Shown here one piece after another: positions 1-64,000 of a DNA stretch of 64,000 nt. Each line of letters opens with the position of its first letter. Positions within the stretch are counted from its first letter, which is position 1. The notes under the pieces were generated by a model, which worked only from the letters and a program-made list of their open reading frames with translations, ran no database searches and was not told the DNA's origin. The stretch lies in the NCBI RefSeq assembly GCF_003991205.1, contig NZ_RXOZ01000005.1, forward strand, positions 1 through 64,000, written 5' to 3'. The translations under genes were made by a program, and so were the position numbers. This DNA is from Georgenia sp. SYP-B2076. GTDB lineage: Bacteria > Actinomycetota > Actinomycetes > Actinomycetales > Actinomycetaceae.

Positions 1-118
1 TTTCCACCACCCACGGGTGGGAAGGCCCCCAGCAGACCACTGGGTTGATAGGCCGGACGTGGAAGCGAGGACTAACGACTCGTGAAGCTGACCGGTACTA
101 ATTGGCCGACAACTTGCC
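1..118 (+). rRNA. rrl: 23S ribosomal RNA, 3' end (partial)
   Basis: The window opens inside 23S rRNA. The segment around 47-106 (GTTGATAGGCCGG, then GACCGGTACTAAT) is the universally conserved 3'-terminal helix region of 23S rRNA. The 5' part lies outside the window. The exact 3' end is not visible; I place it shortly after GGCCGACAACTT, where the strand would pair with the 5' end of the molecule. Confidence 0.93.
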
Positions 119-227
119 ACACACCACTTCGGTGGTAGGGCATCAAAGACAATGCTGCGTCCACTGTACGGTTCCCGAGATACGCCCCACAACCCTTCAC
201 AAAGGGTTGGGCCGATATCTCCACAGA

Positions 228-346
228 GTTACGGCGGTCATAGCGAGGGGGAAACACCCGGTCCCATTCCGAACCCGGAAGCTAAGCCCCTCAGCGCCGA
301 TGGTACTGCACGGGAGACTGTGTGGGAGAGTAGGACACCGCCGAAC
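228..346 (+). rRNA. rrf: 5S ribosomal RNA
   Basis: This 119-nt segment begins GTTACGGCGGTCATAGCG and ends GTAGGACACCGCCGAAC, so its two ends pair (ACGGCGGT with ACCGCCGA-type complement), and it holds the conserved CCCATTCCGAACCCGG loop-A/B stretch of bacterial 5S rRNA. It follows 23S by about 110 nt, the usual order in an rrn operon. No tRNA is seen in the 23S-5S spacer or after 5S. Confidence 0.95.
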
Positions 347-355
347 ACCCTTCAC

Positions 356-397
356 AAGGAGGCCGCAACCCAGCGTTGCGGCCTCCTTGTCGTTTTT
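356..397 (+). terminator. Intrinsic terminator of the rRNA operon
   Basis: A perfect 13-bp stem (AAGGAGGCCGCAA at 356-368 with TTGCGGCCTCCTT at 376-388) closes a 7-nt loop and is followed by GTCGTTTTT. Stem, tight loop and U-run 10 nt after 5S make a textbook rho-independent terminator. Confidence 0.95.
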
Positions 398-464
398 GGA
401 CAATTTAGTTGCATCACCATGCGCCGACGATTCGATCGGCGCCCCCGAAGGAGTAGAGGAAACT

Positions 465-2804
465 ATGTCAACCGAGCATGATGGGCGTGGCGCGGAGCGC
501 CCGCGCCGCGGTGACAACCACGGGGGCGCCGGCCGCTCAGACCGCAGGTCAGGTGCCGACCGACCGCTCAGCGGAGGAGCTTCTCGGCCTGCGAGCCAGG
601 GCGCCGAAGCTTTCCGTGAGCGGACACAACGGCGAGGTAACGAGTCGCGCGGTGGCTCGGACCGTCGTGAGGGTGGTTACCAGTCCCGCGGTGGGAGCTC
701 GGACCGTCGTGAGGGTGGCTACCAGCCGCGTTCCGGTGGCAGTTCGGACCGTCGTGAGGGTGGCTACCAGCCGCGTTCCGGTGGCAGTTCGGACCGTCGT
801 GAGGGCGGTTACCAGTCCCGCGGTGCGGGCTCGGACCGTCGTGAGGGTGGCTACCAGCCGCGTTCCGGTGGGAGCTCGGACCGTCGTGAGGGCGGTTACC
901 AGTCCCGCGGTGGGAGCTCGGACCGTCGTGAGGGTGGCTACCAGCCGCGTTCCGGTGGGAGCTCGGATCGTCGTGAGGGCGGTTACCAGTCCCGCGGTGG
1001 GAGCTCGGACCGTCGTGAGGGCGGTTACCAGTCCCGCGGTGCGAGTTCTGACCGTCGTGAGGGCGGCTACCAGCCGCGTTCCGGTGGCAGCTCCGATCGT
1101 CGTGAGGGGGGCTACCAGCCGCGTTCCGGTGGCAGCTCCGATCGTCGTGAGGGCGGTTACCAGTCCCGCGGTGCGAGTTCTGACCGTCGTGAGGGCGGCT
1201 ACCAGCCGCGTTCCGGTGGCAGCTCCGATCGTCGTGAGGGGGGCTACCAGCCGCGTTCCGGTGGGAGCTCGGACCGTCGTGAGGGCGGTTACCAGTCCCG
1301 CGGTGGGAGCTCGGACCGTCGTGAGGGTGGCTACCAGCCGCGTTCCGGTGGCAGCTCGGACCGTCGTGAGGGCGGTTACCAGTCCCGCGGTGCGAGTTCC
1401 GACCGTCGTGAGGGCGGTTACCAGTCCCGCGGTGCGAGTTCCGATCGTCGTGAGGGTGGCTACCAGCCGCGTTCCGGTGGCAGCTCCGATCGTCGTGAGG
1501 GCGGTTACCAGTCCCGCGGTGCGAGATCCGATCGTCGTGAGGGCGGTTACCAGTCCCGCGGTGCGAGTTCCGATCGTCGTGAGGGTGGCTACCAGCCGCG
1601 TTCCGGTGGCAGCTCCGATCGTCGTGAGGGCGGCTACCAGCCGCGTTCCGGTGGGAGCTCCGACCGTCGTGAGGGCGGCTACCAGCCGCGTTCCGGTGGC
1701 AGCTCGGACCGTCGTGAGGGTGGTTACCAGTCCCGCGGTGCGAGTTCCGACCGTCGTGAGGGCGGCTACCAGCCGCGTTCCGGTGGCAGCTCGGACCGTC
1801 GTGAGGGTGGTTACCAGTCCCGCGGTGCCGGTTCCGACCGTCGCGAAGGTGGCTTCGACCGTGGAGGTTCGTCACGGCCCTCGACCGGGCGCGACGAACG
1901 GCCCAGGCGCGAGGAGCGGGACGAGCGGCCGGCCGAGCCGCACATCCCGGACGAGGTCGAGCCCCAGATGCTCGACCGCACGGCGCGCCAGCGTCTGCGC
2001 ACGCTCGGGAAGAACAACTCGGACCTCGTCTCTCGCCATCTCGTGATGGCTGGCCGGCTCATCGACACAGACCCGCAGACGGCATACGAGCACGCCCAGG
2101 CCGCCATGCGGCGGGCAGGCCGCGTCGACGTCGTCCGGGAGGCGCTGGCGCTGACCGCCTACGCGACCGGTCGGTTCGCCGAGGCGCTGCGCGAGCTCCG
2201 CACGGTGCGTCGCCTCTCCGGCATCGACGCGCACCGCCCGATGGAAGCCGACTGCGAACGCGGTCTCGGGCGTCCCGAGCGTGCGCTGGCCATCGTCGCG
2301 GAGACCGATCCTGCGACGCTCTCGCACGAGGAACGGGTCGAGCTCGCGATCGTCGCCAGCGGCGCCCGCGCCGAGCTCGGCGAGCACGAGGCCGGCCTGC
2401 TGGTGCTGGAGTCCGGGCTCGTGGACCCCGTGACTGAGCCCGAGCTGCTCCGTCGTCTGACGCTCGTCAAGGCCGAGAGGCTCGAGGAGCTGGGGCGCGT
2501 GGACGAGGCCGACCAGGCTCGCGAGGCGGCCGGCGCCGACGAAGAGGACGAGGAGATTATCGTCGTCGACCTCGCGGACGACTTCGACGAGGACTCCGAC
2601 GGCGTTTGGGACGACGACACCACGGTGTCGTCGCGGGCTGAGGTTGACGACGTCGCTGAGGCCGACGAGGTCGCCGACGAGGCAGAGGCCCCTGAGGCCG
2701 ACGAGGTCGCCGACGAGCCGGAGACCCCGCTCGGGGCCGAGACGGGCACCGGGCGGAGGTCCACCGACCCCGCTCCCACCCCCGAGCGCGGAGATGACGA
2801 GTGA
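465..2804 (+). CDS. Repeat-rich RGG-like / TPR protein
   Basis: A 779-residue protein in four parts: a short disordered N-terminus; residues 65-456 made of 27 tandem 14/15-residue units reading SDRREGGYQ followed by SRG(G/A)S or PRSGGS, plus a worn 28th unit; a helical domain at roughly 500-690 resembling tetratricopeptide repeats (MAGRLIDTDPQTAYEHAQAA, ALALTAYATGRFAEALREL); and a very acidic tail (EEDEEIIVV, then DEVADEAE-type repeats). The basic Arg/Gly/Tyr-rich half and the acidic tail suggest RNA binding or condensate behaviour, which is inference. The ATG at 465 follows GAAGGAG and AGAGGAA; an open frame further upstream runs into the rRNA and is not used. The stop overlaps the next start (GTGA). 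TPR proteins of this kind often precede the HAD-tlyA-nadK-recN run in Micrococcales. Confidence 0.85.
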   Translation: MSTEHDGRGAERPRRGDNHGGAGRSDRRSGADRPLSGGASRPASQGAEAFRERTQRRGNESRGGSDRREGGYQSRGGSSDRREGGYQPRSGGSSDRREGGYQPRSGGSSDRREGGYQSRGAGSDRREGGYQPRSGGSSDRREGGYQSRGGSSDRREGGYQPRSGGSSDRREGGYQSRGGSSDRREGGYQSRGASSDRREGGYQPRSGGSSDRREGGYQPRSGGSSDRREGGYQSRGASSDRREGGYQPRSGGSSDRREGGYQPRSGGSSDRREGGYQSRGGSSDRREGGYQPRSGGSSDRREGGYQSRGASSDRREGGYQSRGASSDRREGGYQPRSGGSSDRREGGYQSRGARSDRREGGYQSRGASSDRREGGYQPRSGGSSDRREGGYQPRSGGSSDRREGGYQPRSGGSSDRREGGYQSRGASSDRREGGYQPRSGGSSDRREGGYQSRGAGSDRREGGFDRGGSSRPSTGRDERPRREERDERPAEPHIPDEVEPQMLDRTARQRLRTLGKNNSDLVSRHLVMAGRLIDTDPQTAYEHAQAAMRRAGRVDVVREALALTAYATGRFAEALRELRTVRRLSGIDAHRPMEADCERGLGRPERALAIVAETDPATLSHEERVELAIVASGARAELGEHEAGLLVLESGLVDPVTEPELLRRLTLVKAERLEELGRVDEADQAREAAGADEEDEEIIVVDLADDFDEDSDGVWDDDTTVSSRAEVDDVAEADEVADEAEAPEADEVADEPETPLGAETGTGRRSTDPAPTPERGDDE
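657..1832 (+). repeat. 27-unit coding tandem repeat (42/45 bp)
   Basis: Twenty-seven uninterrupted in-frame units encode SDRREGGYQ plus a variable tail. Fourteen are 45 bp (tail PRSGGS) and thirteen are 42 bp (tail SRGGS, SRGAS, SRGAG or SRGAR). 14x45 + 13x42 = 1176 bp, exactly the span. Units differ mainly at synonymous positions (AGTTCG, AGCTCG, AGCTCC, AGTTCT) and those variants recur at separated units, so the array looks homogenised by slippage or unequal recombination. All lengths are multiples of three. Confidence 0.97.
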
Positions 2805-3877
2805 GCCAGGCACCGGTCACGCTGCGGGGCAGCGAGCGGCCCCTCGCCGAGGCGTACGACGTCGCCCTAATGGATCTGGACGGCGTGTGCTACCGCGGCC
2901 CCGAACCGGTCGAGCACGCGGACGAGGCCGTCGACCGCGCCCGCGCGCTCGGCCAGCGGATGATGTTCGTGACCAACAATGCGGCTCGCGAGCCGCAGAC
3001 GGTGGCCGACCAGCTCACCTCGCTCGGGATCCCGACCCGCGCGGAGGAGGTCATGACCTCCTCGCAGGCCGCCGCGGCGATCCTCGCCGAGGACCTGCCC
3101 GCGGGCTCCCTGGTGCTGCCCATCGGCGGCGCCGGGCTGCGCGCGGCGCTGTCGGAGGCGGGCTTCCGGCTCGCCGAGACGGCGCTCGAGCTCCCGGTGG
3201 CCGTCGTGCAGGGCTTCGCCCCCGAGATCGGGTGGCGGGAGCTCTGCGAGGCCGCCTTCGCCATCAACGCCGGCGCCCGGTACGTCGCCACGAACCTCGA
3301 CGCCACGCTCCCGACGGAACGTGGGATGGCGGTCGGGAACGGCTCGCTCGTCGCCGCGGTCACCAACGCGACCGGCGTCGTGCCGGTCTCGGCCGGCAAG
3401 CCGGAGCCAGAGATCTTCCGGCAGGCCGTCGCACGGGCATGCAGCGAGCGACCGCTGGCCGTCGGCGACCGCCTGAACACCGACCTCGCCGGCGCGCGCG
3501 CGGCCGGCGTCCCCGGGTTGCACGTGCTGACCGGCGTCAGCGACGCACGGGACGTGGTCCTCGCCGTCCCCGGGGAGCGGCCGAGCTTCCTCGCCGTCGA
3601 CCTGCGCGGCCTGGCCGAGCCCCACCCCGTGCCGCGGCAGGACCGCGACGGCTGGTGGCGCTGCGCCGCCGCGGCCGCGCGCGTTGCCGGCCCCGAGCCG
3701 CACCTCGAGGTGCGGGCGGGGGAGCGGACGCTGGCGCTGGAGGCCGGGACCGAGCCGGTGACAGTCTCGCTCGACGCGTGGCGCTGCCTCGCCGCGGCGG
3801 CGTGGGCCGCGGCCGACGCCGGTCGCCCGCTCACGCCGGAGCAGGTGCCTGCGCTCGAGGTCGTCGCGCCGCGATAG
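2801..3877 (+). CDS. HAD-superfamily phosphatase, NagD/GPP-like
   Basis: A 358-residue haloacid-dehalogenase phosphatase of the NagD / p-nitrophenylphosphatase group. Motif I is DLDG at residues 25-28 with the nucleophile Asp25; motif II is FVTNN near 55-59; the motif III lysine is in SAGKPEPEIF; motif IV is VGDRLNTDLAGA. A large C2-type cap lies between. The last ~100 residues (after DLRGLAEPHPVP) are an extension poorly explained by the HAD fold. Substrate is unknown; NagD relatives dephosphorylate sugar phosphates and nucleotides. The GTG start overlaps the preceding stop by 4 nt, implying translational coupling with the repeat protein. Confidence 0.88.
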   Translation: MSQAPVTLRGSERPLAEAYDVALMDLDGVCYRGPEPVEHADEAVDRARALGQRMMFVTNNAAREPQTVADQLTSLGIPTRAEEVMTSSQAAAAILAEDLPAGSLVLPIGGAGLRAALSEAGFRLAETALELPVAVVQGFAPEIGWRELCEAAFAINAGARYVATNLDATLPTERGMAVGNGSLVAAVTNATGVVPVSAGKPEPEIFRQAVARACSERPLAVGDRLNTDLAGARAAGVPGLHVLTGVSDARDVVLAVPGERPSFLAVDLRGLAEPHPVPRQDRDGWWRCAAAAARVAGPEPHLEVRAGERTLALEAGTEPVTVSLDAWRCLAAAAWAAADAGRPLTPEQVPALEVVAPR

Positions 3878-3918
3878 CCTCTCTACGGCACCACCACCGC
3901 GGCGGGAAGGAGACGACG

Positions 3919-4080
3919 ATGAACGTGACGCCCGCCGACCTGGCGTCCGGGTCGAACCCGGCGGAGGACCCGCTGGCACGCCTCGACGATCTCGAGCAGA
4001 TCGCCCCGGCCGACCAGGTCGCCGTCTTCGAGGCCATCCACACGCACCTGTCGGCGCGCCTGTCGAGCGCCGAGAGCTGA
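3919..4080 (+). CDS. Small conserved-type protein between HAD and tlyA
   Basis: A 53-residue acidic protein (starts MNVTPADLAS, ends SARLSSAES) with two predicted helices around LARLDDLEQI and DQVAVFEAIHTHLSARL. A strong ribosome site GGAAGGAG stands about 8 nt before the ATG, and the stop lies 1 nt before the tlyA start, so it sits within the operon. Small proteins at this place are common in Micrococcales genomes; I know of no function. The strong ribosome site, good start and tight packing argue that it is real. Confidence 0.75.
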   Translation: MNVTPADLASGSNPAEDPLARLDDLEQIAPADQVAVFEAIHTHLSARLSSAES

Positions 4081-4081
4081 C

Positions 4082-4930
4082 GTGGCCCGCCGCGTACGGA
4101 TCGACGCCGAGCTGGTCCGCCGGGGCCTGGCACGGTCGCGCCAGCATGCCGGCGAGCTCCTCGCCGCGGGCCATGTGCTCCTGGACGGCGAGGTCGTCAC
4201 CAAGCCCGCGCGGCAGGTCGACCCCGCGCAGGCCCTGCGGGTGGACGCGCCCGCGAGCGACGACTACGTCTCCCGCGGCGCCCACAAGCTGGCTGGCGCG
4301 CTCGACGCCCTCGGCGCGCACGCACCGGTGGTGGCGGGGCGGCGCTGCCTCGACGCCGGAGCCTCGACCGGCGGGTTCACCGACGTGCTCCTGCGCCGGG
4401 GGGCCGCCCAGGTCGTGGCCGTCGACGTCGGCTACGGCCAGCTCGCGTGGTCCCTGCAGACCGACCCGCGGGTCACGGTGCTGGACCGCACGAACGTGCG
4501 GACCCTGACCCCGGACATGGTCGCCCCGGCCCCGGGTCTCGTCGTGGGGGACATGTCCTTCATCTCCCTCACGCTCGTGCTCCCGGCCCTGGCGCGGGCG
4601 GCCGCGCCCGACGCCGACCTGCTGCTCATGGTCAAGCCCCAGTTCGAGGTGGGCAAGGAACGCCTGGGCCACGGCGGCGTCGTGCGCGACACCGCGCTGC
4701 ACGTGGAATCGGTGCTCACCGTCGCCGCCGCCGCGGCCGAGCAGGGCCTGGACACCTGGGCCGTCGTGCCGAGCCCCCTGCCGGGGCCCTCGGGCAACGT
4801 CGAGTACTTCGTCGCCCTGCGCCGGGACCATCCCCGGGCCCTGCGCGGCGAGGCGCTCGAGCACGCCGCCGCGGAGGCCGTCCGGACCGGACCGGCCGGC
4901 CCGGCGGCCCGCGGGCAGGAGGCGCCGTGA
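4082..4930 (+). CDS. tlyA: TlyA-family rRNA 2'-O-methyltransferase
   Basis: A 282-residue protein with an N-terminal S4 RNA-binding domain (residues ~1-60, ending HVLLDGEVV) and a C-terminal FtsJ/RrmJ-like methyltransferase domain. The SAM-binding motif DAGASTGGFTDVLL is clear, followed by VVAVDVGYGQL and the VKPQFEVGKE motif with a catalytic lysine. In mycobacteria TlyA methylates C1409 of 16S rRNA and C1920 of 23S rRNA, and its loss gives capreomycin resistance; the same role is inferred here. GTG start 1 nt after the preceding stop; its own stop overlaps nadK by 4 nt. Confidence 0.93.
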   Translation: MARRVRIDAELVRRGLARSRQHAGELLAAGHVLLDGEVVTKPARQVDPAQALRVDAPASDDYVSRGAHKLAGALDALGAHAPVVAGRRCLDAGASTGGFTDVLLRRGAAQVVAVDVGYGQLAWSLQTDPRVTVLDRTNVRTLTPDMVAPAPGLVVGDMSFISLTLVLPALARAAAPDADLLLMVKPQFEVGKERLGHGGVVRDTALHVESVLTVAAAAAEQGLDTWAVVPSPLPGPSGNVEYFVALRRDHPRALRGEALEHAAAEAVRTGPAGPAARGQEAP

Positions 4931-5766
4931 GCCGCCGGATCCTCGTCGTCTGCCACGAGGGCCGCGCCGACGCCGTCACCGCCGCCGACCGTGTGAGCAC
5001 GGCCCTGCGCGGGCACGGCATCGAGACGGTGCGCAACGGCAGCGCCGAGGGCGCGGAGCTCGTCATCGTCCTGGGCGGTGACGGCACCCTCCTGCGCGCC
5101 GCCGAGGTGGCCCGCGCCTACGACGTCCCGCTGCTGGGCGTGAACCTCGGGCACGTCGGCTTCCTGGCCGAGGCCGAGCCCGAGGCCTTGCCGAGCGTCG
5201 TCGCCCACGTCGTGGCCCGCGAGTACACCGTCGAGGAGCGGATGACAATCGACGTCACCATCCGCACCCCCGACGGCCGCGAGCAGCACGACTGGGCCAT
5301 CAACGAGGCCGCGGTGGAGAAGGGCGAGCGCGCCCGCATGGTCGAGGCCACGATCGGCGTCGACGGCCGCGGGCTGTCCACCTTCGGCTGCGACGGCATC
5401 ATCCTCGCCACGCCGACGGGCTCGACCGCCTACGCCTTCTCCGGCGGCGGGCCGCTGGTCTGGCCCGACGTCGAGGCGCTGCTCGTCGTGCCGATCGCCG
5501 CGCACGCGCTCTTCGCCCGGCCGATGGTCGTGAGCACCAGCTCCGAGCTCCAGGTCCAGATCCTCCCGTACGAGGAGACCCACGCGGTCGTCTGGTGCGA
5601 CGGGCGACGCCGGCTCGACGCGCCGGCCGGCTCGCGGATCGAGGTGCGCCGCGGCGTGCAGCCCGTGCGGCTGGCCCGCCTGAGCCAGGCGCCCTTCTCC
5701 GGGCGGCTGGTCGCCAAGTTCAACCTCCCCGTGCACGGGTGGCGGGGCAACCGGGAGCCGTCGTGA
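4927..5766 (+). CDS. nadK: NAD kinase
   Basis: A 279-residue ATP/polyphosphate-NAD kinase, which makes NADP by phosphorylating the 2' hydroxyl of NAD. The diagnostic GGDGT motif lies at residues 50-54, followed by LGVNLGHVGFLAE, the conserved NEAAVEKG, and the glycine-rich CDGIILATPTGSTAYAFS stretch. The GTG start overlaps the tlyA stop (GTGA) and the stop overlaps recN the same way, so tlyA-nadK-recN is one translationally coupled unit, as in many actinobacteria. Confidence 0.95.
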   Translation: MSRRILVVCHEGRADAVTAADRVSTALRGHGIETVRNGSAEGAELVIVLGGDGTLLRAAEVARAYDVPLLGVNLGHVGFLAEAEPEALPSVVAHVVAREYTVEERMTIDVTIRTPDGREQHDWAINEAAVEKGERARMVEATIGVDGRGLSTFGCDGIILATPTGSTAYAFSGGGPLVWPDVEALLVVPIAAHALFARPMVVSTSSELQVQILPYEETHAVVWCDGRRRLDAPAGSRIEVRRGVQPVRLARLSQAPFSGRLVAKFNLPVHGWRGNREPS

Positions 5767-7478
5767 TCGAGCAGGTCCGTATCGAGAACCTGGGCGTCAT
5801 CGCCGCCGCCGAGCTTGACCTCGCCCCCGGCTTCACCGTCATCACGGGGGAGACCGGTGCCGGCAAGACCATGGTGCTGACCAGCCTCGACCTGCTGCTC
5901 GGCGGCAAGGCCGATCCTGCGCTCGTCCGCCGCGGCGCCGACCGGGCGGTGGTGGAGGGTGCCTTCACCGTGCCGCCCGCGGCCGCCGCGCGCGCCGAGG
6001 AGGCCGGTGCCGCCGTCGAGGACGGCGAGCTGCTCGTCGCCCGGACCGTGCCGGCCACGGGGCGGTCCCGCGCCCACCTCGGCGGGCGGACCGTCCCGAC
6101 GGCGGTCCTCACCGAGATCGGCGAGCAGCTGGTCACCGTGCACGGCCAGTCGCAGCAGCTGCGGCTGCGCGCGCCCTCCCAGCAGCGGGCGGCCCTCGAC
6201 GCGTTCGGCGGCGCCGGGCACGCGGCCCTGCTCGCCGCCTACCGGCAGGCGTACGCGGAGCTCGTCGCCGTCCGCGCCGAGCTGGCCGCGTGGGAGCAGG
6301 CGGCCGGGGAGCGCGAGCACGAGATCGCGGCGCTGCGCACCGGGCTGGACCAGATCGACGCCCTCGAGCTCGAGCCCGGCGAGGACCGCGCCCTGCGCGA
6401 GGAGGCCCTGCGGCTCGGCCACGTCGAGGAGCTGCGGGTGGCCGCGGGCCGCGCGCACGAGGCGCTGACGGGCGACATGGACGCGGCCGACGTGCCCGAC
6501 GCGACCACCCTCGTCGACGACGCACGCCGCAGCCTCGAGCACGCCGCCGAGAACGACCCCGCCCTGGACGGCTGGGCGGCCCGCCTCGCGGAGGCGTCCT
6601 ACCTCCTCTCCGACGTCGCCACCGAGCTCGCGGCCTACCTCGCCTCCCTCGACGCCGACCCCGCCCGCCTGGCCGCCGTCCACGAGCGACGCGCCGCCTT
6701 GGGGGAGATCACCCGCACGTACGGGCCCGACGTCGACGCCGCCCTGGCCTGGGCCGAGAAGGCCCGCGCCCGCCTCGCCTACCTCGACGGCCCCGAGGAC
6801 ACCGCGGAGGTGCTGCGCCAGCGCCTGGACCGCGCCGAGCAGGCCGCGGCCCGCGCGGCGGGCGCCCTGACCGCCTCCCGCCGCGGAGTGGGCGACGCCC
6901 TCTCGCGCGCCGTCGACGGCGAGCTCGCCGGCCTGGCCATGACGGGCGCGCACCTGAGCGCCCGGCTGACCCCGCTGGAGGCGGCGGGCCCCCACGGCGC
7001 GGAGGCCGTCGAGCTGCTCCTCGCGGCGCACCCGGGCGCCCCCGCGCGGCCGCTGGGGCAGGGCGCCTCGGGCGGCGAGCTCTCCCGCGTCATGCTCGCG
7101 ATCGAGGTCGCGCTCGCCCTCTCCGACGCCGGGACGGGGGCCGCCGAGATGCGGACCTTCGTGTTCGACGAGGTCGACGCGGGCGTGGGCGGACGGGCAG
7201 CCGTCGAGGTGGGCCGGCGCCTCGCGCAGCTCGCCCGCGGCGCCCAGGTCGTGGTCGTCACGCACCTCGCCCAGGTCGCCGCGTTTGCCGACCGGCACCT
7301 CGTCGTGAGCAAGAACACCCCGGGCGACGAGGCCGTCGTCACCGCGACGGACGTGACCAGCGTGGAGGGCCCGGATCGCCTGCGGGAGCTCGCCCGGATG
7401 CTCTCCGGGCAGGACGACTCCGACACCGCCCTCCGGCACGCCGCTGAGCTTCTCGAACGGGCGAGCGTGCGACCATGA
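5763..7478 (+). CDS. recN: DNA repair protein RecN
   Basis: A 571-residue SMC-like ATPase for double-strand-break repair. It begins IEQVRIENLGVI, with Walker A GETGAGKT at 29-36, a long helical middle rich in Ala/Glu/Arg typical of the coiled coil, the ABC signature ASGGELSRVMLAIE and Walker B TFVFDEVDAGVGG, then the VVTHLAQVAAFAD switch. Length is normal for the family. GTG start overlaps the nadK stop by 4 nt. No SOS box is visible immediately upstream, as expected for a gene inside an operon. Confidence 0.95.
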   Translation: MIEQVRIENLGVIAAAELDLAPGFTVITGETGAGKTMVLTSLDLLLGGKADPALVRRGADRAVVEGAFTVPPAAAARAEEAGAAVEDGELLVARTVPATGRSRAHLGGRTVPTAVLTEIGEQLVTVHGQSQQLRLRAPSQQRAALDAFGGAGHAALLAAYRQAYAELVAVRAELAAWEQAAGEREHEIAALRTGLDQIDALELEPGEDRALREEALRLGHVEELRVAAGRAHEALTGDMDAADVPDATTLVDDARRSLEHAAENDPALDGWAARLAEASYLLSDVATELAAYLASLDADPARLAAVHERRAALGEITRTYGPDVDAALAWAEKARARLAYLDGPEDTAEVLRQRLDRAEQAAARAAGALTASRRGVGDALSRAVDGELAGLAMTGAHLSARLTPLEAAGPHGAEAVELLLAAHPGAPARPLGQGASGGELSRVMLAIEVALALSDAGTGAAEMRTFVFDEVDAGVGGRAAVEVGRRLAQLARGAQVVVVTHLAQVAAFADRHLVVSKNTPGDEAVVTATDVTSVEGPDRLRELARMLSGQDDSDTALRHAAELLERASVRP

Positions 7479-7482
7479 GCCG

Positions 7483-8688
7483 GTGACTGCCCTCTTCCGA
7501 CGACGCCGTGCCGTGCTCGAGAGCGGGTCCGGGACGTCCGGGCCCGCCCGCGTCGACGCCCGGACCAAGAACCTGACCAAGCGTCTGCAGCCGGGCGACG
7601 TCGCGGTGATCGACCACGAGGACCTCGACCGGGTCTCCGCCGAGGCGCTCGTCGCGTGCAAGCCGGTCGCGGTGCTCAACGCCGCCCGCTCCACCTCGGG
7701 GCGGTACCCGAACCTCGGGCCGGGCATCCTCGTCGACGCCGGCATCCCGCTCGTGGACGACCTCGGCCCCGCGGTCATGTCGGTGCGCGAGGGGCAGCAC
7801 CTCGACGTCAGCGGCAACGAGGTCCGGGCGGGCGACGAGCTCGTGGCCGAGGGCACGGCCCAGGACCCCGAGACCATCGAGAAGAACATGGCCGAGGCCC
7901 GTGAGGGGCTCTCCGTCCAGCTCGAGGCGTTCGCCGCGAACACCATGGACTACGTCCAGCGGGAGCGCGAGCTGCTCTTCGACGGGGTCGGTGTGCCCGA
8001 GGTCCGCACGTCGTTCGAGGGCCGTCAGGCGCTGGTGGTGGTGCGGGGGTACCACTACAAGGAGGACCTCGCCATGCTGCGCTCCTACATCAGGGAGTAC
8101 CGGCCCCTCCTCGTCGGGGTCGACGGCGGCGCCGACGCCATCCTCGAGGCCGGCATGAAGCCGGACATGATTGTCGGGGACATGGACTCCGTCTCCGACA
8201 AGGCGCTGCGCTCGGGCGCCGAGATCGTCGTGCACGCCTACCGGGATGGCCGCGCCCCCGGGCAGCAGCGCGTCCAGGACCTCGGCGTCGAGCACGTCGT
8301 CTTCCCGGCCACCGGCACGAGCGAGGACATCGCGATGCTGCTCGCCGACGACCTCGGCGCCGAGCTCATCGTCGCCGTGGGCACGCACGACACCATGGTC
8401 GAGTTCCTCGACAAGGGCCGCTCGGGCATGGCCTCGACCTTCCTCACCCGCCTCCGGGTGGGCAGCAAGCTCATCGACGCCAAGGGCGTCTCCCGCCTGT
8501 ACCGCACCCGCATCTCGACCTGGCAGCTGGTGCTCCTCGCCCTCGCCGGGCTGCTGGCGCTCTTCGTCGCCCTGGCCGCGACCAACGTCGGCCAGACCAT
8601 CTTCGGGCTGTCCGGCGCCTGGCTCGACGACCTCGTGAACTTCTTCCGGTCGCTGGTGGGGCTCGCCCCCACGGCGCCGGCGTCCTGA
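7483..8688 (+). CDS. steA: SteA, cytokinetic-ring associated protein
   Basis: A 401-residue protein with a large cytosolic thiamin-pyrophosphokinase-like domain (HPPK/TPK motifs such as GVDGGADAILEAG and VGDMDSVSD) and one C-terminal membrane helix at about residues 346-368 (WQLVLLALAGLLALFVALA). This matches the SteA family, which in Corynebacterium glutamicum forms a membrane complex with SteB at the division septum and affects cell-wall splitting. The GTG start is 4 nt after recN and steB follows by 22 nt, the conserved recN-steA-steB arrangement. Confidence 0.9.
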   Translation: MTALFRRRRAVLESGSGTSGPARVDARTKNLTKRLQPGDVAVIDHEDLDRVSAEALVACKPVAVLNAARSTSGRYPNLGPGILVDAGIPLVDDLGPAVMSVREGQHLDVSGNEVRAGDELVAEGTAQDPETIEKNMAEAREGLSVQLEAFAANTMDYVQRERELLFDGVGVPEVRTSFEGRQALVVVRGYHYKEDLAMLRSYIREYRPLLVGVDGGADAILEAGMKPDMIVGDMDSVSDKALRSGAEIVVHAYRDGRAPGQQRVQDLGVEHVVFPATGTSEDIAMLLADDLGAELIVAVGTHDTMVEFLDKGRSGMASTFLTRLRVGSKLIDAKGVSRLYRTRISTWQLVLLALAGLLALFVALAATNVGQTIFGLSGAWLDDLVNFFRSLVGLAPTAPAS

Positions 8689-8710
8689 CCAGAAGGAGAA
8701 TTGGACCGTC

Positions 8711-9745
8711 GTGATCGACTTCCGCTACCACCTCGTCTCGCTCATCGCGGTGTTCCTGGCCCTCGCCGTCGGGATCGTCCTCGGTGCCGGGCCGCTGCGG
8801 GACACCATCGGTGACACCCTCACCGGTCAGGTGCAGGACCTGCGCGCCGACCGGGACCGGCTGCGCGGCGAGCTCGCGGCCGCCGAGACGGACGCCGCCG
8901 AGCGCACGACCTACCTCGAGGACTCCGCGCCGGTGCTCCTGGCGGGCACCCTCGCCGACCGGTCGGTCTCCCTCGTGACCCTGCCGGGCACCAGCGAGGA
9001 CGACGTCCAGGCGGTCCGGGACCGGCTCGCCCAGACGGGCGCCCGGCTCGTGAGCCAGGTCGCCGTGACCGACGCGTGGACCGACCCGAAGAGCCAGTCG
9101 TTCCGCCAGACGTTCGCCGGCCAGATGCTCGGCTACCTCGCCCCGGCGCCGGCCGCCGACGCCAGCACCGAGTCGATCTTCGGCCTCGCCCTGGCGCACG
9201 CGCTGACCGACGGCGAGGGGGGCGCGTTCACGCCGAACGCGTCGACGCTCCTGGACCTGCTGACCTCCGCGGACGCCCCGCTCGTCTCGGTCACCACCGA
9301 ACCCTCCGGGCCCGCCGACGCCACCATCCTCGTCGGCCCCCGAGCCGCCGAGCAGCCCGCCGAGGATGTTTCGCCCAAGGACTCCGACGCCGCGAAGAAC
9401 GTCCTCGCCAGCCGGGTGCAGCTCGCCGAAGCGCTGGCGACCGTGTCCGGGTCCGTGACCGTGGGCGCCGCCGCGTCGGACCTGGACCTCGTCGGCGCCG
9501 TGCGGGCGGACGACGGCGCCGCCGGGGTCGTCACCACCGTGGACTCGGTGGGGGAGATCACCGCCGCCATCAGCACGCCCCTCGCCGTCGCCGTCGCGCT
9601 CTCGGGGGGTCACGACCACTACGGATTCGAGCGCGGCGCGGTCGAGGCCGTGCCCCCGCGGGTGGAGCTCGCCCCGGCGGCCCCGGCGTCCGCGGACGCC
9701 GGCCAGCCGAGCACCGAGGAGCCGGCCACCGACGGTGCGGCATGA
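8711..9745 (+). CDS. steB: SteB / MctB-like copper transporter family protein
   Basis: A 344-residue single-pass membrane protein. One helix at residues 6-28 (YHLVSLIAVFLALAVGIVLG) is followed by a coiled coil (VQDLRADRDRLRGELAAAE) and an extracytoplasmic domain. The family is annotated as copper transporter (MctB of M. tuberculosis), but next to steA the SteB septal role is more likely; these are the same family. A ribosome site AGAAGGAG precedes the GTG start. The last 30 residues are a Pro/Ala/Glu-rich disordered tail; a GGHDHYGFE motif precedes it. Confidence 0.88.
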   Translation: MIDFRYHLVSLIAVFLALAVGIVLGAGPLRDTIGDTLTGQVQDLRADRDRLRGELAAAETDAAERTTYLEDSAPVLLAGTLADRSVSLVTLPGTSEDDVQAVRDRLAQTGARLVSQVAVTDAWTDPKSQSFRQTFAGQMLGYLAPAPAADASTESIFGLALAHALTDGEGGAFTPNASTLLDLLTSADAPLVSVTTEPSGPADATILVGPRAAEQPAEDVSPKDSDAAKNVLASRVQLAEALATVSGSVTVGAAASDLDLVGAVRADDGAAGVVTTVDSVGEITAAISTPLAVAVALSGGHDHYGFERGAVEAVPPRVELAPAAPASADAGQPSTEEPATDGAA

Positions 9746-10602
9746 GCCGGCTGCTCGATCTCGCGCTGCCCGCCGCGGTGGGCGCCGCGAGCACCGCGCT
9801 GGCCGCCTCCGCCCTGGAGCGCCGCCCACCCGGCGGGCGCGCCCGGTGGGAGCGGACGAACTTCTCCGGGCGCACCGTCAGCCTCCTCGGCGGCGCCGCC
9901 GTTGGTGCCGCCGCGCTGACCGCTCCGCTCGCCGCGGTGGCCACCACGGGCCGTGCCGCGGTCGCGGCGTCCGTCGCCGCCGGCTCCGGGGCGGCCATGG
10001 GCCTGCTCGACGACATGGGTGAGCGGCCCGCCGACGCGGGTCCCGCCAAGGGCCTGCGCGGGCACCTCGGCGCGCTGCGCCAGGGGCGCGTCACCACCGG
10101 CACCTGGAAGATCGCGGGGATCGGGGCCGGCGCCCTCGTCGCCGCCGCGATGGTCACACCGCCTGGGCGCGGCGGCACCGCGCGCGCCCTCGAGACGCTC
10201 GCCGGCGCCGCCCTCGTCGCCGGGACCGCGAACCTGCACAACCTTTTCGACCTCCGGCCCGGCCGGAGCCTGAAGGTCGCCGCCGGCATCAGCGCGCCGC
10301 TCGCGCTCGCCGCGCCGGGCTCCCGGCACGGGACCCTCGCCGCCACGGCGCTCGGCATCGCCGGCGCCGGGCTCCCGGACGACCTCGCCGAACGCACCAT
10401 GCTCGGCGACACCGGCGCCAACGCCGTCGGCGCCCTGGTCGGCACCGCCCTCGCCGCGCACCCCTCCCGCGCGCTGCGGGCGGGCGCGCTCACCGCCGTC
10501 GTCGCCCTGACGCTGCTGAGCGAGCAGGTGAGCTTCTCGGGCGTCATCGAGTCCAACCCCGTGCTGCGCCGCCTGGACGCACTGGGCCGGCGGGCCCGCT
10601 GA
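9742..10602 (+). CDS. PNPT-like (MraY/WecA-related) membrane protein
   Basis: A 286-residue polytopic membrane protein rich in Ala/Gly/Val helices. It keeps hallmarks of polyprenyl-phosphate HexNAc-1-P transferases: GLLDDMGE with the paired aspartates, a basic loop KGLRGHLGALRQG, NLHNLFDLRPG (the NxxNLxD motif) and MLGDTGANAVGA. The His-rich cytosolic loop of MraY/WecA is not seen and the protein is shorter than the usual 320-360 residues, so activity is uncertain. ATG overlaps the steB stop by 4 nt, and murJ follows by 19 nt, placing it in an envelope-assembly operon. Confidence 0.7.
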   Translation: MSRLLDLALPAAVGAASTALAASALERRPPGGRARWERTNFSGRTVSLLGGAAVGAAALTAPLAAVATTGRAAVAASVAAGSGAAMGLLDDMGERPADAGPAKGLRGHLGALRQGRVTTGTWKIAGIGAGALVAAAMVTPPGRGGTARALETLAGAALVAGTANLHNLFDLRPGRSLKVAAGISAPLALAAPGSRHGTLAATALGIAGAGLPDDLAERTMLGDTGANAVGALVGTALAAHPSRALRAGALTAVVALTLLSEQVSFSGVIESNPVLRRLDALGRRAR

Positions 10603-10621
10603 CCAGGCCAGGCACGCGTCG

Positions 10622-12241
10622 ATGACCCCCCGACTGCGCGCCGCCCTCGGCGGTGTCCTCGGCGCCGCCGGCATGATCGCGGTTCTCACCCTGCTCTCCC
10701 GGGCCGTGGGCTTCGTCCGCTGGCTCGTGCAGTCGTGGACGCTGGGCGCCTCGGCGACCTCCACGGCCTACGCGACGGCCAACACCGTGCCCAACGTGCT
10801 GTTCGAGGTCGCCGCCGGCGGGGCGCTCGCCGGCGCCGTCGTCCCGCTGCTGGCCGTCCCGCTCGCCCGGCACCTGCGCGGCGACGTCGACCGCACCGCC
10901 TCGGCCCTGCTGGGCTGGACCCTGCTCATCCTGGTGCCCCTGGCGGCCGCCGTCGTCGCGCTGGCCGGGCCCGTCGCCGCGCTGCTACTCGGCCCCGGCG
11001 CCGGCGGGGCCCAGCACGACCTCACCACGTCCCTGCTGCGGGTCTTCGCGCTCCAGGCACCGCTGTACGGCGTCGGCGTGGTCCTGTCCGGGGTGCTGCA
11101 GGCCCAGAAGAAGTTCTTCTGGCCCGCCGTCGCCCCGCTGCTCTCCTCCGCCGTGGTCATCGGGAGCTATCTCGCGTTCGGCGCCCTCGCGGAGGGCCAC
11201 CAGGACGACCCCGGCGCCCTGGCGGGCGCGGCCGTCGCCTGGCTGGCCTGGGGGACGACCGCGGGCGTGGCCGCCATGAGCCTGCCCCAGCTCGTTCCGG
11301 TGCTGCGCTCCGGGGTGCGGCTGCGCCCCGCCCTGCGCTTCCCGCCCGGCGTGGCGCGGCGGGCCGGGCACCTGGCCCTGGCCGGCATCGGCGCCCTCCT
11401 GGCGCAGCAGGTCAGCGTCGTGGTGGTCCTGCGCCTGGCCAACGGTCACGGCGTCGACGGCACCTTTAACGTGTTCCAGTACGCCCAGGCCGTGTACTAC
11501 CTGCCCTACGCGGTCCTTGCCGTCCCGCTGTCCACCGCCGTCTTCCCCCGCCTGGCCGCCCGCGCCGCCGACCGCACCGGCTTCGCCGCCATGGCCGCCG
11601 GCTCCACGCGCGCCGTCGTCGCGGCCGCCCTCGTCGGCCTCGCCCTGCTCGTCGCCGTCGCCCCGGCCGCCACGGCCGTCTTCTCCCTGCGCCAGGAGAT
11701 GAGCGGCATGACCGCCGCGGTCACCGGCCTCGCGCCGGGCATCGTGGGCTACGCGCTGATCTTCCACCTCTCCCGCGCGCTGTACGCCGTGGACCAGGGT
11801 CGCGCCGCCGTGGCGGCGACCGCCACCGGATGGGTGAGCGTGGCGCTGGCGTCCTGGGCGGCCGTCGAGCTCCTCGCGCCGGACGGCGGCAACGGGCCCG
11901 GCACGCTGGTGGGCCTGGCGGCGGGCTCGAGCGCCGGGATGGTCGTCGCCGGGGTGCTGCTCGTCCTGGCCGTGCGCCGGGTCGGCGGCGCCGGGGCGCT
12001 GACCGGGCTGGGGCGCACCGTCGTCGTGGCCGGTGTGGGCGCCGCCGCGGGGGCCGTGCTGGGCCGCCTGGTGGTCGACGCGCTGCTCGGCGGGCTCGGC
12101 GACGGCCTCGTGGCGGCGGTAGTCGCGGCGCTGCTCGGGGCGCTGGTGTCCGCCGGCCTGACCGCCGTCGCGGTCCTGGCGTTCGACCGGGGGACCTGGC
12201 GCGTCGGCTCCTGGGCGCGGGACGCCGCCGTCCCGGCCTGA
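10622..12241 (+). CDS. murJ: Lipid II flippase MurJ-like
   Basis: A 539-residue MVF/MOP-family membrane protein with about 14 predicted helices. It opens MIAVLTLLSRAVGFVRWLVQ, with the conserved basic residue in the first helix, followed by the ANTVPNVLFEVAAGGAL motif of MurJ proteins, and later ALQAPLYGVGVVLSGVLQAQ. MurJ moves lipid II across the membrane for peptidoglycan synthesis. No kinase-like extension of the mycobacterial type is present. The stop codon lies in an 18-bp tandem duplication, so a second TGA follows 18 nt later. Confidence 0.88.
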   Translation: MTPRLRAALGGVLGAAGMIAVLTLLSRAVGFVRWLVQSWTLGASATSTAYATANTVPNVLFEVAAGGALAGAVVPLLAVPLARHLRGDVDRTASALLGWTLLILVPLAAAVVALAGPVAALLLGPGAGGAQHDLTTSLLRVFALQAPLYGVGVVLSGVLQAQKKFFWPAVAPLLSSAVVIGSYLAFGALAEGHQDDPGALAGAAVAWLAWGTTAGVAAMSLPQLVPVLRSGVRLRPALRFPPGVARRAGHLALAGIGALLAQQVSVVVVLRLANGHGVDGTFNVFQYAQAVYYLPYAVLAVPLSTAVFPRLAARAADRTGFAAMAAGSTRAVVAAALVGLALLVAVAPAATAVFSLRQEMSGMTAAVTGLAPGIVGYALIFHLSRALYAVDQGRAAVAATATGWVSVALASWAAVELLAPDGGNGPGTLVGLAAGSSAGMVVAGVLLVLAVRRVGGAGALTGLGRTVVVAGVGAAAGAVLGRLVVDALLGGLGDGLVAAVVAALLGALVSAGLTAVAVLAFDRGTWRVGSWARDAAVPA

Positions 12242-12264
12242 GCGATCGTCCCGGCCTGAGCGAT
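12229..12264 (+). repeat. 18-bp tandem duplication over the murJ stop
   Basis: CGTCCCGGCCTGAGCGAT occurs twice back to back (12229-12246 and 12247-12264). The first copy holds the murJ stop codon; the end of the second copy plus flank reads GATACT, a possible -10 box for the glycosyltransferase that starts at 12300. Confidence 0.95.
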
Positions 12265-12299
12265 ACTGGGGCTCGTCGCCAGCCACGAGAAGAGGACGC

Positions 12300-13607
12300 A
12301 TGCGGGTGCTGCAGCTGACCGGGTCGAGCGCCGGAGGGGTGGCACGCCACGCCCGTGAGATCAGCGCGCTGCTCGCCGCCGGGCCGGTGCCCGGTGGGCC
12401 GGAGCCTGCTGGGCCGGTGCCTGGTGGGCCGGAGCCTGCTGGGCCGGTGCCCGGTGGGCCCGCCCGCCACGGGGACCGCGGGGCGGAGGTGATCCTCGCG
12501 GGCCCCGCCGACGTGGTCGGGCCCATGGCCGAGGAGGACCTCCCCGGCGCCCGGTCGGTGCACACCACCGTCGTGGAGATCGCCGACCGCCCCCAGCCCC
12601 AGGACGCGCGAGCCGTCGCCCGCGTGCGCGAGCTCGCGGCCGGGGCCGACGTCGTTCACGCCCACGGGCTGCGCGCCGGCGCGATGGCCGTCCTCGCCGT
12701 GCGCACCCTCGGGGTCGCGCGGCCGCGCCTGGTCGTGACCGTGCACAACCTGCCCGTCGGGGGCCCGCGCGTGCAGGCCGTGGCGGGCGTGCTCGAGAAG
12801 GTCGTCGCGCGCGGGGCCGACGCCGTGCTCGCCGTCAGCGGCGACCTCGTGGCCCGCATGCGCACCCGGGGCGCGCGCGACGTACGGCGGGCGCTCGTGC
12901 CGGCGCCGGCGCGTCCGGTCCCCGGAACGGCGCCGGAGGACGTGCGCCGCGACCTGGGCCTGGCGCCGGGCGAGCGGCTCATCCTGACCGTGGCGCGGCT
13001 CGCGCCGCAGAAGGGCCTGGACCTCCTGGCCGACGCCGCGGGCCTTCTCGCCCGCGCCGACCCTGCCGACGCTGCTGACCGCGCCGACGCTGCTGACCGC
13101 GCCGACCCTGCTGACCGCACTGACCGCGCCGACCGTACCGACCGCGCCGACCCTCCTGACCGCGCCGCCCCTGGGGCGGCCGCGTGGCGGTGGGTCGTCG
13201 TGGGCGACGGGCCGTTGCGCGAGGACCTCGCCGAGCGGGTGCGCGCCGAGGGCCTGCCCGTCCACCTGGCCGGCCGCCGCGACGACGTCCCGGCGCTGCT
13301 CGCGGCCGCCGACGTCGTGGTCTCCACCGCCACGTGGGAGGGGCAGCCCATCGCGGTCCAGGAGGCGCTGCGCGCCGGCGCGCCCGTCGTCGCCACGGAC
13401 GTCGGCGGCACCCGGGAGGTCACGGGGGACGCCGCCGTGCTCGTGCCCGGCGGCGACGCCGAGGCACTCGCCGCGGCCGTGCGCGCCATCCTGGACGACG
13501 ACGACCGGCGCGCGGGGCTGCGCGTGACGGCACGGGAGCGGGCCGCGACCCTGCCCGGCCCCGCGGAGGTGCTCGCCCAGCTGACCGCGGTGTACGCCCG
13601 CCCCTAG
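12300..13607 (+). CDS. Glycosyltransferase family 4 (GT-B)
   Basis: A 435-residue GT-B glycosyltransferase. The N-terminal half has GSSAGGVARHAREIS and VVHAHGLRAGAMAV; the C-terminal half has ILTVARLAPQKGLDLL, VVGDGPLREDLAE, and the nucleotide-sugar site around EGQPIAVQEALRAGAPVVATDVGG. Substrates are unknown; proximity to murJ and the PNPT-like gene suggests a lipid-linked envelope glycan. Two low-complexity stretches interrupt the fold: GPVPGGPEPA repeats at residues ~28-54 and an ADPADAADRADAADR-type run at ~253-290. The ATG follows GAAGAGGA. Confidence 0.85.
   Translation: MRVLQLTGSSAGGVARHAREISALLAAGPVPGGPEPAGPVPGGPEPAGPVPGGPARHGDRGAEVILAGPADVVGPMAEEDLPGARSVHTTVVEIADRPQPQDARAVARVRELAAGADVVHAHGLRAGAMAVLAVRTLGVARPRLVVTVHNLPVGGPRVQAVAGVLEKVVARGADAVLAVSGDLVARMRTRGARDVRRALVPAPARPVPGTAPEDVRRDLGLAPGERLILTVARLAPQKGLDLLADAAGLLARADPADAADRADAADRADPADRTDRADRTDRADPPDRAAPGAAAWRWVVVGDGPLREDLAERVRAEGLPVHLAGRRDDVPALLAAADVVVSTATWEGQPIAVQEALRAGAPVVATDVGGTREVTGDAAVLVPGGDAEALAAAVRAILDDDDRRAGLRVTARERAATLPGPAEVLAQLTAVYARP
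12381..12460 (+). repeat. 30-bp in-frame tandem repeat, 2.7 copies
   Basis: Copies at 12381-12410 and 12411-12440 differ at one base, with a 20-bp partial copy at 12441-12460. They encode GPVPGGPEPA within the glycosyltransferase N-terminal domain. Confidence 0.95.
13054..13170 (+). repeat. Degenerate short tandem repeat (ADR/TDR-rich)
   Basis: Imperfect repeats built on GCGCCGACCCTGCTGACC (about 18 bp, with 9-bp subunits) encode alternating Ala-Asp and Asp-Arg residues. The stretch inserts about 38 residues between the two conserved segments of the glycosyltransferase C-terminal domain. Confidence 0.85.
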
Positions 13608-13610
13608 GGG

Positions 13611-13635
13611 GCGCCCAGGCACGGCATCTGGGCGC
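13611..13635 (+). terminator. Hairpin after the glycosyltransferase
   Basis: GCGCCCAG (13611-13618) and CTGGGCGC (13628-13635) form an 8-bp GC stem 3 nt after the stop codon. There is no U-run, so termination is only likely. Confidence 0.45.
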
Positions 13636-13841
13636 AGAGCTCGCGGGCCCCGCCCATGTCGCCCGCGGCGAAACTGCTGACTTCGGGTGGGGGCGTCGAG
13701 TGGCACGAAAGGGCTCGGACCCTCCCGGCGCGGCGGCCCGGGCACACAGGAGCTGTGGCCCCCGGGCGGCGTCGCACCGCAGGTGGGTGATCCCACACCC
13801 GGGGCGGCAGGCCGGCTGGGCGTGTCGAGGGACCGGGATGC

Positions 13842-13847
13842 TAGGGT
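13842..13847 (+). promoter_or_regulatory. -10 box of pyrG, leaderless arrangement
   Basis: TAGGGT ends 8 nt before the GTG start of pyrG, so transcription should begin at or next to the start codon. No ribosome-binding site is present (the gap is AAAAATCC). No convincing -35 box is seen. Confidence 0.6.
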
Positions 13848-13849
13848 AA

Positions 13850-16263
<2,414 letters not shown>

Positions 16264-16324
16264 CGCCGGGAAGAGCAGGGGTGAGCGCCGCCGACGGTGG
16301 TGAGCATCCTCGAGTGCCCCGAAG

Positions 16325-16374
16325 GTGGTGAGCGGTCAAGTCCTAGCAGTTGCGAGGACTTGACCGCTCACCGC
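16325..16374. repeat. Long perfect palindrome between convergent genes
   Basis: GTGAGCGGTCAAGTCCT (16328-16344) is a perfect inverted copy of 16355-16371, with a 10-nt loop AGCAGTTGCG. The stem extends outward by one further pair, a GU wobble and more pairs, to about 20 bp. ACCGCTCAC recurs at 16388-16396 and GGTGGTGAGC occurs at 16298-16307 and 16324-16333. There is no U-run. It lies between the 3' ends of the Nudix gene and ctaA, so it may act as a two-way terminator; the length and perfection also fit a dispersed palindromic element. Confidence 0.8.
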
Positions 16375-16438
16375 CCCAAGATGGGGGACCGCTCACGACC
16401 CGCACGATGCGGGGGAGGCCTGCGCGCCAGACGCGTGG

Positions 16439-17428
16439 TCAGGGCTCCCGGCGCGTGTAGAAGGCGCTGCAGGCGTATGTCGTGGCGACCACCACGAGGG
16501 CGGCGCCGAGCATGTGCACGCCCACCAGGATCTCGGGCAGGCCGAGGAAGTGCTGCGTGTATCCCACGACGCCCTCGAGGACCACCACCGCCAGGAGCCA
16601 CCGCCAGGCGCCGCGGGCGCGGTCCAGAGCGGCGTCGCCGGCCCTGCGGCGCAGGAGCACGGCCACGACGGCGGCGGCGATCACGAACAGCCACACCGAA
16701 CCGGAGTGCATGCGGGTCACCACGAGCGGGTCGAGGGCGTAGCGGTACGCCGCGTCCGCGTCGCCGGAGTGCGGGCCCGCGCCGGTGACGATCGTGCCGA
16801 GGGTGACGACCAGCGCGGCGAGCGGCGTCAGCACCCACGGGGCGGCCCGAAGCCCGCCCGCCGCCACCGGCACCGCCGGGCCGTCGGCCTGGCGCAGCCG
16901 CACGAGGAGATACGTCGAGACGGCCACGAGCGCCAGCGAGATGAGCAGGTGCGAGCCGACGATCGCCGGTGCGAGCTCGACCAGGACGGTGATGCCGCCG
17001 ATGACCGCCTGGAGCACGATGCCGATCAGCGGCAGCCACGCCAGCCGCCGGAGCGCGGCGGGGCGCGCGGCCGTGGGCCGGCGGCGGTAGACCGCCCACA
17101 CCAGGGCGACGGCGATGACGGTCAGCACCCCGGTGAGGGTGCGGTTCCCGAACTCGATGTACGGGTGGATCGACGTGGCGGCGTGGAGCTCGGGCGTGAA
17201 GGACCCCGGCTCGCACATCGGCCAGCTCGAGCAGCCCAGCCCCGAACCGGTCAGGCGCACGGCCCCGCCGGTGACGATGATCCCGACCTGGGCGACGAGG
17301 TTGGCCACGGCGAGGGCCCAGGTCAGCCGGTCCACGCGGTCGGCCGGCCTCGTCGCGCCCGCGGTGGCGCCGGTGCTGGGTTGGTCCTGGGGCCCGTGGC
17401 GCCGCCCCGCCTTCGTCGTCGTGCTCAC
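16439..17428 (-). CDS. ctaA: Heme A synthase (COX15/CtaA)
   Basis: A 329-residue membrane protein with about eight helices that oxidises heme O to heme A for aa3-type cytochrome oxidase. The family Cys pair is in GLGCSSWPMCEPGSF, followed by the histidine segment HPYIEFGNRTLTG; other heme-ligand histidines lie in GSHLLISLA, RMHSGSVW and GVHMLGAAL. The GTG start is placed 6 nt after a TACCCT box, a leaderless arrangement. It points away from the ABC genes' start and shares their strand. SURF1 elsewhere in the window supports an aa3 oxidase. Confidence 0.92.
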   Translation of the reverse strand: MSTTTKAGRRHGPQDQPSTGATAGATRPADRVDRLTWALAVANLVAQVGIIVTGGAVRLTGSGLGCSSWPMCEPGSFTPELHAATSIHPYIEFGNRTLTGVLTVIAVALVWAVYRRRPTAARPAALRRLAWLPLIGIVLQAVIGGITVLVELAPAIVGSHLLISLALVAVSTYLLVRLRQADGPAVPVAAGGLRAAPWVLTPLAALVVTLGTIVTGAGPHSGDADAAYRYALDPLVVTRMHSGSVWLFVIAAAVVAVLLRRRAGDAALDRARGAWRWLLAVVVLEGVVGYTQHFLGLPEILVGVHMLGAALVVVATTYACSAFYTRREP

Positions 17429-17434
17429 GCCCCC

Positions 17435-17440
17435 AGGGTA
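17435..17440 (-). promoter_or_regulatory. -10 box of ctaA
   Basis: On the minus strand TACCCT ends 6 nt before the GTG of ctaA, with only GGGGGC between. This fits leaderless initiation. Confidence 0.5.
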
Positions 17441-17474
17441 CGGGCGCCCGGAGACACCGGGGAAACGAGCAGGT

Positions 17475-18341
17475 TCAGTCCCAGCGGAAGAACCGGGCGG
17501 CGAGCCACGCGCCCCCGGCGGCCCATACGGCGAGCACGGCGACCGCGGCCAGGTTTAGGGACCCCGTCGTGGCCAGGGCCCGCATCCCCTCCCCGAGCGC
17601 GCCGGAGGGCAGCAGGAAGACGACGGCGGCCAGCGGCCCGGGCAGCGAGCTCAGCGGCAGCAGCAGGCCCCCGACGGCGGCCATGAGCACCCACAGCAGG
17701 TTCGCGACCGCGAGCACCGCCTCCGGCCGTAGCGTCCCGCCCACGAGCATGGCCAGCGCCACGAACGCCGCGGCGCCCAGCAGCATCAGGACGCCCGCCC
17801 CCAGGGCCACGCCCGGCCCGGCCCCGTGCCCGCGCCACCCCAGCCCCGCGGCGACCGCGACGAGCGTGACGGTCTGCACCACCAGCACCGCCACGACGGC
17901 GCCGAACTTGCCCGCCAGCAGGCCCCGCGGTCCGAGCGGGGTGGTCGCGAGCATGCGCAGCACGCCCCACCGCCGGTCGAAGGCGACGGCGATGGCCTGG
18001 GACGTGAAGGCGGTCGAGGCCACTGCGAGCGACAGCACGCCGGCCAGGGCCGCCGGCGTGCGGTCGGCGCCCGGCAGCGGGGCGGCGTCGACGCGCACCA
18101 GCACCACCAGGGCGATGACCGGCAGGATCAGGGTGAGCAGGAGCTGCTCACCGTTGCGCAGGACCGCCACGGTCTCGAACCGTGCCTGGGCGGCCACCCG
18201 GCGGCCGACCGTGCGGGCGGGGGAGGGCTGCGTCGCGGCACCCGTGCGCGCGCCGTTCACCTCGTTGGCCATCTGTGCGCCGTCCCTCTCGTTGGCCATC
18301 TGTGCGCCGTCCCTCTCGTCGTCCGTCCGTGCCCGGCTCAC
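17475..18341 (-). CDS. ABC-2 type transporter permease
   Basis: A 288-residue permease with six hydrophobic helices after a ~50-residue polar N-terminus. The pattern (LLLTLILPVIALVVLV, a long cytosolic segment with RRWGVLRMLATTPLGPRGLL, then paired helices) is that of ABC-2 exporters. Its start overlaps the ATPase stop by 4 nt, so the two form one exporter. Substrate is unknown. The N-terminus carries a 9-residue duplication (NERDGAQMA twice) from a 27-bp tandem repeat. Confidence 0.82.
   Translation of the reverse strand: MSRARTDDERDGAQMANERDGAQMANEVNGARTGAATQPSPARTVGRRVAAQARFETVAVLRNGEQLLLTLILPVIALVVLVRVDAAPLPGADRTPAALAGVLSLAVASTAFTSQAIAVAFDRRWGVLRMLATTPLGPRGLLAGKFGAVVAVLVVQTVTLVAVAAGLGWRGHGAGPGVALGAGVLMLLGAAAFVALAMLVGGTLRPEAVLAVANLLWVLMAAVGGLLLPLSSLPGPLAAVVFLLPSGALGEGMRALATTGSLNLAAVAVLAVWAAGGAWLAARFFRWD
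18261..18314 (-). repeat. 27-bp in-frame tandem duplication
   Basis: The 27-bp unit at 18261-18287 is repeated exactly at 18288-18314, doubling nine residues in the N-terminus of the ABC permease. Confidence 0.96.
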
Positions 18342-19363
18342 GCCTGCTCCTCCCCGGCCACCCGCAGCGCCCGCCCGGTCAGCTCGAGGAACGTGTCTTC
18401 CAGGGTCCGCCGGTGCAGGGAGACCTGAGCGCCGGCATACCCGGCCCCGGTCAGGGCGGCCCCGACGGCGGCGAGGGTGCCGCCGTCGACCACCCCCGCG
18501 GGCGTCGCGACCTCGACCCGGTCGTCGGCGGCGACGACGGCCAGCGCGGCCTGGCCGGCGCGGCCGAGCCCCGCGCCCAGGGCCGCGGCCACCGCCTCCG
18601 CCGTCGTGCCCGGTGGCGGTGCGACCTGGACCCGGGTGCCGCCGGTCAGCGCCTGCGGCGTGCCCTCGGCGATGACCCGGCCGGCGTCGATGATCACCAC
18701 CTGATCCGCGAGCTCCTCGGCCTCGGTCATGAGGTGGGTGGTGAGCAGCAGGGACGTGCCCTGCGCGCGGAGCTCACGCAGGAGGTCCCAGACCGCCAGG
18801 CGCGACTGCGGGTCCAGCCCCGCGGACGGCTCGTCGAGGAAGACCAGCTCGGGACGGCCGATGACCGCCGCGGCGAGGGCCAGGCGCTGGCGCTGCCCGC
18901 CGGAGAGCCGGCGCACCGACGTGCGCGCGACGTCCTCCAGGCCGAGGCGCGTGAGCAGCGCGGCCGGCTCGAGCGGCCGGGCGTGCAGGCGGGAGAGGTG
19001 CTCCAGCACGGCGCCCGCCCTCGGCGCCATCGGCAGGCCGCCCTCCTGGAGCATCACGCCGACGCGCTCGCGCAGGTAGGCGTCCGCGCCGCGGGCGGAG
19101 CGGTCCGTGCCCAGCACCTCGACGGTGCCGGCGTCGGGGCGGCGCAGCCCCTCGCAGCACTCGATGGTGGTGGTCTTGCCCGCGCCGTTGGGACCGAGGA
19201 CGGCGGTCAGCCGCCCGCGCTCCGCCGTCAGGGACAGCCCGCGGACCACCTCCCGCGGGCCGTAGGCCTTGCGCAGCCCCCGCACCGCCAGGGCGGGACC
19301 CGCGGGCGCCGGTGTGGGTGCGCGGTGGGAGGCTGCGGGGGAGTCGACAGGAAGGGCAGGCAC
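18338..19363 (-). CDS. ABC transporter ATP-binding protein
   Basis: A 341-residue ATPase partner of the downstream permease. It has Walker A GPNGAGKTTT, the Q-loop region VGVMLQEGGLP, signature LSGGQRQRLALAA, Walker B LVFLDEPSAGLDP and the H-loop TTHLMTEAEEL. The C-terminal ~100 residues form the extra domain common in drug or lipid exporter ATPases of the CcmA/DrrA class. I start at GTG 19363 because a TACGCT box ends 6 nt before it; a GTG at 19369 is possible. Divergent from the suf operon. Confidence 0.87.
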   Translation of the reverse strand: MPALPVDSPAASHRAPTPAPAGPALAVRGLRKAYGPREVVRGLSLTAERGRLTAVLGPNGAGKTTTIECCEGLRRPDAGTVEVLGTDRSARGADAYLRERVGVMLQEGGLPMAPRAGAVLEHLSRLHARPLEPAALLTRLGLEDVARTSVRRLSGGQRQRLALAAAVIGRPELVFLDEPSAGLDPQSRLAVWDLLRELRAQGTSLLLTTHLMTEAEELADQVVIIDAGRVIAEGTPQALTGGTRVQVAPPPGTTAEAVAAALGAGLGRAGQAALAVVAADDRVEVATPAGVVDGGTLAAVGAALTGAGYAGAQVSLHRRTLEDTFLELTGRALRVAGEEQA

Positions 19364-19369
19364 CAGCAC

Positions 19370-19375
19370 AGCGTA
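19370..19375 (-). promoter_or_regulatory. -10 box of the ABC ATPase gene
   Basis: On the minus strand TACGCT ends 6 nt before GTG 19363, with no ribosome site between. Leaderless initiation is inferred. Confidence 0.5.
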
Positions 19376-19413
19376 GGTGGCGCCGTGCCGCTCCTCACAG
19401 CCAGGTAAGTGTG

Positions 19414-19459
19414 TCCTTCCTTGCGGGGAAGGATTTAGGGAACGACAATGTTACCTAAA
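19414..19459 (+). promoter_or_regulatory. suf promoter with two dyads over -35 and -10
   Basis: The -35 box TTGCGG (19421-19426) and -10 box GACAAT (19444-19449) are 17 bp apart. Each is the 6-nt loop of a dyad: TCCTTCC/GGAAGGA around the -35 (19414-19433) and TTTAGGGAAC/GTTACCTAAA around the -10 (19434-19459, one mismatch). The second contains AAC-N6-GTT, the core of the CAAC-N6-GTTG site described for SufR in cyanobacteria and Streptomyces. Repression by the first gene of the operon, sufR, is inferred. The leader is about 90 nt. Confidence 0.75.
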
Positions 19460-19545
19460 GACGGGGCGCGATCTCGGCCTCGTGAGCACCCCGCGGGCAG
19501 GGCCCGCGCGCACGAACCACCACGGCAGGAGGGAGGTCCACGCCC

Positions 19546-20343
19546 ATGAGCACGTCCGTACCGGTCACCATCGGTCGACGGGGAGCGGTCGTCAACCCTG
19601 AGGCGGAGCCGCCCACCCACGAGCGCGTGCTCGAGCTCGTCGTCGAGCAGGGCCCCGTCAGCGCGGCGACGCTGGCGCGGGTGCTCGAGCTGACCCCGGC
19701 CGCCGTGCGCCGCCACATCGGGCACCTGGAGGCGCAGGGCCAGATCGTCGTCCACGAGCCGGCCGGAGCCGGCGCGCGCCGTCGTGGGCGCCCCGCCAGG
19801 CACTACGTCGCCACCGACGCCGGCCGCGCGGTCCTGACCGACGCGTACTCGGACCTCGCGACGCACGCCCTCGACTTCCTCGTCCAGGCCGCCGGTCCCG
19901 GCGCGCTGGACGCCTTTGCCGAGGCGCGGGTCGGCGAGGTCGAGCGGCGGTACGCCCCGCTCCTTGAGGTGGCCGGCCCGGCGCCGGCGGACAGGGTCCG
20001 CGCGCTCGCCGTGGCCCTGACCGCGGACGGCTACGCCGCGACCACGCGCACCGTGGGCCCGGAGGGCTTCGCGCTGCAGCTGTGCCAGGGGCACTGTCCC
20101 GTCCAGGAGGTCGCGAAGGCCTTCCCCCAGCTGTGCGAGGCCGAGACCCAGGCGTTCTCCCGCCTCCTCGGCGTCCACGTGCAGCGTCTGGCCACCATCA
20201 GCGGCGGCGAGCACGTCTGCACCACCCACATCCCTCTCTCCACGGTCCCCGTCCCGCGCGCCACCCAGCTGCGTGGCGCCCCGGGCCGCCGTTCCCAGAC
20301 CACCACGTCGCCCGCGGGCGACGTCACGGAAGGAAACCGATGA
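19546..20343 (+). CDS. sufR: SufR, iron-sulfur sensing repressor
   Basis: A 265-residue DeoR/ArsR-type winged-helix regulator. The helix-turn-helix covers [24 protein letters not shown]'s region at ~35-60, followed by the wing motif [17 protein letters not shown]. Cluster-binding cysteines are Cys180, Cys184 and Cys197 (CQGHC and LCEAE) plus Cys225, the arrangement of Fe-S SufR proteins. When its cluster is intact it represses the suf operon. Ribosome site GGAGGGAGG precedes the ATG. Its stop overlaps the sufB start (ATGA). The AAC-N6-GTT dyad at the promoter is the likely operator. Confidence 0.92.
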
Positions 20344-21791
20344 CAAGTCCCACCCAGCAGGCGGTCAAGGCGCAAGGCGCGCCGATGACCCAGGACGAGA
20401 CGATCGCCTCGATCGGCAACTACAACTACGGCTGGCACGACGCCGACGACAAGGGCGCCAACGCCCGTCGCGGGGTGGATGCCGATGTGGTGCGCAACAT
20501 CTCGGCCCTGAAGGACGAGCCGGAGTGGATGCTCAAGCGCCGCCTCAAGGCCCTGAACCTCTTCGACAAGAAGCCCATGCCCAGCTGGGGTGCGGACCTG
20601 AGCGGTATCGACTTCGACAACATCAAGTACTTCGTGCGCTCCACGGAGAAGCAGGCCACCACCTGGGACGAGCTGCCCGACGACATCAAGAACACCTATG
20701 ACCGCCTGGGCATCCCCGAGGCGGAGAAGCAGCGCCTCGTCGCGGGCGTCGCCGCCCAGTACGAGTCCGAGGTCGTCTACCACCAGATCCGCGAGGACCT
20801 GGAGAAGCAGGGCGTGATCTTCCTCGACACCGACACCGGCCTGCGCGAGCACCCGGAGATCTTCGAGGAGTACTTCGGCTCCGTGATCCCGGCGGGGGAC
20901 AACAAGTTCGCCTCGCTCAACACCGCCGTGTGGTCGGGCGGCTCCTTCGTCTACGTCCCCAAGGGCGTGCACGTCGAGATCCCCCTGCAGGCCTACTTCC
21001 GCATCAACACGGAGAACATGGGCCAGTTCGAGCGGACGCTGATCATCGCGGACGAGGGCTCCTACGTGCACTACGTCGAGGGCTGCACCGCGCCGATCTA
21101 CAAGTCCGACTCGCTGCACTCGGCGGTCGTGGAGATCATCGTCAAGAAGGACGCCCGCGTCCGGTACACGACGATCCAGAACTGGTCGAACAACGTCTAC
21201 AACCTGGTGACCAAGCGCGCCACGGTCGAGGCCGGCGGCTCCATGGAGTGGGTCGACGGCAACATCGGCTCCAAGGTCACCATGAAGTACCCGGCGGTCT
21301 ACCTCATGGGCGAGCACGCCCGCGGGGAGACGCTCTCCATCGCCTTCGCCGGTGAGGGGCAGCACCAGGACACCGGCTCCAAGATGGTGCACCTGGCGCC
21401 CAACACGTCCTCCTCGATCGTGTCCAAGTCCGTCGCCCGCGGCGGCGGGCGCGCGTCCTACCGCGGCCTGGTGCAGGTGCTCGAGGGCGCCACCCACTCC
21501 AAGTCCAACGTGCTGTGCGACGCGCTGCTGGTGGACCAGATCTCCCGCTCCGACACCTACCCCTACGTCGACGTCCGTGTCGACGACGTCGAGATGGGCC
21601 ACGAGGCCACCGTCTCGAAGGTGAGCGAGGACCAGCTGTTCTACCTGATGTCCCGCGGGATGCCCGAGACGGAGGCCATGGCGATGATCGTGCGCGGGTT
21701 CATCGAGCCCATCGCGCGCGAGCTGCCGATGGAGTACGCCCTCGAGCTCAACCGCCTGATCGAGCTGCAGATGGAAGGGGCCGTCGGCTGA
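20340..21791 (+). CDS. sufB: Fe-S cluster assembly protein SufB
   Basis: A 483-residue scaffold subunit of the SufBCD complex, on which Fe-S clusters are built. Family markers are [10 protein letters not shown] near the N-terminus, [31 protein letters not shown] with a conserved Cys, [20 protein letters not shown], and the C-terminal helix [23 protein letters not shown] overlaps the sufR stop by 4 nt; upstream AAGGAAACCG serves as ribosome site. No intein is present, unlike some mycobacterial SufB. Confidence 0.97.
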
Positions 21792-23008
21792 TGACCGCCG
21801 CCACAACGAACATGTCCACCGACCACTCCCGCGCCACCGCGGACGGCGCGCACACCCATGGCCGGGGCGGCACGCCCGAGGCCTCCCGCGGTGACCGCGC
21901 GACGTCCTTCGACCTGGCCGCGTTCAAGGTCCCCACGGGCCGCGAGGAGGACTGGCGGTTCTCGCCGGTCGACCGCCTCCAGCGGCTCTTCGCGGGCGGC
22001 CTGACGGGCACGGGCCCGAGCATCACGGTGGAGAAGGACGACGCCGTGCGCGTCGAGCGCGTCGGCCGCGACGACCCCCGCCTGGGGACCGTCGGAGCGC
22101 CCGGGGACCGCATCTCCGCCGTCGCGTGGGAGTCCTTCGGCGAGGCGACGGTCATCACCGTGCCGCGCAACCACGTGGGCGCGCAGCACACGATGGTCGC
22201 CATCAACGGCGACGAGCTCTCCGCCGCCGCGCCCGCCGCCCAGCACCTTCTGGTGGTCGCCGAGGAGCTCAGCGAGTCCCTCGTGGTCCTGGACCACCGC
22301 GGCACCGCCGAGGTGGCGCAGACCGTGGAGATCGACGTCCGTGACGGCGCGCACCTCACGCTCGTCTCCGTCCAGGACTGGGCGGACGGGGCCGTGCACG
22401 TGGGCAACCACCGCATCCGCGTGGGCCGCGACGCGCACCTCAAGCACATCGTCGTCACGCTCGGCGGGGACATCGTGCGCCTGACGCCGGACGTGGCCTT
22501 CGCGGCCCCCGGCGGCGACGTCGAGCTGCTCGGCCTGTACTTCACCGACGCCGGACAGCACCAGGAGCACCGCCTCTTCGTCGACCACGCCGTGCCCAGC
22601 TGCAAGTCCCGCGCCACCTACAAGGGCGCCCTGCAGGGCCAGGACGCGCACTCGGTGTGGGTGGGGGACGTCCTGATCCGCCACGAGGCCGAGGGCACGG
22701 ACACCTACGAGCTCAACCGGAACCTCGTCCTGACCGAGGGCGCCCGCGCGGACTCGGTGCCGAACCTGGAGATCGAGACCGGGGAGATCGAGGGGGCCGG
22801 CCACGCCAGCGCCACCGGTCGCTTCGACGACGAGCAGCTGTTCTACCTGCGCTCGCGCGGGATCCCCGAGGCCGACGCCCGTCGCCTGGTGGTCCGCGGC
22901 TTCTTCGCCGAGCTCATCAACCAGATCGGCGTCCCGCTCGTCCAGGAGCGGCTGATGGCCGCCATCGAGGTCGAGCTCGACCGCACGATGGAGTCGGCGT
23001 CCCGATGA
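21791..23008 (+). CDS. sufD: Fe-S cluster assembly protein SufD
   Basis: A 405-residue paralogue of SufB that pairs with it. It has VPTGREEDWRFSPVDRL near the N-terminus, the beta-helix core, SCKSRATYKGALQGQDAHSV, and the C-terminal helix YLRSRGIPEADARRLVVRGF. The start overlaps the sufB stop by one base (TGATG). The first ~35 residues are polar and variable; a later ATG at 21812 is possible. Next gene overlaps by 4 nt. Confidence 0.95.
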   Translation: MTAATTNMSTDHSRATADGAHTHGRGGTPEASRGDRATSFDLAAFKVPTGREEDWRFSPVDRLQRLFAGGLTGTGPSITVEKDDAVRVERVGRDDPRLGTVGAPGDRISAVAWESFGEATVITVPRNHVGAQHTMVAINGDELSAAAPAAQHLLVVAEELSESLVVLDHRGTAEVAQTVEIDVRDGAHLTLVSVQDWADGAVHVGNHRIRVGRDAHLKHIVVTLGGDIVRLTPDVAFAAPGGDVELLGLYFTDAGQHQEHRLFVDHAVPSCKSRATYKGALQGQDAHSVWVGDVLIRHEAEGTDTYELNRNLVLTEGARADSVPNLEIETGEIEGAGHASATGRFDDEQLFYLRSRGIPEADARRLVVRGFFAELINQIGVPLVQERLMAAIEVELDRTMESASR

Positions 23009-23352
23009 GCGCCCAGCACGCCTGCGACACCGCCGACCTCGAGCCCGGCGAGGCCATGCGCCTCGAGCTCGAGACGGCGGACGGCTCGCCCCTGCCCGTC
23101 GCGCTCGTGCGCGACGAGGAGGGGGAGTTCCACGCCATCTCGGACATCTGCTCGCACGGGCAGGTGAACCTCTCCGACGGCGAGGTCGAGGGCTGCACCA
23201 TCGAGTGCTGGCTGCACGGGTCGACCTTCGACCTGCGCACCGGCAAGCCGCTGAGCCTCCCGGCCACGCGGCCCGTCCCCGTCTACGCCGTGACCCTGGA
23301 CGGGGAGCGCGTCCTGGTCGACGTCGACGCCACCGCCGACGTCCCCAGCTGA
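23005..23352 (+). CDS. Rieske-type [2Fe-2S] ferredoxin of the suf operon
   Basis: A 115-residue small Rieske protein. The two ligand pairs are Cys-x-His in DICSHGQVNL and Cys-x2-His in ECWLHGSTFDL, giving the Cys2His2 [2Fe-2S] site, and the fold around RPVPVYAVTLDGE is typical of bacterial NirD/BphF-like ferredoxins. Such a gene between sufD and sufC is common in actinobacteria; it may give electrons to cluster assembly. The ATG overlaps the sufD stop by 4 nt. Confidence 0.92.
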   Translation: MSAQHACDTADLEPGEAMRLELETADGSPLPVALVRDEEGEFHAISDICSHGQVNLSDGEVEGCTIECWLHGSTFDLRTGKPLSLPATRPVPVYAVTLDGERVLVDVDATADVPS

Positions 23353-23397
23353 CGCCCCCGTCCCCCCGCCTCCTGAAGGAAGAGAAGAAACCCTCTG

Positions 23398-25991
<2,594 letters not shown>

Positions 25992-25995
<4 letters not shown>

Positions 25996-26345
25996 GCGAG
26001 ACCATCAACCCCTCGCCGGCCACGGCCGACGCCTCGCCGACCACGGCGGCCGACGTCGAGGAGGCGATGCGCGACGTCATCGACCCCGAACTGGGCATCA
26101 ACGTCGTCGACCTCGGCCTGGTCTACGGCATCACCGTGGACCAGAACAGCGAGGCCGTCATCGACATGACCCTCACCTCGGCGGCGTGCCCGCTGACCGA
26201 CGTCATCGAGGATCAGGCCTCCATGGCTCTGGAGGGCCTCGTGGCCGGGATGCGCATCAACTGGGTGTGGATGCCGCCGTGGGGGCCGGAGAAGATCACC
26301 CCCGACGGCCGCGAGCAGCTGCGCGCCATCGGCTTCAACATCTAG
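25992..26345 (+). CDS. DUF59 (MIP18/PaaD-like) metal-sulfur assembly factor
   Basis: A 117-residue protein with the DUF59 fold: VEEAMRDVIDPELGINVVDLGLVYGI, then LTSAACPLTDVIEDQ holding the single conserved Cys, and a C-terminal MPPWGPEKITPDGREQL. These SufT-type factors help mature Fe-S proteins. It ends the suf operon; its ATG overlaps the sufU stop by 4 nt. The ~18-residue N-terminus is Pro/Ala/Thr-rich and probably disordered. Confidence 0.93.
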
Positions 26346-26358
26346 AGCTGGCAGGCCT

Positions 26359-26406
26359 GGACGGGCCCGCCCCGCGTCTCCCGCAGACGCGGCGCGGGGC
26401 CCGTCC
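26359..26406 (+). terminator. Large hairpin ending the suf operon
   Basis: A near-perfect stem of about 20 bp joins 26359-26379 (GGACGGGCCC, CCGCGTCT) with 26385-26406 around a 5-nt loop CCCGC; one base bulges. It starts 13 nt after the stop codon. No U-run, as often in high-GC actinobacteria. Confidence 0.65.
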
Positions 26407-26440
26407 GCGTGCCGGCTCGCGGCCCGTCCGCGTGCCGGCG

Positions 26441-26509
26441 CGGCCTGCGGCGTCCCGCCGGCACGGCCTGCGGCGTCCCGCCGGCACGGCCTGCGGCGTC
26501 CCGCCGGCG
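26441..26509. repeat. 23-bp tandem repeat, 3 copies
   Basis: CGGCCTGCGGCGTCCCGCCG plus GCA occurs three times (26441-26463, 26464-26486, 26487-26509; last base differs). It lies in the non-coding gap between the convergent suf operon and metallopeptidase gene, beside further CCCGTCCGCGTGCCGGC repeats at 26400-26440. Confidence 0.93.
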
Positions 26510-26527
26510 CGGGGCCTCGTGAGCCGC

Positions 26528-27397
26528 TCAGAGCTGGGCAGCGCCGAACGTGTCGCAGGCGGCCATCGTGCCCTGCTCGTACCCCGTGCTGAACCACCGC
26601 ACCCGCTGCTCCGCGGAGCCGTGCGTCCACGTGTCCGGGTTGACCTGCTGCCCCGCGCCGGCCTGGATGCGGTCGTCACCGACGGCGGCCGCGGCGCCGA
26701 GCGCGTCCTGGACCTGCTGGCGGGTGGGCGGCTGGAGGAACGTCACGCCGGTCTCGGGGTCGACGACGTTGGCGGCGTGGCCCACCCACAGCCCGGCGTA
26801 GCAGTCGGCCTGCAGCTCCAGGCGCACGCCGTCGGAGCTCGCCCCGGTGCCCTGCCGGTCGATGGTGGCCATCGTGCCGACCTGGTTCTGGATGTGGTGG
26901 CCCCACTCGTGGGCCACGATGTACTCCTGCGCCAGCGGGGCGTTCTCGGCGCCGAGCTGCTCGAGCTGGTCGAAGAAGCCGGTGTCGAGGTAGACGCTCG
27001 TGTCGGGCGGGCAGTAGAAGGGCCCGACGGCGGAGGTGGCGTCCCCACACCCGGTCGTGACGGAGCCCGTGAAGGTCTGGAAGGCCGGCTGGGCGTACTG
27101 GATGCCGGCCTGCTCGGGCAGGGCCGCGCCCCAGTACGCGTCCAGGGCCTCGGCCGTGGCCACCATGCGGCACTCCACGTTGGTGTTCGCGGCCTCGGCG
27201 CCGACGCACTCCCCGGACGCCGCGCCGCCCTCCTGCGCGGGCGTGTCCCCGCCGACGAGGCCCGAGATGTTCGTTCCGGTCAGGAGGTAGACCACGAGCA
27301 CCACGAGCCCCAGCCCGCCGCCGACGGCCGCGCCCTTGCCGCCGCGGGAGCGGCGCACCCGGTTGGGGTCGGTGCGGATGCCCTCGTTGAACGTCAT
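26528..27397 (-). CDS. Neutral zinc metallopeptidase, YpfJ family
   Basis: A 289-residue membrane-anchored protein. After a basic N-terminus (NRVRRSRGGKG) one helix (LGLVVLVVYLLTG) spans the membrane, then a secreted domain with the zinc motif HEWGH at residues 163-167 and a downstream ELQADCYAG segment giving the third ligand. Cys pairs (GECVG/VECRM and GCGDA/FYCPP) suggest disulfides. Substrates are unknown. I start at ATG 27397, since a TAGGTT box ends 8 nt before it; an in-frame TTG at 27406 overlaps that box and is unlikely. Confidence 0.88.
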   Translation of the reverse strand: MTFNEGIRTDPNRVRRSRGGKGAAVGGGLGLVVLVVYLLTGTNISGLVGGDTPAQEGGAASGECVGAEAANTNVECRMVATAEALDAYWGAALPEQAGIQYAQPAFQTFTGSVTTGCGDATSAVGPFYCPPDTSVYLDTGFFDQLEQLGAENAPLAQEYIVAHEWGHHIQNQVGTMATIDRQGTGASSDGVRLELQADCYAGLWVGHAANVVDPETGVTFLQPPTRQQVQDALGAAAAVGDDRIQAGAGQQVNPDTWTHGSAEQRVRWFSTGYEQGTMAACDTFGAAQL

Positions 27398-27405
27398 GGT
27401 CGACA

Positions 27406-27411
27406 AACCTA
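27406..27411 (-). promoter_or_regulatory. -10 box of the metallopeptidase gene
   Basis: TAGGTT on the minus strand ends 8 nt before ATG 27397. No ribosome site lies between, so leaderless transcription is inferred; this box decides the start. Confidence 0.6.
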
Positions 27412-27626
27412 GTCGCCGTCAGGGTCGGCGCCACCTCGAGGGCGACCTGGTGAGGAGATCGGGGATGGCCCTGCGGGGGAGCGTCTCGGGAAGCGCGCGG
27501 GCGGCCCGGGCACCGGCGGTCGTCCGTGTGACGCATCTTCCTCTGCCGGAATGGGGGGCCGCCGTACACTGGTGGGTGCGCGCCGGCGCGCTCCCCCCTT
27601 TCTTCACCATGTCTTGAGGTCTGCCT

Positions 27627-29240
27627 GTGATCACCGCCCACGACGTCTCCATGCGCATCGGCGCCCGGGAGCTCCTCCACGAGGCCTCCTTCCGTGTCGA
27701 CACGGGAATGCGCATCGGCCTCGTGGGGCGCAACGGCGCCGGCAAGACCACCCTCACCAAGCTGCTCTCGGGGCAGGACGCCACCTCCTCGGTGGTCCAG
27801 CACACCGGTGAGATCGTGCGCACCGGCGAGATCGGCTACCTCCCGCAGGACCCCCGCACCGGGGACCTGCACGTGCTCGCCCGGGACCGGGTGCTCTCGG
27901 CCCGGGGCCTCGACGAGATCGTGACCCGCATCCGCGCGGCCGAGCAGACCATGGCCACGGCCACCGGCGCCGAGCAGGAGAAGGCCATCGCGCGCTACGG
28001 ACGCCTGGACGCGGAGTTCGAGGCCCGCGGCGGGTGGGCGGCCGAGTCCGAGGCGGCGCGCATCACCTCCAACCTCGGGCTGCCCACCCGCGTGCTGGAG
28101 CAGCCGCTGGAGACCCTCTCGGGCGGGCAGCGCCGACGCGTCGAGCTCGCCCGGATCCTCTTCTCCGGCGTGGACACCCTCCTGCTCGACGAGCCCACGA
28201 ACCACCTCGACCACGACTCGATCCTGTGGCTGCGCGAGTACCTGCGGAACTACTCGGGCGGCTTCATCGTCATCAGCCACGACGTCGAGCTGCTGCGCGA
28301 GACCGTCAACCACGTCTTCTACCTCGACGCCAACCGTGGCGTGCTCGACGTCTACAACATGACGTGGGACCTCTACGTCAAGCAGCGCGAGGCCGACGAG
28401 AAGCGCCGGCGCCGCGAGCGGATGAACGCCGAGAAGAAGGCCGGGACGCTCATGGCGCAGGCCAACAAGATGCGCGCGAAGGCGACCAAGACCGTCGCGG
28501 CGCAGAACATGGCCCGCCGCGCGGAGCGGCTCCTCTCCGGCCTCGACGAGGTCCGCCAGGCGGACAAGGTCGCGCACCTGCGGTTCCCGGACCCGGCGCC
28601 CTGCGGGAAGACCCCGCTGATGGCGGAGGGCCTGAGCAAGTCCTACGGCTCCCTCGAGGTCTTCACCGACGTCGACCTCGCGATCGACCGCGGCTCCAAG
28701 GTCGTCATCCTCGGGCTCAACGGCTCGGGCAAGACGACGCTGCTGCGCATCCTCGGCGGCGTCGAGGACCCCGACACCGGCGAGATCATCGCGGGCCACG
28801 GCCTCAAGGTCGGCTACTACGCCCAGGAGCACGAGACCCTCGACGTCGAGCGCACCGTGGTGGAGAACCTCCGCTCGGCCGCGCCGGACCTGGACGAGAC
28901 GGGCGTGCGCAGCGTGCTCGGCTCGTTCCTCTTCTCGGGCGACGACGCGGACAAGCCGGCCAAGGTGCTCTCCGGCGGGGAGAAGACCCGCCTGGCGCTC
29001 GCGGTTCTGGTGGTCTCGTCCGCCAACGTGCTGCTCCTGGACGAGCCCACGAACAACCTCGACCCGGCCAGCCGCGAGGAGATCCTCGGTGCGCTGAGCA
29101 CCTTCACGGGCGCCGTCGTCCTGGTGACCCACGACGAGGGCGCGGTGGAGGCGCTCAACCCCGAGCGCGTCCTGCTGCTGCCGGACGCCGACGAGGACCT
29201 GTGGAGCGACACCTACCTCGAGCTGGTCACCCTCGCCTGA
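27627..29240 (+). CDS. ABC-F family ATPase
   Basis: A 537-residue soluble protein with two ABC domains and no membrane part. Domain 1 has GRNGAGKTTLTKLLSG and LSGGQRRRVELARIL with LLLDEPTNHLD; domain 2 has GLNGSGKTTLLRILGG and LSGGEKTRLALAVL with LLLDEPTNNLD. Between them is the charged helical linker (KRRRRERMNAEKKAGTLMAQ) that reaches the ribosomal P-site in ABC-F proteins. It is of the Ettp/EttA- or Uup-like housekeeping type; a resistance role cannot be told from sequence alone. GTG start; TACACT at 27565-27570 is a possible -10 box. Its 3' end overlaps the convergent SURF1 gene by 14 bp. Confidence 0.9.
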   Translation: MITAHDVSMRIGARELLHEASFRVDTGMRIGLVGRNGAGKTTLTKLLSGQDATSSVVQHTGEIVRTGEIGYLPQDPRTGDLHVLARDRVLSARGLDEIVTRIRAAEQTMATATGAEQEKAIARYGRLDAEFEARGGWAAESEAARITSNLGLPTRVLEQPLETLSGGQRRRVELARILFSGVDTLLLDEPTNHLDHDSILWLREYLRNYSGGFIVISHDVELLRETVNHVFYLDANRGVLDVYNMTWDLYVKQREADEKRRRRERMNAEKKAGTLMAQANKMRAKATKTVAAQNMARRAERLLSGLDEVRQADKVAHLRFPDPAPCGKTPLMAEGLSKSYGSLEVFTDVDLAIDRGSKVVILGLNGSGKTTLLRILGGVEDPDTGEIIAGHGLKVGYYAQEHETLDVERTVVENLRSAAPDLDETGVRSVLGSFLFSGDDADKPAKVLSGGEKTRLALAVLVVSSANVLLLDEPTNNLDPASREEILGALSTFTGAVVLVTHDEGAVEALNPERVLLLPDADEDLWSDTYLELVTLA

Positions 29241-30282
29241 CGGGCGAGCCGGGGGCCGGTGCGGCGTTCGCCGCCGAGCCCCGGTGTGGCAGGGCGTCCG
29301 CTGGCGGGGTCGTGGACGCGTCCCCGTCGACCGCCGGCACGCTCGTGCCGGCCTGGCCCGCCCCGGCCTGCCCTGCGGCCGCGCCGTCCGCCGCCGGCGT
29401 GTCCTCTGGCCGCGGGGCGGCGGCGAGCTGCGCGTCGACGAGCGCGTCCTCCTCCACCTCGGCGCTGCGCGCGCGCCGCACGGGCGCGTGCCCGGCGTTC
29501 TCTGCCGCCTCGCGCCGGGCGAGGATCACGATCGCCGCGAGGGCGCCGGCCGCGAAGAACCACCACTGGAACGCGTAGGACAGGTTCGTGCCGTAGCTCG
29601 ACTCGGGTCGGGTGTAGCCGCCCAGGGCCACCTGCGGCGCGGGGTCCTCGGACACGGCCTGCACATAGCCGTCCAGGACGGGCAGCGCGGCGACCTCGGC
29701 CAGGTCCGTGACCGTCGCGACGCCGGCGAGCACCTGGGTGGGCGCGAGGGTGTAGATCTGACCGGTCGGTGCGGCACGGTCGAACGGCTGCTCCGCCACC
29801 CGGAGCCGGCCCGTGACCGTCACGTCACCGGGTGGGGGCTGCGGCAGGTCGGCGCGGGCGGCCTCCCCGTCCTCGGCGGCGGCCCAGCCGCGGTCGACGA
29901 CGACGAGCACGTCCTCGCCGCCGGCGCGGGCGACGAACGGGGCGATGACGTGCACGGCCGGGGTGCCGTCGACGGGGCGGTTGCGCAGCAGCACGGTGCC
30001 GCCCGGGGCGTAGTGGCCGGTGAGCTGCACGGGCCGCCACTCCTCGGCGGCCCGCACGGGCCCGGCGGGGGCGGGAAGGAGGTCCGTGAGCGCCACGGGC
30101 TCGGCGTCGTACGCGGCGGCCACCTGGGCGGCCTGCGCGGACCTGGTCTCGTACCGGCCCCACTGCCACATGCCGAGGAACACGCAGGCGACCGAGACGA
30201 CGACCATCGCGCCGATGAGCCGCAGCCACCGGCCCGTGGTGAGGAACGCGTAGCGCCCGCGTCGGGCTTCCGGGCGGCTCAC
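29227..30282 (-). CDS. SURF1-family cytochrome oxidase assembly protein
   Basis: A 351-residue protein with two membrane helices flanking an extracytoplasmic domain: helix 1 (LIGAMVVVSVACVFLGMWQWGRYETR) contains the family GxWQxxR-like segment, and helix 2 (YAFQWWFFAAGALAAIVILA) has the QWW motif; VLLRNRPVDGTPAVHV lies between. SURF1 helps heme A insertion into cytochrome oxidase and fits with ctaA at 16439. A ~100-residue disordered Ala/Pro/Gly tail follows helix 2. GTG start overlaps the preceding stop (GTGA). Confidence 0.88.
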   Translation of the reverse strand: MSRPEARRGRYAFLTTGRWLRLIGAMVVVSVACVFLGMWQWGRYETRSAQAAQVAAAYDAEPVALTDLLPAPAGPVRAAEEWRPVQLTGHYAPGGTVLLRNRPVDGTPAVHVIAPFVARAGGEDVLVVVDRGWAAAEDGEAARADLPQPPPGDVTVTGRLRVAEQPFDRAAPTGQIYTLAPTQVLAGVATVTDLAEVAALPVLDGYVQAVSEDPAPQVALGGYTRPESSYGTNLSYAFQWWFFAAGALAAIVILARREAAENAGHAPVRRARSAEVEEDALVDAQLAAAPRPEDTPAADGAAAGQAGAGQAGTSVPAVDGDASTTPPADALPHRGSAANAAPAPGSPVRRG

Positions 30283-30517
30283 CCGTGCGTCTCGTCGAGC
30301 GCGTCCACGCCGATGACCTCGCGCAGGAACGACCGCGCGGAGAGGAACTGGCTCAGGTGCTCGCGGTGATCCTCGCAGGCCAGCCACACCTTCTGCCGGC
30401 CGGCGGTGTGCAGCCGGGGGTTGTTCCACACCAGGGCGTGCACGGCCGTGGCGCGGCACCCCTTGGCGCTGCACGTGAGGTCGCGGACGTCCTCCGGGGG
30501 TGCGGTGGCGTCCGTGG

Positions 30518-30521
<4 letters not shown>
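30279..30521 (-). CDS. Small putative zinc-binding protein
   Basis: An 80-residue protein with a likely metal site: two cysteines in LTCSAKGCRA, then HALVWNNPRLH, and WLACEDHREHL supplying another Cys and His. This type of protein precedes SURF1 genes in many actinobacteria; function unknown. It overlaps its neighbours on both sides by 4 nt (ATGA with the DUF3099 gene, GTGA with SURF1), so the three form one operon. Confidence 0.82.
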
Positions 30522-31748
<1,227 letters not shown>

Positions 31749-31810
31749 CGCACCCGCTCGCCGGGGCGCGGCCGCGCCATCCACCCACGCACGACACAGC
31801 TAGGAGAACA

Positions 31811-32578
31811 ATGGGACTGCTCGAGGGCAAGACGATCCTGGTGACCGGGGTCCTCAAGGACAACTCGATCGCCTTCCACGTGGCGCGGATCGCGCAGGAG
31901 CAGGGCGCCAAGGTGATCCTTTCCTCCTTCGGCCGGCAGTTCCGGCTCACCGAGGTCACCGCGCGGCGCCTGCCCGAGACCGCCCCCGTGGTCCAGCTCG
32001 ACGTGCAGAGCCAGGACGACCTCGACGGCCTGGCGGATGCCGTGCGTGAGCACACCGACCACCTCGACGCCGTCGTGCACTCCATCGGGTTCGCCCCGCA
32101 GTCCGTCATGGGCGGGAACTTCCTCAGCGGCGAGTGGAAGGACGTGGCCACCGCCATCGAGGTCTCCGCGTTCTCCCTGAAGTCCCTCGCCGTGGCGGCC
32201 AAGCCCCTCATGGGCGCCGGCTCCGCCGTCGTCGGCCTGACCTTCGACGCCAGCTTCGCGTGGCCGGTCTACGACTGGATGGGCGTGGCCAAGGCCGCCT
32301 TCGAGTCGACGTCGCGGTACCTCGCGCGCGACCTCGGCCGCGACGGCATCCGCGTCAACCTCGTCTCCGCGGGCCCGATCCGCACGACGGCGGCCACCTC
32401 CATCCCGGGCTTCGACCAGGTCGAGAGCGGCTGGGGCGAGCGGGCGCCGCTGGGCTGGGACGTCACGGACGCGGAGCCGACGGCCCGCACCGTCGTCGCC
32501 CTGTGCTCGGACTGGCTGCCCGCCACCACCGGCGAGATCGTCCACGCGGACGGCGGCGTGCACGCCATGGGCGTGTGA
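31811..32578 (+). CDS. fabI: Enoyl-ACP reductase FabI (InhA-like)
   Basis: A 255-residue NADH-dependent enoyl-ACP reductase, the last step of fatty-acid elongation. LVTGVLKDNSIAFHVARIAQ is the FabI/InhA nucleotide site; HSIGFAPQSVMGGNF and the catalytic Tyr-x6-Lys in YDWMGVAKAAFEST are very close to mycobacterial InhA. RVNLVSAGPIRTTAATSIPG is the substrate loop. Ribosome site TAGGAGAA. Being InhA-like does not by itself mean mycolic acids are made. Confidence 0.94.
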   Translation: MGLLEGKTILVTGVLKDNSIAFHVARIAQEQGAKVILSSFGRQFRLTEVTARRLPETAPVVQLDVQSQDDLDGLADAVREHTDHLDAVVHSIGFAPQSVMGGNFLSGEWKDVATAIEVSAFSLKSLAVAAKPLMGAGSAVVGLTFDASFAWPVYDWMGVAKAAFESTSRYLARDLGRDGIRVNLVSAGPIRTTAATSIPGFDQVESGWGERAPLGWDVTDAEPTARTVVALCSDWLPATTGEIVHADGGVHAMGV

Positions 32579-33078
32579 TGAGCCACACCCTGGTACTGCT
32601 CCGGCACGCCAAGGCCGAGCCGGAGGGCGAGCTCGGTGACGCGCTGCGTCCGCTCGCGGCCAAGGGCCGCAAGCAGGCCACCAAGATGGGGGCGACGCTC
32701 GGCGACGTGACCGGGGCGGTCGACGTCGCGCTGGTGTCCTCCGCGCTGCGCGCCACCGAGACGCTCAAGCTCGTCCGGGGTGCGCTGACGGTGCGCGACC
32801 AGACCGTCGTCGAGGACCTCTACCACGCCGGTCCCCGGCAGGTCCTCGCCATGCTCCAGGAGGTCGACGAGGCCGCCGGGACGGTGCTCGTGGTCGGGCA
32901 CGAGCCCACCATTTCCGGGCTGGCGTTCCTGCTCCACGACACCCGCGACGACCTGGCCCAGCAGGTGAGCCTGGGCGTGCCCACCGCGACCGCGTGCGTC
33001 CTCGAGGTGCCCGGCGCGTGGCGCGACCTCGACCGGTCCGCCGCCCACCTGGCGCGGCTGGTGCGCCCCTCGCACTGA
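32578..33078 (+). CDS. SixA-like histidine phosphatase
   Basis: A 166-residue phosphoglycerate-mutase-fold phosphatase. The catalytic LLRHAKAE motif is at the N-terminus and VVGHEPTISGL supplies the second catalytic His. SixA removes phosphate from phosphohistidine proteins in E. coli; actinobacterial relatives are less studied. The ATG overlaps the fabI stop by one base (TGATG), so it is expressed with fatty-acid reductases, replacing the ferrochelatase that follows inhA in mycobacteria. Confidence 0.88.
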   Translation: MSHTLVLLRHAKAEPEGELGDALRPLAAKGRKQATKMGATLGDVTGAVDVALVSSALRATETLKLVRGALTVRDQTVVEDLYHAGPRQVLAMLQEVDEAAGTVLVVGHEPTISGLAFLLHDTRDDLAQQVSLGVPTATACVLEVPGAWRDLDRSAAHLARLVRPSH

Positions 33079-33112
33079 CCCGCCCGGGCTGCTGCGGCCG
33101 GCGGGGCGCCGG

Positions 33113-34012
33113 CTACAGCCCCAGCAGGCCGAGCACGGCGTCGAGGCGGGGGAAGGTGACCGCGGCGTCGGCCTCGGCCTGCACCACCGGCTTCGCGCAG
33201 AAGGCGACGCCCAGGCCGGCCGTCCCCAGCATGTCGAGGTCGTTCGCACCATCGCCGACGGCGACCACCCGCTCCAGCGGCACGCCGTCCGCGGCTGCCC
33301 ACTCGCGCAGGTGCGACTCCTTGGCGGCGCGGTCCACGACGGCGCCCGACGTGCGGCCGGTGAGTCGTCCGCCGTCGACCTCCAGGACGTTCGCGACCAT
33401 GTGGTCGATGCCCAGCGACTGCGCCAGGGGGGCGACGACCTCGGCGAACCCGCCGGAGACGACGCCCACCCGGCCGCCCGCGGCGTGCACGCCCACGATC
33501 AGCTCCGCCGCGCCGGGGGTCAGCCGCACGGCGGCGCGGACGTCCGCGAGGACCGCCACGTCCAGCCCGGCCAGGGTCGCGACCCGGTGGCGCAGGCTCG
33601 CCGCGAAGTCGAGCTCGCCGCGCATGGCGCGCTCGGTCACCTCGGCGACCTCCGCGCGGGTCCCCGCATGCTCCGCGAGCAGCTCGATGACCTCGGCCGT
33701 GATGAGGGTGGAGTCCACATCCATGACCAGCAGCCCGGGCCCGGCGGCGGCGAGCGGGCCCGCCGTCACGGCCGTGTCCACGCCCAGGGCGGTGGCCGGG
33801 CCGCGCAGCTCGGCGCCGACCGCCTCCACCCGCGCGCCGGGGCGCGGTGAGCCGGTCACCGCGAGGCCGAACCAGCCCTCCCGCGAGGTGTCGGTGACGA
33901 CGACGCCGTCGGCGACGCGTCCGACGAGTGCGAGCGCGTGGCGCACGAGCGTCTCTGGGACCGGGCGTGGGGAGACGAGGCCCGCGCGGAGGACGGTGTC
34001 GGGGAAGGTCAC
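33113..34012 (-). CDS. serB: Phosphoserine phosphatase SerB
   Basis: A 299-residue HAD phosphatase, last step of serine synthesis. An N-terminal ACT-like segment (~1-85) precedes the catalytic domain: DVDST motif (DxDxT) at about 97-101, the VSGGFAEVV motif, the conserved Lys in RAAKESHL and VGDGANDLDML. The GTG start is supported by a TAGGCT box ending 7 nt before it, and no ribosome site is present. Convergent with the sixA-like gene. Confidence 0.93.
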   Translation of the reverse strand: MTFPDTVLRAGLVSPRPVPETLVRHALALVGRVADGVVVTDTSREGWFGLAVTGSPRPGARVEAVGAELRGPATALGVDTAVTAGPLAAAGPGLLVMDVDSTLITAEVIELLAEHAGTRAEVAEVTERAMRGELDFAASLRHRVATLAGLDVAVLADVRAAVRLTPGAAELIVGVHAAGGRVGVVSGGFAEVVAPLAQSLGIDHMVANVLEVDGGRLTGRTSGAVVDRAAKESHLREWAAADGVPLERVVAVGDGANDLDMLGTAGLGVAFCAKPVVQAEADAAVTFPRLDAVLGLLGL

Positions 34013-34019
34013 GCGCGGC

Positions 34020-34025
34020 AGCCTA
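34020..34025 (-). promoter_or_regulatory. -10 box of serB
   Basis: TAGGCT on the minus strand ends 7 nt before the GTG of serB; leaderless initiation inferred. Confidence 0.6.
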
Positions 34026-34113
34026 CGGTCTCGGGCGTGGGCGACGACGGCGGCGTCCGCGGCGGCGCGGGGCGGCGGGCGGGCGCGACGACGGCGCGCG
34101 CCCGCCCGCCGGC

Positions 34114-35355
34114 TCAGCGGGTGACGACCTTGCCCTTGGGCACGACGGTGATGCCGGACTCCGTCACGGTGAAGCCGCGCTCCAGGTCGCGCGCGCGGTC
34201 GAGCCCGATCTGCGCCCCCTCCTCGACGCGCACGTTCTTGTCGAGGATGGCCCGCGAGACTGTCGCGTTCCGGCCGATGTCCACGCCGTCGAAGACCACG
34301 GAGTCACGCACCGAGGACCAGGAGTTCACGCGCGTGCCGGGGGAGAGCACCGAGCCGACCACCTCACCACCCGAGACGATCACGCCGGGGGAGACGAGCG
34401 AGTCGAGCGCGTGCCCGAGGCGCTCGCGGTGGCCGTAGACGAACTTCGCCGGAGGCAGCCCGGTGTAGCCGGTGAACAGGGGCCACGCGTCGTTGTAGAG
34501 GTTGAAGACGGGGAAGACGGAGATGAGGTCCTGGTGCGCCTCGTAGAAGGCGTCGACCGAGCCGACGTCCCGCCAGTAGTTGCGGTCGCGGTCCGTCGAG
34601 CCGGGGACGTCGTTGAAGGTGAAGTCGTACAGCCCGGCGGCGCCCTGGGCGACGAAGGCGGGCACGATGTCGCCCCCCATGTCGTGCTTGGAGCCCTCGT
34701 CCTTGGCGTCCCGGCTGACGGCGTCGATCAGCGCGTCGGCGTCCATCACGTAGTTGCCCATGGAGGCGAGGAACTCCTCGGGCGAGTCGGGCAGCCCCGG
34801 CGTGTCCTTCGGCTTCTCGATGAAGGCGCCGATCTTGTGCGGGTTGGCCTCGTCGGCCTGGATGACCCCGAACTGGTCGGACATCGACACCGGCTGCCGG
34901 ATGCCCGCCACGGTGAGGGGGAACCCGGAGTCGAGGTGCTGCTCGACCATCTGGGAGAAGTCCATGCGGTAGATGTTGTCCGCGCCCACGACCACGACGA
35001 TGTCGGGGCGCTCGTCGTGGACGAGGTTGAGGGACTGGTAGATGGCGTCCGCGCTGCCCAGGTACCAGTGCTTGCCCACCCGCTGCTGCGCGGGTACGGG
35101 AGCGACGTAGTTGCCCAGGAGGTTGGACATCCGCCACGTCTTGGCGATGTGGCGGTCCAGGCTGTGCGACTTGTACTGCGTCAGGACCACGATGTGGAGG
35201 TACCCGGAGTTCACGAGGTTCGACAGCGCGAAGTCGATCAGCCGGTAGATACCTCCGAACGGCACCGCGGGCTTGGCGCGGTCTTCCGTGAGCGGCATGA
35301 GCCGCTTGCCCTCGCCACCCGCGAGGACGATGGCCAGTACGCGTGGGGCTACCAT
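34114..35355 (-). CDS. glgC: Glucose-1-phosphate adenylyltransferase
   Basis: A 413-residue ADP-glucose pyrophosphorylase, making the ADP-glucose used by GlgA/GlgM. The nucleotide-binding segment is [20 protein letters not shown], with [15 protein letters not shown], the substrate motif [21 protein letters not shown], and a left-handed beta-helix end. Divergent from glgA, 147 bp apart, the usual actinobacterial arrangement. A TATGGT box ends 6 nt before the ATG. Confidence 0.95.
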
Positions 35356-35361
35356 CCCCTG

Positions 35362-35367
35362 ACCATA
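35362..35367 (-). promoter_or_regulatory. -10 box of glgC
   Basis: TATGGT on the minus strand ends 6 nt before the ATG of glgC (CAGGGG between). Leaderless or very short leader. Confidence 0.5.
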
Positions 35368-35502
35368 TTGCCGCGCGCCGTAACCGGCGAGCGAACGGCA
35401 ACAAGTTGCACGATGTTAGGGAGATCACGCCCGGCAGGGCATGCTGAGGCGTCGCACCGAAGCGGCAGCCCGGCTCGCCGGGTCGAGACGAGAGGACCAG
35501 GT

Positions 35503-36735
35503 ATGAGGGTCGACCTGCTCACCCGTGAATATCCACCGCATGTCTACGGCGGCGCCGGCGTCCACGTCACGGAGCTGGCACAGGTGCTGCGCAAGAGCAT
35601 CGACGTGTGCGTGCACGCCTTCGACGGGCCCCGGCTCAACGGCGACTCGACCAACGCGGCCGAGGTCCCGGTCACGGGGTACGACTACCTCCCCGAGCTC
35701 CAGCACGCGAACGCCGCCCTGCGCACGTTCGGCGTGGACCTGCAGATCGCGGCCAACCTCAAGGGCACGGACCTCGTGCACTCGCACACCTGGTACGCGA
35801 ACCTCGCCGGCACCCTCGGCGCCCTGCTCAACGACGTGCCCCACGTCCTCTCCGCCCACTCCCTCGAGCCGCTGCGGCCGTGGAAGGCGGAGCAGCTCGG
35901 CGGCGGCTACGCCCTGTCGAGCTGGGCCGAGCGCACCGCCTACGAGGGCGCCGCGGGGGTGATCGCCGTCTCCGCGGGCATGCGGGCGGACATCCTGCGC
36001 TCCTACCCGCAGGTGGACCCTGCCAAGGTGCACGTGGTGCACAACGGCATCGACCTCACCGGCTGGCGCCGGCCCGAGACCGAGGAGGAGAAGGCGGCCG
36101 CCGAGGTCACGCTCGCCCGGCTCGGCGTCGACCCCACCCGCCCCACCGTCGTCTTCGTCGGCCGGATCACCCGCCAGAAGGGGCTGCCCTACCTGCTGCG
36201 CGCCGTGGAGCTGCTGCCGCCCGAGGTCCAGCTCGTGCTCTGCGCGGGCGCCCCGGACACGGCCGAGATCGCCGCTGAGGTCACCGGGCTCGTCGAGGCC
36301 CTGCAGGACAAGCGCAACGGCGTGGTCTGGATCGAGGAGATGCTGCCGCGCCCCGAGCTGGTCGCGGTCCTCGCCGCGGGCACCGTGTTCGTCTGCCCGT
36401 CGATCTACGAGCCGCTCGGCATCGTCAACCTGGAGGCCATGGCCGTGAGCCTGCCGGTGGTGGGGTCCGCGACCGGCGGGATCCCCGAGGTGGTCGACGA
36501 CGGCGTCACCGGCACCCTCGTCCCGCTCGAGCAGCTGGCCGACGGGACGGGCACCCCGCTGGACCCGCAGGCGTTCGAGCACGACCTCGCCGAGGCGCTC
36601 ACCGCGATGGTGTCCGACCCCGAGCGGGCCGCCCGGATGGGCGAGGCGGCGCGGCGCCGCGTGGAGGACCACTTCTCCTGGGACGCCATCGGCCAGCGCA
36701 CGATCGAGGTCTACGAGGCGGTCCTGAACCGGTAG
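35503..36735 (+). CDS. glgA: Glycogen synthase / GlgM-type glucosyltransferase
   Basis: A 410-residue GT4 glucosyltransferase. It opens MRVDLLTREYPPHVYGGAGVHV, the form seen in actinobacterial GlgA, now known in mycobacteria as GlgM (makes maltose-1-phosphate from ADP-glucose and glucose-1-phosphate). VHSHTWYANLAG, GRITRQKGLPYLLRAVE and CPSIYEPLGIVNLEAMA are GT4 motifs. Whether it makes glycogen or maltose-1-phosphate cannot be decided from sequence. ATG preceded by AGAGGACCAGG. Confidence 0.9.
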   Translation: MRVDLLTREYPPHVYGGAGVHVTELAQVLRKSIDVCVHAFDGPRLNGDSTNAAEVPVTGYDYLPELQHANAALRTFGVDLQIAANLKGTDLVHSHTWYANLAGTLGALLNDVPHVLSAHSLEPLRPWKAEQLGGGYALSSWAERTAYEGAAGVIAVSAGMRADILRSYPQVDPAKVHVVHNGIDLTGWRRPETEEEKAAAEVTLARLGVDPTRPTVVFVGRITRQKGLPYLLRAVELLPPEVQLVLCAGAPDTAEIAAEVTGLVEALQDKRNGVVWIEEMLPRPELVAVLAAGTVFVCPSIYEPLGIVNLEAMAVSLPVVGSATGGIPEVVDDGVTGTLVPLEQLADGTGTPLDPQAFEHDLAEALTAMVSDPERAARMGEAARRRVEDHFSWDAIGQRTIEVYEAVLNR

Positions 36736-36744
36736 CGGGACGCC

Positions 36745-36826
36745 GCCGGTCAGGCGGCTGACCGGTCCGTCGGGTGCCGGGCCGGTCAGGCGGCTGACCG
36801 GTCCATCAGGTGCCGGGCCGGTCAGG
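36745..36826. repeat. 36-bp tandem repeat with internal hairpins
   Basis: Two 36-bp copies (36745-36780 and 36781-36816) differ at two bases, with a 10-bp partial third copy. Each holds CCGGTCA-N6-TGACCGG, a 7-bp stem. It fills the gap between the convergent glgA and the next gene, so a terminator function is plausible. Confidence 0.9.
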
Positions 36827-37643
36827 AGGCGGGGCGCGTCGCGCTCGCGGCGCACAGCGCGTGCCGCGCAGAGCGTTCCACGCGGGAGAGGGCGGCGCGG
36901 CGCTGGTGCGCCTGCGCCGCCGTCACCGCGCCGCCGTCGTCGCCGATCGCGAGGTCGACGATCGCCAGGACGCGCGCGGCCCGCTCCAGGACGTCCAGGC
37001 GGCGCGGGTCCAGACCCTGCGGCAGCAGCCGGTCCGGCACGGTGGCGAGCGACAGGTCGAGGAGATGGTCGGCGACGTCGGGCCGGTCGCGGGCGACGTC
37101 GAGCGCCTCGAGCACCTCGACGGCCTCGGTGAGCGCCCACTGGATCTCCCGCCGGGCGCTGGACAACGAGTCCACCCCGGCGAGCAGGAGGCTCGGGGCG
37201 GGCAGGAGGTCGGTGATGTCGTCGTCGACGGTCCACGTGACCAGCTCGCCCGGCTCCAGGAAGCTGCCGTAGCGCAGGCGCGTGGGCACGAGGACGCCGC
37301 AGGCCTCCGAGCCCCCGACCGGGCGGCGCACGAGCACGCCCTCGCCGGCGTCGAGCAGGTCCGCCGAGCGCATCGCCGGGGCGCCCATCGGGTCGCCGGG
37401 ACGCGGCAGGATCGCCGCCGCCTCCTCGACCGGGACGAGCATGGCCAGCACGTCGGCGAGGGACTCGCCGGCGCTGTGCGCGGCGGCCGTCGGTGCCGGG
37501 CCCCGCCGGTGCACGAGGTGCGGCTCGTCGGTGCCGGTCACCGCCGCGGCGGCGCGCTGGGCGCTCGCGCCGTCGCCGACGGCGGGGAGCCACAGCGCCA
37601 GCGTGATCGACGCCGGGAGCTCCAGGATGGCAGGACCGGACAT
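36822..37643 (-). CDS. Conserved-looking protein of unknown function
   Basis: I do not recognise a family for this 273-residue protein. It is soluble, with an N-terminal half of alternating strands and helices (begins MSGPAILELPASITLALWLP), a central segment GVLVPTRLRYGSFLEPGELVTW, and a helical C-terminus of about 130 residues (SARREIQWALTEAVEVLEAL onward) ending in a basic tail. Codon use is normal. I start at ATG 37643 because a TATCGT box ends 7 nt before it; a GTG at 37652 overlaps that box. Divergent from the ABC ATPase gene. Confidence 0.75.
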   Translation of the reverse strand: MSGPAILELPASITLALWLPAVGDGASAQRAAAAVTGTDEPHLVHRRGPAPTAAAHSAGESLADVLAMLVPVEEAAAILPRPGDPMGAPAMRSADLLDAGEGVLVRRPVGGSEACGVLVPTRLRYGSFLEPGELVTWTVDDDITDLLPAPSLLLAGVDSLSSARREIQWALTEAVEVLEALDVARDRPDVADHLLDLSLATVPDRLLPQGLDPRRLDVLERAARVLAIVDLAIGDDGGAVTAAQAHQRRAALSRVERSARHALCAASATRPAS

Positions 37644-37650
37644 GGTCACC

Positions 37651-37656
37651 ACGATA
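37651..37656 (-). promoter_or_regulatory. -10 box of the unknown gene
   Basis: TATCGT on the minus strand ends 7 nt before ATG 37643; leaderless initiation inferred and start chosen accordingly. Confidence 0.55.
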
Positions 37657-37755
37657 CGAGGTGACCACGTCGGTGAACGCCCGTCCTGGCGCCGGTGCGC
37701 ACGCGCCAGGACCCGCCCGTCGGCGTGCGCGCGCCGGACGGGCAGCCAGGTGTTC

Positions 37756-37761
37756 TAGGGT
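37756..37761 (+). promoter_or_regulatory. -10 box of the ABC ATPase gene
   Basis: TAGGGT ends 7 nt before ATG 37769, with no ribosome site between. It stands back to back with the TATCGT box at 37651-37656. Confidence 0.6.
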
Positions 37762-37768
37762 CGTGGGT

Positions 37769-38572
37769 ATGGGTGATGTGCTCGAACTTGCCGAGGTCTC
37801 CGTGCGCCGGGGAGCCAAGACCATCCTCGACGGGGTGGACTGGTCCGTCAACGAGGGCGAGCGGTGGGTGGTCCTGGGCCCCAACGGCGCCGGCAAGACC
37901 ACCGTGATCCAGCTCGTCGCCGGCCGCCTGCACCCCACGTCGGGCGCCGTGACGATCATCGGCGAGCGGCTCGGGAAGATCGACGTCAGCGAGCTGCGCC
38001 CGCTGGTCGGCCTCGCCTCGGCGGCGCTGGACCAGCGGCTGCCCGCCGGCGAGAAGGTGCTCGACGTCGTCGTCACCGCCTCCTACGGCATCACCGGGCG
38101 GTGGCGGGAGCGCTACGAGGAGATGGACACCGGGCGCGCCCAGGCGCTGCTGGACGCCTTCGACGTGGGCCACCTCGCCGACCGGACCTACGGGACGCTG
38201 AGCTCCGGGGAGCGCAAGCGCGTGCAGATCGCCCGCGCCCTCATGCCCGACCCCGAGGTGCTCCTGCTCGACGAGCCCGCCGCGGGGCTGGACCTCGGGG
38301 GCCGCGAGGAGCTCATGCGCGCCCTGGCCGAGCTGGCCGGCGACCGTCGTTCCCCGGTCATGGTCCTGGTGACCCACCACGTGGAGGAGATCCCGCCCGG
38401 TTTCACCCACGCGCTGCTGCTGCGCGGCGGCACCGTGGAGGCCGCCGGCCCCATCGAGGAGGTCATCACGCCGCAGCACCTCTCGCGCGCGTTCGGGCTC
38501 GAGCTCGAGGTGGAGCGGCACCGCGACCGGTTCAGCGCCCGCGCCAGCCACGCCGCGCTGCCGGCGGTCTGA
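37769..38572 (+). CDS. ABC transporter ATP-binding protein (YlmA/ModF-like)
   Basis: A 267-residue ATPase without a neighbouring permease. It has Walker A GPNGAGKTTVIQLVAG, signature LSSGERKRVQIARALM, Walker B VLLLDEPAAGLDL and VTHHVEEIPPGFTHALLL. The EIPPGFTHAL phrase and SSGERKR signature match the stand-alone YlmA-type ATPases. Its partner and role are unknown. The start at ATG 37769 follows from the leaderless -10 box; the frame stays open upstream. Confidence 0.87.
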   Translation: MGDVLELAEVSVRRGAKTILDGVDWSVNEGERWVVLGPNGAGKTTVIQLVAGRLHPTSGAVTIIGERLGKIDVSELRPLVGLASAALDQRLPAGEKVLDVVVTASYGITGRWRERYEEMDTGRAQALLDAFDVGHLADRTYGTLSSGERKRVQIARALMPDPEVLLLDEPAAGLDLGGREELMRALAELAGDRRSPVMVLVTHHVEEIPPGFTHALLLRGGTVEAAGPIEEVITPQHLSRAFGLELEVERHRDRFSARASHAALPAV

Positions 38573-38653
38573 GGACCGGGCGCCACGCCGCAGGTATCGG
38601 CCCTGCACCCGCCGGAACGGCGGGAAGTGTCCGTCCCGCGTGCCGCCAGCCGG

Positions 38654-38659
38654 TAGGAT
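38654..38659 (+). promoter_or_regulatory. Possible -10 box of the nfeD-SPFH operon
   Basis: TAGGAT lies 72 nt before the NfeD ATG in the 158-bp gap. No clear -35; the leader would be about 65 nt. Confidence 0.4.
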
Positions 38660-38730
38660 CAATCTCACAACATCTGTATCGGCGCACGTCGCAGGCGTGA
38701 CGGGAGCGTCCGGGCGAGGAGAGTGGACCG

Positions 38731-39180
38731 ATGGCCTGGCTCTGGTGGCTCGGGGCGGCGCTGGTGCTCGGCGTGGTCGAGCTGCTCACCGTCGACCTCA
38801 TCTTCCTCATGTTCGCCGGCGGGGCGCTGGCCGGCGTGGCCGTCGCCCTGCTCGGCGCGCCGCCGTGGATGCAGGCCCTGGTGTTCGCGGGCGTCTCGAT
38901 GGTGCTCCTGCTCGGCGTGCGGCCGTGGGCCAAGCGGATGCTCGAGCGCTCGACGCCGGAGACGCGCACGAACGTCGACGCGCAGATCGGGCGCGAGGCC
39001 ACCGTGCTGATGGACGTCACCGACCGGGCGGGTCGCATCAAGCTCGTCGGCGAGGTCTGGACCGCGCGCGCGGCGCACCCGGGGACCGTCCTGCCGGTGG
39101 GCACCACGGTGCGGGTGGTCCGCATCGACGGCGCGACCGCCGTCGTCGAGGCCACCGCGGACACCTCTTTGTTCAGCTGA
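38731..39180 (+). CDS. NfeD-family membrane protein
   Basis: A 149-residue protein with three hydrophobic segments (WLWWLGAALVLGVVELL, LIFLMFAGGALAGVAVALL, ALVFAGVSMVLLLGV) and a C-terminal OB-fold domain (IGREATVLMDVTDRAGRIKL onward). NfeD proteins work with SPFH/flotillin-like proteins; here the SPFH gene follows after 23 nt, the standard pair. ATG after GAGGAGAGTGGACCG. Confidence 0.92.
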   Translation: MAWLWWLGAALVLGVVELLTVDLIFLMFAGGALAGVAVALLGAPPWMQALVFAGVSMVLLLGVRPWAKRMLERSTPETRTNVDAQIGREATVLMDVTDRAGRIKLVGEVWTARAAHPGTVLPVGTTVRVVRIDGATAVVEATADTSLFS

Positions 39181-39203
39181 CCGGCCATCTACGAGAGGCA
39201 ACC

Positions 39204-40550
39204 ATGTTCGAGAGCGTGGGCGGGATCGTCCTGACGATCATCCTGATCCTGCTGGCCATCTTCGTCATCACCGCCATCTGGCGGTCGGTGCGGATCGTGC
39301 CCCAGGCCGTGGCCCTGATCGTGGAGCGGCTCGGCAAGTACCAGACCACCCTGAACGCGGGGCTGCACCTGCTGATCCCCTTCGTGGACCGCGTCCGGGC
39401 GGGCGTCGACCTGCGCGAGCAGGTGGTCTCCTTCCAGCCCCAGCCGGTGATCACCTCCGACAACCTCGTCGTGAGCATCGACACCGTCCTGTACTTCCAG
39501 GTCACCGACCCGAAGTCGGCGACCTACGAGATCGCCAACTACATCACCGGCATCGAGCAGCTGACCGTGACGACGCTGCGCAACGTCATCGGCTCGATGG
39601 ACCTCGAGCAGACGCTGACCAGCCGCGACCAGATCAACGGGCAGCTGCGCGGCGTGCTCGATGAGGCCACCGGCCGCTGGGGCATCCGCGTCAACCGTGT
39701 CGAGCTGAAGTCGATCGACCCGCCCCAGAGCATCCAGGGGTCGATGGAGCAGCAGATGCGGGCCGAGCGCGACCGCCGCGCGGCGATCCTCACCGCCGAG
39801 GGCGTCAAGCAGTCCCAGATCCTCACCGCCGAGGGCGAGAAGCAGTCCGCCATCCTGCGGGCCGAGGGGCAGGCCCAGGCCACCATCCTCAAGGCGCAGG
39901 GCGAGTCCCGCGCCATCCTCCAGGTCTTCGACGCCATCCACCGCGGCGACGCCGACCCCAAGCTGCTGGCCTACCAGTACCTCCAGACCCTGCCGAAGAT
40001 CGCCGACGGGACCGCCTCGAAGATGTGGGTCATCCCCACCGAGTTCACCGCGGCGCTCAGCCAGATCACGTCGGCGTTCGGCGGCCCGGACGGCATGGCG
40101 CGCCCGGGCAACGGCCGGGGCGACGGCCCGACGGGCGCACGGGCCGACGTCGGGCAGGCCGACGAGCTGGCCGAGGGCCTGCGCGAGACCAGCCTCCAGG
40201 ACCCGAACGAGGCCCTCGCCGAGGCCCGCAGCTCGGCCGAGCGGGCGACGTCCGAGGCCACCAGTGCGGGTGTGGCATCCGGGGTGCCCTTCTCGAGGAG
40301 TGCCGCCCGCGGTCAGCGCCCCGCCGAGGAGGAGGCCACCCCCGAGGAGCGCCGGTCTGCGTCCCGGGCGCGCATCGACGAGGCACTCGCGGCGGGCAGC
40401 GACCAGGCCCGGCGTGAGGTCCGGCGCAAGGCGGACGAGCTCAGCGAGCAGCAGCCGGACACCTCCCGGTTCGCCCCGCCCGAGCCCGGCCCGACCGACG
40501 ACGCCCCCGGCGGCGCGGGCCCGGACGGGCCCGGCGCGCCGCGTCCCTGA
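39204..40550 (+). CDS. SPFH/band-7 (stomatin-like) protein
   Basis: A 448-residue membrane-anchored SPFH protein. One N-terminal helix (IVLTIILILLAIFVITAIW) precedes the band-7 domain (VPQAVALIVERLGKYQTTLN, then LLIPFVDRV and NLVVSIDTVLYFQVTDP), a helical region with repeated AEGEKQSAIL/AEGVKQSQIL units, and a ~150-residue charged disordered tail. It likely forms membrane microdomain assemblies with NfeD. The tail is longer than in typical stomatins. Confidence 0.92.
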   Translation: MFESVGGIVLTIILILLAIFVITAIWRSVRIVPQAVALIVERLGKYQTTLNAGLHLLIPFVDRVRAGVDLREQVVSFQPQPVITSDNLVVSIDTVLYFQVTDPKSATYEIANYITGIEQLTVTTLRNVIGSMDLEQTLTSRDQINGQLRGVLDEATGRWGIRVNRVELKSIDPPQSIQGSMEQQMRAERDRRAAILTAEGVKQSQILTAEGEKQSAILRAEGQAQATILKAQGESRAILQVFDAIHRGDADPKLLAYQYLQTLPKIADGTASKMWVIPTEFTAALSQITSAFGGPDGMARPGNGRGDGPTGARADVGQADELAEGLRETSLQDPNEALAEARSSAERATSEATSAGVASGVPFSRSAARGQRPAEEEATPEERRSASRARIDEALAAGSDQARREVRRKADELSEQQPDTSRFAPPEPGPTDDAPGGAGPDGPGAPRP

Positions 40551-40668
40551 CCGCCTGGAGGCTCCGGCACACCGCATCCCCGACCGCCCGGTCGGGGGCC
40601 GATCCCCGCGACCGGCCGTCCGGGCCGGCGGGCTCCCGCTCATGAGCGCGGAGCCCGCTCGCCGTGTG

Positions 40669-40698
40669 GTGACCGGCCGGGGCGGTGACGCCTAGAAT
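40669..40698 (+). promoter_or_regulatory. Promoter of the ABC exporter operon
   Basis: GTGACC (40669-40674) and TAGAAT (40693-40698) are 18 bp apart and fit a sigma-70-type promoter. Start of transcription would be near 40705, giving a leader of about 40 nt to ATG 40744. Confidence 0.5.
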
Positions 40699-40743
40699 GG
40701 ACAGTCGCCCGCTCTGGTGCGGCCGGCGAGACTGGTAGGTCCC

Positions 40744-42495
40744 ATGCTCCTGAAAGTCCTGAGGCACTTCCTGCGCCCCTACCGGCGGGACGTCGCGCTC
40801 GTGGTGGTGCTTCAGATGGTCCAGACCATCGCCGCGCTTTCCCTGCCCAGCCTGAACGCCGACATCATCGACCTGGGCGTCGTCACCGGCGACACCGGGT
40901 ACATCTTCCGCACGGGCGGGGTCATGCTCGCCATCACCGCGGTCCAGGTGGCCAGCGCCATCGCCGCCGTCTACCTCGGCGCCCGGACCGCCATGGCGGT
41001 GGGCCGGGACATGCGCGCATCGGTGTTCGACCGCGTCCAGCGGTTCTCCCTGGCGGAGATGGGCCGCTTCGGCGCCCCGTCGCTCATCACCCGGTCGACG
41101 AACGACGTCCAGCAGGTCCAGATGGTCACGCTGCTGACCTTCACGATCATGGTGATGGCGCCGATCATGATGGTCGGCGGCGTCATCATGGCGCTGCGCC
41201 AGGACGTCGAGCTCTCCGGCCTGCTCGTCGTCATCATCCCGGTGCTCGTCGCCGTCATGGGCTTCGTGGTCGTCCGGATGCGCCCGCTCTTCCAGCAGAT
41301 GCAGGAGCGGATCGACCGGATCAACCTCGTGCTTCGCGAGCAGATCGCGGGCGTCCGCGTCATCCGGTCCTTCAACCGGCAGCCCACGGAGCGCGAGCGG
41401 TTCGCGGACGCGAACACCCGCCTCATGACCACCGCGCTGGGGGTGGGGCGCCTCATGGCGCTGATGTTCCCCGCGGTTCAGGTCATCATCAACGCCTCCT
41501 CGGTCGCGGTGGTCTGGTTCGGTGCCGTGCGCATCGACGCGGGGGACATGCAGGTCGGCTCGCTCATCGCCTATCTCAGCTACCTCATGCAGATCCTCAT
41601 GTCGGTGCTCATGGCCGTGATGATGTTCGTCATGGTGCCCCGCGCCGAGGTCAGCGCAGGGCGGATCCGGGAGGTCCTCGCCACCGAGCCACAGATCGTC
41701 GCGCCGACCGCCCCCGCGGCCCTGCGCGAGCCCAGCGGCAACGGCACCCGGGGGCTCGTCGTCGAGCTCGACGGGGCGACGTTCGGATACGCCGGGGCCG
41801 AGGCGCCCGTGCTGCACGACGTCGACCTGCGCCTGGAGCCGGGACGGACGACGGCGGTCATCGGCGCGACCGGCTCGGGCAAGTCCACGCTGGTCAACCT
41901 TGTGCCCCGGCTCCTCGACGTCACCGGCGGGACGGTCCGCGTCGGCGGCCTCGACGTGCGCGACCTCGAGCCGGGGGACCTGCGCGAGCGCATCTCCCTC
42001 GTGCCCCAGAAGGCCTACCTGTTCGGGGGCACGATCGCCTCGACGCTGCGGCACGGCCGGGCCGGCGCCACCGACGAGGAGCTGTGGGAGGCCCTCGAGG
42101 CCGCCCAGGCCCGCGACTTCGTCGAGGCGCTGCCCGACGGTCTGGCCGCGCCGGTGGAGCAGGGCGGCACGAACTTCTCCGGCGGGCAGCGCCAGCGCCT
42201 GGCGATCGCCCGAGCGCTCGTGCGCCGGGGGGACGTCTATCTCTTCGACGACTCCTTCTCGGCCCTGGACTACGCGACGGACGCCCGGCTGCGGGCCGCC
42301 CTGCCGAGGGCGACCGGCGGCGCGACCGTGCTCATCGTCGCCCAGCGGGTCGCCACCATCCGCGACGCGCACCAGATCGTGGTGCTCGACGACGGACGGA
42401 TCGTCGGCACCGGCACCCACCACGAGCTCATGGAGACCAACGAGACCTACCAGGAGATCGTGCTTTCGCAGCTGAGCGCGGAGGAGGCGGCATGA
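40744..42495 (+). CDS. ABC exporter half-transporter 1 (degenerate ATP site)
   Basis: A 583-residue half-transporter: six membrane helices then one ATPase domain. Walker A is GATGSGKSTL, signature FSGGQRQRLAIARAL is intact, but after Walker B the sequence is YLFDDSFSALD, with Asp where the catalytic Glu should be. This is the mark of the degenerate subunit in heterodimeric exporters (TM287/288, BmrCD type). The second subunit follows with a 4-nt overlap. Substrate unknown, probably drugs or lipids. ATG 40744 is preferred over GTG 40717. Confidence 0.9.
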   Translation: MLLKVLRHFLRPYRRDVALVVVLQMVQTIAALSLPSLNADIIDLGVVTGDTGYIFRTGGVMLAITAVQVASAIAAVYLGARTAMAVGRDMRASVFDRVQRFSLAEMGRFGAPSLITRSTNDVQQVQMVTLLTFTIMVMAPIMMVGGVIMALRQDVELSGLLVVIIPVLVAVMGFVVVRMRPLFQQMQERIDRINLVLREQIAGVRVIRSFNRQPTERERFADANTRLMTTALGVGRLMALMFPAVQVIINASSVAVVWFGAVRIDAGDMQVGSLIAYLSYLMQILMSVLMAVMMFVMVPRAEVSAGRIREVLATEPQIVAPTAPAALREPSGNGTRGLVVELDGATFGYAGAEAPVLHDVDLRLEPGRTTAVIGATGSGKSTLVNLVPRLLDVTGGTVRVGGLDVRDLEPGDLRERISLVPQKAYLFGGTIASTLRHGRAGATDEELWEALEAAQARDFVEALPDGLAAPVEQGGTNFSGGQRQRLAIARALVRRGDVYLFDDSFSALDYATDARLRAALPRATGGATVLIVAQRVATIRDAHQIVVLDDGRIVGTGTHHELMETNETYQEIVLSQLSAEEAA

Positions 42496-44450
42496 GCGGG
42501 CACGGACCCGGGGGGCGCGGGCCCGGCGGCCTCGGCGGGCCGGGCATGCCGCCCGGCCAGAAGTCGGCCCACTTCGGCGCCTCGCTGCGCCGGCTGCTGA
42601 CGGTCCTGCGGCCGGAGCGTGCCTGGATGGTCCTGGTGGTCCTCCTCGGCGCCGCCGGCGTCACGCTGCAGGTCCTCGGCCCCAAGCTCCTCGGCGACGC
42701 CACGAACATCGTGTTCGAGGGCGTCGTCGGGCGGATGCTGCCCGCGGGCACCACCCAGGCCCAGGCCGTCGCGGGGCTGCGTGCCGCCGGCGAGAACCGG
42801 CAGGCAGACATGCTCAGCGGCATGGACGTCGTGCCGGGGCAGGGCGTCGACTTCCACGCCCTCGGCTCGATCGCCGTGACCGTGCTGGCGGTCTATCTCG
42901 TCGCCGCCGTCCTCATGTGGGCGCAGGGCTTCATCCTGGCCTCCGTCGTCCAGCGCACCGGGTTCCGCCTCCGCACGAACGTCCAGGCGAAGATCGACCG
43001 GCTCTCCCTCAGCCACCTGGACTCGCAGTCCCGCGGGGACGTGCTCTCACGCGCCACCAACGACATCGACAACGTCACTCAGAGCCTGCAGCAGACGTTC
43101 TCCCAGCTGATCACGTCGCTGCTCACGGTCATCGGCGTGCTCGTCATGATGTTCTACCTGTCCTGGCACCTCGCCCTCATCGCGCTGGTGACCGTCCCCG
43201 TCTCCGCCGTGATGACGATGGTCATCGCGAAGCGGGCCCAGCCGCACTTCGTCGCGCAGTGGAAGGCCACCGGCGACCTCAGCGGGCACGTCGAGGAGGC
43301 CTTCACCGGCCACGAGCTCGTCACGGCCTTCAACACCCAGGACGTGTTCACCGAGACGTTCGACGCCGAGAACGACCGGCTCTACCGGGCGAGCTTCAGG
43401 GCCCAGTTCATCTCGGGCACGATCATGCCGGCCATGGGCTTCGTATCGAACCTGAACTACGTCCTCGTCGCCGTCGTCGGCGGCCTGCAGGTGGCCTCGG
43501 GCGCCCTCTCTCTCGGCGCCGTCCAGGCGTTCATCCAGTACTCGCGCCAGTTCAGCCAGCCCCTGGGGCAGCTGGCGTCGATGACGAACCTCGTCCAGTC
43601 GGGCGTCGCCTCGGCGGAGCGGATCTTCGCGCTCATGGACGCCGAGGAGGAGTCGGCGGACGCGCCGGACGCGGCACACCCGCGTCCGGTGCGCGGCCGG
43701 GTGGAGTTCTCCGGCGTCAGCTTCCGGTACGAGGCCGACACACCGCTCATCGAAGGCCTGGACCTCGTCGCCGAGCCGGGGCAGACGGTGGCCATCGTGG
43801 GCCCCACGGGCGCCGGCAAGACGACGCTCGTCAACCTGCTCATGCGCTTCTACGAGATCGACGGCGGGGCGATCGTCCTCGACGGCGTCGACACCCGGCA
43901 GATGAGCCGGCACGACCTGCGCGACCAGATCGGCATGGTGCTCCAGGACACCTGGCTGTTCAAGGGCACCATCGCCGAGAACATCGCCTTCGGCCGCGCG
44001 GGCGCCACCGAGGAGGAGGTCCTCGCGGCGGCGCGCGCCACCAGCGTCGACCGCTTCGTGCACTCCCTGCCGGCCGGCTACGGCACGGTCATCGACGACG
44101 AGGGCGGCGGCGTCTCCGCGGGCGAGAAACAGCTCATCACCATCGCCCGGGCGTTCCTGTCCGACCCGCAGATCCTCATCCTCGACGAGGCGACCAGCTC
44201 CGTCGACACCCGCACCGAGGTGCTCGTGCAGCAGGCCATGGCCGAGCTACGCAAGGGCCGCACGAGCTTCGTCATCGCCCACCGGCTCTCCACGATCCGC
44301 GACGCCGGCCTCATCCTCGTCATGGAGAACGGCCGGATCGTCGAGCAGGGCACGCACGCCGACCTGCTCGAGGCGGGCGGGGCGTACGCCCGGCTGTACG
44401 AGTCCCAGTTCGCGGCGCCCGCGGCGCCCGTGGCGGCCGACGGCGCATGA
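42492..44450 (+). CDS. ABC exporter half-transporter 2 (catalytic)
   Basis: A 652-residue partner half-transporter. A Gly/Pro-rich N-terminus (~25 residues) precedes six helices, with a ~45-residue periplasmic insertion containing GENRQADMLSGMDVVPGQG between the first two. Walker A GPTGAGKTTLVNLL and Walker B LILDEATSSVD are intact with the catalytic Glu, but the signature is VSAGEKQL instead of LSGGQ. This complements subunit 1: one good and one degenerate ATP site. ATG overlaps the first gene by 4 nt. Confidence 0.92.
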   Translation: MSGHGPGGRGPGGLGGPGMPPGQKSAHFGASLRRLLTVLRPERAWMVLVVLLGAAGVTLQVLGPKLLGDATNIVFEGVVGRMLPAGTTQAQAVAGLRAAGENRQADMLSGMDVVPGQGVDFHALGSIAVTVLAVYLVAAVLMWAQGFILASVVQRTGFRLRTNVQAKIDRLSLSHLDSQSRGDVLSRATNDIDNVTQSLQQTFSQLITSLLTVIGVLVMMFYLSWHLALIALVTVPVSAVMTMVIAKRAQPHFVAQWKATGDLSGHVEEAFTGHELVTAFNTQDVFTETFDAENDRLYRASFRAQFISGTIMPAMGFVSNLNYVLVAVVGGLQVASGALSLGAVQAFIQYSRQFSQPLGQLASMTNLVQSGVASAERIFALMDAEEESADAPDAAHPRPVRGRVEFSGVSFRYEADTPLIEGLDLVAEPGQTVAIVGPTGAGKTTLVNLLMRFYEIDGGAIVLDGVDTRQMSRHDLRDQIGMVLQDTWLFKGTIAENIAFGRAGATEEEVLAAARATSVDRFVHSLPAGYGTVIDDEGGGVSAGEKQLITIARAFLSDPQILILDEATSSVDTRTEVLVQQAMAELRKGRTSFVIAHRLSTIRDAGLILVMENGRIVEQGTHADLLEAGGAYARLYESQFAAPAAPVAADGA

Positions 44451-45313
44451 GCCTGATCCGCATCACGGACCCCCACGACGACCGGCTCGGCGACTACTTG
44501 GGCCTCACCGACGTCGCGCTGCGCTCGAAGCACGAGCCCGAGAAGGGCCTGTACATCGCCGAGAGCGCGAACGTCATCAGCCGCGCCCTCGAGGCGGGGC
44601 ACCGGCCGCGCTCGTTCCTCATGGCCGAGAAGTGGCTGACCTCCATGGGCCCGGTCATCGCGGCGGCCCCCGCCAGCGGGGGCGCGGCGGACGGCGGCCC
44701 GGACGTGCCCGTCTTCGTCGCCGACGAGCCCGTGCTCCGCGCCATCACCGGTTTCCACCTGCACCGCGGGGCACTCGCGGCGATGCACCGCCCGCCCCTG
44801 GCGGGGGTGCGGGAGCTGCTGGTCGGCGCGCGCGGCGGCGCGGGGGCGCGGCGCGTGGCGATCCTCGAGGACATCGTCGACCACACCAACGTCGGCGCCA
44901 TGTTCCGCAGCGCGGCCGGGCTGGGCGTCGACGCCGTGCTGGTGACGCCCCGCTGCGCGGACCCGCTGTACCGGCGGTCGGTCCGCGTCTCGATGGGCAC
45001 GGTGTTCCAGGTGCCGTGGACCCGCCTGACCACCTGGCCCGGGGCGATCGAGAAGCTGCACCAGGTCGGGTTCACCGTCGCGGCCCTCGCCCTGTCGGAC
45101 GACTCGGTGAGCTTGGACGAATTCGCCGCGTCGCCGCAGGTGACGGCGCCCGACTCCAGGCTCGCGCTGGTGCTCGGCACCGAGGGGGACGGGCTGGCGC
45201 GCGCCACGGTCGAGGTCGCCGACGCCGTCGTGCGCATCCCGATGGCGGGCGGCGTGGACTCGCTCAACGTCGCGGCCGCCTCCGCCGTCGCCTTCTGGGC
45301 CACCCGGGTCTAG
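44447..45313 (+). CDS. SpoU/TrmH-family RNA 2'-O-methyltransferase
   Basis: A 288-residue SPOUT methyltransferase. The N-terminal substrate-binding domain has RSKHEPEKGLYIAESANVI; the knotted domain has the three SpoU motifs: EDIVDHTNVGAMFRSAAGLG, LALVLGTEGDGL and VRIPMAGGVDSLNVAAASAV. It methylates a ribose in tRNA or rRNA; the exact site is unknown. ATG overlaps the ABC gene by 4 nt, so it is in the same operon. Confidence 0.91.
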   Translation: MSLIRITDPHDDRLGDYLGLTDVALRSKHEPEKGLYIAESANVISRALEAGHRPRSFLMAEKWLTSMGPVIAAAPASGGAADGGPDVPVFVADEPVLRAITGFHLHRGALAAMHRPPLAGVRELLVGARGGAGARRVAILEDIVDHTNVGAMFRSAAGLGVDAVLVTPRCADPLYRRSVRVSMGTVFQVPWTRLTTWPGAIEKLHQVGFTVAALALSDDSVSLDEFAASPQVTAPDSRLALVLGTEGDGLARATVEVADAVVRIPMAGGVDSLNVAAASAVAFWATRV

Positions 45314-45333
45314 GGCGCTGCGCCAGCCGCTGC

Positions 45334-45372
45334 GGTGAGGGATCGCTGGCATATGAGCGTCAAATCCTCACC
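45334..45372. terminator. Inverted repeat between convergent genes
   Basis: GGTGAGG (45334-45340) pairs with CCTCACC (45366-45372) across a 25-nt loop. It lies in the 147-bp gap between the convergent methyltransferase and F420-type reductase genes. Two-way termination is possible but the loop is long. Confidence 0.3.
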
Positions 45373-45460
45373 AGGGCCGGTAGGCGCCGTGGCAAGTTGG
45401 CGCGGCGGCGAGGCGGGCCGGCCGGGTCAGTGGCGGGCCGCCCGGCCGTCGACGGCGGAC

Positions 45461-45856
45461 CTAGCCGGCGCCCCCGGGTCTGACGGCGAAGACGATCGAG
45501 TCGGTCGTCCGGGTGAGCCGGAGGATCTGGCGGACCACGGGAGGCGCCCACGGGACCGACGGGTCGTGGACGAGCCGCGGGTCGACTAGCTCGACGCGGC
45601 GGCCCCGCGTGACCACGGTGCAGCCCCCGGCCGCCAGCACGTTGCGCACCCAGTCCGTGTGCCGGCCGTACGTCAGGGCGACCCGGTAGCCGGCGCCCTC
45701 CCGGAAGATGTTGACCGGGATCGTGTACTCGCGCCCGGAGTGCCGGCCGCGGTGCGTGAGCATGGCGAACCCGGGCAGGCGGGGGGCGACCAGCCCCAGC
45801 ACGCGGTTGAGGAACACGCGGTTCGCGCGGGCGACACTGCGAGGCAACGGGCTCAT
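45461..45856 (-). CDS. Deazaflavin (F420)-dependent nitroreductase family protein
   Basis: A 131-residue split-barrel protein of the Ddn/DUF385 family. LTHRGRHSGREYTIPVNIFR and GRHTDWVRNVLAAGGCTVVTRGR are the family motifs that bind the cofactor phosphate tail. Relatives use F420H2 to reduce quinones or nitro compounds; the substrate here is unknown. ATG 45856 has GGAGGAG 8 nt before it; the frame remains open upstream through tandem repeats and should not be used. Confidence 0.87.
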   Translation of the reverse strand: MSPLPRSVARANRVFLNRVLGLVAPRLPGFAMLTHRGRHSGREYTIPVNIFREGAGYRVALTYGRHTDWVRNVLAAGGCTVVTRGRRVELVDPRLVHDPSVPWAPPVVRQILRLTRTTDSIVFAVRPGGAG

Positions 45857-45928
45857 CGCGCTCCTCCGGCTCCGGCGGCGTCCTCGCCGCCGCCTCCAGA
45901 GTAGGACGCCCGGCCCGTGCGCCGTCAT

Positions 45929-45988
45929 CCGCGGGCGCGCCGTCGGCCCGTGCGCCACCCGCGGGCGCGCCGTCGGCCCGTGCGCCAC
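45929..45988. repeat. 30-bp tandem duplication
   Basis: The 30-bp unit at 45929-45958 (begins CCGCGGGCGCGCCGTCGGCC) is repeated exactly at 45959-45988; CGGCCCGTGCGCC also occurs just before. It lies in the non-coding gap between the F420-type reductase start and the SulP gene end. Confidence 0.95.
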
Positions 45989-46009
45989 GCGCGGCCGGGC
46001 GCCGCGGGA

Positions 46010-47746
46010 CTACCGGACGGGCCGGGCCGCGCACTCCAGCATCCACAGCTCGCCGAGCTCGTGACGCACGTGGTTGCGGGCGTGGGCAACGGCGGCCGGC
46101 AGGTCGCGGAAGTAGTGCTCCCGCGGCCCGAGGGCACGCAGGACCCCGACGGAGCCCGCCATCCTCAGCTGGTCGGCGTCGAGGCCCTTGAGGAGGACGG
46201 TGACGCTCCGGCGGCGCAGGTCCGTGACGATCTCCGCCAGGGCGTTGGCCCCCGAGGCATCCATCACGCGGACGTCGGTCAGCGCGAGGATGACCACGTG
46301 GACGTCCTTGGCGGCGGTCGTCTCGTCGAGGAACTGTTTAGTCCCGCCGAAGAACATGGCGCCGTGGAAGCGGTAGATCACGATGTGCTCGTGCAGGAGC
46401 AGGTCCGGCTCCGCGGAGCCCAGGTCGAGCGGCACGCGCTCGTGGTCGAGCCCGGAGACCCGCGCCATGGCGCGCAGCGCGAGGAAGGCGGCCACCGCCA
46501 CGCCCGCCTGGACCGCGACGACGAGGTCGAACACGAGCGTCACGGCCACCGTCACCAGATAGACGGCGGCGTCGGACCGGGTGGCCCGCAGGATGGACCG
46601 TGCGGTCGACAGGTCCATCATGCGCAGGGCGGTGACGATGAGCACGCCCGCCAGCGCCGACATCGGGATGAGGGCGACGACCGGCGTCGCGACGAGCACC
46701 ACGAGGAGGATGACGACCGCGTGGCTGGCCGCGGCCAGGCGCGTGCGCGCGCCGGCCCGGACGTTCACCGCGGTCCGCGCGATCGCCCCGGTCGCCGGCA
46801 TGCCGCCGAACATCCCGCTCGCCACGTTCGCCAGCCCCTGACCGACGAGCTCCCGGTTCGCGTGGGTGGGAGGCACCCCCTCGACCAGGCCGTCGGCGAC
46901 CCGGGCCGAGAGCAGGCTCTCGAGGGCCGCCAGCGCGGCGATGGCCAGGGCCGAGGGGAACATCGCGGCCATGGCCGAGCTGTCCCACGCCGGCAAACCG
47001 GGGGAGGGCAGGGCCGCCGGGAGCGCACCGATCCGGGCGACGTCGAGGCCGGCGCCCTCGACGACGACCGTCGCCACGACGACGGCGATCAGCGAGCCCG
47101 GCAGGGACCGGCGGACCCGGGCGAGCAGGAGCATGCCGACGATGACGGCGACGGTGATGGCCAGCGGCGTCACGGCACGGGACCAGTCGGCCGCGGCAAG
47201 TGTGCGCGCCGCCACGACCGCGGCGTTCTCGCCCTCGGCCTTGGGGGTGTCCAGGGCGAGGGGCACCTGCTGGAGGAAGATGATCAGCCCGATGCCCAGC
47301 GTGAAGCCCTCGACCACCGGCCAGGGGATCACCGAGACCAGCCTGCCCATGCCCACCAGCCCCATGACGATGATGAGCAGCCCGGCGAGGATCGACAGGG
47401 CGAAGACGGACTCGACGCCGTAGCGTGCGACGACGGGGACGAGCACGACCGTCATCGCACCGGTCGGGCCGGACACCTGCAGGTGGGACCCGCCGAAGAC
47501 GGCGGCGACGAACCCGGCGACGACCGCCGTGACGAGCCCGGCGCCGGCCCCGACGCCGGAGGCCACGCCGAATCCCAGCGCGAGCGGGAGCGCGACGATG
47601 CCGACGGTGACGCCGGCCACGAGGTCTCGGCGCCACGACCTGGGCAGGTCGGCGTAGTCCGAGCGGCGCGGCAGGGAGAGGTAGGCGAGCCGGCGGCCGG
47701 CGCCGCGCCAGGTCGGTCGCGGCTGCAGCGCCGGGATGGCGCTCAT
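46010..47746 (-). CDS. SulP-family anion transporter with STAS domain
   Basis: A 578-residue SLC26/SulP protein: about 12-14 helices, with the family motifs VGIVALPLALGFGVASGVG near the start and QVSGPTGAMTVVLVP, then a C-terminal STAS domain (~445-560, with LALTDVRVMDASGANALAEI). It would carry sulfate, bicarbonate or another anion; the sequence does not decide. Its start overlaps the ArsR gene by 4 nt, so the regulator and transporter are one operon. Confidence 0.91.
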   Translation of the reverse strand: MSAIPALQPRPTWRGAGRRLAYLSLPRRSDYADLPRSWRRDLVAGVTVGIVALPLALGFGVASGVGAGAGLVTAVVAGFVAAVFGGSHLQVSGPTGAMTVVLVPVVARYGVESVFALSILAGLLIIVMGLVGMGRLVSVIPWPVVEGFTLGIGLIIFLQQVPLALDTPKAEGENAAVVAARTLAAADWSRAVTPLAITVAVIVGMLLLARVRRSLPGSLIAVVVATVVVEGAGLDVARIGALPAALPSPGLPAWDSSAMAAMFPSALAIAALAALESLLSARVADGLVEGVPPTHANRELVGQGLANVASGMFGGMPATGAIARTAVNVRAGARTRLAAASHAVVILLVVLVATPVVALIPMSALAGVLIVTALRMMDLSTARSILRATRSDAAVYLVTVAVTLVFDLVVAVQAGVAVAAFLALRAMARVSGLDHERVPLDLGSAEPDLLLHEHIVIYRFHGAMFFGGTKQFLDETTAAKDVHVVILALTDVRVMDASGANALAEIVTDLRRRSVTVLLKGLDADQLRMAGSVGVLRALGPREHYFRDLPAAVAHARNHVRHELGELWMLECAARPVR

Positions 47747-48156
47747 CGGGCGGTGGTCGCGTCGTCGGCCGTGGCCGGCGTCGTGCCGGTGTCCGGCGTC
47801 GCGCGGGTGACCGCGCCGTCGGCGAGTCCGGCCAGGGCGCCGGCCGCGTGCCCGAGGCGGTGGACGAGGAAGCCGCGGGCGGCGCCGAGCATCTGCGCCA
47901 CCGAGGGGTCGGCCAGCGTGTAGGTCACCGTGTTGCCGCGCCGCACCTTCGTGACCGTGCCCGCGCGGCGCAGGACCGCGAGGTGCTGGGACAGGTGCGA
48001 GGCCTCGATGCCGATGTCGGCGAGGAGCTCGCTCACCGCCCGGTCGCGCTCGCTGAGCAGCTCCAGCGTGCGGATACGCACCGGGTGGGCGAGGGACTTG
48101 AACAGCTCCGCCTTGATCTCGTAGAGGGGCGTCTCGATGGATGCGGGCTCGGGCAC
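47743..48156 (-). CDS. ArsR-family transcriptional regulator
   Basis: A 137-residue winged-helix regulator. The core LFKSLAHPVRIRTLELL, the recognition helix EASHLSQHLAVLRRAGTV and wing KVRRGNTVTYTL are clear. The metal-binding ELCVCD-type motif of ArsR/SmtB is absent and the protein has no cysteine at all, so a metal sensor of the classic type is unlikely. A ~25-residue Thr/Ala-rich tail follows. It likely controls itself, SulP and the divergent flavoprotein through the dyads at 48188-48219. Confidence 0.88.
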   Translation of the reverse strand: MPEPASIETPLYEIKAELFKSLAHPVRIRTLELLSERDRAVSELLADIGIEASHLSQHLAVLRRAGTVTKVRRGNTVTYTLADPSVAQMLGAARGFLVHRLGHAAGALAGLADGAVTRATPDTGTTPATADDATTAR

Positions 48157-48187
48157 GGCGTGGTCCGGTCTCTGTGCGAGTAGTGGT

Positions 48188-48219
48188 TTGATGACTCTAT
48201 CAAGTCACTAAGTCGCTTG
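48188..48219. promoter_or_regulatory. Operator candidates between arsR-type and flavoprotein genes
   Basis: An AT-richer island holds TTGAT-N6-ATCAA (48188-48203) and an overlapping imperfect 19-bp dyad CAAGTCACTAAGTCGCTTG (48201-48219). On the minus strand TAGAGT lies in the first dyad and could be a -10 box. The position between divergent genes fits an ArsR-type operator. Confidence 0.5.
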
Positions 48220-48296
48220 GGCGGGTCGTTGCTTCTGCCGGGTCGGGCGCGCAGGGTTGCCTCGGCACGTGTCGTGCCCGCGAGGAGGAGCTGAGC

Positions 48297-49694
48297 ATGA
48301 ACGAGATCGAGGACGTCGACCTGCTGGTGATCGGCGGCGGCAAGGCCGGGAAGTCCCTGGCGATGGACCGCGCCAAGGCCGGCTGGACGGTCGCGATGGT
48401 GGAGCGCGACAAGGTCGGTGGGACCTGCATCAACGTCGCCTGCATCCCCACGAAGGCGCTCGTCGCCTCCGCCCGGACGCTCCTCGACGCTCGCCGCGCC
48501 GCCGAGATGGGGATTGACATCGACTGCGAGCCGGCCGTCGACCTGGAGAAGCTTCGCGCGCACAAGGAGGGCGTCGTGGGCGGCATGGTCAGCGCGCACC
48601 GGACGATGTTCCACGACTCCGGCATGGACTTCATCATGGGCACGGCCCGCTTCGTCGGGCAGCGCACCGTCGAGGTCGCCGTGAACGACGGCGGCACCCG
48701 GGTGCTGCGCGGCAGGGACGTCCTCGTCAACACCGGGACGACGCCGGCGACGCCGGACCTGCCCGGCCTCGCCGAGGCGGACGCGTGGGACTCCGAGAGC
48801 ATCCTGCGGCTGGAGAGCCTGCCCGAGTCGATCGTCGTCCTCGGGGGCGGCTACGTGGGGTGCGAGTTCGCCTCCATGCTCGCGGTCTTCGGCAGCCGCG
48901 TGACTCTGCTGCAGGGCCGCGACCAGGTGCTGCCCCGGGAGGACCGGGACGTCGCCGCGGCCGTCGCCGACGTGCTCACGGCCCAGGGCGTCGACGTCCG
49001 GCTCGGCGTGCGGGCGACGGCGGTGCGCCGGGAGGGCGGCCACCGCGACGTCGTCGTCACCCTGGACGACGGCACCCAGGTACGCGCCGAGGACCTGCTG
49101 GTGGCGACCGGCCGCACCCCGGTCACCGCGGACCTGGACCTCGCGGCCACCGGCGTCGAGCTCGACGAGCGCGGCTTCGTGCGCGTCGACGACCACCTGC
49201 GCACCAGCGCCGACCACGTCTGGGCCGCGGGCGACGTCGCCGGGAGCCCGCAGTTCACCCACGCCTCCTGGAACGACTTCCGGGTCCTGAAGAAGATCCT
49301 GACCGGCGGGGACGCCTCCACCGCGGGCCGGCTCGTGCCCTACACCGTCTTCGTCACCCCGGAGCTCGCGCGCGTGGGCCTGACGGAGACGCAGGCCCGC
49401 GAGCAGGGCTTCGAGGTCACGGTCGCCCGCCTCGCCGTCGCGGCGATCCCGCGCGCCAAGACGCTGCGCGAGACGACCGGGCACTGGAAGGCCGTCATCG
49501 ACGCGCGCACGGACGAGATCCTCGGCGTCGCGCTCCTGGGCCACGAGTCGGGCGAGGTCGTCGCCGCGGTCCAGATGGCCATGCTCGGCAATCTGACTTA
49601 CCACCAGGTCCGGGACGCCGCCATCACCCACCCGACCATGGGGGAGGGGCTCAACCTGCTCTTCGACACCGTGGCGGAGCAGCTGCCCGGCTGA
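48297..49694 (+). CDS. FAD-dependent pyridine nucleotide-disulfide reductase
   Basis: A 465-residue flavoprotein of the dihydrolipoyl dehydrogenase / mercuric reductase group. FAD site LLVIGGGKAGKSLA, redox-active pair in GGTCINVACIPTKAL, NAD(P) site VVLGGGYVGCEFASM, FAD-binding VWAAGDVAG, and the C-terminal THPTMGEGLN with the catalytic His. The MerA-specific metal-binding Cys pair at the C-terminus is absent (ends VAEQLPG), as is an N-terminal HMA domain, so mercury reduction is unlikely. Ribosome site GAGGAGCTGAGC. Confidence 0.9.
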   Translation: MNEIEDVDLLVIGGGKAGKSLAMDRAKAGWTVAMVERDKVGGTCINVACIPTKALVASARTLLDARRAAEMGIDIDCEPAVDLEKLRAHKEGVVGGMVSAHRTMFHDSGMDFIMGTARFVGQRTVEVAVNDGGTRVLRGRDVLVNTGTTPATPDLPGLAEADAWDSESILRLESLPESIVVLGGGYVGCEFASMLAVFGSRVTLLQGRDQVLPREDRDVAAAVADVLTAQGVDVRLGVRATAVRREGGHRDVVVTLDDGTQVRAEDLLVATGRTPVTADLDLAATGVELDERGFVRVDDHLRTSADHVWAAGDVAGSPQFTHASWNDFRVLKKILTGGDASTAGRLVPYTVFVTPELARVGLTETQAREQGFEVTVARLAVAAIPRAKTLRETTGHWKAVIDARTDEILGVALLGHESGEVVAAVQMAMLGNLTYHQVRDAAITHPTMGEGLNLLFDTVAEQLPG

Positions 49695-49697
49695 CGG

Positions 49698-51005
49698 TCA
49701 CTCCTCCGCCGCCCGCTCGCCCGCCGCCGGCTCCCCCGGCCCGGGCTCGCCCGCCGGCTCCCCCGGCCGCGCGGCCACCTGGACGTCCGCGGGCGCGTTC
49801 TGCCGCCTGGACAGGGCGAGGAACGGCAGCGCGAGGAGGGAGATGCCCGCGCCGACGACGTAGGAGGGCCCGTAGCCCCACACGTCGGCGGCGCGGCCCA
49901 GCACCGGCTGCGCCCAGACCCCGCCGCCGGAGTTCACGAGGGAGTCGAACGAGAGGATGGTCGCGCGCTGCTGCGAGGGGATCAGGCCGTTGATGTAGGC
50001 CTGGCGGATCGGCAGGGCCGCCGCGTACAGCAGCGACCAGACGACGATGAGCGCGATGACCGCCCAAAAGTGCTCGATCGCCCCGATCAGCACGAGCGCC
50101 GTCGCGCTGACGGCCGCCGCCGCGATCAGCGCCGACGTCCGCCGGCGGAACAGCCGGCGGATCCACGGCGCCGACATGCCGCCGAGCATCTGGGCGCCGG
50201 CGACGATGGCCGCCACGAGGCCGGCGACCTGGTAGGCGTGCGGGTCGCCGTAGAGCTCGAGCAGGTACGGCTGGAGGGCGTAGAAGACGTAGATCCCGAC
50301 GCCGCCGGTGAAGAAGGCCTCGACCATGAGCCACTTGACCGCGGGCACGCGCCACCCGTTGTCGACCGACTCGCGGACGATCCTGCGGACCTCGGCCGCC
50401 GGCCGCGCGCCCTTGCGCGGCGTGAAGCCGATGTCCTGCATGAGCCGGAAGGCCAGGGCGAACATCACGAGCAGGATGGCCCCGCGGACCACGAACGGCA
50501 CCCCGAGGTTGGTGTGCTGGGCGATGACGCCGCCCGCCACCGAGCCGACGAGCATCGCCGCCCCGGACACGACCTGGCCGCGTCCGAACACCGGCTCCAT
50601 CTCGCCCGTGTAGCCGGTCGCGGTCAGGGCATCGACCAGCCACGCCTCGACGGCGCCGGAGAAGAAGGTGAACCCCAGGCCGATCAGGACCGACGCGACC
50701 GCCCAGAGCCAGAACGGCGCGTGGGTGTACCAGAGCAGCACGTAGAACAGGGTCGTCAGGCTCAGCGTGACGGTGCCGAGCAGGTAGGAGTAGCGGCGCC
50801 CGACGGTGTCGGCGACGACGCCGGTCGGGACCTCGAAGAGGACCATCCCGAGGGTGTAGAAGGCGTTCGCCGAGAACGCCTCGAGGTTGGTCAGCCCCGC
50901 GTCGAGCAGGAAGATCGTGTTGATGCCCCAGATCAGCGACGCGGCCAGGGTGTTGCCTAGCATGAGCACCAGATAGACCCGCACGATCGAACGGGGCGTT
51001 CGCAT
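49698..51005 (-). CDS. MFS transporter
   Basis: A 435-residue 12-helix major facilitator. The loop-2 motif is VPTGVVADTVGRRYSYLLG, close to the G-x3-D-x2-GRR signature of drug exporters; the opening helix LVLMLGNTLAASLIWGINTIFL and HFWAVIALIVVWSLLYAAALPI are clear membrane segments. A Pro/Gly/Glu-rich tail ends the protein. Substrate unknown. The ATG is preceded by TAGGTT ending 7 nt upstream. Convergent with the flavoprotein gene, 3 nt apart. Confidence 0.9.
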   Translation of the reverse strand: MRTPRSIVRVYLVLMLGNTLAASLIWGINTIFLLDAGLTNLEAFSANAFYTLGMVLFEVPTGVVADTVGRRYSYLLGTVTLSLTTLFYVLLWYTHAPFWLWAVASVLIGLGFTFFSGAVEAWLVDALTATGYTGEMEPVFGRGQVVSGAAMLVGSVAGGVIAQHTNLGVPFVVRGAILLVMFALAFRLMQDIGFTPRKGARPAAEVRRIVRESVDNGWRVPAVKWLMVEAFFTGGVGIYVFYALQPYLLELYGDPHAYQVAGLVAAIVAGAQMLGGMSAPWIRRLFRRRTSALIAAAAVSATALVLIGAIEHFWAVIALIVVWSLLYAAALPIRQAYINGLIPSQQRATILSFDSLVNSGGGVWAQPVLGRAADVWGYGPSYVVGAGISLLALPFLALSRRQNAPADVQVAARPGEPAGEPGPGEPAAGERAAEE

Positions 51006-51012
51006 GGTCTAC

Positions 51013-51018
51013 AACCTA
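51013..51018 (-). promoter_or_regulatory. -10 box of the MFS transporter gene
   Basis: TAGGTT on the minus strand ends 7 nt before the ATG, with GTAGACC between and no ribosome site. Leaderless initiation inferred. Confidence 0.6.
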
Positions 51019-51050
51019 CAGCGGGGCCGTTCGGCCCGGCCGGGTGCTTC

Positions 51051-51515
51051 TCAGACGCCGCGGGCGTACCCGTGCTGGCGCCAGGCCTCGTAGACGCCGA
51101 CCGCCGCCGAGTTCGACAGGTTGAGCGACCGGACGCCGGGGATCATCGGGATCCGCACGCAGTCGGTCATCCGGGGGTCGGCGAGGACCTCCGCCGGGAG
51201 GCCGGTCGGCTCGGGCCCGAAGAGCAGGGCGTCGCCCGGCGCGTAGGCGACGTCGGCGAAGCTGCGGCTGGCATGGCCGGTGAAGGCGTACACCCGCCCC
51301 GGCGCGACGGCGGCCAGCGCGGCGTCGAGGTCGGCGTGGACGACGACGTGGGCCAGGTCGTGGTAGTCCAGGCCGGCCCGGCGCAGCTGCGCGTCGGACA
51401 GGTCGAAGCCGAGCGGCTCGACCAGGTGCAGCGTGGCGCCGGTGCACGCCACCATGCGGATGGCGTTGCCGGTGTTCGGGGGGATGCGGGGCTCGTAGAA
51501 GATGACGTGGAACAC
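51051..51515 (-). CDS. trmL: tRNA (cytidine/uridine-34)-2'-O-methyltransferase TrmL
   Basis: A 154-residue single-domain SPOUT methyltransferase acting on the wobble base of certain leucine tRNAs. The opening FHVIFYEPRIPPNTGNAIR, the segment LLFGPEPTGLPAEVL and RIPMIPGVRSLNLSNSAAV are the three family motifs, and the length matches TrmL. The GTG at 51515 begins the protein right at the family N-terminus; the frame continues upstream without support. Confidence 0.92.
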   Translation of the reverse strand: MFHVIFYEPRIPPNTGNAIRMVACTGATLHLVEPLGFDLSDAQLRRAGLDYHDLAHVVVHADLDAALAAVAPGRVYAFTGHASRSFADVAYAPGDALLFGPEPTGLPAEVLADPRMTDCVRIPMIPGVRSLNLSNSAAVGVYEAWRQHGYARGV

Positions 51516-51666
51516 GAGGGTCGATGATCCCACGGGCCGCGTCGGCCCACGGGAACAGCGCGCGGAGCGCGCGGCGTTGCGCGCACGGACGAGGCGTACC
51601 CTGACCGGCATCCGCGTCGAGTCGCGGCGCGGGGGGAGTGCCAACGCGGCGGACGGGAGTACCGAC

Positions 51667-51939
51667 ATGATCCTGGCAACGACGAAGGTCGAGGACGTGG
51701 ACCGCTTCCTGAGGATCTTCTCGACCAAGGGCGCCGAGAAGCGACGGCAGCACGGCTCCAAGGGGGCGACCGTCTTCCGTGATCCCGCCGATGAGACCAG
51801 GGTCTGGGTGCTCTTCAGCTGGGACGCGGACGGCTGGCAGAACTTCGTCTCGGACCCGGGCGTCCCGGCGATCCTGCAGGAGGCCGGGCACATCGGCACG
51901 CCACAGTCGGCGCAGCTCGTCGCTGAGTACGACGCCTGA
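51667..51939 (+). CDS. Small ferredoxin-like-fold protein, unknown function
   Basis: A 90-residue protein (begins MILATTKVEDVDRFLRIF, ends QLVAEYDA). The pattern of a strand, helix, then TRVWVLFSWDADGWQNFVSD resembles dimeric alpha-beta barrel (ABM-like) proteins, which is inference from pattern only. ATG preceded by GACGGGAG. TACCCT at 51597-51602 may be its -10 box. Divergent from trmL; alone on its strand. Confidence 0.7.
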   Translation: MILATTKVEDVDRFLRIFSTKGAEKRRQHGSKGATVFRDPADETRVWVLFSWDADGWQNFVSDPGVPAILQEAGHIGTPQSAQLVAEYDA

Positions 51940-52002
51940 TCGGCCGATACGCCGGCGCGAAACCACCAGACGGTCTTCTCCGCCGTCGACCACGGCTGCG
52001 CC

Positions 52003-52509
52003 CTAGCTGACGCGCGTGATGCGGAAGACCGGGAAGCGCGTCGCGATCTCCTCGAACTGGCTCAGTGGCGCGTGCCGGTCGACCGGGATGTGCGCCCGGG
52101 CTCCCGGCGCGAGCGCCAGGTAACGCTTGAGGATCGGCGCCCGGACGCCCGGATCGACCTCCTCGAGGACGACGTCCTCCCGGTGGCCGTGCCGCAGGAC
52201 CGCGCGGCCACCGGCGGCGCGGACGTTGCGCACCCAGTTCGTGCCCTCACCCAGCATCGAGACGAGATAGCGCTCGCCGTCGTGCCTGGTCAGGACGAGC
52301 GGGAACGCGACCCGCCGGCCGGTGCGCCGGCCGACCACCTCCAGGGTCACCCCGCGGCCCATCGTCAGGAGCCCCGCGGAGTACTGGGCCGCCGCGAGCC
52401 GGTTGAGCACCTTCGCGACCAGGCTCGGGCGTCCGCCGCGGTACAGCCACCGGTCCAGCCGGTGCCACCACTGGCCCCTCCGGCCCGGCCCGTCACGCCC
52501 GCGGGGCAT
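52003..52509 (-). CDS. Second deazaflavin-dependent reductase family protein
   Basis: A 168-residue protein of the same Ddn/DUF385 family as the gene at 45461. TLEVVGRRTGRRVAFPLVL and GEGTNWVRNVRAAGGRAVLR are the matching motifs, and the C-terminal LKRYLALAPGARAHIPVD is typical of the longer form. It probably uses F420. Its start is 7 nt after the ferritin stop on the same strand, suggesting joint expression. The first ~25 residues are basic and may include extra N-terminal sequence. Confidence 0.83.
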   Translation of the reverse strand: MPRGRDGPGRRGQWWHRLDRWLYRGGRPSLVAKVLNRLAAAQYSAGLLTMGRGVTLEVVGRRTGRRVAFPLVLTRHDGERYLVSMLGEGTNWVRNVRAAGGRAVLRHGHREDVVLEEVDPGVRAPILKRYLALAPGARAHIPVDRHAPLSQFEEIATRFPVFRITRVS

Positions 52510-52516
52510 GCCGGGC

Positions 52517-53059
52517 CTACACCACCCCGCCCGCGGCCGACGGCGCGCCGGGCGAGACGCCCTGGTCGCCGATCTGCTCCCGGGCGACGTAGTTCTCCAG
52601 GTCGAACAGGTTCGCGCCCGCGCGTTCGGCCACCGTGAGCAGCGTCGTCGCCGCAGCCACCTCCTCGACCTGCTCCTGGAGGAACCAGAGCATGAACTGC
52701 TCGCCGAGGGCGTCGTTCTCTGCCCGGGCCGCGCGGAAGATCGCCTCGATCTGGGCGGTGACCTGCTGCTCCTGCCGCAACGCCAGACCCAGCGGCTCGG
52801 TGACGCCCGCGAAGTCGTTCCGCACCGGCGAGCCCGCGGGGATCTGGACCTCGAGGCTCCGGTCGATCATGTACTGGACGATCATCATCGCGTGGTTCCG
52901 CTCCTCCAGGGCCTGGCGGTAGTAGTGCCGCGCGAGCTGGGGGAGGTCGTGGGTGTCGAACCACACCGCGATCGCGATGTATTGCTGGTGGGCGTCGAAC
53001 TCGTGGCCCACCTGCTCGTGGAGCAGGCGGAGGAACTCGGACGTCGTCGTCTCGGTCAT
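52517..53059 (-). CDS. Bacterial ferritin (non-heme)
   Basis: A 180-residue four-helix ferritin for iron storage. Ferroxidase ligands are visible: Glu in LLHEQVGHEFDAHQQYIA, the Glu-x2-His in ALEERNHAMMIVQYM, and Glu/Gln in the third and fourth helices (WFLQEQVEEVAAA). No heme-binding Met of bacterioferritin is evident, so it resembles Ftn/BfrB. Ends in a short tail (GAPSAAGGVV). ATG 53059 is set by a TAGCGT box ending 7 nt upstream; the upstream open frame is not used. Confidence 0.92.
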   Translation of the reverse strand: MTETTTSEFLRLLHEQVGHEFDAHQQYIAIAVWFDTHDLPQLARHYYRQALEERNHAMMIVQYMIDRSLEVQIPAGSPVRNDFAGVTEPLGLALRQEQQVTAQIEAIFRAARAENDALGEQFMLWFLQEQVEEVAAATTLLTVAERAGANLFDLENYVAREQIGDQGVSPGAPSAAGGVV

Positions 53060-53066
53060 GGTGGCC

Positions 53067-53072
53067 ACGCTA
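53067..53072 (-). promoter_or_regulatory. -10 box of ferritin
   Basis: TAGCGT on the minus strand ends 7 nt before the ATG, with GGCCACC between. Leaderless initiation inferred. Confidence 0.6.
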
Positions 53073-53199
53073 GCGCCGGGGGCCGGTCGACGGCTACGGC
53101 CGCCCCGGGACGGCTGTCCTGGGCCGGGGCGCGGTTGCCCGTCCGGGGCCGCCGGCAGCGCTGGCGAGCCCGCCGCGATGATCAGTCGCTGGCTGACGG

Positions 53200-53234
53200 C
53201 GAGCGTGGTGGCGGGCACGCTCGGCGACTATCGT
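53200..53234 (+). promoter_or_regulatory. Promoter and dyad operator candidate of the P450 operon
   Basis: CGAGCGTG (53200-53207) and CACGCTCG (53216-53223) form a perfect 8-bp dyad with an 8-nt spacer. TATCGT (53229-53234) follows as -10 box, so the dyad covers the -35 position, a good place for a repressor. No regulator gene is adjacent. Confidence 0.5.
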
Positions 53235-53241
53235 CGATGAG

Positions 53242-53424
53242 GTGGCCGCGCCGGCGTCGGCGTCGGTGACGTGGGCGTCCGCGCACGGTCAGCCTTCCTT
53301 CAGCCTGCCGGTCTTTCCTGGGGCCACTGATGGGCGAACGAAGGTGGGCGGCGGAGCGCCTCCTGTTCCGAGGAGTGAGGGCGCCGCGCGTCGGCGCCGC
53401 TGCTGGAGGCTTAGATGCGCCTAG
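53242..53424 (+). CDS. Possible leaderless leader ORF of the P450 operon
   Basis: A 60-codon ORF starts with GTG exactly 7 nt after the TATCGT box and ends 8 bp inside the next gene, a setting for translational coupling. The product begins MAAPASASVTWASA and ends in a basic, Arg/Cys/Trp-rich RRRRCWRLRCA. Codon use is GC3-rich for the first 15 codons and ordinary after that, so it may be regulatory or a chance ORF. No family recognised. Confidence 0.35.
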   Translation: MAAPASASVTWASAHGQPSFSLPVFPGATDGRTKVGGGAPPVPRSEGAARRRRCWRLRCA

Positions 53425-55151
53425 TCGTCGACATGACCCGATGCCAGAGCTACGCCCAGTGCTGCTTCCTTGCGCCTGACACGTTCACGCTGCGGGGCCA
53501 GGAGGCCCTCGTCTACGACTCGTGCCCCGATGACGCGCAGCGGGACAAGATCCTGCAGGCCGCTGCCGCGTGCCCGGTCCAGGCAATCCTCGTCGAGCGC
53601 CTCGAGCGCCTCGAGAACCGCCCGGCGCCGCCCCCGCCGGAGGAGCCGGGGGGCGCTCTCGCGTCCCCGGCCACTCGGGCACCTCGCGCCGTCGCGGGAC
53701 CCGAAGATTCCCCCCGCGCCGACGGCCGCATCGTCATCGTGGGCGCCTCCCTCGCCGGGCTGCGGGCCGCGGAGGCGGTCCGCCGGGAGGGGTTCGCCGG
53801 CCGGCTCACGCTGATCGGTGACGAGGCGGCCGAGCCCTACGACCGCCCGCCCCTCTCGAAGGAGGTGCTGGAGGGCTTGATGCCCGTCGAGCACACGGCC
53901 CTGCCTCGCCTCGAGGCGCTGGACGCCGAGTGGAAGCTCGGGGCGGCGGCCACGGGCCTGGACCTGGCCGGCAAACGGGTGCGGCTGGCCGACGGTGAGG
54001 AGGTGGGCTTCGACCGGGTGCTGATCACCACCGGCACCCGCGCCCGCCCCTGGCCCGACCGGGCCGAGGCGCGCCTGGACGGGGTGCTCACCCTGCGCAC
54101 GCGTGAGGACGCCGGACGGCTCCGGGAGCGGCTCGCGGCGAGGCCCGGGCGCGTCCTGGTCATCGGCGGGGGGTTCACCGGCTCGGAGGTCGCCTCCGCC
54201 TGCCGTGAGCTCGACGTGCCCGTGACGGTGGTCCAGCGGGGACCGGCGCCGCTCTTCGCGGCGCTCGGCGGCGTCGTAGGGCGCGTGGCCGGCCAGATCC
54301 AGCGCGAGCACGGCGTCCACCTCCGCACCGGCGTCACGGTGACGGCGCTGGAGGGGGATCCCGGCGGACGGCTGCGCCGGGCCCGGCTGTCCGACGGCGG
54401 CGTCGTCGACGCCGACGTCGCGGTGGTGGCGCTCGGCGCCCTCCGCAACGTGGAGTGGCTACGCGGCTCCGGCCTGGCCGCCGGCGAGTGGGGGGTGGCG
54501 TGCGACGCGGGATGCCGCGCCTTCGACCTCAACGGCCTCGTGACCGACGACGTCTTCGTCGCCGGGGACGTGGCCCGGTTCCCTCACCCGATGTTCGGGT
54601 TCGAGTTCCTCGCGCTCGAGCACTGGGGCAACGCCGTCGCGCAGGCGGAGATCGCCGCGCACAACATGGTCAGCGGCCAGGCGCGTCGCTGGCCGCACCT
54701 CTCGGTGCCGATCTTCTGGTCCATCCAGTTCGGGCACCTGATCAAGTCGGCCGGCGTCTCCGCCCTCGCCGACGAGGTGGTGCTGACGCAGGGCTCGGTC
54801 GAGGACCGGTCGTTCGTCGCCGCCTACGGCCACCGCGGCCGCATCGTCGCCGCCGTCACGGTCAACCAGTCGAAGTGGCTGGAGTACTACCAGAGGCTCA
54901 TCGCCGACGGCGCGCCCTTCCCGCCCCACGACGCGGCCGACAAGCCGGACGGCATGCGGCCGGTGCCCGCGGCGATGCCCGCCGCGGTCGTGCCGTGGCG
55001 GGCCACCGAGGACGCCACCCTCGCCGTGACCGGTCACCAGCCCAGCGAGTGGCAGGCGGTGTGGCGCCCGCGCACCCCCGCGGCGCCGGGACCGCGAGCC
55101 GTCGCGGCACCGGAGCCGGAAGCCGTCGAGGCCCAGGAGAGGCAGTCATGA
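53415..55151 (+). CDS. Fused 3Fe-4S ferredoxin / ferredoxin reductase
   Basis: A 578-residue fusion. Residues 1-65 are a small ferredoxin with Cys10, Cys16 and Cys53 (in AACPVQAI) as [3Fe-4S] ligands in the C-x5-C-xn-CP pattern of P450-linked ferredoxins. After a Pro/Ala linker (~70-103) comes a FAD/NAD reductase: IVIVGASLAGLRAAEAV, VLVIGGGFTGSEVASA, FVAGDVARFPHP, and the C-terminal EHWGNAVAQAEIAAHNMV typical of rubredoxin/ferredoxin reductases. It would pass electrons from NAD(P)H to the P450 encoded 4 nt overlapping downstream. ATG after TGGAGGC. Confidence 0.9.
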   Translation: MRLVVDMTRCQSYAQCCFLAPDTFTLRGQEALVYDSCPDDAQRDKILQAAAACPVQAILVERLERLENRPAPPPPEEPGGALASPATRAPRAVAGPEDSPRADGRIVIVGASLAGLRAAEAVRREGFAGRLTLIGDEAAEPYDRPPLSKEVLEGLMPVEHTALPRLEALDAEWKLGAAATGLDLAGKRVRLADGEEVGFDRVLITTGTRARPWPDRAEARLDGVLTLRTREDAGRLRERLAARPGRVLVIGGGFTGSEVASACRELDVPVTVVQRGPAPLFAALGGVVGRVAGQIQREHGVHLRTGVTVTALEGDPGGRLRRARLSDGGVVDADVAVVALGALRNVEWLRGSGLAAGEWGVACDAGCRAFDLNGLVTDDVFVAGDVARFPHPMFGFEFLALEHWGNAVAQAEIAAHNMVSGQARRWPHLSVPIFWSIQFGHLIKSAGVSALADEVVLTQGSVEDRSFVAAYGHRGRIVAAVTVNQSKWLEYYQRLIADGAPFPPHDAADKPDGMRPVPAAMPAAVVPWRATEDATLAVTGHQPSEWQAVWRPRTPAAPGPRAVAAPEPEAVEAQERQS

Positions 55152-56374
55152 CCGAGACCGACCTGCTGCAGCAGATGCTCGACTACGCCAACCGCGCCAA
55201 CCCGTACCCGCTCTACGACGAGCTGCGGACGACGCCGGTGCGCCGTCAGGAGGACGGCTCCTATCTCGTCGGCACCTACCGGGAGATCGTCCAGCTGCTC
55301 CACGACCCGCGGCTGAGCTCCGACGTCCGGAACCGGCCCGACCCCGGCCCCGCCCGCGAGGAGGAGGGCGACGGCCTGCCGCTCAGCTTCATCCTGCTCG
55401 ACCCTCCGCAGCACGACGTGCTCCGTCGGCTGGCGATGCGGCAGTTCGGGCCGCCGCACAGGCCCGCCTTCCTCGACGGGCTGCGGTCGGACATGGCCCG
55501 GATCGTCCGGGACCGCATCGACGGCTTCGCCGGCCGGCAGGAGGTCGACATCGTCGACGAGCTCGCCTACCCCTTCCCGGTCACCGTGATCTGCGACGTG
55601 CTCGGCGTGCCGCAGGAGGACGAGCCGCTCTTCCACGAGTGGGCCGAGGGCATCATCCAGCCCGGCGAGGCGACCGGCCCGGACGACCTCGAGGAGCGGC
55701 GGCAGCGGGCCGAGCAGGCGATCTCCGAGGCCCGCGACTACTTCGCCGAGCTGGCGGAGGCGCGCCGCCGGGAACCGCGCGACGACATGCTCTCCGGGCT
55801 GGTGACCGACGACGGGCCCGAGGGGCGGATGTCCCAGGACGAGGTGCTGAGCACCGCCGTCCTCCTGCTCGTCGCCGGGCACGAGACGACCGTGAACATG
55901 ATCGCCAACGGCACCCTCACGCTCCTGCGCCACCCGGAGGTGGTGGAGCGGCTGCGCCGGGAGCCGGAGCTGATCTCACGGGTCTTCGAGGAGCTGATCC
56001 GGTTCGACACGCCAGTGCAGTTCGTGCCCTTCCGCACGACCGTCGCCGACGTCGAGGTCGCCGGGACGACCATCCCGAAGGGCGCCGCGGTCACCCTGGT
56101 GCTCGGCTCCGGCAACCGCGATCCCGGCTACTTCACCGTCCCCGACCGCTTCGACCCGGACCGCGCGGAGGTCCAGCACCTCGGCTTCGGCGGCGGCATC
56201 CACTACTGCTTCGGCGCCCCGCTCGCCCGGATGGAGACCCAGGTCGCGCTCAGCGAGCTGTTCCGGCGGCTGGAGAACCCGCGGCTGGTCAATGACCCGC
56301 CGCCGTACCGGCGCAACGCCTTCCTGCGCGGCCCACGGCACCTGCGGGTGGCCTTCGACGGCGTCCGGACGTGA
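55148..56374 (+). CDS. Cytochrome P450 (class I)
   Basis: A 408-residue soluble bacterial P450. Oxygen-activation motif AGHETT at 243-248, ExxR at Glu282-Arg285 (EELIR), and heme loop FGGGIHYCFGAPLAR with Cys354 as the heme ligand. It is of the CYP107/CYP105-like general class by shape; substrate is unknown. The ATG overlaps the fused reductase gene by 4 nt, so the two encode a complete two-protein monooxygenase. No biosynthetic gene cluster surrounds it. Confidence 0.95.
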   Translation: MTETDLLQQMLDYANRANPYPLYDELRTTPVRRQEDGSYLVGTYREIVQLLHDPRLSSDVRNRPDPGPAREEEGDGLPLSFILLDPPQHDVLRRLAMRQFGPPHRPAFLDGLRSDMARIVRDRIDGFAGRQEVDIVDELAYPFPVTVICDVLGVPQEDEPLFHEWAEGIIQPGEATGPDDLEERRQRAEQAISEARDYFAELAEARRREPRDDMLSGLVTDDGPEGRMSQDEVLSTAVLLLVAGHETTVNMIANGTLTLLRHPEVVERLRREPELISRVFEELIRFDTPVQFVPFRTTVADVEVAGTTIPKGAAVTLVLGSGNRDPGYFTVPDRFDPDRAEVQHLGFGGGIHYCFGAPLARMETQVALSELFRRLENPRLVNDPPPYRRNAFLRGPRHLRVAFDGVRT

Positions 56375-56449
56375 GGCGCCGGGCGACGCCGGTCGACGCC
56401 AACGCCCACGGGCGCGGCCCGGCGGGTGCGACGGCGGTGAGCACGCGGG

Positions 56450-57097
56450 TCAGCCCACGGGCTGCCCGAGGCCCTCGACCACCTGGGCGCCCGGCAGGGC
56501 GGCGAGCACCTCGCCGGGCACCAGGAGCTTGGACCGGCGGACGCCCGAGCCGATGATCGCGTGCCCGGTGGCCACGCGGCTGTCGACCAGCAGGCGCCAC
56601 CCGGCCGGCAGGCCCACGGGCGTGATGCCGCCGTACTCCATCCCCGAGGCGGCCACCGCCTGCTCCATGGGCCAGAACGAGGCCTTGCGCACGTCCAGGA
56701 TCCGGCGCACCGCGGTATTGACGTCCGTGCGGGTGGTCGCCCGCACCACGCAGGCCGCCACGCGTTCCTCGCCCGCGCGCCTGCCCGCCACCAGCACGCA
56801 GTTGGCGGAGGCCTCCGGCGGCAGCTCGTAGGCCTCGGTCATGGCGGCCGTGTCGGCCAGGTCGGGATCGATCTCGGCCACCAGCACCTGCGAGGCGGCG
56901 TCGGGGTCGCGGAGGGCGAGGTCGGCGACGGCGTCGCGCACCGGCTCCGCCAGCAGGTCTGGGCGGTCCAGGGCCGGCTCCCACACGAGGGTGCCGAGGG
57001 CGACGGCGTCCGTCTCGCCGAGCACCGCCGTCGGCTCGGTCGCCACCTCCTCCGCGAGGGAGCGGGCCGGGGGCGTGGCGGGGGTCTGCTCGGTCAT
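56450..57097 (-). CDS. YbaK/ProX-like aminoacyl-tRNA deacylase
   Basis: A 215-residue protein with a C-terminal YbaK/EbsC domain: NCVLVAGRRAGEERVAACVV, RKASFWPMEQAVAASGMEYG and GITPVGLPAGWRLLVDSRV are family motifs. It would hydrolyse mis-charged tRNA. The ~70-residue N-terminal extension is longer than in the ~155-residue E. coli YbaK. It starts 7 nt after the PEBP gene on the same strand, forming a two-gene operon. Confidence 0.87.
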   Translation of the reverse strand: MTEQTPATPPARSLAEEVATEPTAVLGETDAVALGTLVWEPALDRPDLLAEPVRDAVADLALRDPDAASQVLVAEIDPDLADTAAMTEAYELPPEASANCVLVAGRRAGEERVAACVVRATTRTDVNTAVRRILDVRKASFWPMEQAVAASGMEYGGITPVGLPAGWRLLVDSRVATGHAIIGSGVRRSKLLVPGEVLAALPGAQVVEGLGQPVG

Positions 57098-57104
57098 GCC
57101 GCGC

Positions 57105-57632
57105 TCAGCTCTGGAACGTGGCCACCAGGACGGCCCGGGCCAGGGTGTGGCCGCGGGTCCGCATCGCGGCCTTGGCCAAGGAGTCGTCCTCCTCCAGCTC
57201 GAGCGTCTCGGTGTCCAGCGCGTGCACCACGAAGTAGTAGCGGTGCGCCCGGTCCCCGCGGGGCGGCGCCGCGCCGGTGTAGGCGTGCTCGCCGTCGTCG
57301 TTGCGCAGGTGGAGGCCCGCGCCCGGCAGCATGAGGTCGGACTGGCCGGCGCCCTGCTCCAGCTCGGTGAGGTCCGCGCTCAGGTCGACGACCGTCCAGT
57401 GCCACCAGCCCGACGGCGTGGGCGCGTCCGGGTCGAAGCACGTGACCACGAAGCCGCGCGTCGTCTCGGGGAAGCCCGACCACGACAGCTGCGGGGAGAC
57501 GTTCCCGCCGCTGGCGCTGTGCGTCGCGCGCATCGGCTTGCCGTCCGTGATGTCGCTGGACGCCAGCGTGAAGGAGGGGACGGCGGGAAGCTTCTCGTAC
57601 GGGTCCTGGGCGAGCGGGCGGTCAAGGTTCAC
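57105..57632 (-). CDS. YbhB/YbcL-family PEBP protein
   Basis: A 175-residue phosphatidylethanolamine-binding-protein homologue. GGNVSPQLSWSGFPETTRGFVV, CFDPDAPTPSGWWHWTVVDL and PPRGDRAHRYYFVVHALD are the conserved ligand-site motifs. No signal peptide, so cytoplasmic. Function in bacteria is unclear. GTG start with GGAGGA 5 nt before it. Confidence 0.92.
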   Translation of the reverse strand: MNLDRPLAQDPYEKLPAVPSFTLASSDITDGKPMRATHSASGGNVSPQLSWSGFPETTRGFVVTCFDPDAPTPSGWWHWTVVDLSADLTELEQGAGQSDLMLPGAGLHLRNDDGEHAYTGAAPPRGDRAHRYYFVVHALDTETLELEEDDSLAKAAMRTRGHTLARAVLVATFQS

Positions 57633-57845
57633 TTCAGTCCTCCGATGAGCGGCGACGGTAAGGGCCGACGGACGGCGTCGTCCCTGGTGACAAACCTATG
57701 CCACGCCTGCGGTGCGCGCCGCCACGCCGGCGGTGGGCGCCGCTGCCTCCGCCGCCTCTGCCGCCGCCGCGGTCCCCGCCGTACACGCGCCGAGGTGTCG
57801 CTCGGTTGACAAGTTGGGACGGCGGAAGAAGACTAGAAAGAAATA

Positions 57846-57861
57846 TCGAACGCCTGTTCGA
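57846..57861 (+). promoter_or_regulatory. SOS box (LexA operator) of imuA'-imuB
   Basis: TCGAAC-GCCT-GTTCGA is a perfect 16-bp palindrome and a full match to the actinobacterial LexA consensus TCGAAC-N4-GTTCGA. It lies 48 nt before the imuA' GTG within the 276-bp gap. TTGACA at 57806-57811 and TAGAAA at 57834-57839 are nearby promoter-like boxes but their 22-bp spacing is too long for a firm call. Confidence 0.92.
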
Positions 57862-57908
57862 CAGGGTGCTCTTCAGGGCACCGCAAACGCCGGCGAAGGA
57901 GGGGGAGC

Positions 57909-59036
57909 GTGCTCACCGCCTTCCACGACGAGGTTCTCGATGACGACCTCCACGCACACCCCCATGACGCCGGTGCCCGGCCCTCCGAGCCCGTCGCGGT
58001 CCGGGCTCCGGCCGGGGGAACCCGTCCGCCCGGCCGGGCCCTCGACCCGCAGGCGCGACTCGCCGCGGCGCGTGCGGCGCTGGTCAAGGCGGAGCTCGCG
58101 GCGGGCCTGCGCACCCACCTCGCCGGCCCGACGTCGACAGGCTCGGTGACGGGTAGAACAGGCGCAGCGGTGACGGCCGGCGCGGCGACGGCCGGCGCGG
58201 CGACGGTCCCGGGGACGACGGTCCCGGTGTCGGGAGCGATGACTGCCGCGGAGCCGCGCCTGGCCACCAGCCCGCTTCTGGTAGTCGTCCCGGGTACCGG
58301 AGGCGATGCGGTGACCGCCCTCGCGGGCGCCGCGGACGGTGCCACGGATCCGGATCGGGGCGTCGGCCAGGGCGCCGACCAGTTCCTCCCGGTGCCCGAC
58401 GTCCTCGTCCCGCTCTTCCCAGGTGGGGGCCTGGCCCGCGGCAGCGTGGTCCAGGTGGCCGGTTCCACCTCGCTGCTCCTCGGCCTGGCTGCGGCGGCGA
58501 GCGTGGACGGGGCGTGGTGCGCGCTCGTGGCCATGCCCGACGTCGGTTGGCGCGCGGCCGCCGGGGCGGGACTGGCCCTGGACCGTGTGGCGGTGGTGCC
58601 GCGGCCCGGTCCGGGCGCCGCCGGGGTGGTCGGGGCCCTGGTCGACGGGTACGACGTGCTCGTGGTCGGCCGGTGCCCCGCCCTGGGCGAGCGGGACCGG
58701 CGACAGCTCGGTGCCCGGTTGCGGACCCGGGGCGCCGTGCTCCTGAGCACGCACCCGTGGCCCGGCGCCCAGCTCGTGCTGCGCGCGACGCAGCCGGTCT
58801 GGGACGGGCTCGGCCAGGGGTGGGGACGCCTGATGGAGCAGCAGCTGACGGTGCTGGCCACCGGACGCGGCGGCGCCAGCCGGGTGCGAGAGGTCCGGGT
58901 CCAGATGGGGCCGGACGGGATGCGCGCGCCTCAGGAGACCGTGCACCAGAAGGCCGGGCACCGGGAGACCGGGCACCGCGAGGCCGGGCACGGGGAGGCC
59001 GCCGGGCCCACCGCGCCGCTGCTGCGGGTGGTGTGA
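57909..59036 (+). CDS. imuA': ImuA'-like mutasome protein
   Basis: A 375-residue RecA-fold-like protein. The central part (VPLFPGGGLARGSVVQVAGS, then SLLLGLAAAASVDGAWCALV and GYDVLVVGRC) matches ImuA'/SulA-type partners of ImuB in actinobacteria; a Walker A lysine is missing (SGS/TSLLL instead of GKT), as usual for ImuA'. With ImuB and DnaE2 it takes part in SOS mutagenesis. Two repeat patches are present: a 15-bp duplication (TAGAATAGAA) at residues ~88-98 and GHRETGHREAGHGEA near the C-terminus. GTG start with AAGGAGGGGGAG before it. Confidence 0.88.
   Translation: MLTAFHDEVLDDDLHAHPHDAGARPSEPVAVRAPAGGTRPPGRALDPQARLAAARAALVKAELAAGLRTHLAGPTSTGSVTGRTGAAVTAGAATAGAATVPGTTVPVSGAMTAAEPRLATSPLLVVVPGTGGDAVTALAGAADGATDPDRGVGQGADQFLPVPDVLVPLFPGGGLARGSVVQVAGSTSLLLGLAAAASVDGAWCALVAMPDVGWRAAAGAGLALDRVAVVPRPGPGAAGVVGALVDGYDVLVVGRCPALGERDRRQLGARLRTRGAVLLSTHPWPGAQLVLRATQPVWDGLGQGWGRLMEQQLTVLATGRGGASRVREVRVQMGPDGMRAPQETVHQKAGHRETGHREAGHGEAAGPTAPLLRVV
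58172..58201 (+). repeat. 15-bp in-frame tandem duplication in imuA'
   Basis: GACGGCCGGCGCGGC occurs at 58172-58186 and again at 58187-58201, inside an Ala/Gly/Thr-rich linker, followed by another doubled GACGGTCCCGG. Confidence 0.9.
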
Positions 59037-59037
59037 C

Positions 59038-60684
59038 GTGGCCCGGCAGGAACCGGGGCAGGCGGCGCGACGAGGGGTGCTGTGGGTCCCGGACTGGCCC
59101 GTGGCCGCCGCCGTCGCCGAGGGCCTGGCCGACCCCCAGGTCCCGGTCGCGGTGCACGACGGGCGTGGCGTCGTCGTCGCCTCCGCCCCGGCCCGCGCGG
59201 CCGGCGTGCGCCGCGGCATGCGCCGGCGCAGCGCCCAGCAGCTCTGCCCCGAGCTGGTGCTGCTGGGCGTCGACCCGGTGCGGGACGCCCGGGCGTTCGA
59301 GCCACTCGTGCAGGCCGTGGAGACGGTCGTCGCCGACGTCCTGGTGGTCCGCCCCGGCATGGTGGTGTTCCTCGCCCGCGGCCCGGTGCGTCACGTGGGC
59401 TCCGAGGACGCGCTGGCCGAGCTGCTCGTGGGCACGGTCGCCACCGAGACCGGCGCCGAGTGCCAGGTGGGCATCGGTGACGGGCTGCTGACCGCCATGC
59501 TCGCCGCGCGTGCCGGGGTGCTCGTGCCCGCCGGGCCCGGCGCCACCACGACCTTCCTCGCCGGCCAGGATGTCGCCGCGCTCACGCTGGCGGCCAGCAC
59601 CCGCCAGGCGGGCGTCGAGACGGCCGAGCTCGTGGACCTGCTGCGCCGGCTGGGCCTGCGCACCCTGGGAGCCTTCGCGCGGCTGGAGACGGGGGACGTC
59701 GCCGCCCGCCTCGGCACGCGGGGGCTCGCCGCCCACAGCCTGGCCCGGGGGCTGGACATGCGCCCCCCGGTCGCGCGCCGGCCCGAGGACGACGTCGTCG
59801 CCGCCACCGAGCTCGACCCGCCCGCCGAGCGCGCCGACGTCGCGGCCTTCGCGGCCCGCGCGTTGGCCGAGCAGCTCTCCGAGCGCATGCTCCGGCGCGG
59901 GGTGGTCTGCGCGCGCCTGCAGGTGACGGCCCGCACCGAGGACGGCAACGAGCTGGCGCGGACCTGGAGCATCGACGGGGCGCCCACCGCCGCCGAGCTG
60001 ACCGACCGGGTGCGCTGGCAGCTCGAGGGCTGGTTGTCCGGGCGCAGCGGCCGGCCGCCGTCGGCCCCGCTGACCCACCTCGAGCTGACCGCGCAGGAGG
60101 TCGGCCCCGCCGGCGCGGTGCAGGACGGCCTGTGGGGGCACTCCCGGCGCGGGCAGGTCCAGGCCGAGCGGGCCGCCCTGCGCGTGCAGGGCCTGCTCGG
60201 CGCGGAGGGGGTGCTCGTCCCTGTGCTCCAGGGTGGCCGGAACCCGCGCGCGGCCGCGCGGCTCGTGGCCTGGGGGGACGAGCCGGCGCCGCTGCGCCGC
60301 ACGGACGCCCCCTGGCCCGGCCGGGTGCCGCCCCCGTGGCCGGCCACCGTGCCCACCGAGCCGCTGCCGATCCTGCTCCTGGACGCCGCGGGCGCCACCG
60401 TGCGGGTGGACGCCCGGGGGACGGCCAGCGCCGCCCCGGCCCGCGTCGTCGTGCCCGCGCCCGAGCCCCTGCCCGGGGCGGCGGAGCGGCCGGCCGCGCC
60501 GGCGCCGGTGGACCCGGGGGAGTACCCGCTGCTCGCCTGGGCCGGCCCGTGGCCGGCGACGGAGCGCTGGTGGGCGGCGGAGGCGAGCCGCCGCGCCTAC
60601 GTCCAGGTGGTCCCGGACGGCGCGCCCGCGCTGCTCCTCGCCGTCGAGCGCGGGGCCTGGCGGGTGGAGGGGGTCTACGACTAG
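59038..60684 (+). CDS. imuB: ImuB, Y-family polymerase homologue
   Basis: A 548-residue Y-family DNA-polymerase-like protein that lacks catalytic activity and acts as a hub between DnaE2, ImuA' and the beta clamp. It begins GVLWVPDWPVAAAVAEG where active enzymes have the catalytic DxD; here the first acidic residue is a lone Asp, and the later SxDE motif is missing, as expected. LRRLGLRTLGAFARLETGDV is the helix-hairpin-helix part of the thumb. GTG start 1 nt after the imuA' stop. dnaE2 is not in this cluster. Confidence 0.93.
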   Translation: MARQEPGQAARRGVLWVPDWPVAAAVAEGLADPQVPVAVHDGRGVVVASAPARAAGVRRGMRRRSAQQLCPELVLLGVDPVRDARAFEPLVQAVETVVADVLVVRPGMVVFLARGPVRHVGSEDALAELLVGTVATETGAECQVGIGDGLLTAMLAARAGVLVPAGPGATTTFLAGQDVAALTLAASTRQAGVETAELVDLLRRLGLRTLGAFARLETGDVAARLGTRGLAAHSLARGLDMRPPVARRPEDDVVAATELDPPAERADVAAFAARALAEQLSERMLRRGVVCARLQVTARTEDGNELARTWSIDGAPTAAELTDRVRWQLEGWLSGRSGRPPSAPLTHLELTAQEVGPAGAVQDGLWGHSRRGQVQAERAALRVQGLLGAEGVLVPVLQGGRNPRAAARLVAWGDEPAPLRRTDAPWPGRVPPPWPATVPTEPLPILLLDAAGATVRVDARGTASAAPARVVVPAPEPLPGAAERPAAPAPVDPGEYPLLAWAGPWPATERWWAAEASRRAYVQVVPDGAPALLLAVERGAWRVEGVYD

Positions 60685-60835
60685 GCGGGCAGGCCACCCG
60701 CGGGCGCGAGCGGTGCGTCCGCATGGCCCTCGACGAGCTGGTCCGCCTTCTCGCGGGTGCCCGTCACGGCGCACACACTACGAACGAGCCCCGGTGTGCT
60801 CTTGTGATTTGAGGTCGCGGACCGAAGGAGGGGTC

Positions 60836-61057
60836 ATGGACCGCGAACGTGTCGTCTCCTCCACCATCGTGGAGGTCGGCTACGACCCGTCGTCGCGCAC
60901 GCTCGAGCTGCGGTTCACCGGTGGGCGCCTCTACCGGTACTTCGACGTCCCGGAACAGGTCTTCGCCGACATGCTGGCCGCGCCCTCCAAGGGCCGCTAC
61001 TTCAACCGCGAGATCCGGGACGGGTACCGGTATGTCCGGGTCGGCCGTCACGGGTGA
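60836..61057 (+). CDS. KTSC-domain protein
   Basis: A 73-residue KTSC-domain protein. VEVGYDPSSRTLELRFTGG and YRYFDVPEQVFADMLAAPSKGRY's core (Lys/Ser near GRYFN) match the domain, named for a Lys-tRNA-synthetase C-terminal relation. Function unknown. Ribosome site GAAGGAGGGG before the ATG. Its last 10 bp overlap the convergent Rph-like gene. The 151-bp gap before it shows no further gene. Confidence 0.88.
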   Translation: MDRERVVSSTIVEVGYDPSSRTLELRFTGGRLYRYFDVPEQVFADMLAAPSKGRYFNREIRDGYRYVRVGRHG

Positions 61058-63846
61058 ACACCGGCGACGGGCGCGGGTTCCTCCACGCCCACGGTGACGG
61101 TCCCGGCGGCGCCGTCGACCGTGACCGTGTCGCCGGTCCTGATCCGGGTGGTCGCGTCGGGGACGCCGACGACGGCGGGGATGCCGTACTCGCGGGCGAC
61201 GACGGCGCCGTGCGAGACCGCGCCGCCCATCTCCATAACGAGGGCGCCCGCGGTCAGGAACAGGGGGGTCCAGCCGGGGTCGGTGGACGGCGCGACGAGG
61301 ATCTCGCCCGGCTCCAGGCGGGCGCCGGAGGGGTCGAGGATCACGCGGGCCGTGCCGGTCACGGTGCCGGCGGAGGCGGGCGCCCCGGCGAGGGTGCCGG
61401 GCGGCAGCGGCGCGCCGGCCGTCGTCGTCGCCGACTCCCGGGCGGCCATGGCGGCCTCCACGTCGGTGCCGTCGGAGAGCAGGATCCGGGGGATGTGGCG
61501 ACGGCGCATCTCCCGCTCGTAGGTGTGGCGGCGGCCGGCCACCATGTCGCGGAGGTCCCCGCCGCGCAGCCCGACCCGGGCCTCGGTCAGGTCGAGGAAG
61601 AACACGTCCTCCGGCGCGCCGATCCGCCCGGCCGCCGCCAGCTCCTCGCCGACCCGGTGGAGCTGGCGGCGGAGCGCGGCGAAGAACAGGATGAGGTCGA
61701 ACTTGGGTTGCTCCCGCAGGCCGGCCGACTCGCGGGCGCGCCGCAGCCCGTAGCCCACCAGCGCCCCGCGGAGCCGGCCCCGGGCGCGGGCCCGGCGGGC
61801 CAGCTCCGCGGCCATGGCCCCCGCCTCCCGGGCGGCGCGGGCGAACTGCCGGTCCGGGGCCTGGTCCGGGTCGGTGAGCCGGAGGTAGTTGGCCAGGACG
61901 TTGAGGATGTGCGCGGGGTCCTCGGACCAGCGCGGGACCCCGAGGTCGATCTCGGCCACGGCACGGTGGCCGTACGCGGCGAGAAAGTCGCTCAGCGCGC
62001 GCTGCGCCGTCGCGGGGAGGGACCCCTCGGCGTAGCGCCGGGCGAGGTCCTGCGGGTCCCCGTCGCGGAGGGTGGCCGCGGACTCGGGGTCGTCACGGAT
62101 CAGGGTGGCGGAGCGCCAGAGCTCCAGGTCCATCTCGGTGGTCACGTTGTTCGGCAGCCCGCGCAGCACGCTCGGCAGCTCGCCGGGGCGGGCCAGCGGG
62201 CCCAGCAGCCACCGGGCGATCCCGAACCAGACGTAGCCCGCGGCCGCCGGGGGCAGCTGCGCGATGACGGCCCGCATGAGCTCGCGGGAGATCATGCGCT
62301 CGACCAGGTCCAGCCGCGCCGCGGCGGTGGCCGGCTCCGGCCGAGCCAGGGCGCGGCGCAGCTCCTGCTCCGCCCGCCGGCTGCGCTCCAGCGCGGCCCG
62401 CGGGCGGAGGATGGCGCGGGCGACGTCGGGCACGGCCGAGAGCTGGGGCACCGCGCGGTACGTGCGGGCGAAGGAGTGCAGGTCCGCCTTCTGGTTCACG
62501 GAGAACCGCGGGTCGTCCATGAGGTAGCGCAGCACCTCCACGGCGCGGACGTCCCCGACCGTCATCGCGGTGGAGAACATCCTGCGGCCGCCCGCGTTGC
62601 GCAGCGAGTCCGTGATGTCCATGAAGAGACGCAGCCCCGGCTGCGCGTACCGGTAGGTCCCCAGCGGGGGCGTGCCCCACCGGGCGGCGCCGTTGCTGGT
62701 GATGAGGACGTCGAACACGGACAGCCCCATGGGCGTCAGCGGCCGGACCAGCCCCTGCATCAGGCTGGCGCACAGGTAGACCCGTGTCCCGTCGTCGTTG
62801 CCGCTCGGCTCCGGCAGGGGGTACAGGGTGGTGATGGGGCGGGACTGCACCAGCAGGATCCGCCCGCCCGGCTCGATCGCCCACTCCAGGTCCTGCGGCT
62901 GCCCGAAGTGCTCCTCCGCCCGGGAACCGAGCGCCGTCAGGGCGAGGACCTGCGCGTCCGTCAGGCACGGCCCGCCCGCCGCCGGCCGCTCCCGCACCTC
63001 TGTCCCCCCGCCGGGAACCGCCCTGACCTCCACCCGCTTGTCGCCGAGCGTCCGCCGGAGGATCTCGCCCGTCGCGACGTCGACGACGAACTGGTCCGGG
63101 TTGACGGCGCCGCTGACCAGCGCCTCGCCGAGGCCCGGGGCGGCGTCGATCACGGCCTCCCCGCGCCGGCCCGTCACCGGGTTGGCCGTGAACAGCACCC
63201 CGGAGACCTCGGCGTCCACCATCTCCTGGACGACGACGGCGATGCTCACCGCGCGGTGGCCGACGCCGTTGTCGCTGCGGTAGGCCACCGCCCGCTCCGT
63301 CCACAGCGACGCCCAGCACCGGCGGACCGCGTCCAGCAGCGCGTCCGCCCCGACGACGTTGAGGTACGTGTTCTGCTGGCCGGCGAAGCTGGCCTCCGGC
63401 AGGTCCTCGGCGGTGGCCGAGGAGCGCACGGCGACCGGGACGTCGGCGCCGAGCCGCGCGTACGCGGCGCGGACCGCCTCGGCGATGGTCGCCGGGACGG
63501 GGGCGCCCTCCAGCGCGGTGCGGGCCTGCCCGGCGAGCCGCGCCAGGGAGGCGGTCGCCCCGGCCGAGGCGCCCCGGTCCGTGCCCGCCGACGTCACCTC
63601 CAGGGCCGCGAGGACGGGCCCGAGGTTGGCCCCGACGGCGGCCACGCGGTAGGCCGTCGTCGTGAGGCAGAAGCCGTCCGGGACCGGCAGGCCGGCGGCG
63701 AGGAGCGCCCCGAGGTTCGCCCCCTTGCCGCCCACCATCGGGCCCATGTCCGCGTCCACCTGGGTGAGGTCCAGCACCGGGCTGGCCTCACGCGGATCGA
63801 GCCCCGCTGCACGGTCCATGGCTGGTCCCCAAGACGCTCTCGACAT
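61048..63846 (-). CDS. Rph-like PEP-utilising enzyme (rifampicin phosphotransferase type)
   Basis: A 932-residue enzyme with three parts: an ATP-binding domain of the PPDK/Rph type (~25-330, with VGGKGANLGALLAAGLPVPDG's start motif, AVRSSATAEDLPEASFAGQQ's core and LEWAIEPGGRILLVQSRP at its end), a large helical middle (~340-790) and a swivelling phosphohistidine domain with His879 in GGAVSHGAVVARE. Rph inactivates rifampicin by phosphorylating it; many Rph-like proteins have other or unknown substrates. ATG 63846 follows CGGGAGCACGGG; ATG 63819 is an alternative with GGGGA upstream. Confidence 0.85.
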   Translation of the reverse strand: MSRASWGPAMDRAAGLDPREASPVLDLTQVDADMGPMVGGKGANLGALLAAGLPVPDGFCLTTTAYRVAAVGANLGPVLAALEVTSAGTDRGASAGATASLARLAGQARTALEGAPVPATIAEAVRAAYARLGADVPVAVRSSATAEDLPEASFAGQQNTYLNVVGADALLDAVRRCWASLWTERAVAYRSDNGVGHRAVSIAVVVQEMVDAEVSGVLFTANPVTGRRGEAVIDAAPGLGEALVSGAVNPDQFVVDVATGEILRRTLGDKRVEVRAVPGGGTEVRERPAAGGPCLTDAQVLALTALGSRAEEHFGQPQDLEWAIEPGGRILLVQSRPITTLYPLPEPSGNDDGTRVYLCASLMQGLVRPLTPMGLSVFDVLITSNGAARWGTPPLGTYRYAQPGLRLFMDITDSLRNAGGRRMFSTAMTVGDVRAVEVLRYLMDDPRFSVNQKADLHSFARTYRAVPQLSAVPDVARAILRPRAALERSRRAEQELRRALARPEPATAAARLDLVERMISRELMRAVIAQLPPAAAGYVWFGIARWLLGPLARPGELPSVLRGLPNNVTTEMDLELWRSATLIRDDPESAATLRDGDPQDLARRYAEGSLPATAQRALSDFLAAYGHRAVAEIDLGVPRWSEDPAHILNVLANYLRLTDPDQAPDRQFARAAREAGAMAAELARRARARGRLRGALVGYGLRRARESAGLREQPKFDLILFFAALRRQLHRVGEELAAAGRIGAPEDVFFLDLTEARVGLRGGDLRDMVAGRRHTYEREMRRRHIPRILLSDGTDVEAAMAARESATTTAGAPLPPGTLAGAPASAGTVTGTARVILDPSGARLEPGEILVAPSTDPGWTPLFLTAGALVMEMGGAVSHGAVVAREYGIPAVVGVPDATTRIRTGDTVTVDGAAGTVTVGVEEPAPVAGVHP

Positions 63847-63890
63847 CCCGTGCTCCCGACGATAGACCCGCGCCGTGCCAGGATCGCGTC

Positions 63891-64000
63891 ATGACCGCCT
63901 GGATCTGCCGGACCTGCGCCGTCGAGCACCCCGACACCGACCGCCCGCCCGAGGTGTGCGCGATCTGCGCCGACGAGCGCCAGTACGTGCCCGCCGCCGG
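63891..64000 (+). CDS. Zinc-ribbon protein, probably MBL-fold hydrolase (5' part)
   Basis: Only the first 36 codons lie in the window. The frame begins MTAWICRTCAVEHPD and continues to EVCAICADERQYVPAAG, giving two Cys-x2-Cys knuckles of a zinc ribbon. This N-terminus is typical of metallo-beta-lactamase-fold hydrolases in actinobacteria, but the catalytic part is beyond the edge. CAGGAT ends 6 nt before the ATG and could be its -10 box. Divergent from the Rph-like gene. Confidence 0.7.
   Translation, partial: MTAWICRTCAVEHPDTDRPPEVCAICADERQYVPAA

Follow-up and report, generated by a model that had tools for sequence, protein, structure and literature searches.

The closest described relatives of the gene investigated in this study are found in mycobacteria. 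In M. tuberculosis, the lprJ-recN operon contains the TPR gene Rv1691, the phosphatase gene Rv1692, tlyA, ppnK and recN (PMC3072309). The orthologue of Rv1691 in M. smegmatis, MSMEG_3754, was listed with high confidence in an RNA-polymerase pull-down but recovered no DNA, and the authors suggest that it may be RNA-associated (PMC7092591). Our search of the literature on actinobacterial RGG/TPR proteins, the mycobacterial RNA-binding proteome and disordered TPR proteins of Streptomyces found no report of function. A second point of reference is provided by the arginine mixed-charge domains of eukaryotes, which enter RNA-rich condensates, with a partitioning between speckles and the nucleolus that follows charge pattern and net charge, whereas strictly alternating R/D peptides do not undergo phase separation in vitro (PMC9324279). 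Beyond what the initial annotation of the sequence had described, we find that the kind of tail seen in Georgenia and a location behind the rRNA operon are both common to a large part of Actinomycetota.

The Georgenia gene is contained in a window of 64,000 nucleotides, the whole stretch of DNA that was analysed, which is located on contig 6 of a 37-contig draft genome of 4.28 Mb. Its relatives from the same genus match the named loci of Georgenia ruanii, G. subflava, G. thermotolerans and Georgenia sp. EYE_87, which places the organism in Georgenia. The contig begins within a 23S rRNA gene, whose 3' end (1..121, on the + strand as all features described here; Rfam RF02541, 59 bits) is followed by a 5S rRNA (230..346; RF00001, 110.5 bits) and the intrinsic terminator of the rRNA operon (354..390), which consists of a 16-pair stem and a subsequent CGTTTTTGG, and whose stem core GGCCGCAAC..GTTGCGGCC recurs in most of the compared relatives. 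A gap of 74 nt (391..464), with a ribosome-binding site AAGGAG at about 448-453, leads from the stem to the ATG at 465, where a repeat gene coding for 779 residues starts (465..2804). The gene is the first one after the terminator, as had been pointed out before, and this arrangement is common to much of the phylum. The encoded protein comprises an arginine-rich repeat tail, a TPR-like domain and an acidic tail. In the first of these parts, an Arg/Gly/Ser-rich leader of 64 residues without repeats (465..656) precedes an array of 27 complete units with CGT/GGT-biased codons (657..1832) and a degenerate 28th unit, SDRREGGFDRGGSS (1833..1874). The conserved TPR-like helical domain extends from 1917 to 2591 as aligned and modelled, and the acidic tail (2535..2801), with a net charge of -0.37 per residue, is strongly acidic, in agreement with the initial annotation of an acidic tail. 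The start of the adjacent gene, which encodes an Rv1692-like phosphatase of the HAD type (2801..3877; Hydrolase_6, Hydrolase_like and a weak GNAT_like match), shares 4 bp with the end of the repeat gene. It is followed by a small ORF and by a gene for a TlyA-type protein with S4 and FtsJ methyltransferase parts (4082..4930), which we take to be an rRNA methyltransferase, and the ORFs beyond resemble, by inspection, NAD kinase, RecN and SteA/SteB. The locus thus shares the domain family and the downstream order (Rv1692 phosphatase, tlyA, ppnK, recN) with Rv1691 and MSMEG_3754, of which the repeat gene is an orthologue. However, whereas loci of the mycobacterial type carry a tail of about 40-80 residues, the tail of the Georgenia protein extends over about 490 residues with 27 repeats, and its gene is placed behind a 5S gene.

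The conserved part of the protein is its TPR-like domain. At the level of the GTDB family, homologues of this domain were detected in 203 of 213 genomes, and at that of the order in 183 of 188 good genomes, while a survey of the phylum yielded 113 of 297, mostly with one match per genome. We regard the protein as ancient within Actinomycetota and as mostly present in a single copy. No known domain or solved homologue of the window protein was found above cut-off. Its assignment as TPR-like, already made in the initial annotation, is supported by weak matches to TPR profiles of Pfam (12.6-15.1 bits at cut-offs of 25-27, and thus sub-threshold), by an all-helical model (pLDDT 73.5, pTM 0.54, obtained from a shallow alignment of 5 rows) and by the matches of this model in Foldseek, the best of which, at an E-value of 0.0075 and identities of 12-19%, are to TPR solenoids, with no match at E <= 0.001. 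Among 42 relatives, up to 14 reach E <= 0.01 against a TPR model. The relationship to known TPR solenoids (consensus TPR, MamA, YrrB, NlpI) is that of a generic resemblance in fold, where a helical solenoid is found in a model of moderate confidence. A comparison across lineages reveals that it is the domain, as orthologue of Rv1691/MSMEG_3754, that is widespread, whereas the sequence of the repeats differs by lineage.

In the window, each unit of the array consists of SDRREGGYQ followed either by a PRSGGS tail (45 bp, 14 units) or by a tail of the type SRG[G/A]S with variants (42 bp, 13 units). The two kinds follow each other in the mixed order ABBABABAABBABBABAABAABBBABA, and the previous count of 27 consecutive units proved exact, although the number is provisional for a draft assembly with exact self-matches of up to 122 bp in the array; arrays of like kind and length are present in single-contig relatives. 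With a period-dependent TRF score of 1364-1778, the array is far above every other array in the window. All 27 copies of the DNA motif encoding RREGGY in the 4.28-Mb genome lie within the repeat gene, with none in the reversed control, and this genome-wide motif search found no paralogous arrays elsewhere. All five variable columns of the 45-bp units are third codon positions, which indicates that the repeat is under coding constraint as a protein sequence, and the 42-bp units vary at third codon positions and additionally by changes in their tail.

The same array had been interpreted as a product of recent expansion or continuing recombination, of which the turnover is borne out and the recency only in part. 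Turnover is evident in the longest exact internal copies, of 122, 110, 101 and 83 bp, which are found at shifts of 132, 393, 129 and 87 bp, each a step of whole units, and in sister species that differ in motif number. In a pair of loci whose phosphatase genes are 95.3% identical (L038/L040), the numbers of GG[YFH] motifs are 28 and 31, and in a second pair with 88.6% identity (L004/L007) they are 20 and 22, with alignment gaps in the tail totalling 117 nt in each pair. Copy number is thus not conserved between relatives, identity in distant ones having been named as an observation that would speak against ongoing expansion. The divergence at fourfold sites between units of the array amounts to 0.33, which is near the values of 0.41-0.60 found at the TPR domain between the window and other Georgenia species, and adjacent units show no significant excess of similarity (permutation P = 0.09). 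A very recent homogenisation of the array was rejected on these grounds. The similar magnitude of both divergences fits better with an old array under long-running turnover, with a few recent block copies, than with a single recent burst.

The properties that persist despite this turnover are revealed in a comparison of orthologues. Across the family, order and class, the tail, which is carried by most relatives in the class, is a low-complexity, arginine-rich and lysine-poor region located N-terminal to the domain, mostly of 100 to more than 700 residues and in some cases of 40-120, which is built from lineage-specific repeats such as QRRDGDRREGGY, QGGPRREGDRREGGY, QGRSDDRREGGY, RPPRDGERRSYDS, FRRDDNRGGG, NDRGGYRRDDRGGRSFDR and many others. 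In 66 tails of at least 150 residues, on which the composition statistics are based, the mean fractions are 0.27 for R, 0.21 for G, 0.20 for D+E, 0.06 for aromatic residues and 0.011 for K. The fraction of R correlates with that of D+E (r = 0.83), and the net charge per residue is confined to +0.076 +/- 0.020 (SD; 66 loci), compared to an SD of about 0.057 estimated from the SDs of both fractions if they varied independently. In 47 of 48 loci, lysine is rarer relative to arginine in the tail than in the adjoining TPR domain, which also holds for genomes of lower GC content; as in all counts across loci, the loci are related by descent and not independent. The description of the Georgenia tail as RGG-like is appropriate for its Arg/Gly/Tyr-rich, disordered character, which it shares with RGG/RG-box RNA-binding proteins, but it does not hold in the strict sense. 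With spacers of 0-4 residues, the window tail contains no di-RGG, tri-RGG or tri-RG and a single di-RG, so that a classical RGG box was rejected for this mixed-charge domain, in which acidic residues nearly balance arginine. Of the 75 loci whose tails comprise 100 residues or more, 38 do have a tri-RG or di-RGG.

The composition of the tail is typical of an arginine-enriched mixed-charge domain, more so than of an RGG box. It resembles the respective domains of eukaryotic nuclear speckle and nucleolar proteins in being rich in arginine, poor in lysine, compensated by acidic residues, of low complexity and near-neutral, but it is richer in glycine, serine and tyrosine, a resemblance which we consider as convergent and not homologous. 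Compared to mixed-charge domains that are primarily composed of R and D/E, charged residues account for a fraction of 0.36 in the window and of 0.63-0.65 in orthologues from large genomes (probably Streptomyces). We propose that selection holds the composition and the charge balance of the tail rather than its sequence, and a disordered tail that is rebuilt in each lineage at one charge balance offers a natural experiment in what selection preserves. Alternatively, the array could be a low-complexity tail grown by slippage, with little role beyond solubility or spacing. This would account for the fast change in copy number and sequence and for the shorter tails, of 40-120 residues, that suffice in mycobacteria and in some other orthologues, yet we regard it as improbable, since it leaves unexplained the restriction of variation to third positions in the 45-bp units, the narrow net charge with its compensation between arginine and acidic residues and its exclusion of lysine, and the fact that many families of the class have a long tail.

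A second pronounced feature of the gene concerns its location. In the loci fetched with 1.5 kb or more of upstream sequence, a 5S gene ending within 1 kb of the start codon on the same strand was found in 22 of 33 loci of the family (median gap 171 nt) and in 27 of 31 loci of the order, class and phylum (median gap 123 nt), which places 49 of 64 loci directly behind 5S; at representative loci, 23S and 5S were confirmed by Rfam. Outside the class, both were found upstream in 14 of 20 further loci, in 13 of them directly and in one at a distance of about 0.95 kb. We estimate the probability of a chance placement within 1 kb of one of the few 5S genes to be about 0.001. Distant bacteria normally lose gene order, yet this uncharacterised gene keeps its place behind 5S across much of the phylum. 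In 14 compared relatives, the gaps between terminator stem and start codon span 35-74 nt, and 12 of these 14 gaps are devoid of a TANNNT hexamer, where about half would be expected to lack one by base composition. The gap at 391-464 of the window likewise contains no promoter-like match and no TANNNT. The scarcity of this hexamer speaks against a conserved promoter at this place but does not prove read-through. Short gaps devoid of a conserved -10 element suggest that the repeat gene is probably expressed by read-through of the rRNA terminator, and its product is a testable candidate for regulation of protein level through rRNA transcription, in the phylum of Mycobacterium and Streptomyces.

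In one genome (G606, loci L166 and L167), an identical block of 4,544 bp, which comprises the end of 23S-5S and most of the TPR gene, is present twice (L167:49-4592), illustrating that duplication or conversion of the rRNA operon can include the gene.

The nucleotide sequence of the array is distinguished by its codon usage. Arginine is encoded by CGT in 83% of cases and glycine by GGT in 50%, compared to 5% and 6% in four neighbouring genes, and in the family the use of CGT in the tail exceeds that in the TPR domain at 42 of 48 loci and that in the phosphatase and TlyA genes at 45 of 48. A simple bias for high expression was rejected as cause, since the CGT share of arginine codons in the window tail (0.68) exceeds that of rpsL (0.18) and of the start of fusA (0.00) from the same genome. 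Instead, the array contains no two-tract G-quadruplex motif, compared to a mean of 36.6 overlapping motifs after recoding with local codons, and in four other arrays tested the number of such motifs is likewise well below expectation. In its simplest reading, we infer that the choice of CGT and GGT reflects an escape from G-quadruplex-forming mRNA. Avoidance of G-quadruplexes is a better lead than avoidance of stable folding, which is more weakly supported: of five native arrays, four are less folded than their recoded versions (one of them within about 1 sd), but only two are less folded than permutations of their own codons. The departure of codon usage from that of the neighbours might suggest that the repeat was selected as an element of DNA or mRNA, such as a recombination site beside the rRNA operon or a regulatory mRNA, rather than as protein, and the array indeed adjoins a region where recombination is frequent, as in the block found twice in G606. 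We nevertheless consider this very improbable. The reading frame, the bias in codon position and the charge balance are signals at the level of the protein, the same composition is attained by different repeats in other lineages, and the codon bias removes G-quadruplex motifs but builds no conserved element. The evidence from codon position and charge balance thus disfavours an origin as DNA element and as product of slippage alike.

A more serious alternative is raised by the adjacent phosphatase. Its mycobacterial counterpart Rv1692 has been described in M. tuberculosis as a glycerol-3-phosphate phosphatase. The repeat protein might serve as partner or scaffold of this enzyme, which would be bound by the TPR-like domain and clustered or positioned by the disordered array, with the rRNA neighbourhood being merely a source of strong transcription. 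The association of both genes is close, as reflected in their overlap in the window and in the family, where the phosphatase gene is located within 100 nt downstream or fused in 33 of 33 loci, 12 of which are fusions; fused genes occur in several genera. In a different family, the TPR-like domain of L164 has undergone a separate fusion to the phosphatase and there it is almost devoid of an arginine-rich tail. However, no adjacent phosphatase match was found in the out-of-class loci checked, in several of which the linkage to the rRNA operon persists, so that the linkage to the rRNA operon reaches further than that to the phosphatase, which is strong at the level of the class. In addition, the phosphatase is located about 1.45 kb further on in the family with genomes of 7-10 Mb (probably Streptomyces), and a small-molecule phosphatase has no obvious need of an arginine-rich tail. 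While serious, a role as phosphatase partner thus appears to us unlikely on balance.

Based on the anatomy of the gene, its conservation and linkage to the rRNA operon, the compositional constraint and the turnover in copy number, we tentatively propose that the protein serves as a multivalent scaffold in association with RNA or ribosomes and that its level varies with rRNA synthesis, a proposal to which we assign slightly less than an even chance. In such a mechanism, read-through of the rRNA terminator would couple the amount of protein to rRNA synthesis, the array would act as a multivalent chain of stickers through contacts of arginine with tyrosine, with acidic residues and probably with RNA, and a conserved partner would be docked by the TPR-like domain, so that both parts together could scaffold assemblies of nascent rRNA, of ribosomes or of RNA polymerase. 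The array would grow and shrink by duplication of units and blocks, while its composition and charge balance would be under selection. This scaffold is favoured by the conservation of the domain, the linkage to 5S, the promoter-poor gaps, the constraint on tail charge and the third-position-only variation, and also by the presence of MSMEG_3754 in the RNA-polymerase pull-down (PMC7092591), of TlyA encoded next to it, and by the known entry of arginine mixed-charge domains into RNA-rich condensates (PMC9324279). It is weakened by the nearly balanced charge of the tail, in light of the absent phase separation of alternating R/D peptides (PMC9324279), by the fact that MSMEG_3754 was found in a single pull-down and that mycobacterial orthologues are short-tailed, by the strong terminator that stands between 5S and the repeat gene, by the 11 of 33 family loci and the lprJ-recN operon of M. 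tuberculosis, which are not linked to an rRNA operon, and by the phosphatase fusions, which point to a metabolic partner.

The individual parts of this proposal differ in their strength. An association of the protein with RNA or ribosomes is plausible, if somewhat short of probable, and the formation of condensates, for which the behaviour of mixed-charge domains would have to carry over to bacteria by analogy, is possible but rather doubtful. Still further removed, and in our view improbable, is the notion that an arginine-rich scaffold encoded with the rRNA operon gathers nascent rRNA, assembling ribosomes or clusters of RNA polymerase into a condensate, as a convergent bacterial counterpart of the glycine-arginine-rich and mixed-charge proteins of nucleoli and speckles that would be tuned by repeat number. 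If the scaffold proposal were true, the locus would provide a genetically simple bacterial system for asking whether sites of rRNA synthesis form condensates.

Several minor observations concern the surroundings of the gene. In an out-of-class relative, the 23S region upstream of the TPR gene contains a group I intron (L186:2820-3121; Rfam, 58 bits). In L193 (492-2019), the TPR gene is located downstream of 16S, whereas the stretch fetched contained neither a 23S nor a 5S match, pointing to an unusual or split rRNA arrangement. The window itself contains further short tandem repeats at 12381-12460, 26434-26512 and 36745-36830, with units of 30, 23 and 36 bp and matches of 94-96%.
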